Origin: Rhizophagus irregularis
Taxonomy: Eukaryota; Glomeromycota; Glomeromycetes; Glomerales; Glomeraceae
Reading direction: 5' to 3'
Assembly (NCBI RefSeq): GCF_026210795.1
Contig: NC_089460.1
Location: forward strand, 310,001-374,000
Length of the DNA: 64,000 nt
The translations under genes were made by a program, and so were the position numbers. The notes under the pieces were generated by a model, which worked only from the letters and a program-made list of their open reading frames with translations, had not been told where the DNA came from and did no database searches. This document shows, in pieces, positions 1 through 64,000 of the stretch; the first letter of the stretch is position 1, and each line of letters opens with the position of its first letter.

Positions 1-1980
1 TATTAGCCAATTACTGAACTCGCAAATCATCTTTCAACAACATGTTCTCCTAAACGACAAGAATTAATCACCAGAAAAGTTACTGCTTTTATTATCAAAA
101 ATGTTTAACCTTTATTTGTATTACAAAATCAAGCATTTCAAGATCTTTTATTAACATGTGAACTGGGTTATAAAATTCCCTGTGATAAATCTATTAAACA
201 AATGCTTTTTTTAGCATACACATGGAGTAAAAACAACTTCAATCCTTATTACAAGATACAGCAGTAACAGTACACCTGACGACTGATCTTTGGACATCTA
301 AATCCCGACATGGTTACCTTGGTGTGACTGCAACATGGTTAACTGCGGACTTTGAGTTTCAAGAAACTCTATTATCATGCAACCACCTTCCTTATCCTCA
401 CACTGGTGAGGTTATTTGTGAAGAATTATTTCAAATATTAGAAAGTTGGAATCTGAAATAAACAGCTTTTACAGTAGCAACTGACAATGGAATGAATATG
501 GTAAAAGCAGTTCGTTTATTAACAGAAAATTATTTTGACCAAATTCAACACCAGTCTTGTGTTGCACATACTTTGCAACTTTCAGTAATGGAAGGTTTAA
601 AGCAATGTAAAGCATTCCATCGTCGAATAAAAAGTTTACAGACCTTTTTTTGCTTACCTAAACAGGCTGAAAGACTTCATTCAGCACAACAACAAAATTT
701 CCAAATAAATTTATCTGAAAATGAATATATGAATCCACTAGAAGTTTTGACAGATGTCAAAACTAGGTGGAATTCTACATACTTAGCGTGGAAATGAATT
801 CTTGAGTTACATAATTTCATGAGAAATGTATCTACAGATTTACTCTCAAAATCTGACCGAGCATCTCAAAAAGAAGGTGAAAAGCTAGAACGATTATGTT
901 TAAGTCCAGATGAAAAAATGTAAATTTATTTATTTTTTTAGACAAATTAAATTCTTTCATTAATGTTTATATATTTTTAATAATAGATTTCTCCAGAAAA
1001 TGATTGTCACTTTGGAACCTTTTAAAACTATAACACGTAAAATTAGTGGTGCAAAATATCCAACATTAAGTCTTGTTATTCCATATATGTATTTACTTAA
1101 AAATAATTTTGCACCAAATGAGAAAGAAAATGAAACCTTAGATACCTATTTTAGTTTAATTTATGGATCTAATGGTGAAGAAGAGGATTCTGATGTGGCT
1201 AGTGATGATGAATATATTCCATCAGGTGGAACAAGACAATATTGGCAGCATTCACATCGTCAATTTCACCACCAAAGACGTGGAAATACACGAAATAGAG
1301 GTCAGAGTCGAGGTCGAGGTCGTAGAAGGGGTGGTGCATCCACATCTCATCCAGTTGAATCAAATTTGGATGATATAAATACTGTAGAATATTTACAGCC
1401 AGTAAATACTGAAGGTTTATTGCAAAAAGTTCGTGCTGCCATTTTTTTATCTTTAGATGAGCTTTGGACAGTGCCATCTAATATTATGCTTGTTGCAACA
1501 TTTCTGGATCCCCGCTTCAAAAACTTTGATTGGTGTAATGGTAATGGTAAGGATGAAGCTAAACAATTAGTTCAAGAATTGTATAATGCAAAAAAGGACT
1601 TTCTACCTCGAAATAGTATCAATAGTATTATAAGCTCTTCAGATGATGATGATGATATTTTTAAAGCACTAAAAGTTAATAAGGAAAGAGTGCAAGATGA
1701 TGATGAAGTGATGCTTTATTTGCAACAAAAACAAGTCAGATTGAAGGATGATCCATTAAAGTGGTGGTCAGTTAATGAGATTACTTTACCAATTTTAGCT
1801 CAAATTGCAAGAAAGTATTTATCCATCCCTGCAGCATCAGTACCTAGTGAGCGTCTATTCTCTGATGCTGGCAATCACATATCTGCTAGGCGGACCCGAT
1901 TATCTCCAGAGTTGGTAAACAAAATGTTGTTTTTAAAGAGAAATAGTGATATTTTTGATATTTTTCCTCCATTAAATTAG
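1..1980 (+). pseudogene. hAT transposase remnant (hAT-1)
   Basis: Degenerate hAT-superfamily DNA transposase. The RNase H-like core begins near 280 (LWTSKSRHGYLGVTATW), followed by a TDNG block near 480 and a conserved TRWNST block near 765. The C-terminal dimerisation region at about 1800-1940 contains ARKYLSIPAASVPSERLFS and LFLKRN, hallmarks of hAT. The reading frame is broken: a TAA near 458, a TGA at 795-797 where arginine fits, and a probable intron around 922-989. The largest open piece is 1000-1980. An arginine/glycine-rich stretch (GQSRGRGRRRGG) around 1280-1340 sits inside the helical insertion region and is unusual. The N-terminal BED finger lies outside the window or is lost before position 60. 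It is close in sequence to the second hAT at 52765-55177 and is not functional as it stands. Confidence 0.85.
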
Positions 1981-2407
1981 CCTAGTAGCTATATGTAACT
2001 TAGGTTTCTGTATAAATTTTGCTTATTAAATAATAAAGTGATATTTTTGTTGTGCAAATAATCAGCACTTAAAATCATTCATTCAGTTATTTGCGAAAAA
2101 TAATTGTATTTATATAGTAAAATGATTTAATAATTAAATTTTTATTTTTCATTATTTTTTTCCATTAAATATACATATTATTTGTAAAATTTGCAAATTT
2201 GCTAATCTAATTTTTAAAATCTATATAAAAATGATCGGATATATTAAGCATAAATTTTCATTAATATCAAATCAGTTTGGACATCCGGTTGCACTCGTTT
2301 TAAATGCAAACCGGTTTTTATAACATAAATCCAGATTAAACCGAATCATTAAAAAAACGGGTAGAACTGGATTTAAAATCGGATGGTGCATCTGGTTCCA
2401 AACTCTA
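1981..2407 (+). mobile_element. 3' non-coding and subterminal end of hAT-1
   Basis: AT-rich tail after the hAT-1 stop codon. From about 2270 it carries short GGAT/ATCC and CCGGTT-type motifs in both orientations, as hAT subterminal regions do. It ends in AACTCTA at 2407. The implied terminus TAGAGTTTGGAACC resembles the TAG-G-TC ends of the other hAT-type elements in this window. The left end lies outside the window, so the TSD cannot be checked. Confidence 0.5.
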
Positions 2408-2500
2408 ACTACCACCATTCGACTCATCGTATTGAGATAAATCTAATAAGCTGTGTTTCATTTCTCTATGATCACTGGATGCTGAGATATATAATAAAAT
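2408..2500. repeat. Fragment of the CGGCATCC-type palindromic MITE
   Basis: ACCACCATTCGACTCATCG followed by ATCACTGGATGCTGAGAT matches one half of the ~108-bp palindromic unit found several times at 57100-58200 and the related units at 23155-23560. It directly abuts the hAT-1 end, so hAT-1 probably inserted into it. 2501-2812 holds only A/T-rich low-complexity sequence with no gene that I can see. Confidence 0.5.
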
Positions 2501-2812
2501 GTATTTTTTTTAATTTTGTAAATGAATTTTAAAAAAATTTCTTCATTTTTATTAAAAAAATGTCTTTAAACGAACCCTTAAAAACTTTTTAAACAAAAAA
2601 CAATTTCTATTAAAAAATATTTCAAGTGATTTTTAAAATAAATAAAAAAACTCTATTAAAAAATATCTTAAAAATTTCTTAAACAAAAAATAAAAAAAAA
2701 CTTTAAAAAATTTTAAACGTATATAAAAAAAAATTCTAATATCCGTTATATAAAATGAAAATCTTACTTATTGTAAAAATCATTATTGTTATACAAATAA
2801 AAATCTGACTTT

Positions 2813-4314
2813 TTGCGTAACTGCTATTTGGTTATACAATTTCAAACATATGACTTATTAAGAAATTACATAGTAAGTTTATACAAAATTGGATCCCAGT
2901 ATTATATGTATTCTTCGGGGTCCTCTGTAACTCCTATAAGTTATGAAAGAACTTCAAAGACGCCAACTCCCATACTTAGTCCAATGCAAATTGACCTTGA
3001 TAGAAAACTTAATTATTATAACGATAATGATGACGATGATGATGATAATAAAGAACATAATGATAACTGTGATAAAGTGATAACCGTGATAAAAGTGATA
3101 ACTGTGAGCCTTTACCAAAACCATATATTGTAGAGGGTGAACGTTACTTAACGGTGAAAGAGTTTAATTACGCTATGAATGCATTAGATGGAAAGGTAAA
3201 CACCATCTACAAACTATGTCGATATATTGGAGATCAGCAACAAAAAAGTATTCAAGATACGCAAAATGTTGCAAAAAGTAATGTATTAAGCGATGATTTC
3301 TGGAATGTAAGTTAATTAAAAATTATCAACTTGATTTTAATCTAAAGATACTTATAATAACCAAATATCTTCACAGAGCGTTTATAAAAATGTAGCTAAA
3401 GAACTTATTCTAATGACTTTATATCCTTCGGATATAGAGTACCAAAAGGCTTTAGAAACATATTTATTTAAACATGCAGATTATTATATTAAAAATATTG
3501 GGCAAAATGCGTGGATTTCTTTATTTTCAGATAAGTTGTTGGCAGAAGTATGTGAAATATTAATAATCGTTAAAAAAAGGTATTTTTTATATTTATTTAA
3601 CTTTTTTTAGATAAAAACAAAATGCAGAAGCAGGAGAATTGATTTTGCCGCAAGTATTAGGAGTGCCATATTTTCCGTCTTTAGAGAATAGCGATTGGAA
3701 CGTATAGATAACAATGCTCCTTCTATGAAGATCGCTGAATGAAAATAGAATCAAAAAACGCGTAATGCGTTTTATGAACTTTTCAAAAATCACGATATTC
3801 TAACGAAAATTGGCCATTCAGTTTTCAAACAGTATAGGGATAAAGAACTTCTTTTTACGCATTGTGCGTATATTCTATCAATATGTGACATCTTGTTAAA
3901 TCCCAATAGCTATAGTATTAAGTGTAATGACAAGTCTGTTACAAAAAGAGTCGAATTTTTTCTAGTAAATAATTTTCGCAAATTTTTGCAGTTCTTTTAA
4001 TCTTTTAATATTTTACAGATATTAATCTATAATTAATTAACAGCAAGCATTTAGAAATAAAACGCAAATAACTCCTCGTATAATGGAGGAATTGGCCGAA
4101 TGAGAAGCAAAAGAAGTTAGTCAAAAAACTGATCAATACAAGTCAGCAGTCGCAAAAGAGAGCAGCGAATTGGTAGAAAGTGAAAATTATGATGATTTTG
4201 TAAGTTAAAGTTATTATTTATGTTCGATTATACACTTAATTGAATTATTTTACTAAGCTAAATCATCATTTTTTTTTAGATTAATAATCTAGATTCGCAA
4301 TTTCCTCAGGATTA
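2813..4314 (+). pseudogene. Broken multi-exon gene, unknown function
   Basis: Reconstructed from splice signals. A first exon runs to 3307 (donor GTAAGT). It is followed by exons at about 3379-3549 (donor GTATGT), 3611-3960, 4044-4199 and 4281-4314. Each is bounded by GT and AG, and the last ends in SQFPQD plus TAA. The first exon has an Asp-rich run (near 3030-3045) and an imperfect GTGATAA repeat at 3065-3105 that throws the frame. Later exons carry TAG/TGA stops (near 3705, 3738 and 4101) and no recognisable catalytic motif. The protein looks charged and helical. It may be a decayed member of a lineage-specific family; no function can be assigned. Confidence 0.45.
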
Positions 4315-4446
4315 ATTGTATTTCTTTGGAATACTTTAATTTTTTTATAATTTATATTTTTTTATATTTTTTAATCGTATTTCTTTGAAATACTTTAAAT
4401 TTTTTATATCATTTTTTTATATTTTTTAATTGTATTTCTTTGAAGA
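4315..4446. repeat. AT-rich minisatellite, left part
   Basis: Imperfect ~60-65 bp units, each with ATTTCTTTGAAATACTTTAA and TTTTATATTTTTTAAT. The same array resumes at 6085-6415, so the DNA between was inserted into, or expanded within, one array. Confidence 0.7.
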
Positions 4447-4474
4447 CTATTTCTATTTGTACACTACGTGTGTA

Positions 4475-4971
4475 TAGTGTTCTAATTCGTCAACCGTCTA
4501 TCCGTTTGAAATTCGGATATCCATCATTCGTCAGATAAATCTGATAGGTCGGATAACCATTTTGTTGACGGATCGGATGACGGATTGAGATCGGATGAAG
4601 TCAGATCATCTGTTGATCTGAAGCCTATACAGTAGTTCAGGCCAACTTTTAATTCTGGCCAGAGTTATATTCCATTTTAGGAAATTTATATTACACAACA
4701 TTTTAAAAAGGAAAATTTTATTTTTCAGAAAAAATAATTTTGCAGAACGGCTATCACCAAATATGGAAATAATCGGCATAGCTGTGAATTATAATTCAGG
4801 CCAGGATTATAAATTGGCCTGAATTACTGCTGATCATGTGAAACAGATTATCTGACAGATGAACCTTCGGATTCAGATTCAGATTCAGATTGTTCTTGAC
4901 GGATGACGGATCAGATGGATCAAAATTTTCTCGGATGACGGATGACGGATGATCTGCAGATTGGAACACTA
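4475..4971. mobile_element. hAT-type MITE with perfect 8-bp TSD
   Basis: Ends TAGTGTTCTAA and TTGGAACACTA are inverted repeats, flanked by CGTGTGTA at 4467-4474 and 4972-4979. The subterminal parts are full of GGATGACGGAT-like repeats. The middle (about 4632-4830) carries an inverted pair of CAGGCCA / TTGGCCTGAATTA sequences that looks like a second nested element. No coding capacity. The termini match the larger element at 31851-33241. Confidence 0.8.
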
Positions 4972-4979
4972 CGTGTGTA

Positions 4980-6084
4980 AACACAGGTCACATGATTATT
5001 GTCATTTTTCCGGTGATCTGCATAAAAAATTTCCTATTTAGAAATTTGTGTAATGCATTTTCATTTTTACTGAGAAACAAAATTGCCTTTTTTGGGTTGT
5101 ATAATGTTACTCTAATTTCTAAAATTGGAAAGTACAGTAATTTTTGGCTGAAATTATAAATTTGGCCGAAATTATTGGACATGACATATAATATGTGACA
5201 AATAAGGTTTTTCCTACTGAAAAAATTCTAAGTCCCTAGAATAAATAGTAAAAATGGAAAACTATAGGGGTGTGACATGGGTGATAAATTATCCCTTAAA
5301 CCGTTTTGGGGCAAATTTGCCCACAATTTCTAAATTAGAATAAATGACGCTATAAATATTCTTTAATTTTGGTCAGATCATCACATAATTTTGTAGACAA
5401 ATTGATCTACATTCTGGCCATAAATTGTATGAGTTAGATATGCGGTTGATCATTAAAATTGGATGAGAAATTAACTCGCAAAAATAGTATCAGAATTTTT
5501 ATATAATAAAATCTAGACTTTTCTTATCATATTTTTTCTCTATTTGAATATTAATTATAACTTTTTATTTTCATTATAAAAATTTTGCATTATAATAAAC
5601 AAAATAGAGATAAAAAAAATTAATTTTTATAAGTATATAATTAAAATATATAATAAAATTTTCATTTAGGTTCTATATAAAGTCAAAATCCTACTTATAA
5701 ACATCAAAAATCATATTAACAAAAGTTGTTTCTCATACCAAATTCTACATGTTTTATTAAGCTTTTATATAGCTACAATTAATTATCAATGAAATCGTCA
5801 AAGTTAAGTGCAAAGATTTTAAAATTTTGTGATTATCTTAAAATACAACTTTTGACCAATGGATAATTTTTGATTTTCTAATATATAAATTTATAAATGA
5901 TAATAATTGCTGCACAATAAATAATTTAAACTATTTTGAAAAAGAATTTTATTAAAATTGCTTTATTTTTCATAAAATTAGATGAAAGCTGAAATTTAAT
6001 AAAATTGCGAGCAAATTTACCCGCAATTGCTTACGATTTAAGGGATAGTCATGTGATACGTGTTTCGCACACTAGTGTATATTA
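4980..6084. other. Gene-free AT-rich DNA
   Basis: No open frame worth calling. 5200-5290 (CTAAGTCCCT and GGGGTGTGACA) resembles 57740-57800 inside another nested element, so this stretch contains old MITE sequence. The rest is low-complexity A/T. Confidence 0.5.
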
Positions 6085-6415
6085 AGAAATTATCTTCTTT
6101 GAAATACTTTAATTTTTTTTATAATTCATAATTTTATATTTTTTAATTGTATTTCTTCGAAATACTTTAAATTTTTTATATCATTTTTTTATATTTTTTA
6201 ATTGTATTTCTTTGAAATACTTTAATTTTTTTTATAATTCGTAATTTTATATTTTTTAATTGTATTTCTTTGAAATATAATTTTTTATATCATTTTTTTA
6301 TATTTTTTAATCGTATTTCTTTAAAATACTAATTTTTTTTATCATTCGTAATTTTATATTTTTTAATTGTATTTCTTTGAAATACTTTAATTTTTATAAT
6401 TTGTATTTTTGCGCG
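6085..6415. repeat. AT-rich minisatellite, right part
   Basis: Five or so further units of the array at 4315-4446, with the same TTTGAAATACTTTAA core and alternating TTATATCATTTTT and TTATAATTCGTAATT variants. Confidence 0.7.
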
Positions 6416-6529
6416 AAATTTTACGTTGCTTTTTTTGGTAGAAATAAAGAATTGATTATGATTAATTAATATAAATGGATTATAAATTATCATATATTAT
6501 TTGTATTTTATATTTCAATTTATTTCAAA

Positions 6530-6852
6530 GGTTTTTTATTTAAAAATCTGTGCAGAACTTTGTTATTTATAAAATCTGCGCAGTTTTTTATTGGATTTTT
6601 CCTCTAATGTTTTGCGCCAGGATATAAGATCTGTGCAGATATAATTTCTGAAAATCTGCACAGATCTGCTCCCCAAAAAATTTCCCGATGATTTGTACTA
6701 ATTATTTTAAATTAATTCAAAGATTTAATTTTTGAAGATTGTCGCAGAACTTTATTTTCTTGAAGTTCTGCGCAGAAATCATAAAAATTTTTTCTTTGCA
6801 GTATCGCACCAGGGTATAAGATCTGTGCAGAAATAATTTCTGAAATCTGCGT
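6530..6852. repeat. Two-copy tandem repeat that is the retrotransposon target
   Basis: Copy 1 (about 6530-6705) and copy 2 (from about 6718) share AGATCTGTGCAGA.ATAATTTCTGAAA and related CTGCGCAG motifs. Copy 2 stops at 6852 and resumes at 20073 with AGATCTGCTCCCTAAAAG, matching AGATCTGCTCCCCAAAAA of copy 1. The 13.2-kb retrotransposon therefore sits inside copy 2. Confidence 0.85.
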
Positions 6853-8298
6853 TGTCACCCCCGTCTGCCACCCGGCGGTAAACAAGGTTCCCTGCTTCTG
6901 TTATATGTGCTCTCAGCGAAACATTAACATTCTTGCTTGATTTAGTTTTATTACTACTTAACTTTCAAATTGCGATAGCTCTCGCCACGATATTTCATCC
7001 ATTATCTTCTTTCAAAATACGATAGTTCTCTTTACAAAAGTTTATATTTTATTCATTTCATAATTCTTGTTATGACATTAAATTCACCATGAATTTGTCC
7101 AATTAAAATTAATTAAGCGAACATTACAGTAAAGTTTAGGGCGAACCTATTACCTTTAAAATAACATTACGCTTTACTAACAATTAATTAAACAAAATTA
7201 CTTTTTCATCATAAGAAAATAGTAACAAAAACAATCGAAACAATTAATTTTCATATAAAGGGTATTTTATTTATTCTTCATGAAATTCACAATTAACTAA
7301 TTTACTTAAAGTTTTACATCGTATCTGACGACTGTGGAATTCACCTCCCATTCCGCTCCTATTTAAACCAACTTTCTTATTCTTTCTTTTCTTACTTCTT
7401 ATTTCTTTCTAATATTTTATATGTTATCTTTTATGCGCTATCTTATATGCTATTTATATATTATCTTTTCTAATATGTTATACTATTTTAATACGCTATC
7501 TTTTCTTTAAAATAAAATAATCTTTCAAATATTATATCGTAAAGATCCATCTTTTGTGGCTATGCTATCTTTTCTTTAAAATAAAATAATCTTTCGAATA
7601 TTATATCGTAAAGATCCATCTTTTGTGACTGTGCTATCTTTTCTTTAAAATAAAATAATCTTTCAAATATTATATCGTAAAGATCCATCTTTTGTGGCTG
7701 TGCTATCTTTTCTTTAAAATAAAATAATCTTTCAAATATTATATCGTAAAGATCCATCTTTTGTGGCTGTGCTATCTTTTCTTTAAAATAAAATAATCTT
7801 TCAAATATTATATCGTAAAGATCCATCTTTTGTGGCTGTGCTATCTTTTCTTTAAAATAAAATAATCTTTCAAATATTATATCGTAAAGATCCATCTTTT
7901 GTGGCTGTGCTATCTTTTCTTCTGCGTCTCGTCAGCTATTCTTCTACTGCGGCTGCAGTTCATCAATATTTTACATGTTCCTATTTTTTTTGTTCCTTTA
8001 ATTCGCTATCCTTCCTTTTTATATGATTTATCATTTGTGGCTTATGATTACTCCTCCTAATTGTTCCTATTGTTGAACTTGATAAACTGGTTGCTAAGCC
8101 ACATCGATCAACTCCCCACTTGATCTATTGGTTCCCCGTTAATCATTTAATAAACATTACATCATGTAGATCATTCCTTCTCCTAAAAGTTTATCCTTTC
8201 CGGTTAATTTTATCCAATCATGCGACTTTCTATCGTTTGATCTTTTATTCCATATTATTCCTCCATATTATGCGATTACTTCAGTATCTATGGCTACA
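6853..8298 (-). repeat. 3' LTR
   Basis: Direct repeat of 18623-20068 at an offset of 11,770 bp. On the plus strand it starts TGTCACCCC and ends GGCTACA, giving the usual TG...CA termini. It contains a six-copy 69-bp tandem array. Confidence 0.95.
7497..7916. repeat. 69-bp tandem repeat in the 3' LTR
   Basis: About six copies of a 69-bp unit (ATCTTTTCTTTAAAATAAAA ... TTATATCGTAAAGATCCATC). Because 69 is a multiple of 3, the minus strand reads as a repeated 23-residue peptide beginning MDLYDIIFERLFYFKEK. I treat that as a by-product of the LTR repeat, not a gene. It may be a promoter or enhancer repeat. Confidence 0.85.
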
Positions 8299-8320
8299 GT
8301 TTGCCCCCCACCTAAAATTT
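8299..8320 (-). promoter_or_regulatory. Polypurine tract
   Basis: On the minus strand AGGTGGGGGGCAAAC lies immediately 5' of the 3' LTR. This is the expected place and composition for the plus-strand DNA primer of an LTR retrotransposon. Confidence 0.75.
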
Positions 8321-8328
8321 GAGTCCCA

Positions 8329-9516
8329 TCAAATTCGAACTATTACTTCAAAATTTGTCCTATCAATATATTCTTTCAGTAATTCACCATTTACTGGTGT
8401 TTTCAATATCTTCCCTTCCATAGTTTTAATTCTGTATGATCCTTTAGAAATTATCTCATGTACATAATAGGGTCCTTTCCATTTTTCTTCTAACTTTCCA
8501 GACCATTGTTTTTCTTTTGCTGCGTCATAATATAGTACTTTATCTCCGATTTGTAATTTCTGCTTTATTCTATTCTTTTTATCATGGTACGATTTTTGTT
8601 TTTCCTGAGATTTCCTGACATTTTCTTTAGCTTGATTCCTAATGTTTGGTAATCCTTCGATCAACCCATTAACTCTCTCTGCCATGGTAATTTCCTTATC
8701 TTCTAAATCTAATAATGTCTTCATTTGTCTCCCATATATTAAATATCCTGGTTCCATTTTCGTTGAATCATTCCTTTTAGTTCGATACGCGAACAATACT
8801 CCTGGTACTTTCAAATCCCAATCTTCGATATTACTTAGCTTTGCTAATGATTCACATAATGTCTTATTAAATCTTTCAATTAACCCATTAGTTTTTGGAT
8901 GATAAGGCGTTGAAAAGTTATGTTTTATCTGAAATTCCTCCATTAATGATTTCACTAATTTATTATTGAAATGACTCCCTCTATCACTCAATATCTTCTT
9001 TGGACATCCATGCCTACATATTATATCTTCATAAATAAATCTTGCAATTTCCTTAGCATCTGCTGTTTCCAATGCCTTTGCTTCAGGCCATTTTGTAAAA
9101 TAATCCATCGCTGTAACTATATATCTATTATTTCTCTTTGTTACTGGTAATGGTCCCACTACATCAATCCCAATTTGATAAAATGGTTCTATAACTTTGA
9201 TTACATTCAGTTCATGTTTTCCTATTGGTTTTCCTCTTCTCTGACAATTATTACATGATTTGACATAAGCTTCCACATCTTTTCTCATCCCTTTCCAATA
9301 ATACCCATCCTTGATCCTATTATACGTTGCATCTATTCCAAAGTGTCCTGATAATTCATGATCATGAGCTATGTACATTAATTCTTCAAATTCGTATTTT
9401 CTTATCACTCTTAGTCTTTTCTCATCTTTTATTTTGTAAATTAATCCTCCTATAATTTCATATTCCCGTTCGTCGTTGATATTCCTCGCTATCCTATTAT
9501 ATTCTTCCTCTTCCAT
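8329..9516 (-). CDS. Retrotransposon integrase
   Basis: 395 residues. It inserts the reverse-transcribed DNA into chromosomes. An N-terminal HHCC zinc-binding module is visible at about residues 50-95 (AHDHELSGHFG ... CNNCQRR). The catalytic core follows with D in GIDVVGPLPV, D in LSDRGSHFNN and E in GLIERFNKTL, so the DDE triad is complete. The C-terminal part (about 315-385) has KWKGPYYVHEIISKGSYRI, resembling the Gypsy GPY/F module; no chromodomain is seen. It is not fused to the RT frame: about 230 bp with a short tandem repeat and stops lie between, and a stop lies a few codons before the first ATG. It could be made from a spliced or separate transcript, or have been split off by repeat expansion. 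Confidence 0.9.
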   Translation of the reverse strand: MEEEEYNRIARNINDEREYEIIGGLIYKIKDEKRLRVIRKYEFEELMYIAHDHELSGHFGIDATYNRIKDGYYWKGMRKDVEAYVKSCNNCQRRGKPIGKHELNVIKVIEPFYQIGIDVVGPLPVTKRNNRYIVTAMDYFTKWPEAKALETADAKEIARFIYEDIICRHGCPKKILSDRGSHFNNKLVKSLMEEFQIKHNFSTPYHPKTNGLIERFNKTLCESLAKLSNIEDWDLKVPGVLFAYRTKRNDSTKMEPGYLIYGRQMKTLLDLEDKEITMAERVNGLIEGLPNIRNQAKENVRKSQEKQKSYHDKKNRIKQKLQIGDKVLYYDAAKEKQWSGKLEEKWKGPYYVHEIISKGSYRIKTMEGKILKTPVNGELLKEYIDRTNFEVIVRI

Positions 9517-9530
9517 GTCTATGTTGTAAT

Positions 9531-9650
9531 TCTAAAAGCTAAAGTGTTGTAAAAGGTTGAAATGTTATAAAAGGTTGAAGTGTTGTAAAAATTAAGGTGT
9601 TGTAAAAATTAAGGTGTTGTAAAAATAAAGCGTCGTGATAACTGTTCCAT
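9531..9650. repeat. Short tandem repeat between polymerase and integrase ORFs
   Basis: About six imperfect 17-19 bp units of the AAGGTGTTGTAAAAATT type. It separates the integrase frame from the upstream frame and could have disrupted an ancestral fusion. Confidence 0.75.
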
Positions 9651-9746
9651 ATATTTTTAATTTTTATCTCTTGATTTATTTTTGATCCTTGGTATTTCTA
9701 TCCTTCTTATATATTTTTCATTCCCTACAATCAATTTAGATCGTAC

Positions 9747-9998
9747 TCATCCTAATCCTTTTTCTATTGGTCTTTCTTCTATTATCATATTGTTTCCATC
9801 TTCCATAATTAATTTCACCTTTTTCTCTTTTAGTCTTATTATAATGTGTACACCTACTAGTATGAAGTCTTCTTCTTCTTCAATCCTTAAATGGATAATT
9901 GTTTCGTTCTCTTCTTCTTTTATGGTCACTTTCCATATCTTATCGACCTTTACTCGATAAGTAAGAAACCAATTCATATAACAATCTCCTAATACCAT
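9747..9998 (-). CDS. Small ORF downstream of the kinase domain
   Basis: 83 residues, in the same frame as the RT-kinase ORF and separated from it by TAA at 10014-10016 plus five sense codons. It is strongly beta-like and charged (WKVTIKEEENETIIHLRIEE). After its own TGA (9747-9749) the frame stays open for about 30 more codons, rich in Lys/Arg. That TGA may therefore be a decayed CGA, and the original protein may have been about 115 residues or a C-terminal extension of the polyprotein. I do not recognise the domain; it may have been a linker before integrase. Confidence 0.45.
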   Translation of the reverse strand: MVLGDCYMNWFLTYRVKVDKIWKVTIKEEENETIIHLRIEEEEDFILVGVHIIIRLKEKKVKLIMEDGNNMIIEERPIEKGLG

Positions 9999-10013
9999 TT
10001 TGGAAATATAATT

Positions 10014-12347
10014 TTAAGCTCTTTGGTGTTTTTCTATCTCCTTATATACTTTTCTCCAACTACTATCGTCATTCCTAACTTCAATTTGACTGTATCTTTT
10101 GGTATCTTTATATACATCCTGGTTTTCTTTAAACATTTTAACCATGTCCAAATATTCATTTTTCTTTAATGTTGGGTATGACGATTTCTCCATTTTCTTC
10201 GTTTCTCTTCCAATATAATTTTCCCAACATACATCACCATCTTTTTCCAAAAATATCACTATTGATTCATCTATCGTTCCTTTTAATCTGAATATTTCTT
10301 TTTCCATCTCATGGTTCCCATGTGGAGTAATTAATCCTCTGTTGAAACTTTTCGTCTTCTGATAATAATATTCGCAATATGGCGATTTGTCTAGAATTAT
10401 TATATCCGTATCTTCATCATATTCTAACATTCTTCTGTTTATTTGTTCTACTACTTCCTTTCTAAATTTCCATTCTGTTTCTAATTTTGATTCGTGAAAT
10501 TCACCTTTGTCTTTTCTTCTCCTTTTGAATGTATTAAATCTTACTTTTAATCCTTGCTTTTCCCACTCTTTAATCAAATTTTGTACTATACTTGTTTTTC
10601 CTAATCCATCCACCCCGTCGATTATAATAACTTGTGGCTTATTTTCTCTTCCCAATTTCTTTAATAATTCTTTTTCTGTCCTTTCCTCCAAATTCAAAAG
10701 TATTGCTTCTTTATCGGTAAAATATTTTTCATCATCCCATCTCCCTTTGAATCTTTTAACATTATACCATTTATTCCTAAATTTGATATATCTCAATTTC
10801 CCCTTATTACTTTCTATTTTTGTTATTTCTTGATTCTCGTTCCTTTCTGTTTCTTTTTCTTTAAATCTCAGTCTTGATAATCCATCTGCATTTTTAATTT
10901 TCTTTCCACTTCTATGTACTATTTTAAAATCAAATTGTTGTAATTTCATTACCCATCTTGCTCTCCTTCCCGTTTGTTCCTTTCCATCTGTTAATCCTTT
11001 TAATGCTGCGTGATCTGTTATCACTATAAATTTCCTTCCTACTAAATATTTCTGAAAATGTTGTATTCCCCAAAATACCGCTAAGCATTCCAATTCTGTT
11101 GGTGGATAATTCTTCTCTGCTCCAACTGTACTCCTACTTGCGTAAGCTATTACAACCTCTTTATTTTCTTCATTCATTTGAGCTAACACTGCTCCTAATC
11201 CTATCTTAGATCCATCAGTTATCAATATAAATTCTCTGCTGAAATCCGGATATACTAAAATTGGATTTTCTGTCAATTTTGTCCTTAATACGTCAAATGC
11301 TTCTTGTTGTTCTTCTTTCCATTCAAACTTTTCATTCTTTCTTGTTAAGTTAAGCAAAGGTTTTGCTATCTTCGAAAAACCTTTTATAAATCTCCTATAA
11401 TATGAACATAATCCTAAAAATGATCTTACTTCTGTGACAGTTTTCGGCCTCCTCATATTTTCTATTTTCTCAACTTTCTCTTTATCCGGTCGCAATCCAT
11501 CTCTTCCTACTATATGCCCTAAGAAATTTATATTTCTCAATCCAAACTGACATTTCTTCAATTTCACAATCATATTATTCTCTCTCAATTTACTCAATAC
11601 TTTATCTACATGTTCTATATGTTCCTCAAAATCTTCTGAATAAATCATTATATCATCTAAATATACCGTAACAAATTCTCCTATATATTCTTTTAATATT
11701 TTATCCATTAATCTCTGAAATGTTCCTGGTGCATTCTTCAATCCAAATGGCATAACATTGTATTCATATAATCCTTGTGAACAAATGAATGCTGTTTTCT
11801 CTTTATCTTCTTCTGCCATTTCTACTTGATGATATCCTGCTGCTAAGTCCAAACTTGTGAACCAACTTCCCTTTCTAAATTTTTCTAACAATTCGTCTAT
11901 CCGGGGTAAAGGATATTCATCTGACTTTGTCACATTATTTAGCTTTCTATAATCTATACAAAATCTATAATTTCCAGTTTTCTTTCCTGCTAACGTTACT
12001 GGAGACGCCCAATTACTCCACGATTCTCTTATCTTCCCCATCTTTAACAATTGTTCAATTTCTTTCTTTATAAACTTTCCTTTTTCATCAGTTTCTTTAT
12101 ATCTCTTTTGTGCTATTGGTCCTTGATTTTCTTCAATTATTATTTCATGTTTAACTGTATTTATCCTTCCCAGTTTCTCTTCGTCATATTCGAATATATC
12201 TTCATATTCCCTTATCAATTTTTTAAATGCTATTCTCTCCTCATCACTCACTTCTCCCAGATGTGTTTTCTTTTCAAATTTTTCTTCTTTGCTCTCATTT
12301 AGCATCTTTACCGTCTCTCCTTCATTCAGAAAGCCAAGACCATTCAT
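10014..12347 (-). CDS. Reverse transcriptase-RNase H-thymidylate-kinase-like polyprotein
   Basis: 777 residues. RT spans about residues 70-330: EYPLPRIDELLEKF, FTSLDLAAGYHQVEM, FGLKNAPGTFQRLM and the catalytic YLDDIMIYS box are all present. RNase H follows (ITDGSKIGLGAVLAQ, ELECLAVFWG, ITDHAALKGL, ADGLSR). After a tether of about 80 residues comes a domain of about 205 residues (roughly 570-777) that begins IIIDGVDGLGKTSIVQNL, a P-loop of the thymidylate-kinase type. It continues with DKSPYCEYYYQ at the place of the family's DR(Y/F) motif and has a C-terminal half compatible in length with a whole dNMP kinase. That fusion is unusual for Gypsy elements. The ATG overlaps the protease stop as ATGA, a -1 relation, so expression may use reinitiation or frameshifting. 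Substrate (dTMP or another dNMP) is inferred from the motif only. Confidence 0.9.
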   Translation of the reverse strand: MNGLGFLNEGETVKMLNESKEEKFEKKTHLGEVSDEERIAFKKLIREYEDIFEYDEEKLGRINTVKHEIIIEENQGPIAQKRYKETDEKGKFIKKEIEQLLKMGKIRESWSNWASPVTLAGKKTGNYRFCIDYRKLNNVTKSDEYPLPRIDELLEKFRKGSWFTSLDLAAGYHQVEMAEEDKEKTAFICSQGLYEYNVMPFGLKNAPGTFQRLMDKILKEYIGEFVTVYLDDIMIYSEDFEEHIEHVDKVLSKLRENNMIVKLKKCQFGLRNINFLGHIVGRDGLRPDKEKVEKIENMRRPKTVTEVRSFLGLCSYYRRFIKGFSKIAKPLLNLTRKNEKFEWKEEQQEAFDVLRTKLTENPILVYPDFSREFILITDGSKIGLGAVLAQMNEENKEVVIAYASRSTVGAEKNYPPTELECLAVFWGIQHFQKYLVGRKFIVITDHAALKGLTDGKEQTGRRARWVMKLQQFDFKIVHRSGKKIKNADGLSRLRFKEKETERNENQEITKIESNKGKLRYIKFRNKWYNVKRFKGRWDDEKYFTDKEAILLNLEERTEKELLKKLGRENKPQVIIIDGVDGLGKTSIVQNLIKEWEKQGLKVRFNTFKRRRKDKGEFHESKLETEWKFRKEVVEQINRRMLEYDEDTDIIILDKSPYCEYYYQKTKSFNRGLITPHGNHEMEKEIFRLKGTIDESIVIFLEKDGDVCWENYIGRETKKMEKSSYPTLKKNEYLDMVKMFKENQDVYKDTKRYSQIEVRNDDSSWRKVYKEIEKHQRA

Positions 12348-12949
12348 TTTTCCTCATCTCTCTTTTCTCTATCAGTTTTTACAATCGATAACAACTCTTC
12401 TTTTTCCATCTCCTCATATTCATCTTCACCCTCCAACTCTTCACTAGAATTGCCATCTATATCATCTATATTCTTTGGATCTTCATTAAATTCACCCCTA
12501 TTCCCTGACTCCTCAAATTCAACATTTTTCTTTCCTCTAAAATCAATTGGTATTTCATATATTCCATTATCCCATTCTATTGTTAACAGACCTTCTTTCA
12601 TATTTATTATCCCATATCTTAATAAATCAGTTTCTAATATTAAATCTTTTCTTCTCGAGTCAATTACTTCGAACTCCAAAGGTATTTCTAAATTTTCGTC
12701 AATTTCTATTCTAATTTCCACTCTTCCTAATGAAGCTATGTTATTTCCATCCGCTATTGTCAATACAACATCACTTTTCTTTATTATTGGTATATTTAAT
12801 TCCTTTCTCAATTCATTCGTTATTACTGAAGGTCCTGCTCCTGTATCAACTAATGCTCTGATCATTTTTCCCTCAATTATTATATTACATCTTGTTGCTT
12901 GTGATTTTTCTTCTTTCTGATTAATATTCTTTAATTCCCCCGAGTGTAG
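12344..12949 (-). CDS. Retrotransposon aspartic protease
   Basis: The first ATG is at 12865 (173 residues), but the frame is open right back to the Gag stop at 12950. The residues before that ATG (CNIIIEGK) are typical of the protease's first strand, so the true N-terminus probably comes from Gag. The active site is ALVDTGAGPSVIT, followed by TIADGN and a hydrophobic DLILETDLL block as in retropepsins. The acidic C-terminal tail (GNSSEELEGEDEYEEMEKEE) has no known role. It would cleave the Gag and polymerase polyproteins. The stop overlaps the next ORF's start. Confidence 0.85.
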   Translation of the reverse strand, partial: LHSGELKNINQKEEKSQATRCNIIIEGKMIRALVDTGAGPSVITNELRKELNIPIIKKSDVVLTIADGNNIASLGRVEIRIEIDENLEIPLEFEVIDSRRKDLILETDLLRYGIINMKEGLLTIEWDNGIYEIPIDFRGKKNVEFEESGNRGEFNEDPKNIDDIDGNSSEELEGEDEYEEMEKEELLSIVKTDREKRDEEK

Positions 12950-12952
12950 TCA
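12950..12952 (-). promoter_or_regulatory. Candidate UGA readthrough site between Gag and protease
   Basis: Gag ends TAT TGA, and the next codons CTA CAC TCG continue in the same frame without a stop into the protease (16867 and 12865 differ by a multiple of three). UGA followed by CUA is a known leaky context. The alternative is a recent CGA-to-TGA mutation. Confidence 0.6.
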
Positions 12953-15900
12953 ATATCTCAAACCATTTAATAATTTCTTCCTTACTTCTGGTCTTTCATT
13001 CATCATTTGTCCCCAATTAATTGGTACGCTTGAATTTACAAATTGCTCAAATGGATCAAAATCTCCAACATTTGGTATATTTCGATTTAACTTCACTTTC
13101 TCGTTTGTACATTCTCTAGCAAAATGTCCTTGTTGTCCACAATTGCGACACCTATTATTATTCTTTCTAGTTTCATATCCTTTCTGTAATTGTTCTTTTG
13201 TAAAACCCCTCTTATTATTCCCCTGTGCTTTTTGCTGTTGTCCTTGCCATTGTGCATTTCTTCTTCTATCTCTTTCATCATTCATAACCTTGTCTTTATT
13301 TCTTTCACTCTTTCTAGGTGGTACTGGGAACATATCGTATCTTTCCTCATCTTCATAGTTATTCACTTCGTATCCATCGAATCCATTATTATAGTTATCA
13401 TATCCATCACCCTCATTATATCCATCATATTCATCATTATATTCCATATTATACACATTATATCCTTCACCATAATATTCTTCATCAAGGTAATTAACTT
13501 GATTATTTTGGCTATATGACCCTCTATTATTTCCTCCAGATGATCTTCTTTGACCTTCCCTACAAACTCTAGAAGTATGTCCTTTTCTTCCACATGTATA
13601 GCAAGTCATTCTATCCCAGTTCATATTATTTTTTTGGACATTATTATTTCCGATCGGTCTCCTATCATTCTCATTCCTTTGCATTACATATGCTTCATTT
13701 CTCTGCATTACATGTGCTTCCAACCTTTTTATTCCATTAATTAACTCATTCCATTCATCACTTTTAACTTCTTTATTTTGTAATTCTTTCGCAATTGGAT
13801 TCATTCCTTTATACTTATTTGTCTCTTCTTTCAAAATTTCTTCCATGTTTTTCTCTTGTCCTACTCGTTTCATATCCAACCCTGTTGTTTTCATTAACAA
13901 TTCATCTTTTGCTTCCTCTTCTCTTTTTGCTTCGTTAACTGCATCATTCAGATTCGTCGGATTACTTCTCCTAACATGATAACCTAGCATGGCATCTAAC
14001 CCTTGAATAAAATAATTCACTTGGTATAAATCATCTAACGCATGACCTCTAGTTGCAACTCTTAATATTGACCTAAATCTTCTAATATATTCTTCAACAC
14101 TTTCATTTGTTCCCTGTTTAATTCTTGTTAATTCTAACATTTTTCTTCTTTGAACATCATTCCTAGTAAATCTGTCGATTAATCTTCTTTTCAAATTTCT
14201 GTCCTCATTATGATCACACCAATTCACTAAATTAGCTGCTACCTTTTCTTTTTCTTCATTATACCATTGTAATGCGATTCCTCTCAAACAAGTTATGGCT
14301 ATATTTGCCTTATTCTGTCTACATACACCTCCTCCAACATTTCCTTCTGGTCGTCCGCTTACTGTAAATGCTATCTCAAATTGTCTAATCCAATCATTAA
14401 TATCTTCATCCTCTTTTCCACTAAAAGTTGGCATACCTACTATTCCCCCCATTCCTGCGGTCTGAATCCTATCAGCCAAAGTCTGTCCTGCTCCTAACGC
14501 ATTATCTAATGCATTTGGTGCCAATCCCATAGCATTCTCCATTATTCTTCTTATTTGTGCTTCATTTGCCATATTTACTATATTCTCTTGAAATAATTCT
14601 TGTAAATTGTAATCAGATATTTCACTTTCTGTGTCAGAATTTTTAAAATTTAATGAACTATTCGAATCTGAATTTTGACTCAGACCAAAACCTCCTGTAT
14701 TTATAACATTTTCGATTTCATTTTCAGATTCTTCTTCTTCAGAATCTTCATCACTTCCGTCCCATATTTCATCCGGACTTAATATTTCTCCAATCTTTTC
14801 TGAATTATCCGTATTGTCTTCTTCTGATTCTTCATTATCACTCTTTTCACCACTTTCTTCACTATCCATTACTCCTGCTTGTTCTTTCAACAACTTATCT
14901 AACTTTTTCTTCAATTCTTTTTCCGACTCATTCTTATTTTCTTGAAAGATTTCAATGAATTCTTTATCTAAAATTTCTCCATCTGTATATCCCATACTAG
15001 TTAATCTTAACAATTCTTCTTCAGTTATCATTGTTCCAATATCTTCAAAAATCTTTTGCAATCTTTTTACCCGATCATCAATTTCATCAATATCTTCTTC
15101 CTCACAATCTTTGCATATAGTTCCTTCTAATCTAAACATATCATTCATCCATCTTATTTCGCATCTTTCGCACCAGGTTGTGTTCTCATTTAACCATTTG
15201 TGCACCTCTTTTCTTAACTCTCTATCTTCTAATTCTATTATCCCCATATACCTTTCTATGAATCCTTCTGTTACTATTATTCGATTATTAACTCCAAAAT
15301 TTTTTATTCTTTGAATTTCCGATACATCTATTTCGTATCCTAATTTTTCTAAGTTGTTTTTTAGTTCTATTAATTCATCTTGTTCATCTTCCCGTATTTC
15401 CCGATTACATTCTTCACATCTGCCGTCTTCTTCCGATATCACATAATCTAATTTCTGTTTATTGCATCTACCACATATTTTTGTACTCAAATCTATCCAC
15501 TCCTTTATGTCTTCAGACTTATCAAATTTCCCCTCCTGAAAAATATAATATCTTATAAAATCATATGTCAACAGTACTCCCGTCTCTATCTTTTCTTTTA
15601 TTCCAAATTTCATTATTTCTCTGATGAATTCTTCTTTTGGATTTACCATCAGTTGTCTTAATCCTGTCCTTATTTCACTTAACTTCCACGTTTTATCTTC
15701 TACTATTATTTCTATTTCTTCTTCAGAATCATACATTTCATTATCTTCTTCTTGTTTTATCTCCACTAACTTGAATTTTTGTGTTCTTTCCATTGTTTCT
15801 TTTAAATCTGTTACAACCCATTCTATTACACCATCATCTATTCTCAATATGATAGGATTTCTTGTATATATATCTTCGCTATCTTTAAATGTCATACTAT

Positions 15901-16867
15901 CCATTAGTTTTCTTACAGTATCTTCTTGCAAATTTTCTCCCTCAGATAACATCTTCTCGAACCATTCTGGTGAATCATTTTCATGATATGTATGTATTTG
16001 TTTACCTTCATATTTGTCATTCCACCAGTACCTAAATCTTTCAAATCTAAGATATAAACTCGTGTTAAAATTCTTTTTCATTTCGTAACTTTCTAAACTA
16101 TCTTCGCTTTCTGAATCTTCTGGTTCTTTTATAAAGCCCCTAGTATCTATAAATATTCTTATTATCTTTTGTACCATATTCCTGCGATATTCGTGAACAT
16201 TTTCTATGTCTATATTCCCATATTCCATATTGGACATTAATTCTTTTACTTTCTCCTCATTCGTAGCTATTCCTTCTTCTTCATAAAGTAATTCCCTGAA
16301 GGTCTTTATTGCTCCCATCTTTACCCGTAATGGTTTAACTTCTTTCGATGTGATCTTGTACCATTGCCAAAATTTTTCAAACCTTCTTTCAACATCCCAA
16401 TCTTCCAAAATATATTTGTGTTCTATTAATTCAGGATTCCCAATTAATCTATCAAATACTTCATTCTCTAAATCTCCTTCAATACAATCTCTTACAATTA
16501 CTAATATAATTGTTCGTAATCCTTTTTCTTTCATTTTTGGTTGTATTCTATATCTTATTGATTCTGTTATTCTATCCATTATGTCTCTACATTTTCCCTT
16601 GTGTATTGTATCTTCTCTTTCTGAATTATCCATACTTAATAAATCTATTACTCCCTTGATCGTTACATTATTATATATTATTATTGTATCTTCGAACTTA
16701 AATAATGCATCCCAAAATTTCTTGAATACCATTGGTTCATTTCCTATCGGATGACATAATTCACAATTTAAACATTCATCTAATTCTCCCGTTCTTAACT
16801 CATGTTCTTCTTTATGTATCCTATATTCACTTTCCCATTGATGGTACCATTCCATCGTATACTCCAA
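12950..16867 (-). CDS. Giant Gag protein with novel N-terminal half
   Basis: 1305 residues, far longer than usual Gag. Residues from about 766 (an internal Met, MANEAQ) form a recognisable retrotransposon Gag: LRGIALQWYNEEKE, RRKMLELTRIKQG and VEEYIRRFRSILRVA in the capsid part. Two CCHC zinc knuckles follow: CYTCGRKGHTSRVC near residue 1090 and CRNCGQQGHFAREC near 1240. They are separated by a Tyr/Asn/Gly/Glu-rich linker. The first ~730 residues are not a known Gag part. They include CLNCELCH near residue 33 and two CxxC...CxxC pairs (CGRCNKQ...CEEC and CERCEIR...CKDC) that look like zinc ribbons, then a very acidic Ser/Glu/Asp segment. It would build the particle and bind RNA; the N-terminal function is unknown. 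The start is the first ATG after the leader; the internal Met could give a shorter form. Confidence 0.85.
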   Translation of the reverse strand: MEYTMEWYHQWESEYRIHKEEHELRTGELDECLNCELCHPIGNEPMVFKKFWDALFKFEDTIIIYNNVTIKGVIDLLSMDNSEREDTIHKGKCRDIMDRITESIRYRIQPKMKEKGLRTIILVIVRDCIEGDLENEVFDRLIGNPELIEHKYILEDWDVERRFEKFWQWYKITSKEVKPLRVKMGAIKTFRELLYEEEGIATNEEKVKELMSNMEYGNIDIENVHEYRRNMVQKIIRIFIDTRGFIKEPEDSESEDSLESYEMKKNFNTSLYLRFERFRYWWNDKYEGKQIHTYHENDSPEWFEKMLSEGENLQEDTVRKLMDSMTFKDSEDIYTRNPIILRIDDGVIEWVVTDLKETMERTQKFKLVEIKQEEDNEMYDSEEEIEIIVEDKTWKLSEIRTGLRQLMVNPKEEFIREIMKFGIKEKIETGVLLTYDFIRYYIFQEGKFDKSEDIKEWIDLSTKICGRCNKQKLDYVISEEDGRCEECNREIREDEQDELIELKNNLEKLGYEIDVSEIQRIKNFGVNNRIIVTEGFIERYMGIIELEDRELRKEVHKWLNENTTWCERCEIRWMNDMFRLEGTICKDCEEEDIDEIDDRVKRLQKIFEDIGTMITEEELLRLTSMGYTDGEILDKEFIEIFQENKNESEKELKKKLDKLLKEQAGVMDSEESGEKSDNEESEEDNTDNSEKIGEILSPDEIWDGSDEDSEEEESENEIENVINTGGFGLSQNSDSNSSLNFKNSDTESEISDYNLQELFQENIVNMANEAQIRRIMENAMGLAPNALDNALGAGQTLADRIQTAGMGGIVGMPTFSGKEDEDINDWIRQFEIAFTVSGRPEGNVGGGVCRQNKANIAITCLRGIALQWYNEEKEKVAANLVNWCDHNEDRNLKRRLIDRFTRNDVQRRKMLELTRIKQGTNESVEEYIRRFRSILRVATRGHALDDLYQVNYFIQGLDAMLGYHVRRSNPTNLNDAVNEAKREEEAKDELLMKTTGLDMKRVGQEKNMEEILKEETNKYKGMNPIAKELQNKEVKSDEWNELINGIKRLEAHVMQRNEAYVMQRNENDRRPIGNNNVQKNNMNWDRMTCYTCGRKGHTSRVCREGQRRSSGGNNRGSYSQNNQVNYLDEEYYGEGYNVYNMEYNDEYDGYNEGDGYDNYNNGFDGYEVNNYEDEERYDMFPVPPRKSERNKDKVMNDERDRRRNAQWQGQQQKAQGNNKRGFTKEQLQKGYETRKNNNRCRNCGQQGHFARECTNEKVKLNRNIPNVGDFDPFEQFVNSSVPINWGQMMNERPEVRKKLLNGLRY

Positions 16868-17499
16868 TTAAATTATTATAAATATTCATCCAGAATTCAA
16901 ATTGAAATTCCACTCTCTTATATATCATTTTTATCGCTTCTATTTTGATCTTCTAACCATCCTTTACTATATTGTCCTTTCCTATTACCTATATTGAATG
17001 TATAATCTTTCTTTCATTATGAATATTCATTTAACAACTTATTTTTTTTTTTTCTAAATCTTTTACTTATTCATAATATTCTTATATTAATCTTTCAATC
17101 TTTAAATCCTCTTTTTTTTGATTTTCACAAGTTTCTTCTGCTATTCTTATCTTTCATAATTTCATGTATATATTTTACTGCGCCATTAATTCAAAAATTA
17201 TTCTAAGTCCACAATCTCCTCAGACTGCGGAGGTTTTTATTGCGCATTCTAAAAATTCCAAAAATTTTCTAAGTTTTTACTGCGCCTCAAAATTTTCTTT
17301 TATCATCAAAATTTGTAATTTTCGCATTTCACGAACTTCAAAATTCTCATAACTTCTAAAGTTTGTGAATTTTTAGTTCTTTTTCATTATATATGTAATC
17401 TTTACATCTATATATTCAATATTACGCAAAATATCTTCTTTGTTTAATCTTGTACTAATTCTTATTATCACCATTATGTCGACACACAACATATTATAC

Positions 17500-17595
17500 T
17501 TTATGCGACACACGCATTTACACTTATGCGACACACGCATTTACACTTATGCGACACACGCATTTATACCTATGCGACACACGCATTTATACTTA
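17500..17595. repeat. Tandem repeat in the leader (ATGCGACACACGCATTTA)
   Basis: Four copies of a 23-24 bp unit, TATGCGACACACGCATTTA plus a short spacer. Each unit contains the hairpin-forming inverted repeat ATGCG...CGCAT, so the leader RNA could carry four small stem-loops. Confidence 0.85.
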
Positions 17596-17963
17596 TTTAA
17601 CGGTGTTTCTTCTTATTTATTATCTTTTACAATTCAATAACCTATACTCGGCTTGCCTTTACCTTCACAATGAAGTATAGTAGTTTCGAGGTTTGCTATT
17701 CACATCTTATCATTTGACCAGCAAATATTCCTAAATTTCGCATTATTCCATAACGTTCATCTTCTTTTCGTGAGTTCAATTGCGCATTTTCCTAAATGCT
17801 TTCAGTTTTATCTGAAGTAGTTATACTCACGATGGTTTCTCTTTTTGCCTTGTGAATTCAATTACGCATTTTCAAAATGCTTTCAGTAGGGAGATGTTCC
17901 ACTCACGTCTGAGTCCAATTATTTCAATTCCCATCTGAAGAAGTTATATTCACAGCCGGTGTT

Positions 17964-18060
17964 TTTGTAATAGGTTCCCACGTAACCCTTGTGTTTTAAA
18001 TAGGTTCCCACGCAACCCTTGTGTTTTGGTAACAGGTTCCCACGTAACCCTTGAGTTTAT
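17964..18060. repeat. Three-copy repeat AGGTTCCCACGTAACCC
   Basis: Three units of about 30-33 bp, each AGGTTCCCACG(T/C)AACCCTTG(T/A)GTTT, in the leader. Function unknown. Confidence 0.8.
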
Positions 18061-18601
18061 AGCTTACTCGTCAACTTTTCGTTACAACATTGTATCCCCA
18101 GGAACTTCTGGCATCTGCAAAATACAATGGTGCCCCTCCCAGAATACCACATCTTACGAGGGCTTCCCTAATTTCTCGGTTTTACAATTATTAGCGCGAA
18201 AACTTCAAAGACGACAACTTTTGTGACTTACTACAATACTTTCCGGATTTTCCTGTAATAAATCTATTATTTTGAAACGAGTTCATTATATTCCATCATA
18301 TCACCGCATCCTTCTTTTTATAATTCCTAAGGTAGGTGTACAATATCGCTATTTTGCCCGTTTCCATTTTAAAGTTTTTCAGGTACTTACAACCTTTTTC
18401 CCCAATATTATATTTTAATTCTAACACCTCTTTTTCTGAGTTCAGATTCTTCGGAATACCACGTCGGTACCATGATCGGAATGATCCCTCCCTTCGCGAG
18501 TGATCAATTCACTTAGTTGTTAACCGTTTCCTTCTTAATACCGCATAGGTACTTGACTATAAGAAGATAGTCAAAATGTCAACACAAAGTCAACATTTCC
18601 T

Positions 18602-18619
18602 TTCTCGGAGCATGCACCA
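18602..18619 (-). promoter_or_regulatory. Primer binding site
   Basis: Minus strand TGGTGCATGCTCCGAGAA starts 3 nt inside the 5' LTR boundary. It begins with TGG, as needed to pair with a tRNA 3' CCA. I could not identify the tRNA. Confidence 0.65.
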
Positions 18620-18622
18620 AAT

Positions 18623-20068
18623 TGTCACCCCCGTCTGCCACCCGGCGGTAAACAAGGTTCCCTGCTTCTGTTATATGTGCTCTCAGCGAAACATTAACAT
18701 TCTTGCTTGGTTTAGTTTTATTACTACTTAACTTTCAAATTGCGATAGCTCTCGCCACGATATTTCATCCATTATCTTCTTTCAAAATACGATAGTTCTC
18801 TTTACAAAAGTTTATATTTTATTCATTTCATAATTCTTGTTATGACATTAAATTCACCATGAATTTGTCCAATTAAAATTAATTAAGCGAACATTACAGT
18901 AAAGTTTAGGGCGAACCTATTACCTTTAAAATAACATTACGCTTTACTAACAATTAATTAAACAAAATTACTTTTTCATCATAAGAAAATAGTAACAAAA
19001 ACAATCGAAACAATTAATTTTCATATAAAGGGTATTTTATTTATTCTTCATGAAATTCACAATTAACTAATTTACTTAAAGTTTTACATCGTATCTGACG
19101 ACTGTGGAATTCACCTCCCATTCCGCTCCTATTTAAACCAACTTTCTTATTCTTTCTTTTCTTACTTCTTATTTCTTTCTAATATTTTATATGTTATCTT
19201 TTATGCGCTATCTTATATGCTATTTATATATTATCTTTTCTAATATGTTATACTATTTTAATACGCTATCTTTTCTTTAAAATAAAATAATCTTTCAAAT
19301 ATTATATCGTAAAGATCCATCTTTTGTGGCTATGCTATCTTTTCTTTAAAATAAAATAATCTTTCGAATATTATATCGTAAAGATCCATCTTTTGTGGCT
19401 GTGCTATCTTTTCTTTAAAATAAAATAATCTTTCAAATATTATATCGTAAAGATCCATCTTTTGTGGCTGTGCTATCTTTTCTTTAAAATAAAATAATCT
19501 TTCAAATATTATATCGTAAAGATCCATCTTTTGTGGCTGTGCTATCTTTTCTTTAAAATAAAATAATCTTTCAAATATTATATCGTAAAGATCCATCTTT
19601 TGTGGCTGTGCTATCTTTTCTTTAAAATAAAATAATCTTTCAAATATTATATCGTAAAGATCCATCTTTTGTGGCTGTGCTATCTTTTCTTCTGCGTCTC
19701 GTCAGCTATTCTTCTACTGCGGCTGCAGTTCATCAATATTTTACATGTTCCTATTTTTTTTGTTCCTTTAATTCGCTATCCTTCCTTTTTATATGATTTA
19801 TCATTTGTGGCTTATGATTACTCCTCCTAATTGTTCCTATTGTTGAACTTGATAAACTGGTTGCTAAGCCACATCGATCAACTCCCCACTTGATCTATTG
19901 GTTCCCCGTTAATCATTTAATAAACATTACATCATGTAGATCATTCATTCTCCTAAAAGTTTATCCTTTCCGGTTAATTTTATCCAATCATGTGACTTTC
20001 TATCGTTTGATCTTTTATTCCATATTATTCCTCCATATTATGCGATTACTTCAGTATCTATGGCTACA
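18623..20068 (-). repeat. 5' LTR
   Basis: Same length and ends as the LTR at 6853-8298, with four substitutions found by eye. It should hold the element's promoter for minus-strand transcription. Confidence 0.95.
19267..19686. repeat. 69-bp tandem repeat in the 5' LTR
   Basis: Same copy number and the same single-unit CTTTCGAATA variant as in the other LTR. The array was therefore inherited as a whole during reverse transcription and has not since changed in length. Confidence 0.85.
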
Positions 20069-20194
20069 GCGTAGATCTGCTCCCTAAAAGATTTCCTGAT
20101 GCCAGTGTTACATTAAGTATCTTCCTAACTGGTTTTTTTTGTTAATTTGTCCTATTAGTATTAGCGTATAATCCTGTTGTGTATATACGAATTT

Positions 20195-20460
20195 TTATTT
20201 TCTGCCATCTGTGAACGGAATTTCCTTTGTTACCTTAATTGCCTGTATGTTAATTGAGGTTTTTCCATCCCTTTCTGGCTCGTTTTTTGAATTTGATAAC
20301 TTCACACTTGTTTTGCACAGGTCTTTAAGTTGAGTTGACTTTTGTGCTAGGTCTAACAACATGGTGAACCATTTTGGGGTCATTCCTTTTGCTTGTCTCT
20401 TATTAAAATCGCATATTTGCTGTCATGTGATTGTATTTAACGCATTATGGTTCAGTAATT
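20195..20460 (-). pseudogene. Short coding remnant, unknown
   Basis: A minus-strand frame reads about 80 plausible residues, including KGMTPKWFTMLLDLAQKST and ending FTDGRK. No start context and no recognised domain. It lies just outside the retrotransposon and may be a fragment of an older element. Weak call. Confidence 0.25.
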
Positions 20461-20802
20461 GCAGAGCTCCATATATAGATCACAGGTTGAACAGATGTCA
20501 TTGTTGCAAAATTTGCCTGGAATTTTTCTGGCAAATTGATAATTATTCCGGTAAATTAAGGTAAATTATGTTACAATTTTGGGATAATGGAGAACTTACA
20601 ATTTGGCAAATTTTGTCAAAATGGCATTGTTCCTACAGAATTCCTAATTCAAATGCTGAAAAATTTTTCAGTAAATGATTATTAAATTGTAGGAAATTTT
20701 AGGTAAATTTTTAGTAATGTTATGTAAATGTAATGTAAATTTAGTGCTTCGCACAAGTCAGTCCAGCTTGAGCTTCATGAGCCAGGCATATCGAGTCGAG
20801 CT
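20461..20802. other. Gene-free DNA
   Basis: No gene seen. GGTAAATT/AATTTTGGC motifs recur without a clear unit. A short palindromic patch (CAGCTTGAGCTTCATGAGCC) lies at about 20764-20783. Confidence 0.4.
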
Positions 20803-20956
20803 TAAAGTTGCCTGCCAAAATTAGGGAGTTTCAGCATGTCAAAATTGTCAAAACTATTTCAGCATTTCGACAAATCAGAGAGCCAATGTTGAAATGTCAA
20901 AATAGTTTTGATAATTTCAACATACCAAAACTCACTAATTTTGGCAGGCAACTTTA
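20803..20956. mobile_element. 154-bp MITE with TAAAGTTGCCTGCC ends
   Basis: Perfect 14-bp terminal inverted repeat TAAAGTTGCCTGCC / GGCAGGCAACTTTA with a largely palindromic interior of GTCAAAAT and CATTTCGAC motifs. No exact TSD is left (GTCGAGCT versus GTCATAGG). It shares ends and interior with the large nested element at 56971-59395. Confidence 0.8.
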
Positions 20957-22099
20957 GTCATAGGTCAATTTGAGGATTTACTATAGAATAATAAAGATAT
21001 TATTATACACGTAATTATCTTTTATGGTGATCGATTTAGAGGTTCAATTGGGGAAGTTTTACCACAACATTTATTTTATTTTGACAATGGCTTAAAATTA
21101 ACAAAAATTGATTTAATTGGTCTGCTAATAACAATCATGATGTTTAACAAATTCATTTCGTTAGTTTTGATGTTTGAAAAATATAATTGTAAATTAAATC
21201 ATACTTTATCTATTATTTTATTAAATCGTAAACTTTAATACTCTACTACTAAATTAACTAAATTATTGTTTCACAAGAGCATTTTCTATTTATTAAGTAT
21301 AATTTTTAACCACTATTTTTTATAATCCTGTATATGAATTTACAGGTCAAAAACTTCGCAATTCAATTAGTTTAATTTTCAAGTTTTTTGACAGATTCGT
21401 GAGATTTAAGCAAGTATGAAATAAATTTTTTTTATACTAATTGAATTTTTATGTATTAATGATAAAAAAAAGCATGTGCTACTACTTGATTTTGTATATG
21501 ATTGTGTTCCAAAACTTGACAATTGTGTTACTTTTAAAACTTCAATATGCTACTTGATTTTGTATACTTTACTAAAAATGGCCAATTTTTTGAAATGATT
21601 TTGTAATAATTTTAAAATATTACAAAAATACATTTAATACATCAAAATGTTTTTATTATATTTTTGCTATTATTTTGTAATTGTATTGTATCTAGGTCTA
21701 TAAAAATAACTTAAAAATTAAAATAATATCACAATAATTTTTTAATGTTTTTGTTATTATTTTATTATTATAATATAATTAACTTTGATATTATTTTAAT
21801 ATTTTAATCTCAAAAATACCTTAAATATATCTTGATATATTTTAAAAATTTTACAAAATAATTGCACAATTGTTTAAGCCATTGTATCTAGGTCTATAAA
21901 AATATTTCAAAAAATTGGTCATTTTTAGTAAAGTGACGTATCCATCCACTCACATACGAAAAGAAAAGAATAAAAAAGAGAAGAAAAGAATAAAAAAAAA
22001 GGAAGAAAAGAAACGTATTCCACTCATCCATAATAATCCACTAATAAAAAATTATTATTATTAATGTATAATAATTACTAATAAACATATATTACAATA
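20957..22099. other. Gene-free AT-rich DNA
   Basis: No coding sequence seen. 21560-21910 has a loose inverted/direct repeat: AAAAATGGCCAATTTTTTGA near 21576 and its complement near 21908-21927, each next to a TGTATCTAGGTCTATAAAAATA copy (near 21687 and 21883). It may be an old palindromic element. 21957-22015 is an A/G-only purine run. Confidence 0.45.
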
Positions 22100-22289
22100 A
22101 AAATATTTTTGTGATGTTAATTCAGTGTTAATATAATATCATTATGATGTAGTTACGATATTAAATAAATGTAAAACATTTTTTGTAATATTAATTCGAT
22201 ATTAATATGATATTATTATGATGTAGTTACGATATCAAATAAAATTATAATATTTATTCAATATTAATACAACATCACTACGATATGGC
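22100..22289. repeat. Imperfect ~75-bp repeat with GATATC motifs
   Basis: Units contain GTAATATTAATTCGATATTA and ATGATGTAGTTACGATATCAAAT. Related units recur at 24040-24400. Confidence 0.6.
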
Positions 22290-22913
22290 TAGCATAGCGG
22301 ACATCCCTATTTTATCACAATTTTGTCGATCATTTGTCGATCATTTGTGTGATCTTATCACATAATACAAGTGCCGTCCGTTATTTATTATCAACAGATA
22401 ACAGGGAAAAATTTTACTTAATACATGGCAAAATAAAATAAAATAAATAATTTACCCTTGTATTTTCAAGATCTAAACAAAAAGATTTTGTTCTTTTATT
22501 AAAAGTCCATTAATAACAAATAATTAGCTAAATTCTCTATAAGCAAAAAACCTGTATTATAAGCCGAAACCTTGTATTATTTTTTTTGTAAATTATATAT
22601 GATAAAAGGAATGTTTATGCAAAGTTTTAAGTTTCGGCCTTGCATATTCGGCTCTGGCCATCAATTTTTGTCCAGTGATCAGCCGAAATTTCAAATTATC
22701 ACATATTAATAATACAGTATACAAAAATTAAAGAATTATATTAAAATTATGTAATTGAGTTATGTAACAATTAAGGTGTTACACTTTTGATTTATTTTAT
22801 TAGGAATTTACTTTGTTAGATACTTTTTTAAAATTTTTTAATTGTTTTTAATAATAAGAAAAATGTAATCGGCAAATGATCGGCAAAGTGATATAAAGCA
22901 TGTCCGCTATGCT
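22290..22913. mobile_element. MITE with AGCATAGCGGACAT ends
   Basis: Inverted termini AGCATAGCGGACAT and ATGTCCGCTATGCT, flanked by near-identical 8-bp sequences GATATGGC and GATGTGGC (22282-22289, 22914-22921). It inserted into the GATATC-type repeat above. Interior AT-rich, non-coding. Confidence 0.65.
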
Positions 22914-23154
22914 GATGTGGCTACAATTATAGTTGTATCAGTAATTGTTTTTTAAATTTCGTATTCTGAAATTACATTACGTAAATATAATTACGAATTA
23001 CTTAATTAGTTACGAGTTACTTAATTAATTACGGGTATAGTTGTTTCCGAAATTCAATTGGCAAATCTGAAATCCGAAATTACGAAATCGTAATTAACGT
23101 AATTCCGTAATTATATTAAAATTTGTGTAACAGTGAGAAATTATGAATTTCTCG
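22914..23154. other. Gene-free, ACGTAATTACG-rich
   Basis: Many short TTACG/CGTAA inverted motifs (also at 23950-24040) that can fold on themselves. No gene seen. Confidence 0.4.
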
Positions 23155-23560
23155 AGATCTAGTGATTGGATTTGAATGAACTTACTACCATTCGATTCAT
23201 TGCACTGAGATAAATCTAATGGTATGTGTTTCATCTCTCTAGCATTAATATTAACGGAGCTAAGTTACTATAAATGTTTATTGGCTATTGATATCAGAGC
23301 ACGATCTAGTAATTGAGTTTGAACTAATTTACCACCATTAGATTCGTCTCACTGAGACGAATCCAATGGTAAGTATTTCATCTCTATAGCATTAATATTG
23401 ACGGAGCTAAGTTACTATAAAAGTTTAATGATTATTGATATCAGAGTATGATCTAGTGATTGGATTTGAATGAATTTACTACCAATCGATTCGTCTCATC
23501 ATGACGAATCGAATGGTAGTAAAATCATCCAAAACGGATCACTGGATGCCGAGTTATTAT
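23155..23560. repeat. Three ~150-bp copies of a palindromic MITE relative
   Basis: Units start ATCTAGTGATTGGATTTGAA and contain TACCATTCGATTC...GACGAATC and ATTAATATTGACGGAGCTAA. They diverge by several per cent. They are related to the CGGCATCC family at 57100-58200 and end with CACTGGATGCCGAG. Confidence 0.7.
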
Positions 23561-24039
23561 TTATTAAAGTTTTTAAATATAATTCGGCCAAAATTAAGAG
23601 TAATTCTGGCCAAACATTTTCGTAATACGAAATTAATTACGCATATGGGCCGATTTGATGCATTAAGTAGTAAATTTGTTATTTATTAAAATTTTTGTTA
23701 AAAAATTTCAATGAACTATTTTTTTTCTATATAACAATAATTGTAAAGCTTAACAAATTTACTTTAGTTACAAAATTATTATTTTTGGCAAGATAGTATA
23801 AAGTTATAATAATAATCATCTATCGTCTCCTTAAAAACCTGTTGTCCACCTGTTGGACATACTGTAATTTTGGCTGAAAATACCGTAATTTTAGCCAAAT
23901 TTCCCTTAAAATATCCGATAATGTTGGCCAAATCCATTTTATGCGTTGAATTGACCCATATGGGAATTACGGAATACGGAATTTTTCTAATGAATTACTT
24001 AATAATTACAGAATTACGTAATTACGTATTTCCGTAATA

Positions 24040-24400
24040 CTAAAATAATTTCAGATACAAGTATAGCTACGATATCAAATATTTTTGCAATATTAATTCA
24101 ATGTTAATATGATATCACTACGATGTGGTTATGATATCAATCAAATAAAATGTCAAATATTTTGTAATATTAATTCAATGTTAATATGACATCACTATGA
24201 TGTCGCTATGATATGTCGATATCAAATATTTTTGCAATATTAATTCGATGTTAATATAATATCACTATAATGTGATTATGATATTAAATAAAATGTCAAA
24301 TATTTTTGTAATATTAATTCAATGTTAATACGACATCATTACGATGTGGTTACGTGATAATATTTATATTGCATAATGATTGCAGATATCACAGAGATAT
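24040..24400. repeat. Imperfect ~80-bp tandem repeat
   Basis: Four to five units of TTTTTGCAATATTAATTCAA plus ATATGATATCACTACGATGT, matching the array at 22100-22289. Confidence 0.7.
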
Positions 24401-24559
24401 CGAACTAATCAATGTCAAATAAATACAGTTACGACTAACTTAATGACGTTGAATCTATTTTTTATCAAAATATCGTAATAATATCGTAATGATATTATTG
24501 TGATATCTAATCAATATCAATTGTAAACTACAAGTTTTAGCAAAGAAAACTTAATTTTT

Positions 24560-24840
24560 TTTTCTTATGTTCCCTTTCTTTCACAATTTTACCTTCCCTT
24601 TTCCCTTTTCCTCTTCATTCTCCCCTTCCATTTCGTTCTATTTTCCCTTTTCTTTTTATTCTCCCCTGCCTACTCTTTTCATTCTCTTTCTATTTTCCCT
24701 TTCTTTTTTGTTCTCCCCTTCTTTTTTGTTTTATTTTTCCTTTTCCCCTTTTGTTCTTTCTCCTTTTTTGTTCTTTTCCCTTTCATTTTCTTCTTTCCCT
24801 TTTTGTTCTTCTTTTTCCTTTCTCTTTCCCTTCTACTTTT
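24560..24840. repeat. 280-bp polypyrimidine tract
   Basis: Plus strand is almost only C and T (CCCTTTTCCTCTTC-type). It reads as a Phe/Ser/Pro open frame, which is a composition artefact. Such tracts can form triplex DNA. Confidence 0.75.
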
Positions 24841-26321
24841 ACCATAAATTAGAATAATTTCCTTTCAGAAAAACAAATGGGTAAGTTTCGAATCATTTGA
24901 TTCGAAACTTTAATATTTTTTTTTAATTTTTTAGGAAACGTTTCTAATGTTTCCTATATCTTCTTTTTTTTTATAAAATTTTCAGCGTATTTAACTTGGA
25001 AAAATTAAACAGTAAGTTTCAAAACATTCGCCTCAAAACTTCTTTTAAAAAATATTTTAATTTTTTTTTTAGGAAACATTACTAACATTCAGTTTACTTT
25101 CGTTATACCGCAGCTGAAGTTGCGATAATTATTAAGTAATATCATGTGATACGTTGTAATATATAATTTTATATAAATAGGGGCTTTCCCCTAAAACTTT
25201 TTTTCTTTTTTTATAATTTTTTTAATTTAATGATAGATATATATATATACTTATATATATACATATATATCAGGAAATTTTATAGCGCAAAAAATTGCGT
25301 AAATTTACGATTTTGTAAGTTTACAAAAGTTTATGGCATAATATTTCAAAAAATTTTAAAATATTACATAAGTTTACAATTTCGTAAGATTTATGTGATA
25401 TTACAGTTAAAATATTACACAAGTTTTCAATATCATAAAATTTATGCAATATTCTGGTCAAAATCTCATCTATATATGCAAAATAAAAAAACTTAACCCA
25501 TTTTACTAATCAGCCAAAAGGTATCACATTAAGATTGAAAAATAGGACAAAAACTTAACTGACTGATTCTGGGAAATATCTTAATTATATACTATTGCTT
25601 TTAACTGAAAATTAATATCATTTAGCCAAAGGTACTATAATGTATAACTTATTCTTTATTTTTTACGCTATATAATCTGTATGCATGATTGCCTAGTAAA
25701 ATTGGTCGAAGGTGCTATATATTTTATGTATCATCTGCAGATTAGTCGTTAACTCAGATCCCGAATATTATCTTAATAAAATAATATATTGTTCACACCT
25801 TATGGCCTAGGCATGTATGGCATAAATTTTGATCTATCTAGCGTGTCTCTTCTTATTTATAAAAAGGCCATAAATGTATTATTTGTATTATAATAAAACT
25901 GATCCTGGTGGTCTATTTTTTAAAATTCCATGAAATTCCATATTTTTTGCACAATGAATAAATATATAATGGCATTTAACCAGACATATTCTAACTTGCT
26001 AGCAAAATTACTAGCTTCCCTAATAAATGAGGCATGGATTCGTCTTACATCATGGAAACGTAACCATTATCTGAGAAAAAAGCCAGCAAAATTAATCCAA
26101 TTGTAGAATCATTTTTAAAACATGAAGCTATTAGATACCTAAAAAGATTAATGTGCTAGAGACAAACCCAAAGTTGGCCAGAATGTCAGACATCTTTATT
26201 TTTCAAAGAAATATCAACTATATACGTTACAGATAATGGGTTTCTGATCCTCCCAAACTGATAATATCACTTGGTCGAAGGTGCTAAAGCATGATCATGA
26301 AAAGAAAATAATCGCCAAATT
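24841..26321. other. Gene-free AT-rich DNA
   Basis: No gene seen. Around 25230-25280 lies a TA-microsatellite (ATATATATATACTTATATA). 25290-25480 repeats TTACGATTTCGTAAG-like motifs. 25500-26300 has scattered GGTCGAAGGTGCTA copies (about 25704 and 26272), perhaps the decayed edge of the element that follows. Confidence 0.4.
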
Positions 26322-27633
26322 ATGAATGAGCTTAAAGTACTATCCCAGCACCTGCTCGATTATAATAGACGAACTTTTGAGAAATTTATGCTAGATATAG
26401 AAAAGGAATATAGGGAGCGGATTAATGCAAATAAAAAATTACGATGTGAAATTGATAATCTGAAGATGCAAGTAGAAGAGACGGAAAAAGAGCTGGCATC
26501 TATGAAGTCAGATTCTTCTCATTAATTGGGGGTACTTTTTTCCTTGTACTTCTGCAAAGTAAGATTCCGGTTAAGATCATATGCTTTCTGAGGATCAATA
26601 TAAATTGATCCAAGGGGTTCTCCCATTTTCTTTTATAATCACGAAAAAAGAATATTATTTTGCAGATCTCATCTAAGGCAGAGAAAAACATGTGATGAAC
26701 ATAAAGCTGAGCTGGAAGAAGAAAACTTTCATCTTCGTAGTGAATTGCAAATAGAAGTTGATACTAATCGCCAGAATGAGAGATGAATTAATCAACTAGA
26801 ACGGGATTATGCCTGATGTGAGTAAGAAATTCAAGATCTCAATATGAAGATAGAGCGCCTTGAAAATACTTCGAAAGAAGAAATAGTAGAGTTAAAATCT
26901 GAAATCTCTAGTCAGCTATATCAAGCTAGGAAAGATGTGTGAGATAAGGGAAAATATATTTCTAGTTTAGAAGAGCAGTTAGTAGAATCTGAGAAATAAG
27001 TTAAAAAATTGCGATGCCAGATCAGAAACATCTCATCACGAAAAAATTTACCTGAACGAGAGAATTATTCAGTCTTGTATAATTCTGATGATAATATGGC
27101 CACAATCACAGAGCTAGCAAATGCTATAGATGATTATGTGGAATGTGGATAATAGAGCAACAATTAGGGATATTCTTATAGATCAAATAAAAAGTGCTAC
27201 AAGGCAGATACGCAAAAAAGAAATAATTTGCATTAGGATTTAGTCCGTAAGCAATGAAGGTATTATGATGCAGAAGCTGAGCGTGATAATAAAATTATAC
27301 GAAGGCAACTTGCTAAAAGTAGAATAGCTAATGTTATTGGTGATCTCCATTAATATCAAACTAATACTCAAAACTAGGTAAATAGAATGATAGGTAATAT
27401 GGCAAAAAAACAAGCCTGTATAGGTATGCTGGTACAAGAAAAATTTGCCTTACAATTATTATACCAGCAAAATGCCCACCAATTACAGCGAAGTAAAGGG
27501 ATATAGGTCTGTTAGAATTTAATTGAGACAGGCTCTATGAGCGATACAAGAAATGGAAAAATAAGACCTAAGCAAAGCGCCAGAATAATTTAAGTTTATA
27601 GAAACAAATTTTGGCGCTTCAAAATAATCCACC

Positions 27634-28411
27634 TAGAGCTCCGAACAGGTCAGTCAAATTCAGGTAACCTGACCTGACCTGACCTGAAATTCAGGTCAGG
27701 TATGAGATTTTTGAAAAAAATTCAGGTCAGGTATGAAGATTGATCTGACCTGATTGACCTGTTAACCTGAAATTATTGATTCTACTATATAATAAAAGTG
27801 AGTTGCAGTATTGTGATTCACTTTTTTATATAGATTCTATATAAAAAAGTGAGTTGTGATATTGCGATTCACTTTTTTATATTGATTCTATATAAAAAAA
27901 AGTGAATTGCAATATTGCGATTCACTTTTTTATATTAATTCTATATAAAAAAGAGCGAATTGCAGTATTGGGATTCACTTTTTTATATGATTTTAATATA
28001 AAAATATTGAATCGTAATATTTTGAGAAAAAACGTTGCAAAAATGTTTTTTTCATAATATTATATTAAAAAAATGTTTCGTAACGTTTTTTTGATATTTC
28101 AATAATAACGTTGTGAAAACATTTTTTTTCATAATGTTATATTAAAAAAGACGTTTTGCAATATTTTTTTCAATATTTTAATAAAAAACGTTGCAAAAAC
28201 GTTTTTTTTCATAATATTATATTAAAAAAAAAAAGTTTTGTACTGTTTTTTTTCAATACTTTAATAAAAATAGTCCTGAAATTTTTCAGGTTTCAGGTCA
28301 GGTCAGGTCAAACAGACAACCTGATATAACCTGACCTGACTTGACCTGAAAAAAAATTTCAGGTCAGGTTTATCAATTAACTTGACCTAATCTGACCCAT
28401 TCAGAACTCTA
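27634..28411. mobile_element. hAT-type MITE A with AACCTGACCTG repeats and 8-bp TSD
   Basis: Ends TAGAGCTCCGAA / TTCAGAACTCTA, exact TSD AATCCACC at 27626-27633 and 28412-28419. Subterminal runs of ACCTG/CAGGT flank a core of ~66-bp palindromic units (GTGAATTGCAATATTGCGATTCAC). Removing it and one TSD restores the reading frame across the junction. A second copy lies at 58346-59383. Confidence 0.9.
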
Positions 28412-28732
28412 AATCCACCTAATCAAGTAAACATGGCAGGAATACCTCTCCATATTTTGATTGGGATGATAGTATCCCAGGCTTTCTTGCACAACTTAGA
28501 CTAAACTTGCAGAATCAGAATATAAATCCAAATGATAATGCAGCAGGCCCTTCAACAGGAAGAGATAATGCAATAGGACATTTAAGAGGCTGTATGAGAG
28601 GAAGGACTTTAAAATGGTTCGATGATAAGATTACTACAAAGCAGAATTGGGAGTTAACTAACTTACTTGATAATACAGGACAGGCTAACTTAGTTGCAGT
28701 AAATGGGCGAATTGCAGTACGGATAGGAGCTA

Positions 28733-29647
28733 ACATATGGGCTGATTTGTTTACCTTTAATTAAAATATTAATTTTATTACATTTTTATTATACAAAATA
28801 CTATATAATATACAGTAAATTGGAAATGAGTATTAAAAAATTTTTATTTAATGTTATTATACTATAATTTGGTATTTCTTTTAAATTAATATAATTCTTA
28901 GTACTTACTATATATATTAAAAATTTGTATCTCAACTTAAAACGTAAATATCTTCAGATCCAGTAATCCAATTGGCAAGCTCTTTTTTCATTCATATAGA
29001 CCAGATCAAAGGCTTTCCAAAAAGCCTAAATTTATAATAAATGGATCAGTGAATCCCAAGATATTTGCATTTAAGCATGTTAAAAAGTTTGTACTTCAAC
29101 TTTAAAGTAAATATCTCTGGATCTAATAATTCAATTGGCGAGCTCTTTTTTTGCCTATAAAGTCCAGAACAAGGGCTTTCCAACGAGCCTAAAATTATAG
29201 AAAACGGATCAGTGAATCTTGATATATTTGTGTTTAAAGATGGTAATACAAACTCTGATATAAAATAATTATTTTTATTGTTTGAAAATATTTATTATGA
29301 TACCATCTTTTATATTATACTTTTATAAACATTTATAGCTACTAAGGCTATATAAATTTTTATTTTACTTTATATTTTATTAAAATATACTTACTTTTTA
29401 ATAATATATATTAAAAATTCCATATATATGAGAAATGGGTTTTTTATTAGTGAAATGGGTTTTTTCACAGTTCTTTCACATTTAATAATTTAAGTTTCGC
29501 AAATGTAAATTTTTGTTCAACTTATCATTTAGTTAAGTGATCATCAATCAGATGATTTTTTGGTATTACAAAACAATTTTGAGTAACAAAAATTGTGAAA
29601 ATCAATCAATAACTCTTTTTAATGCAGAGTAAACAAATCAGCCCATA
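28733..29647. mobile_element. Inverted-repeat insertion in the Gag-like pseudogene
   Basis: CATATGGGCTGATTTGTTTA at 28734-28753 is repeated exactly in reverse complement at 29628-29647. The outer CATATG is itself palindromic, so it may be the target. It interrupts the coding sequence. The inside is AT-rich, non-coding and includes a two-copy tandem repeat (28930-29240). Confidence 0.6.
28930..29240. repeat. Two ~150-bp tandem copies
   Basis: Both copies share AATTGGC(A/G)AGCTCTTTTTT, GGCTTTCCAA and GGATCAGTGAATC, with about 20 per cent divergence. Confidence 0.75.
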
Positions 29648-29811
29648 TGATGCATTAAATGAGGCTGTTGGCCAACCATAGTCAAATTAAAAGCTGTAGA
29701 AGATGCTTGGAATGAAGTCTGTGTATAGCAGGTGGCCATCCTACTAATGCTCCTATAAATGCACCAAATGCTAATGCTGGAAATACAGTAGTTGTAGCTG
29801 GTATTCAATTT

Positions 29812-31545
29812 AGGTAAGACGAAAAGTAGTAGAGTAGGGCCGGTGTGTTGAGTAGAATATTGTGATGTTTAGCGGTATGTAATATAAGGTAAGATGAAAA
29901 GTAGTAGAGTAGGGCCGGTGTGTTGAGTAGAGTATTGTGATGTTTAGTGGTGTGTAACCCCTATGAAAAAAAATCATCCAATTTTTGTACAATATTTGTT
30001 CAAGTCTGTGTGGAAATTGTACAATTATTGCAGATTTTTGGATAAAAATAGTTATGAAGTTTTTCAAAGCATATTAAAAGTATGCAATTTTTGTACAACT
30101 TAAATTTAGGATATAGAAAATGTTCAATTTTTGTGTGATTTTTATACAACTTAAATTCAGGATACAGAAAACATTCAATTTTTGTACAATAAAAATTGTG
30201 ATTATTGTACAACTTGAAAATAGACTTAAATTTAGGATACAGAAAGCAATTTTTGGGTAATCCTATTATACTACTTTCCATCTTATCTGTATGGTTACAT
30301 TTGACCACTTTTAGGGTCGAATAGACCACTTTTAACCATTACAAATAGATTTTCCTAAGTAAAGTGATTTATGCATAAAGGTTACACAAAATTTAACCGC
30401 ATATTTGCTTATAAACGGGCATCTTCCGGACCCATTGGTGAAATTTATGTATCATCTTGTAACTAAAAAAAAGTCAAAAACTTTTTATTAGGTTACACAA
30501 TTAGTTCTGACCGGAATTATAATTTGGCCAGAATTATGCGGTAAAAATCAACTCTTAAAATTATATATGTTGGTCACGTGATCTGATCGTCAAAATAAAT
30601 ATGATGACGCGAAATGTTTTTGTTTATGTTTTTTTAACCTTTTAACTTTTCTTCAACTTTCTTTTAAAATATCAGCAGGTAAGAAAAACTTGTATTCTTT
30701 ATCTTTTTATTTTCCTAACTTTTTACATTTTAATGTTACTAACTTGCTTTCTTCACTAACTTCATACTTTTTTTTTATTACTAATACTAATAATTTACTT
30801 TTTAACAACTACTAATTTGCTTTCTTTACTAACTTCATACTTTTTTATTACTAACACTAATAATTTACTTTTTAACACTACTAATTTGCTTTCTTCACTA
30901 ACTTCATACTTTTTTATTTAATACTAATAATTTCTTACACTAATAATTTACTTTCTTCTTTGATGATACTACTAATTTACTTTCATGTTATTAACATACT
31001 TTATTTTATTTTATTTTCTTACAAATTTTTATATTTATGATTATATCAAATTTAGTATTTTATTTATGAAATATTGTGTATATTTTTTATATTTTAAGTC
31101 AATAAAAAAAATTCATAATTTCACTTTATAAATTGCCTGTTATTACTGTAAAATTTAACCTATAATTCCTAAAATATGGCCTAAAATTTGGCTCAAAAAT
31201 CACACAATAATTGTATAAATTCAGGTCAAAAATAGGATAATTATTGAATGAATTACCATGCAATAATTGTGTGATTTATTGCAATTTTTAGCACAATTAT
31301 TGTATGGTCAAATATACAGAAATTGTAGTGAATTTAATTGAATGATTTTTCAACAAAAATCAGCAGACTTTTTTCATAGGGAACATAAAGGGTGTAAACC
31401 ATACTCAAGTGATAAATAGACACCTGGTCAAACTGCTGGGCCGAGCTTGGGCTGAAGTGTTTATTTATCACTTGAGTATAATGTCATATCCACGTTATAC
31501 TCTACTCAACACCTCCACCATACTCTACTGCTATTCGTATCACTC
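29812..31545. mobile_element. MULE-type non-autonomous element with 9-bp TSD
   Basis: 9-bp duplication ATTCAATTT at 29803-29811 and 31546-31554. Termini pair imperfectly: AGTAGTAGAGTAGGGCCGGTG inside the left end versus CACCTCCACCATACTCTACT inside the right. The left subterminal block is repeated once (29875-29950). Near the right end, CAAGTGATAAATA and TATTTATCACTTG form a large hairpin (about 31405-31480). A 9-bp TSD suggests Mutator-type mobilisation. No transposase inside. Confidence 0.75.
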
Positions 31546-31850
31546 ATTCAATTTGGTCAAGCCATATGGTGGCTAAAAACACATTTTCTTACTGTGGAAG
31601 AAGAGCTTTGGAATTTGATGTATGGAACAATCAGAAAAGGAGATATGACTATAGATGAATTATATAGAAAAATATTACGAATAGGTAGACGAGCCAACTA
31701 TAGACCTAAAGAATTACGTAGAAAATTCTTAGATGCCTTATCACTTCCATGGCTTGAAAAAGTTGAGGATATTGGCGAACATTTACCATTAAATGAATTA
31801 TCTAAAAAACTTTATGAGATAGAATTATGCTGAATTGCTAGACATAAAAG

Positions 31851-33241
31851 TAGTGTTCTGAATGGATCGAATCAGATCGGATTTGAGATGAATCTGATCT
31901 GATCTGAATTCAGATCAAAAAAAATTGGATTTGATCTGATCTGAATTTAGATCAAAAATAATTAGATCCGATCTGATCTGAATCCGAAATGAACTTGATT
32001 TGATTCGGTCTGAATCCAATTCAGATAAAACCGATTCGATCTGAATCTGATCCAAATCAGAAATTAAAAAAACATTTCGCAACGTTTTTTTAGATATTTT
32101 ATTTTAATTTAAACAAAAAAAAACCATTGCAAAACGGGTTTTAATTGCAATTTAACTAAAAAAAACTGTTTCGCAACGGTTTTTTTAAGATTTTAATATA
32201 AACTGTTGCGAAATGGTTTATCTAACTAAAAAAAACCATTTCGCAACAGTTTTTTTAAAGATATTAATATAAACCGTTGCGAAATGGTTTATCTAACTAA
32301 AAAAAACTGTTTCACAATGGTTTTTTTAAAGATTTTAATATAAACCGTTGCAAAACGGTTTATCTAACTAAAAAAACCATTTCACAACGGTTTTTTTAAA
32401 GATTTTAATATAAACCGTTGCGAAATGATTTATCTAACTAAAAAAAACTATTTCGCAACAGTTTTTTTTAAAGATTCTAACTAAAAAAAACTGTTTTGCA
32501 ACAGTTTTTTTAAAGATTTTAATATAAACTGTTGCAAAATAGTTTATCTAACTAAAAAAACTGTTTCACAACAGTTTTTTAAAGATTTTAATATAAACCG
32601 TTACGAAATGGTTTATCTAACTAAAAAAAACCATTTCGCAACAGTTTTTTAAAGATTTTAATATAAATCATTGCGAAACTGTTTAACTATTTCGCAACGG
32701 TTTTTTAGCAATTTTAATATAAACTGTTGCGAAATAGTTTTTTTTAGTTATATAAACAGTTTTGCAACAGTTTTTTAAAGATTTTAATATAAACTGTTGC
32801 GAAATGGTTTATCTAACTAAAAAAAACCATTTCGCAACAGTTTTTTTAAAGATTTTAATATAAACCGTTGCAAAATGGTTTACATAACTAAAAAAAACCA
32901 TTTTGCACCGGTTTTTTTAAAGATTTTAATATAAATCGTTGCAAAATAGTTTATATAACTAAAAAAAACTGGTTCGTAACGGTTTTTAATTGTCTTAATA
33001 AAAAACGTTATGTGAAACATTTTTTATTCAAATCTGATCCGAATCTAATCCGAATTCAGTCAAATCTGATTCAATCTGATTCAATTTGAACAAATAACTG
33101 ATCTGATCCGATTCGATCTGTAACGGATCAAATTTTTTTGATTCAGATCAGATCACGGATCATAAAAAATCTGATCTGATCTGATCCATTTCAGATCAGA
33201 TCCGTGGATATGAATTGGATCAGATTTTTTTCGGAACACTA
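31851..33241. mobile_element. hAT-type MITE B with palindromic satellite core
   Basis: Ends TAGTGTTCTGAA / TTCGGAACACTA and perfect TSD CATAAAAG at 31843-31850 and 33242-33249. The flanks carry dozens of GATCTGAT motifs. The core is about a dozen ~65-bp units of the form AACCGTTGCGAAATGGTT ... AACCATTTCGCAACGGTT, each a palindrome. Non-coding. Confidence 0.9.
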
Positions 33242-33348
33242 CATAAAAGGAATAACATATCTAATCCGCTAATGCATCTCAGCAAATATATGAACCTTCA
33301 CCAGTTTCAGCCCCGCAACAGTATAGAATATCTTTAGAAGATATGCAA

Positions 33349-34693
33349 TAAAGCTCTAATCGGGTCGGTCCTAATCCGACAACCTGGACCGAAAATTCGG
33401 ATTGGTCCAGTCTGGGTTGATGCTTCAACCCAGACCAAAATATTTGGTCCAGTCCGGTCCAGTTTCGGATTATAAATCTAATCCAGACTGAAAAAACGGG
33501 TTGAGACTAAACCGGACTGATAAATATTTTTGCAATGGTTTATATTAAAACCGTTGCGATTATTTAATTATCAAATAAAAAAACATTGTGTAACATTTTT
33601 TTAACATATTATTATAAAAAAACGTTTGCGCAATATTTTTTTAATTAATTTAAAGAAAAAATGTTGCACAACGTTTTTTCTAAGTATATTTATTAAAAAA
33701 ATGTTTGCGCAACGTTTTTCTAATTAATTTAAAGAAAAAACGTTGCAAAACGTTTTTTCTTATCATATTTAATTAGAAAAAACGTTTGCGCAACGTTTTT
33801 CTAATTAGTTTAAAGAAAAAACGTTGCAAAACGTTTTTTCTTATCATATTTAATTAGAAAAAACATTTGCGCAACATTTTTCTAATTAGTTTAAAGAAAA
33901 AACATTGCAAAACGTATTTTCTTATCATATTTAATTAGAAAAAACATTTGCGCAATGTTTTTCTAATTAGTTTAAAGAAAAAATGTTGCGAAACATTTTT
34001 CTTATCATATTTAATTAGAAAAAACATTTGCGCAATGTTTTTCTAATTAATTTAAAGAAAAAACATTGCGCAACGTTTTTTTTAAGTATATTTATTAAAA
34101 AAAATGTTTGCGCAATGTTTTTTCTTATCATATTTAATTAGAAAAAATGTTTGCGCAATGGTTTTCTAATTATTTTAAAGAAAAAATGTTGCGAAACATT
34201 TTTTCTTATCATATTTAATTAGAAAAAACGTTTGTGCAATGTTTTTCTAATTAATTTAACAAAAAAACGTTGTGAAACATTTTTTCTAAGTATATTTAAT
34301 TAGAAAAAACGTTTGTGTAATGTTTTTCTAATTAATTTAACGAAAAAATGTTGTGAAACATTTTTTCTAAGTATATTTAGTTAAAAAAACATTTTTGCAA
34401 CATTTTTCTAATTAACTTAACGAAAAAACGTTTTCACAACGGTTTTCTAATTAACTTAATGAAAAAACATTGCGAACCATTTTTTCTAAGTAATTATAAC
34501 TAAAAAAACATTTTCGCAACATTTTTTTATTATAGGACTGGACCAGACCAGACCAAAATAACTGGTCCGATCCGGTCTAGTCCCGGATTCTCCTTTTAAT
34601 ATAAACTGGACCAGACCGAAATGAACTAATTTTTCGGTCTAGTCCTGGGTTACTCTCCAACCCGGACCAATCCGGACCATTTAGAGCTTTAAA
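33349..34693. mobile_element. hAT-type MITE C with palindromic satellite core
   Basis: Ends TAAAGCTCTAA / TTAGAGCTTTA. The flanking 8-mers ATATGCAA (33341-33348) and TTATGCAA (34694-34701) differ at one base. GGTCCGGTCC/GGACCAGACC motifs sit subterminally. The core is ~65-bp units AAACGTTTGCGCAACGTTTTT. Excision restores a continuous coding sequence. Confidence 0.8.
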
Positions 34694-35489
34694 TTATGCA
34701 AAAAGCAATCCAAAATGCACTGGCGCAACAAAAAACTGAAAATCAGACATTAATAAAAAAAGTTACAGAATTACAATCTCAAATGACTCAACAGCGCAAG
34801 TATTTGCTCCACAAACAGTTGAACTAGTTAGATAGCCAAGAGGCCTACCATCTTCATTACAGACCGAAGAAGGTCTCAAGAATTATTATGTATCAGAATA
34901 CTTTAAAGAAATAGGTGTACTTAATAAGGCTGAACTAGACGCAGATTATCCTGTAAAACCTTTTCAAAGACCTCGTCAATAGCAAAATAATAACTCTGCT
35001 AGAATTAATAGAATGGAGGAAGGGCTTAATGAAACTCGTGATGCTGTAAGTGAAACCCAGAATTCTATAAATCAATTAAGCAACCAATTTCAGAAACTAA
35101 ATATATATAAACTGGTAGTTCAGTCTAATTTTAATAGGAGTTATTTTAAGCCTATTACACCTATAAATTTTCAATACACGCTTCCTGCTTCAGATAATGA
35201 GGAAGATAGTTATGATGTGAATAATAATAGATGGACTGGATATGATCCACTGGTAAAAAAAAATAGGTAAATGAGCCAAGAGACGTTTCGTATAAGTTGG
35301 CTAGTGATACTAATGCAATTTCACTCTCAGAATCTAGCCAACCCAAAATATATGATGAGCTGTTGCCAAAACTTTTACCAGCAATGCGTAAAATGTGTCT
35401 ATCTTGAAATGTTCAAGAAGAGAAGTCAAAAAAAGATGAGTAGTTTTTGTCATTACAATATCTGAATGCTAATATAGATGATTTAATGA

Positions 35490-35790
35490 TATCTAATTCT
35501 TTTTTAGATGGCGGGAGTGAGTTTGGGGGTAAATGATGTAACAATTAATGCCCTTGGGTGGAAAGCTAACAAGCCATCAGACTTTACAATAAAAGGTAAC
35601 TCCAAACATATTACTAAATCATTGGATAGTAAATCGGTTACAGTTACTGGAAATTTTACTCGTATTGATAACGGTGAGCCTGAACCAATGTTATGTTTAA
35701 GTATGACATGGATTCAAAAAGTTCAAGGTATTCTCGATCTGAATAAAACTAATTCTGAATAAAGTTACATGAGAAGTCTTACACTATTCC
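35490..35790 (+). pseudogene. Possible retropepsin-like segment of the Gag-like pseudogene
   Basis: SFLDGGSEF followed after a frameshift by NDVTINALGWKAN and GMTWIQKVQGILD-like sequence (here with S for G). The order, a D-G-(x)-S motif, then a hydrophobic strand, then a late W/G-L-D block, resembles a retroviral-type aspartic protease, but the D-T/S-G signature is not standard. Part of the larger pseudogene; weak assignment. Confidence 0.35.
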
Positions 35791-35989
35791 AACATATAGC
35801 AAGGCCCCAGTGGTTAAGGATCTGCCAAAAGAGGATCAGGATTAAGTATCTACTGATTCCTCTAACCTGACTAGTGAGGCGGACTTAAAAAAAAGTGTAA
35901 AGAGCTTGAAGAGCGACTAATAAAAACTGAGAGATGGTTTGATATAGCATTAAATGTAAGTAATATTTTTGCAGAAAAATGCTCACAAT

Positions 35990-37678
35990 TTATGGAGAAT
36001 AAATCAGATGCATGACAGCTTCTCTAGTAATATTTACTAATTTATTAAGATCAAATTCCCGTCTAGATGTATCATCTTTAAAAGAATTGGCTACTTTATC
36101 TGCAGAAAAAGATTCGTTTTTTGGCTTTATACTAGTTTTTTTTTTTCTGACTAACTTTATCTTTTCGCCCATTAGTTACTGTATTCAGACCATTAGAATT
36201 TGCATCATTCTCATTAGTATCCATAGGATATTCTGTATGAGTGATCTCATCTTCTTGTATAATAGTAGAGAAGGAAATATCATGTAAAGATTCCTAATTA
36301 TTTTCTGAAATCTGGTCAGAGATGCTAACAAATTCTATGATTCTGTACCATTCCTTAGTAGATTCAGGAGACTTCTTATTATCAAATATTTTTTGATATG
36401 TTGTTGATCCTATACGATGCTTTTTACATATAATACGCCGAGCATCTGGAATATTATTCTGAGCATTTTTAATTTCTTTAATAGCTTTAGATGATAAGTA
36501 TCAGGCATCTGATCTAAGAAATTTACAAGTATAGGTAGGACCCCGAATAATACTGATATAACTCACAAACGGGTTTGCGTAAAGTTTATATGAAATTATT
36601 TTTTAAACCCATAAATTGAGTTTGTGTAGATTGGTCAATTTTGGGATAACTCACATATCACGTTTGCGTAGAGTTTATAAATATATTGCATTATATGTTG
36701 ATCAATTGATAAAAATTAAGTTGCGCAAAACCATTAAGGATGGGTCCGTAATATATTTATGAAATTTGCAATATTACGGATTTTGGTAATTAATTGTATA
36801 TAGTAACAAAAAGTAATGCATTTCACATTATTTTAATATTTTTTAATAAAAAAAAGTGCGAAATGCACTACTTTAACAAAAAATGGTGAATTTCGCACCA
36901 TTTTATTTACATTTTAATAGAAAAAAGTGCGAAACGCACAATTTTAATAAATAATTGGTGAGTTTCACACCATTTAATTAATATTTTAATATAAAAAAGT
37001 GCGAAACGTACCATTTTATTAATATTTTAATAGAAAAAGTGCGAAACACACCATTTTATTAATAATTTAATAGAAAAGTGCGAAACACACCATTTTAACA
37101 AAAAAATCGGGAGTTTCGCACATTTTATTAATATTTTAATATAAAAAAGTGCGAAACGCACTATTTTAACAAAAAAATGGAGAGTTTCGCACCATTTTAT
37201 TAATATTTTAATATAAAAAAGTGCGAAACGCACTATTTTGACAAATAAATGGAGAGTTTCGCACCATTTTATTAATATTTTATTATAAAAAAGTGCAAAA
37301 CGCACTATTTTAACAAATAAATGGTGAGTTTCACATGATATTATTAATATTTTAATAGAAAAAGTGCGAAACGCACCATTTTAACAAATAAATGGTGATT
37401 TTCGCACTATTTTATTAATATTTTAATAGAAAAAAGTGCAAAACACACTATGTTAATATAAAATGGTGAGGTTTGCATAATTTTATTAATATTTTAATAG
37501 AAAAAATGTGAAATGAATTATATTAGTAACAAAAATTTTTTTGAATTAAGATTTGGATTTGCGTAATGTTACTATGAAAAAAAAGTTGCGTAGAGTTAAT
37601 AGTAAATGCATGCCGATCATTTGTGAGTTATATTAGTATTATTCAGGGTCCTGTATAAGTTGTTTGTTTTTTGCTCAT
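35990..37678 (-). pseudogene. Small gene of unknown function split by MITE D
   Basis: ATG at 37678 starts MSKKQTTYT. The frame then enters the MITE at 37652 and resumes after 36537 with CKFLRSDA. With the MITE and one TSD removed it runs about 190 codons to 35990. It includes KEIKNAQNNIPDARRIICKK and a Lys-rich stretch (KKKTSIKPKNESFSADKVA), with at least two in-frame stops (TGA, TAG). No known domain. It ends convergently with the Gag-like pseudogene. Confidence 0.5.
36537..37652. mobile_element. hAT-type MITE D with GTGCGAAACGCAC units
   Basis: Ends AGGACCCCGAATAATACTGA / TCAGTATTATTCAGGGTCCT (a few mismatches), flanked by GTATAGGT and GTATAAGT. The core is ~65-bp units with GTGCGAAACGCAC and GGTGAGTTTCGCACC palindromes. 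Non-coding; the apparent 92-residue frame at 37027-37305 is an artefact. Confidence 0.8.
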
Positions 37679-38034
37679 AGTTTGCTAGTAATAAATCTGT
37701 ATGATACTAATAAAAAACTTGTAGAAAATTTATTTGATATTGGTCTGACATTGGTCTGGCATTAGTCTGGCATTGGTTTGTTACATATATGTAGTTCACT
37801 TTCTTTACAGTGTAGCGTGCTATAATCATGATTCAAATAAAAAATAGGTTTAGGATATATATACTTCAAATATCATATTTGTTTTAAATTAGTTTGTTAT
37901 TAGTCTTTTATTAATTTGATTCTAAATTCCTTTTTTCCATATTCGAAGAAAAAATATACATATGAATGATAATTTTGCTGATAGCCGTCAGGAAAAAAAA
38001 AACCATAAAAAACTTTGCCTTCAAATAAATTCAT

Positions 38035-38928
38035 ATGGCAAATATACATACAATAAATGAAATAAATAATGGAGCACTCTTGGTATCTGGCAATAAATTT
38101 GGAGATTTGCCATTTAATCGATATCCATCTAGCTGAACTGAGCTTGAAAACCAATATTTAAAATATGATCTAGATATTGCTTTAAGCTTAGGTATTCAGC
38201 TTGGCACTAGAAATAATCTTCTGATAAAAAATAATGAGAGTTTTTCAGAGCGTGTATGTCAGCTTGAAGATGAGGCGAGAGAATTCAAAAATGAAATCAA
38301 TTAAAAAGAGATTTCTCTTGCAAGTGATTTTAAGAGCGAGATTGCTACAAAATGGTTAAAAGAGATACAAGCTCTCCAATCAAGAATAGAGGAATTAAAG
38401 CAGAATGTTTCTTTGGTACAAAAGAGATTATCAGAGATGGATTTTCTTAAGTGTAAATCTGAACTGGAATATATAAAACTATTGGATGAAAATATTAGTT
38501 TAGAATTGGCAAATATGAAGTTAGAAGATACACTAACCAAAAAAAAGGATGAATTAATGTGGGTAAAAGATGATTTACTTTCAGCACAAAAGGCAGTGAT
38601 AGAGAAAGATTCCTTTCTTCAAGAAACTAATTTTCTTTTATTAGAACATATTTCAAAAACATCTAGCGAATCTAAGCAAAATGAAGCAATTGGAGGTGAT
38701 AAAGGACTGGAGAAAGATAACGAAATCACTAGCCCTGAAATAACCTCAGAATCGCCTTATTCCTTATTTTTTCAGCATGCAATCATTTTCATAATAGTAT
38801 TACTAATCATATACATCTTAAGGTGTGTATTCTTTCATCTATATTCAGTTTGCGAAAAGCAAACAAAAAATATTCCGAACTATAAAATACCCTTAAATAG
38901 AAATCAAGGTTATGGATTCCTGATCTAA
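38035..38928 (+). pseudogene. Coiled-coil membrane protein remnant
   Basis: A 298-codon frame from ATG 38035 with two stops: TGA at 38134 and TAA at 38302. Residues about 70-210 form a heptad-rich coiled coil (IQALQSRIEELKQN). Near residue 243 a single hydrophobic segment (HAIIFIIVLLIIYILRCVFF) predicts a C-terminal membrane anchor. It lies 34 bp before the packaging ATPase remnant on the same strand, so it was probably a gene of the same Polinton-like element. Function unknown. Confidence 0.55.
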
Positions 38929-39185
38929 TACAAAGAAGAACTAAAAGACAGGACTACCTCCTATGAAACTTTACCTTATGGATATGGATAAGGCTACAAG
39001 GCACAAATCATCCCAAATTCAATCACATTCTGCAAGTCCATCATGGCCTTTCTTAATACTAGTCACTGGAAAAAGTGGATTAGATAAGACTAATATTTTG
39101 GCAAATCTTTTTCTCGGTAATAAAGCTGAATGCATATATAAAGATAAGAAAGGGCCAAGAGGCACTTCATATGGCTCTAGATACC

Positions 39186-39490
39186 GTATATCGCGGGCCA
39201 TAAGCTTCCCCCTATGCATAGTACCCCCTTGAAAAATTTCATAGAATTATATAGTACCTGGGAGGATATTTTACAATTATCTCGTGATTTAGTAATCAGA
39301 TTTGATCCATCTTTTTTTTGTTTGATAGCTCTCATTGAGCTTTTCAAAATAAAAAAAGATCATTCAAATTGGACTGGTAGATCGTGAGATATTTGCAAAA
39401 AACAGAATTTTTAGGTTTTGTTTAGTACGCAGGGGTACGAATCGAAACCCCGATTTTTGCAAGATACCCGAGTACTGTGGCCCGCTATAT
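39186..39490. mobile_element. MITE-like insert with CGCGGGCCA / TGGCCCGC ends
   Basis: ATATCGCGGGCCA near 39186 pairs with TGGCCCGCTATAT at 39478-39490. It lies between the two halves of the ATPase gene, just left of the P-like element, which inserted at its right end. Non-coding. Confidence 0.5.
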
Positions 39491-39569
39491 CTAGGGGTTA
39501 GATAAATAAACGGGGGGGGCCAACTCATAGGTTACACAGACTGATCAATAATAACCAGAACTGTCGCCA
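39491..39569. repeat. Left TIR of the P-like element
   Basis: 79 nt, reverse complement of 44991-45067 except for two extra G in the G-run. Confidence 0.9.
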
Positions 39570-39923
39570 TATGTAATTTTATAAGTAACCTTATTAAAAT
39601 ATGATCGTACCCCATGTTTAAGATGAAAAATCAATTGATAATCATTATAATCCATGAAAAAAAATAATTGATCGGTAATAAAGAAACGCGAAACTATCTG
39701 AAAATATAATTTTTTGTCAAAGTTTCGTGTTTATTTACTTTAAAAAACTTGATCGGCGGTTTAATACATCTAAAATACATAGAAAATTTCGCTACAACTT
39801 GAAAATGGTAGGCATTAAAGGTTAGAAAAGCACAACTTTTATATTTTTTAAATAATATTAACATTTTTTATTAAAAAGTTTCAAAAAAAACGCGCAATTA
39901 ATATAAACGAGAATAGTATTGAT

Positions 39924-42900
39924 TTGCCAATACCAAAGCAGCAAAAAAAAGCAGAAGCATTACAAGAACTTGTACGTACTAAGCCTAACCTTAAAGGAAA
40001 AATGGTATATTTTTTTCCAACATTAGATAAATATTTTGAAGGTGTGCTTATGTATGAAGTAAAGGATAAGAAAGCATATGTATATGTATATAGCGTCAAA
40101 GATAATCGCAAATTTGACACATTTTCCAAATGGATAGATTATTTGGGAAACTGAGGATATTTTAAAGGACGTAGGTCTGCTACAGCAACCATTTTTTTGG
40201 AAGCAAATCCTACAAGTCCGTCAATTGCATCTATTTTATCTACATCAAATTCATTATATTGGAAAACATCATTGTTAATAAACACCACAGATATTCTTTC
40301 ATCAATTCAAGAAAAAGTTAAACCGGGAGGAGAGTTTTCTGGAACTGCAATACGAAAAATTAGTGAAGGTCTTGAACTTCATTTTTTCAAAGAAGAAAAA
40401 TCAGAAAAAAAGCTATTGATTCTAACTAAGAGTGGTTTTTATAGATATGAAGTTTATATATTTGATCAAATAGTAAAAGAAAAATATCTTCCTTTTCCAA
40501 TCAAAGAAATGAAAAGAACTCTTGATGAAATAATTAATTTTATTAGATATGTTTTTTCTGTTAGTATTTGTTATGGACAAAGTACTGCTGGTAATTAATT
40601 ATTATTTTTTATTTTTTATTTATTTATATACGTAAATTTTATTTGATAATTTTTATTCAAAGGTTTTGAACAAGTAACACATATTCGGGGTACTCAACTA
40701 GTTAGCAATAATAAAGATCATACTCCTTTTGCTTTAATGGAACGGATTGGTCAACCTGATGAGGTATATAGAAGAATAGATTGTATACTTGTAATAACAG
40801 AAAAAAATATATGCAAAAATTGTGCAAAATTACGAAAAACTTTACAAAGAATTCAACAAAGAATTTTGTCTGGAACAAACTCAATAAAAGTAACACATGC
40901 ATCAAAAGAAACTCTTATAAAAAAGGTTAGCCAACAGAGAAAGATTATTAAAGAACAAAATAATATAATTATTGATTTAAAAGATCATTTAAAAGAAAAA
41001 AATTGAAAGGGAAGAAGAAGAAGCATCAGGTGAAATTGCAAATATTGTTCATACTGTTACTAAAGGTATTATTAACAAAGATATAGATATTTCTGCTTTT
41101 CATCCTATTTTTCAAGAACTTATTCGTATTCAAACTGAAAAACCAAATGGAACAAGATATCATCCAATGTAAGGTTAATTAAGATGATATTAAATATGAA
41201 AAATATCTTATATTTTTAATTTTTTAGGTTTTTACGTTGGGCTATATCTGTATATAGTAGATCAGGTCATGCAGCTTATAATGCAATGAAAACAATTATG
41301 CGTTTACCATCAATTTCAACACTTAAAAGTTATATTAACGAAAGTGAACAAAAATCAGGCTGGCAAGATAAAATTGCTAATCAAATATTAGCTAATTTGA
41401 CAATAAATAAAATTTGGGGATATGGAAGAGTGGGATTTTTTTCTCATGATTCTTTTAAAATTCAAAAAGGTAAAAATTATTATTATTTTTAAATTTTTTC
41501 AATAATTTATATTTAATTATTTAATTTGATTGTAAAACATCTAAAAATAGGTCTTCTTTGGAGTCAACGTAAAAATTGTTATGTTGGTTATTTGGATTTT
41601 GAAAATGAAATGCAAGAGTATGAGATGTTTGCTATGCAATGTAAACAAGAAATAGAATCAATATCAATAGAAGATAATTCTACATCAAGTAATAAACAAA
41701 AATTTGGACTTGCAACCCAAGTTCATCAAATTGTTTGGCATTCAATAACACATAATTTTGCATTTCCCATATCTTATTATGGTATTAATAATATATCAAT
41801 ACATAGTTTAAATACATTACTTTTTAATTTTGCAGCAAAATTAGAGTGTATAGGTATATATACATGTGGATCAATTTGTGATGGAGCAGGAGAAAATAGA
41901 ATTCATATTAAAAGTTTTGATTGGTATGCATCAAAATGGACTTGTGGTGATATTGTAGAAGTTAATTTTAATAAAGATAAAACATCTTTTTATGCAGCAA
42001 AAATTATAAATAGTAATTTTGAAAAAACAAAATTTACTGTATGTCAACTTGATTGTAATAATCCTAAAAATATTGAAATTGAACGAAATTTTATTCGTCT
42101 ACCAATGCCTTCAAAATTGAAATGGAATGTCAATGAAATATGCGAATTTAGAAATCCAGATGATAATAAATGGTACTTAGGAAAAATTATTGAGTTTGAT
42201 CCAGTTGAAACAACATTATCTGTAGAAATTATAGAAGGAATATATGCAAAAAAGGGATGGAAAGTTTTTAGTTATCATATTAGTAAGTTTCTTAGACCTG
42301 TTTATAATAATCAAGAAATTTTATTAAATTATAAAACAATCAATCCTATTACAGGAGAAGAGTGGTTTTTTATTAGTGATCCAACACATGTTTTTAAAAA
42401 ACTTAGAAACAACATATCAAAAAGTCATACAGGTGAAAAAAATGCAAGAGAAATAATGTTTAATAAAAAGGAAATTAGTTGGAAACATATAAAAGGTGTA
42501 TATGAATATACAAATAAACATGCAACTGCTAAAGCTACCAAACTTACAAAATGACATATATGGCTTACTTCATGGAGTAAGATGCGTGTTGATCTTGCTG
42601 AGCATACATTATCAAAAGAAGTTGAAGATGCACTAGCAACTATTAAAGAACTTAAAAATATATCAGAAGGAACAAGAGTAAGTAATTATTAATTTATAAT
42701 AATTAATTTCTTTAAAAAAAACTAATAATAATAATTTATTTTAAGGATTATATCAAATATTCACGAAAGTATCGTGAAATAATGCATAGTAAAATTAATT
42801 TTCAATCTTTAGAAGATCCACGTATCAATACTTTAAAACAAATTCGTGATTGGTTTATATGTGGTGATAAACAAAAGACAGAATCTAAAGAGTGGATTTC

Positions 42901-44682
42901 ATCACAATGCCAATTTGATTTGGTTTTATCTATCAATGGTTTTATTGGAATGCTTACATATATTTTAAATAAATATCCAAGTGCAATGATTCAAGCAAAA
43001 AGGATTTCACAAGATATGCTTGAGGGACTTTTTGGTACAATCCGAGAACTTGGTGGAGACTCTTCCACCCAAACACTTAAATCTTATGGACATGCCTTAA
43101 ACAAATATCAAATTACAATGTTAGTTTCGTCAGAAATAAAGAGTGTTAATTATGGCAAAACAGATAGTACTGGAACTGGTATTACTACTTTAGTAAGAAG
43201 GTATGCATATGTTATAAATTATATTATTATTACATCTTTATAAATTAAAATATTTTATTTACAATTAGAGATTATCGAAAAGATAAACAAAAAACAACAA
43301 ATAATGAAGAAAATAATTACATTTATCAAAAACATTTGGTTCATTTGGCACAAATATCATCTCTTTCTCACAATGTGTTTAAAAATCTTCTTACAGATGA
43401 TTTAATTATGGGGAAAATCAAGTTTCCATTAGGACCATACCATAAAAATGTTGATCAGGAAAATATTAGAATTTTTTGCCTACAGAGTGAACGCCACCAA
43501 CTTATAGAAACCATCCTTTATCAGGATTCTATTGATAAATTACTACAAAAGTGGCAAGATATTATTAAAAATATCGCTTGTAAAGCAATTCTTAAAAAAA
43601 CAGGAATTCAATGGTTAGCTACTTGGAGCTCTTACCTTGAAAATTGTCTAAATAATTTTAAATGCTCAGGAGTCTGGTATCAAGATTTTCTTATTGCGTC
43701 CAATTTAAATGATTCTTCAACTAAAAGGCTCGTTGCATACTTGCTTTTACAAGAGGTTATTAAAATTACCTTTAGTGAAAAAACAGTATCAAATATCTCA
43801 CAAACTCATTTAGCAGCAGACAATAATTTAAAACCAGAAAAAATTATTGTCTTGGAATCATCTGAGGCGTCAAAATTTTCCTACATCATTGGGTGGATTG
43901 TTTATAAGTTAACAAAGAATGACAATATAACAAAATCGCGTCCTGAATTTGAAGCAATTAAAACTCACCTTATGACTCTAAATTCAGAACAAGTTGTTTA
44001 TGAACAGGATGTTCGATCTCAAACAACAAATGTGATTCCCGGTCTGAAGTTTTTAGAATTTATGTATAAAATAGAATCATTAGTGTTATTATTATTTGAA
44101 AAGCATACGGAATTTGGACCCAATATTCTTCAATATATACACAATAGCTTATTATGTAACTTACCATTGTTAGAAAATTTTAACACACTCATCAATATCT
44201 CTACTCAGATGCTTTCCACGTGTGACTCTATAAATATAACAAAATACGAGTTAAAAGATGATGCTAGAGATTTTCTTTATGAAAGAATTATTATTATTTA
44301 TATGAAGAGTAGACAAAAATCCTGGCGAAAATTCAATGATCTCATCCCCGAAAAAGGAACCTCAAGCCTTAGGGAAAATCTTAAAGCTATGCGTAATGAT
44401 ACTGAAAATAACATACCTACTTTAATAAAAAAGTCCAACTTACCAAAAGATCCTATGCTTGGTTTGGTGCAACTTCAAATCTGGGTACAGTTGGATGGTG
44501 CTGAAGGATTATTCTCAAAATTGTTTCTAGTGAGTGAGTTACAATGGTTACTTTGGGCATTTGGAGATAATATAAATAACAAAAGAAAAAAGAGTTTAAT
44601 ACCTTTAATTTTAGAACACCTGAAAAAGGGTACTTCTTTTTCCAAAGAAGCTATATCAAAGGGTCAAATATTTACAGTTTGA
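39924..44682 (+). pseudogene. P-element/THAP9-like transposase with Tudor-like inserts, lightly damaged
   Basis: Exons inferred from GT-AG sites and frame: about 39890-40590, 40663-41168, 41228-41469, 41551-42677, 42746-43200, 43269-44682. A Cys-bearing coiled coil (KNICKNCAKLRKTLQRI) precedes the catalytic region, as in P transposases. SHDSFKIQKGLLW fits the first acidic strand. WFFISDPTHVFKKLRNN fits the P-family DxxHLxKNxRN-like motif. SQDMLEGLFGTIRELGGDSS fits the THAP9/P C-terminal signature. Between DGAGENR and DPTH lies an insert of about 130 residues with two repeats (WTCGDIVEVNF...FYAAKI; WNVNEICEFRN...WYLGKI) resembling Tudor/Agenet modules. Lesions: TGA at 40152 and 42552, and one lost A in the A-run near 40998. 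No ATG is obvious at the start, and no THAP finger was seen. Confidence 0.75.
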
Positions 44683-44990
44683 ATTATAGAATAGTTGTTA
44701 ATGAAGTCTATTATCCAAATATTTGGTATATAAATAAAAAATAACATTAAAACGGTGCTTAAAGTAAATTGCTACAGTAAATTAGCTTATTCCAAGGAAA
44801 AAAATAACAATTTACAAAAGCTATAGTGACTCAATTGAAATAAAACCACTTTTCCTATATAGACCTAACTTGAGTAATCTTAGTTTTTAAGATCGGCTGC
44901 TTTTCTATGAATGCGCGTTGAAAAAAATTAAAAAAAAGTAAAAATTTGCGCAATTTTATAGTAGATTTCGATTGTGTAACCAATTTATGG

Positions 44991-45067
44991 TGGCGACAGT
45001 TCTGGTTATTATTGATCAGTCTGTGTAACCTATGAGTTGGCCCCCCGTTTATTTATCTAACCCCTAG
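44991..45067. repeat. Right TIR of the P-like element
   Basis: 77 nt, starts TGGCGACAGTTCTGG and ends TCTAACCCCTAG, reverse complement of the left TIR. Confidence 0.9.
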
Positions 45068-45680
45068 GCTATATACAGTATATTGCATGTGATGATTTGA
45101 TAATTTGCGGCTATCATCCTGATGAGCTAAAGTAGGCATTTGTAAGATATATGTATGGCATAATTTCAAAAGATCTAAAAGCGCCTTACTATGAGAATAT
45201 ACGATTTAGCTATATATTGCCAGAAAAAATTCCTAGTGTTAGATCATTTTCGCTTGAGAGAAGCACAGCAATTATCTTTGAGGATGTATGTGTGGCTTTC
45301 AAATCCATCCAAAATCGAATTATTCCATTTTTTACACATAGGCGTTATAGAAACATTTCAAATATATATGTAACACAATGTTACTATCATACACCAATAA
45401 TTATCTGTAAAAATATTTTACATCTAGTAGTCTTTAATGGTGGCAGTTCCCATCAAGATATTTCCAAGGTCATTGGACGATATACTGAAGATATGAAAAA
45501 TACCTCTATGGTTGTTAATAGTTACCTCTGAAAAGGTGAATTTATTATCTTTGATCTAAATAAATCAGATGATGATCCACTGGCAATTCGGTTGAGATTT
45601 GATACTCCATTAGACCTTCAAAAAGAGGTAGAGTTACGAGAGAAGCGAAATAAAGGATTATAAAGATTTATTACTCCTGA

Positions 45681-46628
45681 AATTAAAGTTTTGATTTTTT
45701 TGATAAAGAATCATCTATTTGCAATGAAAAAGTTGATAATAAACAATGTTTGTGGCTTTGTGCAATTGCTGGAAAACGTGGTGGGCTTTATCTTTCTACT
45801 GAATATGTTAATGCTAACATTCCAATGCGATGGCGATGTGCAGACGGTTATAAGTGGACTACATCTCTTAATAATATTAAGAATGGTAAGACATGGTGTC
45901 CGTATTGTGCAAATAAGGCCAGTCATACAATTGAAGATGCTAAGCAAGTTGCTTTTAGTAAGAACAAAGAATGCCTTTCCAAAATATAGGATAATAGTTT
46001 TTCACATTTATCATGGCGTTATTGTTCTGAAGGCATGAGTGGAATGCATCTTTTAACAATGTGAAAAATAATAAGATGTGGTGTCCATATTGCACAAATA
46101 ATAGGTCTTGTACATTTGATAATGCCAAATAATTGGCTTATAATAGAAAGGGAGCTTGTCTTTCTGAATATTATATTAATAATCGTTCAGCTTTATTATG
46201 GATGTGTGATAAAAAGCATAGATGGTTTGCTACTTTTGATAACGTTAAACATTTAAACTCGTGGTGCCTATTTTGCCCGAAATATAAAAGAGAAAAGCTA
46301 TATCACGAGATTTTAATAAAATATCTTGGCCTTTTTCACTAATCCGCAAACCTAATTTTCTCAAAACATTAGAATGTCCTACAGGATTAGAACTTGATAT
46401 TTATTACTTAGAATAATGGCTTTGCAATCGAAGTACAGGGCATACAACACGAAAAAAATATTATTTCATAATGGCGATCCCAATAATTTTATCAAACAGC
46501 AAGCACGGGATCAACTCAAGAAAGAATTATGCAAAGAGAATCAGATTGCCTTGAGGTACTATGTTTGGTATTATGAAGACCCACATATAGTTATTTCTGA
46601 GCATCTTCGAAAATTGGGTCTCATTTAA
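45681..46628 (+). pseudogene. Zinc-ribbon array plus PD-(D/E)XK-type nuclease remnant
   Basis: Three degenerate repeats of the form YxNxxxPLxWxCxxGHxWxTxxxNxKxxxxWCPxC occur at about 45800-45915, 46000-46110 and 46140-46295, each a treble-clef/zinc-ribbon-like unit. The C-terminal half (46330-46628), spread over frames, contains GLELDIYY and, after a frameshift, an IEVQG-QH-like strand. It ends YVWYYEDPHIVISEHLRKLGLI-like (here with an extra residue). D...ExQ fits the PD-(D/E)XK nuclease fold. Several stops and frameshifts make it non-functional. Position right after the ATPase suggests cargo of the Polinton-like element. Assignment is by pattern, not by search. Confidence 0.5.
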
Positions 46629-47048
46629 TAAACATAAAACTTCAATTGCATTTGTACAATTTATTTTTTTTTAATGTGCTCAAAAACAGAGTGAAAAAAT
46701 CACATAATTGCATGATACTGGGTCTTATACTTTCATAGAGAAGAAAATAATTACATTTTTTTTACATATAAAGATATTGAATTGTGAAGAACTAGTAAAA
46801 TAAGCTTGAAAATAAACAGAGCCTTGCAGAGGTAAGCATTTAATAACGGATGAACTGATCTAAGCAAAATAACTAATTGTAGATTGCGAAATCTATGAAT
46901 GAAAGATTTCAAAGTGATATAGCATTATTGATAATAGAATTTAGTAGTGTAGAAAAATGCTTAGTAATTAAAAGATAAACCTAAACAGATTCAATCAGCA
47001 TAATATGAAAATTTTGTTAAAACAAAAGCTACAATATTGTGTGAAGTC
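46629..47048. other. Gene-free spacer
   Basis: AT-rich, no ORF or repeat that I can support. It includes the 3' flank of the minus-strand Uma2-like gene. Confidence 0.5.
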
Positions 47049-48276
47049 CTAATGAATGTCAAATGCTTCTGTGATAGCACGTTGAATAAAATAGAAGTCC
47101 AATAGAATAGGATCAGGTAAAAGATTTCGAGGGATTTGAACAGGAGGTGTAGGGGGCGTAGATTGCTTCAAGTTATGATAAAGACAAGTTAATGAGATAC
47201 TGATAGTGTGTTGAGGTTGACCTTGCAAAATATTTAATGGAGCTCCAGTTCCATCTTGTGTTCCAAATTCGAACTAATAATCATTATATATACGTTAAAG
47301 ATTTTTAATATGTTAACAGAAAAGTGAACTAACATTACCTCAATTACAAGAGGAGGCGAATTTCTCATTCCTCTACCTGCTGAGACACAATAATGCCAAG
47401 CCTACAATAAATTAAAATCATAGAATGTTATACAAATAATATGATGCTAGTCATGCCACACTGTATAAATATAACTTACTCTCATACGAGTAGGTACTTG
47501 ACCCTGAAGGACCGGATCGATTTTTACAATAATACAATCATGGGCACGACCAGGACTTAACCAATAGCACAATGCTTTCTTGATATGATCTAATGTTTCA
47601 GTGTAGGCTACTTTCACAACCAAATTTGGCCAAGGATAATTCTAAATAAAAAAATATATGAAATTACTAGCTTCAAAAAGTTCAAAACCAATAAAAAGAA
47701 TAGAAATTACATTTCTGTCGCTCCCATTTGGAGCAGTTACAGCTGGTTTTTTTGGACGAAATGATGCATCGGCTTCTTTTCCACGGTTTCTGTCACGCGT
47801 TTCTTTAAGAAATAAAATTAATACGATGCTACAATAGAGCGACATGTTATGACATTAATACTTACTAGTAGAACCAAAACTATAAATCTCAGTATTAGTT
47901 CGCATTACAGGAACGCAACTCACAATTATTTCGGTAGTGATTGCACTGATGCAAACTTTGTGTGGCATAGAAGGCAACTCGTAAATTAAGACTTCTCTGT
48001 TTGACCACTCCCAACATCCATGAATATTAAACTTTTCTGTACGTCTTTCATATTTCTCAATGTCGATCCCCTTAGCAAGCACATAAGGTAATCTTATATA
48101 TAAATAACAATTTATATCAGCCATTAGCTAAAACAAATATCAACGTCAAACAAATAGAAAAAGAGACTTACGTTACTTCTTCCCACTTTGCCTTTTCGTT
48201 AAGTTCTCCCTTGTCCCACCAAAGGGTTCGATAAAAGATATGATCTGGAATTCGTTTATTATTACTAAGAATATCT
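47049..48276 (-). CDS. Uma2-family restriction-endonuclease-like protein, six visible exons
   Basis: Exons (minus): 48276-48177, 48127-47866, 47802-47711, 47641-47480, 47401-47339, 47273-47049. All introns have GT-AG borders and total exon length keeps one frame (300 residues plus stop), so this part is intact. Residues EADASFRP and PWPNLVVKVAYTETLDHIKK, then GRAHDCIIVKIDP, match the order of the Uma2-like PD-(D/E)XK fold. Where the family usually has V-E-V, this protein has V-K-V, so catalysis may be lost. The C-terminal part (TGAPLNILQG, QIPRNLLPDPILLDFYF) is outside the classic nuclease core. The 5' exon(s) are not found: the first visible exon starts at an acceptor and no ATG is in frame. 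A Polinton fragment lies immediately upstream and may have removed it. Confidence 0.6.
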
Positions 48277-48423
48277 CTAGAAAATTAGCATGAAAATGAG
48301 TAACAGTTGCACATACAGCTAAAACTGGTGTTTACTGAACTGGTATAAAATGACATTTTGAAAGTATAATGGTTTAACAGCTACAAATAAAAGATAAGCC
48401 AGTTTTTACTGATTTATATTATT

Positions 48424-48798
48424 CTGAGTGCTAAGCCAAATTTGCGTCACAATTATCTCATTTTTACTGCGTCTTTATGTGATAAGCAAATTTTTTATTA
48501 GTAGTAATGTGATGCATTGCATAAAAAGCCTAAAATATATTGGGCTAAGGACTGCTTGTATTTTTCTTGCTCATTCACAAAGTGCAAGATTATTAGGCGC
48601 TATACTAATGATGTAAAAAATGCTTCAATGGTCATTAATAACTACTTTTGAAAAAAAGAATTTATTGTATTTGATCTTACTAGGCCAGAGGATGATCCTC
48701 TTGCAATCTGCCTAAGGTTTGACACTCCACTAAATCTGCAGAAGGAGATAGAGGCTAGGCAGAAACGCAAGAAAAAAAGCTCCTTAGCTAATGAATAG
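48424..48798 (+). pseudogene. Second packaging ATPase C-terminal fragment
   Basis: The last ~70 codons (RRYTNDVKNASMVINNYF, TGA, KKEFIVFDLTRPEDDPLAI...LNLQKEIEARQK) parallel the end of the ATPase at 45480-45663. The upstream part is too decayed to read. The TGA at 48649 sits at the same codon as the TGA at 45529 in the other copy. It indicates a second Polinton-like element or a duplication. Confidence 0.65.
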
Positions 48799-48839
48799 AA
48801 TCTGACTTTATAGATGCTAGCTTTTTTTCGTAATTATAA

Positions 48840-49924
48840 AAATTGGAATGGAAGAGGAGAGTCTTTGACTCTCCAGTTATTTATATCAATCCTCAGAAAG
48901 CTCGAGATTTAGATCGGGATCTTGCTTTACAGAAACTTTATCACAGACCTGAGAGATATTATCGGACTGCTGAAAAATTTGCAAATGGCTTGTAAGAAAG
49001 CCAGATATAAGTTTTCTCTTACAAAGATCAAAAATTGGCTAAACAAGCAGGCTGTACATCAGATTCACAAGCCTTAGCCAAAATTTATTCAGTATGCTTT
49101 CTTTAATAATATACAATTTTTAAATGAAGTGCACCAGAGTAATACTACTTCTATGCCTCATAATAAAATAGGTAATCGGATTTATAAGTATAGGGGCGTC
49201 ATCAAAGATGTTGCAACTAGGTATCGTTCTAGTTTTGCATTGACTGATAAAACAGATGGCTAGAGCAATTCAGAAAATCTATGATGATCCTAATAACCCT
49301 CTTAGCTATCCAAATACTTTTATTGTAGATAGAGGCATTGAATATATGGGCGAATGTAGAGATTTATTGCTTAGCTATGATGTTAGAATTCAGTATGCTA
49401 ACTTTAAATGTGGTGTAGCTATTGCTGAACGTGATCATCAATAATTTGAAAAACATGCTTATTTTCGGCAAGATGCTGAAAATTTTCATTTGCCTTTAAC
49501 TGATAGATCCAGGGCATGGTTTAAAGGATTTCGTATAAATGATAATATTTTCAATAATACTCCTACTCTGTTAATAGGTATATCTTCTAACAAGGCTGTA
49601 AAAAAGGCATTAAAAGGTAAAAAAATAATAGCTAGATCTTCTGTCGAACATAGGAGACCAGTTGGTTATAACGAACTACTTTTACCTAGCTATACTAAAG
49701 TTTGGCATCTATTAGAACCTGGTGAATTAGAAGGTAGGAGAAGAACGGCAACTGATTGCAATTGGTCTCCTGAAGTTTTTACAATTGATTCTTATTTGAT
49801 AAAAGAAAATCAGCCTATTCTCTACAAGCTTTACAAGGGTCCTAGACACTTATTTGTAAGAGAAGAACTGCAAATCATCCCGCCAGACACAGTATTACCA
49901 CCCAAATATATTTTCAAGAATTAG
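48840..49924 (+). pseudogene. Polinton-type DDE integrase remnant
   Basis: Reads in pieces: LALQKLYHRPERYYRTAEKF (about 48920-48980), then ARYKFSLTKIKNWLNKQAVH (about 48995-49060), then YRGVIKDVATRYRSSFALTD (about 49190-49250). The open frame 49256-49924 follows. The DDE residues are recognisable: D in KDVATRYR, D in FIVDRGIEYMG and E in AIAERDHQ. The C-terminal part (KVWHLLEPGELEGRRRTATD, then LYKLYKGPRHLFVREELQ) resembles the chromo/SH3-like tail of Maverick integrases. At least two frameshifts and several stops break it. It overlaps the end of the minus-strand zinc-finger gene by 11 bp. Confidence 0.7.
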
Positions 49925-50966
49925 TCTTACCTCCTCTCTTCTCCACTTGGTATACGATTTGTTCGAAAGTATTGCTTAAGTAATCATCTATTTCATTTCT
50001 ATTATAAACTATAATTTGTCTATTTCTAAGCCAGTCAGTTCGTAAATTCTTTTTTTCCTGTTTTTCATTTACAGGTTTATCATCTATAAGAAATTTGGTA
50101 AGAGAACATAAAGTGAACTTAAATTGTCCATGCTTATCAAATTCCTTTTCAAGTATTTCTCTAAACTGTTTTCTTCAGCTTTCTAACATTTTTTGTATAT
50201 CACTTCCATTATCTGGATAGGATTTGAGGACATTTGCATGATGTACAACTATAACTCTTCTTTTAACCGCTGTTCCCAATTCTTCTTGTTCCTTAAATTC
50301 TAAATCCTTCTCTGACTTTTTGTGCCCCTTAATTTCTTCTAAGCGCTTAAATTCTTTATTGATCAAATTCTTAGGTCCAGTATCGCCTTCAGACTCTAAC
50401 TCTTTTAATGTTGGTAGGCGAACTGCCTCTGGATCATGTTGTTCGAGATCATGACAAAGAGTTTGACATTCATGTAAATTTTCTGGCATATCATGATCTC
50501 CTAGACCAAGTTCTTTTCCACGTCTTAGCAATCTAGCTCTCCAAAATCTATAGTGTTCTTTAGACTTTTGATTATTTGGGTTGATCCAGTTTTTTGCTTC
50601 TTCTTCAGTGATGTAATCGATACCAAGTATTGGAGCTTTCTTTTCGGATTCTAGCTCAGGAACTAGAGTTGGGATTATTACATGTGATTTCTCCTTGTTG
50701 CTCATATTTACATTAGAGCTTTTTATCTGTGCTTTGATTTTGGAAGCTTGGATAGCCTGTTGGTTAGTTTTTTGAATAGGCACCTGAATTGGCATTTGAA
50801 TAAAAGCTACTTCCTTTTGCTTTTGTAATGGTTTGTATGGATTTTTTCGCTTAAGATGCTCACAAAGTTTTTGAGGTGTTGAGCATTCATGACTACAACG
50901 TTTACAGATTGTATCTTTTTTATCACTTCTTGTTTTTCTAACCATGATGTTAACTTTAACTGTCAC
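49914..50966 (-). pseudogene. Zinc-finger protein of the Polinton-like island
   Basis: The ORF 50966-50175 (263 codons) and the following 86 codons are in one frame, separated only by TGA at 50177-50175, where arginine would fit. Residues 20-45 carry a C2H2-like finger, CKRCSHECSTPQKLCEHLKRK. The middle is Gln/Lys-rich; a helical FWRARLLRRGKELGLGD block follows. The C-terminal 86 codons (KEFDKHGQFKFTLCSLTKFL, then DWLRNRQIIVYNRNEID) are well preserved. The ATG at 50966 may not be the true start, because a second ATG at 50942 is followed by VRKTRSDKK. Unknown function; placed back to back with integrase. Confidence 0.5.
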
Positions 50967-51154
50967 GCTATTACTTGCTTATAAAATTTTTTCTTTAATT
51001 AATTATTTCCTATTCTTTTCAGTTTCTGGTTATAGAGCTGTCACTAAAGGCGGTATTTACAGGCTTGCCAAAACGGTTTTAAGCTATTACGAAACTTAAG
51101 TATTAACTATTTATTAATTAATAATCTTTCAAATTTTAGTGTTAAAAAAATAGG

Positions 51155-51346
51155 ATGATTGGTGAATATTCATGTTCGTATCTTTGTAATACTGGAAAGG
51201 CTTGCAATAATCCTTGCATTTGCCCAGAAGGTTGCCGATTTTATTGGAAAGCTAAAAAATGGATACCATGTTCTGATTGCAGGAAACCTACAGCTTCTGC
51301 TTGTGGCCGATATCCGTTATATGGTAGAGGCTATTATGTTATTTAG
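51155..51346 (+). CDS. Small cysteine-rich protein, unknown
   Basis: 63 residues with nine cysteines (CSYLCNTGKACNNPCICPEG, then CSDCRKPTASACGRYP), probably metal-binding. The frame ends at a stop shortly after, and a few substitutions would extend it. It lies at the edge of the Polinton-like island and may be a decayed gene of that element. No family recognised. Confidence 0.35.
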   Translation: MIGEYSCSYLCNTGKACNNPCICPEGCRFYWKAKKWIPCSDCRKPTASACGRYPLYGRGYYVI

Positions 51347-51489
51347 TATTATGACAGGCTTTGATCAAAGATACAAGAAAGTAATAAATAGATCATTTCA
51401 GCTAGCACTTTATCTTAATTTTAGCCAGAATTTTGGGCGTAATATCCAATGGGCATTTACTAAATTTTTATTAGACTTGCTTTTTAGCT

Positions 51490-51645
51490 GAAGACGCGAA
51501 GCATATTTTTTCGTTAAAGTTTTATGATTAATATACTATTTTGATGAGCTAGCCTATGCTGAACCCGTTCTTGACTAAGGAAAAGTTGGGACAATTCCAT
51601 GGATTTTATAGAAAGATATTTGTTTTTTCGTTAGATTTAATAAAT
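51490..51645. repeat. First unit of a GAGCTAGCCT...GACTAAGGAAAAGTTG repeat
   Basis: Matches the units at 55470-56240. The array is interrupted by a MITE and hAT-2. Confidence 0.7.
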
Positions 51646-51653
51646 TTCCTGGC

Positions 51654-51897
51654 TAAGGTTGCTTGCCGAAACCTAGGGGTTTAGGCAAGATGGCGTTTCG
51701 CCGAAAAGTGAAATTCTGCCAAAACTATATTAAAGTTATATTAAAAAACTGGCGAAACTTTGGAGAATGACGAAACTGCCAAAACTTATTATAAATGCTG
51801 AAACTGCCAAAACTCTGCCGAAACTATAATAAATCTATAGTAAAATTTTGATGAAACTAATCGTAGGATTTTGAAGAGGTTTAGACAAGCAACCTTA
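51654..51897. mobile_element. MITE with TAAGGTTGCTTG ends
   Basis: Ends TAAGGTTGCTTG / CAAGCAACCTTA, with interior CCGAAACT/AACTGCC repeats. The left TSD is TTCCTGGC (51646-51653). The right TSD is found complete only after removing hAT-2 (55463-55470). hAT-2 therefore landed on this MITE's right border. Confidence 0.85.
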
Positions 51898-51918
51898 TTC
51901 CTGGTAGGGGTTCGATCC

Positions 51919-52344
51919 AGCGCAGAAAATCCATTATAATTTAACCAGTTTTTCCGGTAAATTTCTGATAAAACCGGTAAAATCTTATAATCCCAGAATT
52001 GTTCCGGTCGTGGCGTAGCAGATTTCTGGAATATTTTGTAAATACCGGAAATTTCATTTAATAAATTTATATCAGATATCGCAAAAAAGTTTTTTATCTT
52101 TAATTTTATTATTTATTATTTCAGTGGTTTATTACAATATGATTATTTAAAGCCAGTACGTCTTTTCTGGTTACTCCATACACGAATAAAAAAAAGAAAA
52201 GATTATTATATATTTGGTAATACTATCTAAAACCGGAATTTTTTTTAATTCCATAATTCCATACTGGTTGAAAAAATAAATTTCCGGAATTTTTATATTT
52301 AACCAGAATTTTTCCGAAATTTTTCCAAGGTTTTTTTCCACGCT
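51919..52344. mobile_element. MITE nested in the left end of hAT-2
   Basis: Duplication GGTTCGATCC at 51909-51918 and 52345-52354. Termini AGCGCAGAAAA / TTTTTTTCCACGCT are imperfect inverted repeats. The interior has many AAACCGGTAAA/CCGGAATTTTT motifs. It split the TIR-subterminal region of hAT-2, so it is younger. Confidence 0.75.
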
Positions 52345-52764
52345 GGTTCGATCCGTAATCCGGTAAATTCGGATTGATCTGATCATCCAAATTAAAATTG
52401 GATATCCTCATCCGATGATTTCTGGCGGATGGATCCGTAAAATTATCGGATTAAGGATTGTTGATCATCCAGATTATAATCCGGATTGTAATAATATAAA
52501 TTATTGGGATCGAAAAAAATTTTTTTTCAAAATTTAAATTTTAATTTTTAAATAAAAATTATGTTGGTCTTTTAATCCTAATATTTAATTTAATGATTTA
52601 TCTTTTTTTTGCAATTAATTTTTCTCATTTTGGATCATTTTCACGTTATCTTATCCCTATTTTTATTATATTCCATTTACTCCCATACCATTTTTATTTT
52701 CACTCCTTTATCTCTTACGGAACTTGCCCAACTATTTTTTTTTCTGAAATGTAAAACCTCTATT

Positions 52765-55177
52765 ATGGCAGATAGCTCAGATTTTTATCCCAATGAAGAT
52801 TTTAACTTTGAGATGACGGATGTTGTGTTAGAACAGCAAATCAAAGCACCTGAAAGTTCAAAAACTTCACATGAGTCAGTAATTACTAGAAAACTACACG
52901 CCATTCAAAGAACCCTTCCCTTTTCTACAATATCCTCAGAAATCAAAGAAAAAGGTAGAGTTTAAATTTTTAAAGATTATAAATTTATTAAATTGCAATA
53001 AATTATTATTTATATTATTAATATAATTAATTTTTTTTTTATCTAGGCGAACTTCCTGAGACTAATATTAAATATAAGCGTAAAAAACCATCATTTACTC
53101 AGGAGTATTTTGAAAAAAAGGCTAATGATAAAGGTGAAGAAATCTGAGTTTGCAATATTTTAGATAAAAATGGAATAAAATGTGGTCAAGAATATAAATG
53201 TGGAAGAAGTGGAAGTTCAACGGGCAATTTGATCATGCATCTTAGAGATAAACATAATATTGTACCAGATGATGATGCAGATATTTCAAAAAAGGTAAAT
53301 TTAATATTGACTGTTGAGTATTTATTAAATTTTTTTTTAAATACTTCATAATGTTAATTTTTAGCCGTGAAACTCTAAAATTACTGATTTTGCACGAAGT
53401 CATAAACCTCATCCTAAGCATATTCAAAAAAGATGTGAAGAAGCGACCCTTAAATGGATGTTGCTCACAAATCAACCTCTTTCTGCAGTTACTAATGAAG
53501 CCTACAAAGAAAAAATGGCAGAATTCGATCCTTCCTTCATTATTCCAGGAGAAAAAAAAATCAGGACAATGATCGTTAAGAGTTACAAATTTAATCGGGA
53601 AAATTTGCAAAATCTTCTTACCAATACTGCTGAAAATGTCTCTCTTACAATTGATCTTTGGTCTAGTAAAGCCAAGCATGGGTATTTAGGAGTTACTGCA
53701 ACCTGGATTACATCAAATTTTGAAATCAAAGATACAATGTTAGAAAACAAATATGTTTCTTCTCCACATACCAGTGAAATTATTGCCAATGAACTTCACC
53801 AGTGTATTGAAACTTGGAATCTTGAAAATCATGTAACTTCAATTACCACTGACAACGGATCCAATATGGTGGCAATTTTTCCTTTCTTAAATCAGAAAAA
53901 TGGGTGTGAAAATATCCAGCGCCTTCCTTGTACAGTACACACTCTTCAATTGGCAATCGGAAAGGGATTGGCTTCAGCAGAGATTTTAGTAGCACGTGCA
54001 AAAAGACTAATTAATTTTTTTCAATATCAAAAACAGGTGGAAAGGTTAGAGCAGGTGCAGAGAAAACTTGGCTATAAAGATATTTTGCGTTGTATTCAAA
54101 ATGTATCTACATGATGGAACTCGTCTTATTATGCTTGGGATCGTTTATTTTTTTTAAAGGATGCTATTATTCAACTACAGACTGATTTATCCATGTCAAC
54201 AGATCGGGAAATCAAGAAAGATGGTAATAGATTGAAGAGATTGTTACTTAATGATGATGAATGGGAGTTGTTAGATCAACTTGTTGATTTGCTAATGCCA
54301 TTTGAGGAGGCAACACGTGAATTTTCTGGAAATTCATATATTACCTTAAGTCGAGTTATTCCAACAATTAAAGAAATGATTTTTGATTTGCTACTGAAGT
54401 ACCGTTAAATAGTGATGATTTTTCAAATGAGGATACTGTATTTGAATCAGAAGCTGTAGAAACACAACAAACTGACTTTGATGATGATGAAATTATAAGT
54501 AATATTACAAAGAAAAAGATTTCAATTAAAAATCCATTAAATACAGTAGGCGTTTTGGAAAAAGTAAAACAAAATATTTATAGTGCATTGATATTTTACT
54601 GGAATATTCCAAATGATCTTGGTTTAATGGCAGCTTTATTAGATCCTCGTTATAAAAGCTTGGATTTCCTAGATGAGGAAAAAAATAACGAATTATCCAA
54701 AAACTCCGCAGTGAATTTGGTGAAGTGAAAATACCAGCATCTGAACCATTAAACAACCCAGCTTCATATGATGCAGAACCTTCACGTTCACATAAAGAAT
54801 ATCGTCAATGACGGCAAATAAAAAATAAAAAGGGAGATAAATCATATTCAAGCACACCAATTGTTGATGAAATTACAAATTATTTGACATTACCATTAGC
54901 ATTGGAAACCGAAAATCCTTTAATTTGGTGGAAATTACGGTTGCAAATGTTTCCAAAACTTGCCAGAATTTCCCGAAAATATCTTGCAGTTCCTGCGACG
55001 TCAGTGTCAAGTGAGCGGTTGTTCTCAGATGCCGGAAATCTTATCAATGCTAAAAGGATAAATTTAGACACAAATTTAGTGGCTAAAATACTATTTTTAA
55101 AATGAAATATTAAAACAATGCATGTTTTTGCATCAGAATGGGACGAAGATGAAACAAGTCATGTTGAGATAGATTAG
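52765..55177 (+). pseudogene. hAT transposase (hAT-2), decayed
   Basis: ATG at 52765. Exon 1 runs to about 52955 and joins 53047. A BED-type zinc finger follows (CNILDKNGIKCGQEYKCG ... NLIMHLRDKH, 53150-53255). An intron at about 53296-53365 precedes the RNase H-like core (LTIDLWSSKAKHGYLGVTAT, TTDNGSNM, CTVHTLQLAIGKG). The C-terminal dimerisation block is ARISRKYLAVPATSVSSERL, then LFSDAGNLIN. Lesions: TGA at 53145, TGA at 54112 (in the TRWNS block), frameshifts near 54400 and 54690, and TGA at 55103 where hAT-1 has Arg. The frame then continues to TAG at 55175. The gene structure is complete but inactive. Confidence 0.85.
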
Positions 55178-55469
55178 GTTTTTTTAATAAAGGTTTTTTA
55201 ATAAAATATTGTAAATGAAGTATTTCAATAAAGTCTCTTCAATAAAGTGAATAAACTTTCTTCAATAAAGTAAAATTATTTCTCACGGTTTTAAAATAAA
55301 AGAATTTTGATTTCCTAAATCCGAGTTGATCAGATTGATCCGGAACTTATGGATTATCCGTATAATTTTCAAATCCGGATTATCAACCAGATTTAATGGA
55401 TACAGTAAATGAAATCCGAATTTAATCTGGATTGCCTTTAAAAAATCGGATCGAACCCCTAATTCCTGG

Positions 55470-56240
55470 CAGGACAGAATCGTTAGACTTAAATAAATAA
55501 TGTATTAGATAAGAAGTTAGCCAATGCGAAGTCAATTCCTGATATATATTTCTTGTTAGACCTATAAAATTCCCAGCAGGACAGAATAGTTAGATTTAAA
55601 TTTTTTGTTAAATTATTATACTATTTGATGAGTTAGCTTGTGCTGAACCTGTTCTTGACTAAAGAAAAGTTGGAACAATTCCGCAGATTTTTCAGGGAAA
55701 TATTAGAATTATTTTCATTAGATTAATTTAATCATTATGATATTTACTAAGCTATCCTGCGCAGAACCTGTTTTTGACTAAGGAAAAATTGGAACAATTC
55801 TCGCGAATTTCTTCTAGATTTTTATAGGATGATATTTCATTAGACTTTTATATAAAATATGCTATTTAATAAGCTAGCCTGCATTGAACCTATTCTTAAT
55901 TAAGGAAAAGTTAGGATAAAAATCCCGTTAGATTTATTTAACAATTATGCTATTTAATGAGCTAGCTTGTACAGAAGGCATTCTTGTATATAGAAAAGTT
56001 CTTTAGATTTAAAAAGTCACATGATTTTTTGTTAGACTTATTTATGGGGTAATAAGGATTGTTAGACTTATTTTATTATTTTTCATTAGACTTAAGAAAA
56101 TCGTTAAATTTATTTATGGGGTAATAAGGACGGTTAGACTTAAATTCGTTAGACTTAAATAGTTAATATGCTATTTAAAAAGCTAACATGCGCAAAATCA
56201 ATTCCTGATATAATAATTTTCGTTAAATTTAATAAATATA
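55470..56240. repeat. Degenerate ~110-130 bp tandem repeats
   Basis: Six or so units with GAGCTAGC(C/T)TG(C/T), GAACCTGTTCTTGACTAAGG and TCGTTAGACTTA. The same unit occurs left of hAT-2. Not coding. Confidence 0.7.
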
Positions 56241-57084
56241 ACTGAAAAGTTGATATAGAAATTAAGATTCTAAAGTCGTTAGAAGCTTTTCTAATATATT
56301 AATAAAAATCAATATGTTTTCTGAAGTTGGAGAACTCACACAGAATTAAGAAATATAATATCAAAATTAAGATTTTAGAACTGATAGAAGCTCTTCTAAT
56401 ATAATAAGAAAAATCAATATTATTTTTAACGTTCTGTGATCTGTACACACAATGTTTCAGTGGGAACCTTCACTCGAGTTGATTAATCACATAATCTATT
56501 ATATATTTACATATGATAGAGTCAAATTTTTTCGATCGGCCATACTGTTACACCTAAGTACAGTACATTTGTCACCAGTAATTCCAGTAAAATAGCGTGT
56601 CTTGCTACACTAAAACTTTATAATCCTTATAATCAGCCACATCTTGATCGGCTTATACAGATTTTTGTTGAGCAGTTAGTGCCAGATTCTGATCTCAAAC
56701 TGACTCAGTACTATATAAAATGTGACTTTCCAGTATGGTGGCAAACCTTTAAGAAAGACTGGAACAAAGCTGTAAATAAAGATATTGAATCTGGCATGGA
56801 TGAGAGATATCATATTGATATAATTAACTGGATATGTTCTTGCCCAGCATATTCCCGTAGTCCCTATTTCATTTGCAAGCATTTGGTTACAAAAAAAAAA
56901 ATATTTTACCTACTTTTATGAAAACAAACCGGTGCCATGACTATCCTCTAGTTTTTTTGGTACTGATGATTAAAGTTGCCTGCCGAAACTCTACAGGCCA
57001 TTGTCGAAATGTTGAAACTAAAACCTGTCAAAATGCCGAAATGCTGAAATAGTTTCGACATGTCGAAATTATTGAAACCTAAAA

Positions 57085-58213
57085 ATATTACGTTTCACAT
57101 AATAACTCGGCATCTAATGATCGTAGAAAGATGCGCCATAGCTCGTTGGAATCGTCTCATAACGACGAGTCGAATGATAGTTAGATCGTCTTTCTACAAT
57201 CACTGGATGCCGAGATATTTAACGAAACGTCAAAAATCAGCATTTTGTATTTTGTGATCCTGCGCCGTTTGACGTTTCACATAATAACTCGGCATCCAAT
57301 GATCGTAGAAAGATGCCCCATAGCTCGTTGGAATCGTCTCATAACGACGAGTCGAATGGTGGTTAAATCATCTTTTTACGATCACTGGATGCCGAGATAA
57401 TAGGCGAAACGTCAAACGGCGCAGTATCGCAAAATACAAAATGCTGATTTTTGACGTTTCGTTAAATATCTCGGCATCCAGTGATCGTAGAAAGACGATC
57501 TAACCACCATTCGACTCGTCGTTATGAGACGATTCCAACGAGCTATGGTGCATCTTTCTACGATCATTGGATGCCGAGTTATTATGTGAAACGTCAAATG
57601 GCGCAGTATCGCAAAATAGACTTCCCTAGCGTAACCTGAAAAAAATGTCACGAAATGGCCGGCATTACGCAACTTGACTGAAATTAAGTGTGGCGCACTT
57701 GTGACGAATAATGTGTGACGAATAAGTTTTTACCTACTCGAAAAAAACTAAGTCCCTCAGATACTTATAGAAAATGGAAACGCAGTGGGGTGTGACGGTT
57801 GTGACAAAAAATGTCACGTGATTTTTCATGACATTTTTTTCAGGTTATGCTGGGAAAGTCCACAAAATACAAAATGCTGATTTTTGACGTTTCGTTAAAT
57901 ATCTCGGCATCCAGTGATCGTAGAAAGACGATCTAACCACCATTCGACTCGCCGTTATGAGACGATTCCAACGAGCTATGGTGCATCTTTCTACGATCAT
58001 TGGATGCCGAGATATTGAGCGAAACATCAAAAATCGGCATTTTGTATTTTGCGATACTGCGCCATTTGACGTTTCGCCTATTATCTCGGCATCCAGTGAT
58101 CGTAAAAAGATGATTTAACCACCATTCGACTCGTCGTTATGAGACGATTCCAACGAGCTATGGTGCATCTTTCTACGATTATTGGATGCCAAGTTATTAC
58201 GTGAAACGTAATA
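57085..58213. repeat. Array of ~108-bp palindromic CGGCATCCAGTGATCGT units
   Basis: Five units (about 57105-57221, 57288-57396, 57470-57580, 57902-58010, 58085-58190). Each begins CTCGGCATCCA(G/A)TGATCGT, ends with its complement, and has the core ACTCGTCGTTATGAGACGA. Spacers carry GACGTTTCG and GCAGTATCGCAAAATAC in both orientations, so larger palindromes span units. Relatives are at 2408 and 23155. Confidence 0.85.
57619..57861. mobile_element. Inner palindromic insert GACTTCCCTAGCGTAACCTG
   Basis: Ends GACTTCCCTAGCGTAACCTG / CAGGTTATGCTGGGAAAGTC, flanked by GCAAAATA and ACAAAATA. Comparison with neighbouring spacer copies (CGCAAAATACAAAATG) shows the empty site. Its interior shares CTAAGTCCCT and GGGGTGTGACG with 5200-5290. 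Confidence 0.75.
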
Positions 58214-58345
58214 TTTTTAGGTTTCGACAATTTCGACATGTCGAAACTATTTTGGCATTTCGGCAAATCAGAGAGCCAATGTGGAAATGTCAAAATAGTT
58301 TCAACAATTTCGACATGCCGAAACTCCCTAATTTCAGCAGGCAAC

Positions 58346-59383
58346 TAGAGCTCCGAACAGGTCAGCCAAATTCAGGTAACCTGACCTGACCTGACCTGAA
58401 ATTCAGGTCAGGTATAAGATTTTTAAAAAAAATTCAGGTCAAGTATGAAGATTGACCTAACCTGATTGACCTGTTAACCTGAAACTATTGATTCTACTAT
58501 ATAATAAAAGTGAGTTGCAGTATTGCGATTCACTTTTTTATATTGATTTTATATAATAAAAGTGAGTTGCAATATTGCGATTCACTTTTTTATATAGATT
58601 CTATATAATAAAAGTGAGTTGCGGTATTACGATTCACTTTTTTATATAGATTCTATATAAAAAAAGTGAGTTGCGGTATTGCGATTCACTTTTTTATATT
58701 GATTTTATATAATAAAATGAGTTGCGTATTGTGATTGACTTTTATATTATCATATAAAAGTGAGTTGCGATATTGTGATTCACTTTTTTATATTAATTCT
58801 ATATAAAAAAAGTGAGTTGCAATATTGCGATTCACTTTTTTATATTAATTTTATATAATAAAAGTGAGTTGTGATATTGCAACTCACTTTTTTATATTAA
58901 TTCTATATAAAAAAAAAAGTGAATTGCAGTATTAGGATTCACTTTTTTATATGATTTTAATATGAAAATGTTAAATCGCAATATTTCAAGAAAAAATGTT
59001 GCGAAAACGTTTTTTTCATAATATTATATTAAAAAAATGTTTCGTACCATTTTTTTTTTTGATATTTCAATAATAACGTTGTGAAAACATTTTTTTCATA
59101 ATGTTATATTAAAAAAAATGTTTTGCAATATTTTTTTTCAATATTTTAATAAAAAACGTTGCAAAAAATGTTTTTTTTCATAATATTATATTTAAAAAAA
59201 AAAGTTTTGTACCATTTTTTTTCAATACTTTAATAAAAATAGTCCTGAAATTTTTCAGGTTTCAGGTCAGGTCAGATCAAACAGACAACCTGATATAACC
59301 TGACCTGACCTGACCTGAAAAAATATTTCAGGTCAGATTTATCAATTACTAACCTGACCTGACCTGTCCCATTCGGAACTCTA
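58346..59383. mobile_element. Second copy of hAT-type MITE A, inserted in the outer MITE
   Basis: Ends TAGAGCTCCGAA / TTCGGAACTCTA with perfect TSD CAGGCAAC (58338-58345, 59384-59391). The TSD lies inside the right terminal repeat of the outer MITE, so it came later. More core units than the copy at 27634-28411 (1038 versus 778 bp). Confidence 0.9.
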
Positions 59384-59769
59384 CAGGCAACTTTACTGAT
59401 GATAAAATACAACTAATTTGCTGAGAAAATGATTCCTGGAAAAGGTATAAGTCAACTCTTAATGAAGATGACTTTACCAGATAATTCTGTCCAAGATCTA
59501 ATAATTTGTAGAATATAGAATTAGAAGAAAGAAGTAGTACAAAATATGAAATAGAGGTGAAGTTTGCTCATTATAAAAAAATCTTTGATTCTGCATTACA
59601 ATTATATGAAAAAGAGAAAAACAACACTCATTTCATAAAAAGCTTTGATACTCTTATGAAGCCAGTTGTTAAGGCTGTTGAGGAATGTAAAAAGACGCTA
59701 AATTCTAGTAAACAACAAAGTACATGAAAATCTAAAACTGGAAACTTGCCTTCTGGTTGCATTAAATAA

Positions 59770-61292
59770 AGTTATTATATGTATATTGAAAAATAAGTTT
59801 AAAGTCATTTATTATTTGAATATTTGACAAAATATTAATAAATAACGATAATATAAATAATTGAAAAAATTTACAATTGTTATAAAAAAAATTTCAAAAT
59901 TTTTTTTTTTTAAGATTGTAAGTCAATTTATTAGAGAAAAAAAAATTATAATATTACTTATTACTATAAATTGTGAAAAAAAAAATTATCGAAAAAGAGA
60001 TCAGATCACCAATTAGGGTTGGATCAGATCGACATTATGTGACTGCAGCTTTTTTTTCGCCATAGCTAGGGTACTATTAGGAAATAATCTAGATTGCAGC
60101 GTTGAAGTTGCTAAAGAAATAATATTCAAATAATTAGGAGACCGTCTTACACTTTTTTCGTCTTTCTTTTAGACAAAAAGAAGTTTCTTTATTATTGAAT
60201 TGGTTTTATCTTAATTCCATTGCAATTTATTACTATACAAAAATCTTCAATTTTTTTATAACAATTCGAACTGAGTTTACAAATCAGAAGAGATTACAGC
60301 GAAAAATGTATTCTTCAGCTACGGTTAAGTAAGAATTGGTTAATATTACCTGTAATTACTATTTTTACAATCTAAACCTTGTACCAGAGGATATAGATGG
60401 AAATGATTATACAATTTGCATCTATAAGCAACAATAGTAATAATAAAATAATTGACATTTTTTTTTATCATTTATAAGTTGTGTGACAAGGACAAAAAAA
60501 ATTACTGGTTTACTAGAAATATTTCAGCTTCAGGATGATTATTATATGGATTTTTTTGTCATGTTCACTCGCATTTAGAATATTATGAATGTGGTAAATG
60601 CAATTTCAATAATCACATTAATATAATATTTAATATAGGTAGAAATTTTTTTTTATAAATGAAACTGATAAAACTGATAATAAAAACTGTATACTACACC
60701 TAAAAGCTATTATGATAGGATCCTGATTCCTTTATATTAAAATGACAGATTCTATAATTAACCCAGATTCTTTACTTTATAATGAATCAACCGCAGCTGA
60801 TTAGTTAACATTATTCAATACACCTGGATTGCTTAGTTCTAAATCCCTAGCTTAAAACCAAGCTATGTGCAGGTGTATAAAGATATTACTGTACTTTTTA
60901 TATACTGTATATTACTTATAAATTATAATATATAAATATATATAATAATGCATTATTTATAAAACTGTTACTATTAATAATACTTGTAAATTTTCATTTA
61001 TAATTAAGCAATGCAAAAAGCTTTCAACTCAAAATTAGTATTATTATAAAAAACATAAATTTCTCCGCAAATATTATACTTACACTCATAAAAATTAATA
61101 TGTAGGTAGTTTCAACCTTGCTGAACAATTTTCAATTAATTTAGAAAGTCGATTTAATTTGACCAAAGTGGTGTAATTGTGCTCTGAAGTTGTAAACGGA
61201 ACAGATACTAATTGGAATTAGTACTATTAATATTGCTAAGTTTATTTAACAATCTTTTTTATTTAATAGTCATATTGTTCAAAAGAAATGCC
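59770..61292. other. Intergenic, no gene seen
   Basis: AT-rich with many stops in all frames. 60750-60850 reads a short peptide-like stretch (MTDSIINPDSLLYNEST) that is too short and isolated to call. It is the 3' side of the AP-4 gene; no repeat boundaries seen. Confidence 0.5.
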
Positions 61293-64000
61293 TCATTTTA
61301 CTAAATTACTTAATTCTTTCACGTATCTGGTTAGATATTGTATAAAATATTCTGAATATTTAGATAAATTCATTTTTTGATCTTCATGAATAATCCCATA
61401 TGCCTCATATCCTATTCTCAAATTAATCTTAGCTAACTTTAAATTTAGGTTCAGTTTAAGCTCACATAACATCAATATATTGGAATTAATCTGTAATATA
61501 AATAGAATAATTAAACGGTAAACATATATAAATATTTAAAGAAAAGCTTATAATGTACCTCTTGAGCATACAGGAAAAATTTTAAATAATCGCCGGAACT
61601 TCCTGAAGCCATAATCATCATCATATTTTCTTCAAACACAGATTCAATGTCGTCTAATGTCAATGAAATCAAAGAAGCCGATGAATCCAATAAAGATATT
61701 TCAAATTCGTGGCTAGAGTTGTTGATTGATATTAAATAATAATGATCATTAGGTCAAACAAAAAAAAAAAAGGGATTACCTTTCCGTAAAATTTTCCCAA
61801 CATGCTTTGAATTTTTTAGCCTCAATTGATACTGTTGATGATAACGTAAACTCATCCTTAACTACGTTTTGAGATTGCAGTGATATCAACTTAAAATAAA
61901 TAATTTAAATGGCTGTAAGTATAAATTTTAGGTTGAATGATAATAATCATATAACTTACTTCATCAAATTCCGATATATGATGTGTTGGTGAGGAAAAGA
62001 ACTGATCATCATTCCTTTTCGAAAAATTACCCGGTGTTTGTTCAAAAAGAGTTTGTTCCGAATGTTTTCCATAAAGGAGAGAGATTGTATTAAATTTAGT
62101 AAGATGTTTATCCTATAATAATTAATGTTTAAGGATTAAAAATTAAATCTAAATTCCGAAACATGTAACATTTTATCGAATCGAACAAACCCTCGTTTTA
62201 AAATTATTGTTCCCATTTTTCTTTGACGCGTAGCGTTGATGCTTAAAAATTTCCTGTGCCTAAAATGAATCAATTACAAGTTTTTTTTATTAGAAGAATC
62301 CTAAAACAATTAACAATAAAATTACAAACCTTTTTGATATCTTTTTGTAATAATCTATAAAGGAATAATGCTCTTTCACGGATGTCTAAGCTTTCGTAAG
62401 GCTCCATTGAATATTTAAATAATTTAGCCAACATACCACGACATTCTGCTGGTCTATGTAAAAACAATGTGACAGTTGAATTTAAAAGTTGTAAGCGGAA
62501 AGAAGTTGCTGGATAACTTTCAAGATCATCTATCAAGGACTCCAAAATATATGGTGCTTCCGAAATTTCATATCCAACTGTTGTCAAAAGGTTAAGGAAA
62601 GCTGGTCCTGCTTGTGAACTCAAATCTATTGATGTCCAAACAGAAGGTAAAACCGAAAGCAAACTTCCAACTTTTTCAGGACTTTCGTTCATGAACTCTA
62701 AAAGCACAAAATTAATCTTAATTTGTTTAAATTATAGTTATTTAATATACGTATTTACCTTCAAGTGCTGTAATAATACTTGATATAATGATGTCAATGC
62801 CAGTTTCCAGTAATTTCATAAAAACTTCGAGAGAATAAGAAAGCACATTTTCAATACGAAACGAAATTTTGGCGATCGATTCTATAGATTTTTGCGCAAT
62901 AACCTTATCGGTTCCAGTAATATAACCACTAATAATTTGAATTGTTAACATTAGCTTATAATATTATTTCCATAAGTCACTAATAATGAGATATAAATTA
63001 CCTAATTTCATTAATAATTTCTTTCGAGCTTATTTTTGTTGCAATGCCTTCTAACACTTCCAACTTTTTCAGAGTAACAAAAGATGGTTCTTTAATTCTA
63101 TAATAGTTAGAATTTAAATAATTTAATTTAGCAATAATAATAGTAACGAGGTCGAATATTCCATATACCTTCGGTAAAAATATTTGTAATCTTCCCGAAA
63201 CAATTGATGAGATTGGTTCATCAATACAATAATATGCTCCAAACATGAATATACTATCTCCGGACTTGTTAACGTTAATAATGTCAACATCGGACCTATA
63301 TAATATATAAGTCGCAATAAATTAAAAAGAATTATAGAAATCATGAATCATCGATTTTTTACGCACTTTTTATCCTTTTATAAACATCTTCTTGGATATC
63401 GTATATCCCTTCGGCTAATTTTATAAATATTTTAACAGTAGTCAACTGAACTCCACTATTATGATGTTTAAGCCGATCGTCCAAAAGATTCTATAAAATA
63501 TCGCATGTTAATTTATAAGATAACATCATTAATTTTAAGGAGTAATTCTTTGACTTGCCATAATATCAAAAATTTCGTCTTCGCTAGATGGTTTATATCG
63601 AATAAGAGTATCCAATACCAAACACTGATGCCACTCATTAAATTCGTGTAATCGTTGAAGTAAATAATGTGCGATATTCGTGTCTACAGTCATTCCGCCT
63701 TCCGAAAGAAATATTCTATTTAAAGCAACAATGCAATTTGCAACAACTTCGGGGTCACGATCTCTCAGAGTATTATATAATTGATCAACCAAAGGAGCAT
63801 CTGATATACGTTATCGACATAATTGGTATATTTGAGAATTTAGATCAATTTTGAAATATAAAAAAAAGAAATTTCATTTTTAAACTTACAAAGGGAATGA
63901 TCATCTACCTAACACGTGTTTTGGAGAAAGATTAAACAATTTGATACACGAAATTAACGCGGTCTTTCGTACATATGCGCTAGAATCGATTAAAGCGTGA
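61293..64000 (-). CDS. AP4B1: AP-4 adaptor complex subunit beta (partial, 12 visible exons)
   Basis: Exons (minus): 64000-63909, 63800-63559, 63490-63367, 63295-63169, 63097-63002, 62928-62759, 62697-62330, 62259-62191, 62112-61960, 61889-61780, 61712-61559, 61490-61293. They sum to one open frame of about 633 residues plus stop. The N-terminal ~100-150 residues lie beyond the window. Adaptin motifs: SSAYVRKTALISCIKLFNLS, RDPEVVANCIVALNRI, SSEDEIFDIM joined to NLLDDRL, and TLKKLEVLEGIATKIS. The block APYILESLIDDLES...LFLHRPAECRGML fits AP-4 beta better than AP-1/2 beta. The C-terminal ear-like domain is present. AP-4 sorts cargo at the trans-Golgi. One intron (63558-63491) uses a GC donor. 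No inactivating change seen. Confidence 0.85.

Follow-up and report, generated by a model that had tools for sequence, protein, structure and literature searches.

A maintained nucleotide-type kinase domain in Pol of Ty3/Gypsy retrotransposons of Rhizophagus irregularis

Can an LTR retrotransposon carry, as a lasting part of its Pol polyprotein, a kinase of the type that handles nucleotides, and what might such an enzyme do next to a reverse transcriptase (RT)? The question is raised by a stretch of 64,000 nucleotides from the genome of Rhizophagus irregularis (NC_089460.1, positions 310,001 to 374,000, hereafter the window), in which the original prediction, made from the sequence alone, had placed a thymidylate-kinase-like domain behind the RNase H of a Gypsy-type polyprotein. 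What is new here is a Gypsy element with an added and maintained nucleotide-type kinase, since added Pol enzymes are in themselves known.

The element and its Pol

The window carries a complete, young Ty3/Gypsy LTR retrotransposon of 13,216 bp on the minus strand, with the following parts (window coordinates; group A is the family of the window element, B, C and D are related groups).

18623..20068, minus strand: 5' LTR, 1446 bp, TG...CA
18604..18619, minus strand: primer binding site, which pairs with the 3' end of tRNA-Gly(GCC), CCA included
12950..16867, minus strand: gag ORF, with Retrotrans_gag and two CCHC knuckles
12344..12949, minus strand: aspartic protease ORF
10014..12353, minus strand: pol ORF, 779 aa, with RT, RNase H, pre-kinase extension and kinase
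11508..11984, minus strand: reverse transcriptase core, aa 124-282 (PF00078, E 1.7e-41)
10932..11321, minus strand: RNase H, aa 345-474 (PF17919 and PF17917)
10635..10871, minus strand: pre-kinase extension, aa 495-573, common to group C and almost missing in group B
8329..9531, minus strand: integrase ORF (H2C2, rve)
8299..8313, minus strand: probable polypurine tract AGGTGGGGGGCAAAC, assigned by reading the sequence
6853..8298, minus strand: 3' LTR, 1446 bp, TG...CA
6849..6852 and 20069..20072, no strand: target site duplication GCGT, flanking both element ends

The order protease, RT, RNase H and integrase is the Ty3/Gypsy hallmark, and the TG...CA LTRs (4 mismatches between 5' and 3' copies over 1446 bp), the short target duplication and the tRNA primer site are likewise those of a Ty3/Gypsy LTR retrotransposon. 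Directly after the 5' LTR, in the primer binding site region, the sequence reads TGGTGCATGCTCCGAG, the complement of which (minus CCA) occurs 91 times in the R. irregularis genome (reversed control, 0). Four of these 91 places, in three regions, were inspected: three terminate a tRNA-Gly(GCC) gene, and at the fourth (L051) no tRNA was found.

Several other features were seen in and around the element. Each LTR contains 6.2 copies of a 69-bp tandem unit (7495-7921 in the 3' LTR, 19265-19691 in the 5' LTR), and an inverted repeat with 70-nt arms, 84% complementary, lies immediately outside the element (20803-20956). Some 480 bp separate the kinase and integrase ORFs (9532-10013); they contain a TTTTTACAACACC-like repeat that ends in ACAACATAG ahead of the integrase ATG and looks like a 3' splice site. 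Elsewhere in the window are likely remnants of DNA transposons (964-1980, 41517-42554 and 53371-54114), with matches to the hAT dimerisation region, TNP-like RNase H and, weakly and below cut-off, DUF659.

The pol ORF extends without a stop over 12353-10014 (first ATG at 12347) and runs on past the ADGLSR of RNase H, which ends at residue 494, for the approximately 285 codons originally described. Pfam scans of Pol found neither a dUTPase (E up to 0.1) nor a Nudix domain. The last part of the ORF is the kinase.

10017..10634, minus strand: kinase domain, aa 574-779, of the thymidylate kinase/deoxynucleoside kinase superfamily by sequence and fold model
10593..10616, minus strand: P-loop GVDGLGKT, aa 580-587
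10359..10391, minus strand: DKSPYCEYYYQ block, aa 655-665, in the place of DR(Y/F) of thymidylate kinases (TMPKs) or ERS of deoxynucleoside kinases (dNKs)
10203..10229, minus strand: probable start of the lid, CWENYIGRE, with an invariant Arg, aa 709-717

The P-loop, which fits the GxxGxGK(S/T) pattern, and the DKSPYCEYYYQ block are both where they had been placed. The one departure from the proposed TMPK motif series is that DR(Y/F) reads DKS. The same holds for each of the 13 kinase copies aligned from this genome (A1, 55-99% identical to the window kinase), in which the P-loop Lys, the Asp of the DKS block and the lid Arg are invariant.

Kinase family and substrate

A Pfam match and a fold model bear out that this Gypsy Pol carries, downstream of its RNase H, a P-loop kinase of the TMPK/dNK superfamily: in a structure comparison of the kind that had been suggested, the C-terminal domain matches P-loop kinase structures. 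Its identity as a TMPK in particular fares less well. The window kinase alone matches Pfam Thymidylate_kin (PF02223) with E 9.4e-5 and 22.6 bits, under the 27-bit cut-off, and NCBIfam TIGR00041 with 19.9 bits, which does not pass the curated cut-off of 83.25; the Pfam match recurs in 13 of 13 rows of A1 (E up to 0.1). A fold search of the PDB with a good model (pLDDT 93.7, pTM 0.90) ranks deoxynucleoside and nucleotide kinases first, with dTMP kinases and dNKs tied in Z and with 8-18% identity to the solved kinases among the matches listed. A poorer model (pLDDT 64.5), whose best 50 matches were all thymidylate kinases, had given a preference for TMPKs that vanished with the better one. FtsY, the top sequence match among solved structures (E down to 7.8e-7, spanning the start of the P-loop and the stretch preceding it), was set aside as P-loop similarity because it is absent from the fold-search ranking.

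With TMPKs, the window kinase shares the fold, the P-loop, the Asp of the DR motif and the lid Arg, but it has DK for DR and is 13% identical to S. aureus TMK (top row). In TMPKs, the DR motif follows strand 3, and a Phe and an Arg hold the thymine; in the kinase family, the Phe fits and the Arg can be aligned only via a three-residue gap in a helix. E. coli TMK, compared as a single sequence with the family profile, aligned over the P-loop alone. With dNKs (PF01712), the window kinase shares the fold and the S-x-Y-C/S-E pattern in the DKS block, but it lacks their catalytic Glu, which in dNKs follows strand 2. At the position that the profile aligns with this Glu, there is an Asn, invariant in alignments A1 and A2, then a K/R-rich stretch (N-x-F-K-R-R-R-x-D in most rows), and this replacement argues for an acceptor that would already be phosphorylated.

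Could the domain instead be a deoxynucleoside salvage kinase, which makes dNMP from imported or recycled nucleosides rather than dTDP from dTMP? The profile comparisons are where this alternative, possible but rather doubtful in our view, finds its points. Against nine reference proteins, several of them partial, the family profile gave 38.3 bits for the fungal host dNK, 4.4-14.3 for six thymidylate kinases and only 3.7-3.9 for two insect dNKs; the host score is given little weight because its bias term is 10.4, and the low insect values suggest that it may reflect shared letter bias. Likewise, profile-profile comparison gave 97.5% probability for the dNK set vs 93.8% for the TMK set, the former value being driven by the host dNK. 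Among 49 kinase family members, on the other hand, Thymidylate_kin matches 42 and PF01712 only eight (E up to 0.01), the window domain not being matched by PF01712, and the Asn and basic stretch stand in place of the dNK base Glu. The host dNK is a single open frame of 336 aa (L048, C28:1224011-1224604; PF01712, E 1.2e-31), and the genome also carries TMPK-like stretches; that the host has these of its own counts against the role preferred below.

A P-loop protein with another role (scaffold, regulator or nucleic-acid-end kinase), which would have inherited the fold and lost small-molecule activity, is an explanation that we consider unlikely. The acceptor-site letters fully match neither TMPKs nor dNKs, and the basic stretch could bind nucleic acid; however, P-loop, DK and lid Arg are retained across rows 55-99% identical to the window, which points to phosphoryl transfer.

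Maintenance and probable exchange of the kinase

A search of the R. irregularis genome (146.7 Mb, 32 contigs) yielded 151 kinase matches. Among the 150 copies scored out of 172 candidates, 122 are free of stops over 190 or more of the 206 residues, 20 are shorter than 190 residues and 8 more have stops (manual count). Other copies of the element might have lacked the domain, as the original prediction allowed, but a kinase lies within 7 kb downstream in 103 of 104 scored RT copies (from 348 candidates, all scored rows sharing 65% identity or more with an RT of group D); in the remaining copy, a listed kinase lies approximately 15.9 kb further on. Conversely, 46 of the 150 listed kinases, some of them fragments, have none of these 104 RTs within 7 kb upstream.

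Selection on the kinase had been singled out as a check, and dN/dS values (Nei-Gojobori means within groups, identical rows merged) are well below 1 in all four groups, in sets biased toward intact copies, since any stretch that contained a stop or was covered to less than 90% was omitted. For the kinase they are 0.200 in A (16 sequences), 0.044 in B (7), 0.085 in C (8) and 0.132 in D (2); for RT, 0.064 (17), 0.028 (5), 0.079 (4) and 0.026 (2); and for integrase, 0.100 (17), 0.064 (6) and 0.115 (6) in A, B and C, with none for D. The kinase is thus under purifying selection, yet its dN/dS is above that of RT in each group, most clearly in A and D, while compared with integrase it is lower in B and C and higher in A. 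Copy number, RT linkage and dN/dS together show that the element maintains its kinase, and they lead us to reject a functionless chance capture or read-through in a single copy, hardly conceivable also in view of public protein matches named R. clarus and Glomus cerebriforme. A further match, named R. diaphanus, is partial, and the best one bears the name R. irregularis DAOM 197198 (96% identity over 90% of the query stretch).

The architecture is also stable, if not the ORF borders. In copies inspected, RT, RNase H and kinase form a single ORF of 779 aa in group A, 706 aa in B and 777 aa in C, whereas in group D the RT has its own ORF of 493 aa and the kinase is joined to integrase in another of 600 aa. 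In all 29 rows (of 44) in which RNase H, kinase and integrase were all scored, one of them (L004) being the window copy a second time, the kinase sits between the other two, and a public R. clarus protein (P0028) has the three joined. Two cases outside this set, L046 (C6:4454486) and P0035, are exceptions and have a coiled-coil-like stretch in front of the kinase and no RT there, P0035 (R. clarus) continuing into an integrase zinc-binding domain; they are possibly non-autonomous or rearranged elements. Among several public metagenome proteins labelled 'thymidylate kinase', two (P0021 and P0024) have RNase H as well and look, by this domain content, like fragments of such retroelements, which is a warning for annotation that concerns at least these two entries.

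The kinase appears to have a history of its own. In trees of up to 18 chosen rows of the 44, group A joins group C for RT (15 rows), RNase H (16) and integrase (16), with supports of 99, 99 and 100, whereas in the kinase tree (18 rows) A joins B with support 100. Grouping A with B is rejected for RT (p 0.0014), RNase H (p 1.7e-67) and integrase (p 0.0039), and grouping A with C is rejected for the kinase (p 0.0005), p values that are not blind because the groups were named after identity mosaics had been seen. In 30-residue windows, A-B identity is 50-83% at residues 81 to 500 and 90-96% at 591 to 740. Stronger constraint as the only cause of this high kinase identity is ruled out because A-B synonymous divergence (three pairs) is lower in the kinase too (0.57-0.70, vs 1.34-1.71 for RT, with integrase either saturated or at 2.2-2.3), RNase H being a weaker contrast at 0.85-0.88. 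The simplest reading is that the kinase domain was replaced by recombination, and the tree conflict supports the view that it has travelled among element families as a cassette.

A possible clue to the origin of the kinase is offered by metagenome proteins that have a Nudix hydrolase domain ahead of a homologous kinase. Three of these fusions are full-length (P0123, P0141 and P0142), the kinase of P0123 being 32-36% identical to that of the window; both domains are also seen in the incomplete sequences P0146 and P0147, the likewise incomplete P0144 matches Nudix with E 2.4e-4, and P0143 and P0145 show nothing but the kinase side. No RT or integrase match was found in the fusion proteins. Immediately ahead of its kinase, the retroelement protein aligns with the closing stretch of the Nudix part (P0123, from residue 119), which hints, as a lead only, that the retroelement version may have lost a Nudix domain. 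A scan of the R. irregularis genome, run without a positive control, gave no match to the Nudix part, and among viral and prokaryote contig records sharing one of a few peptide patterns neither kinase nor Nudix-kinase relatives were confirmed.

Possible role and relation to known systems

The explanation that we prefer for the whole, and that could equally turn out right or wrong, is that of a maintained, exchangeable Pol kinase whose substrate would be a nucleoside monophosphate and most probably a deoxynucleotide. Acting at the site of cDNA synthesis, it would supply more dNTP for reverse transcription, a benefit that might be felt in hyphae or spores where little DNA is being replicated. 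More tentative, and somewhat on the doubtful side, is the joint picture in which a Pol-borne deoxynucleotide kinase (i) works with RT in the particle, (ii) shares a common ancestor with Nudix-kinase sanitation enzymes and (iii) is a module traded among families. If the kinase does feed reverse transcription, nucleotide supply would limit retrotransposition in a long-lived, multinucleate symbiont. The cassette exchange offers, besides, a natural experiment on swappable Pol modules.

In our literature search, most subscription journals and preprints being outside its coverage, none of the papers listed was, by its title, on a thymidylate or deoxynucleoside kinase in an LTR retrotransposon; 'thymidylate' is absent from the main texts of two papers on R. 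irregularis transposable elements (PMC8647823, PMC11075540), as is 'kinase' from that of the bdelloid rotifer paper cited below. Added enzymes of other kinds are on record. Orchid Gypsy elements are described with an AlkB-like domain, an RNA demethylase, as an extra ORF (PMC9289625), which is likewise a lineage with a fixed added enzymatic domain, but one outside nucleotide metabolism. Closer are elements with a dUTPase. In bdelloid rotifer LTR elements, this nucleotide enzyme is also in Pol, but between protease and RT (PMC5408684). Fungal Ty3/Gypsy elements such as PosPlaTy3 of Postia placenta have it as their extra nucleotide enzyme, located at either end of Pol or between protease and RT, unlike the window kinase, and the text of that paper favours independent acquisition from different sources (PMC2864245). 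The nearest parallel is Pol of non-primate lentiviruses, in which, as described in PMC4531489, a dUTPase sits between RNase H and integrase, that is, an enzyme of deoxynucleotide metabolism at the same Pol site. It differs in that the lentiviral enzyme removes dUTP, whereas the fungal Gypsy element has a P-loop kinase of another fold. The proposed role of the kinase parallels that of this dUTPase, and, if it is correct, retroelements would have met a nucleotide limit with different enzymes in the same place of Pol.
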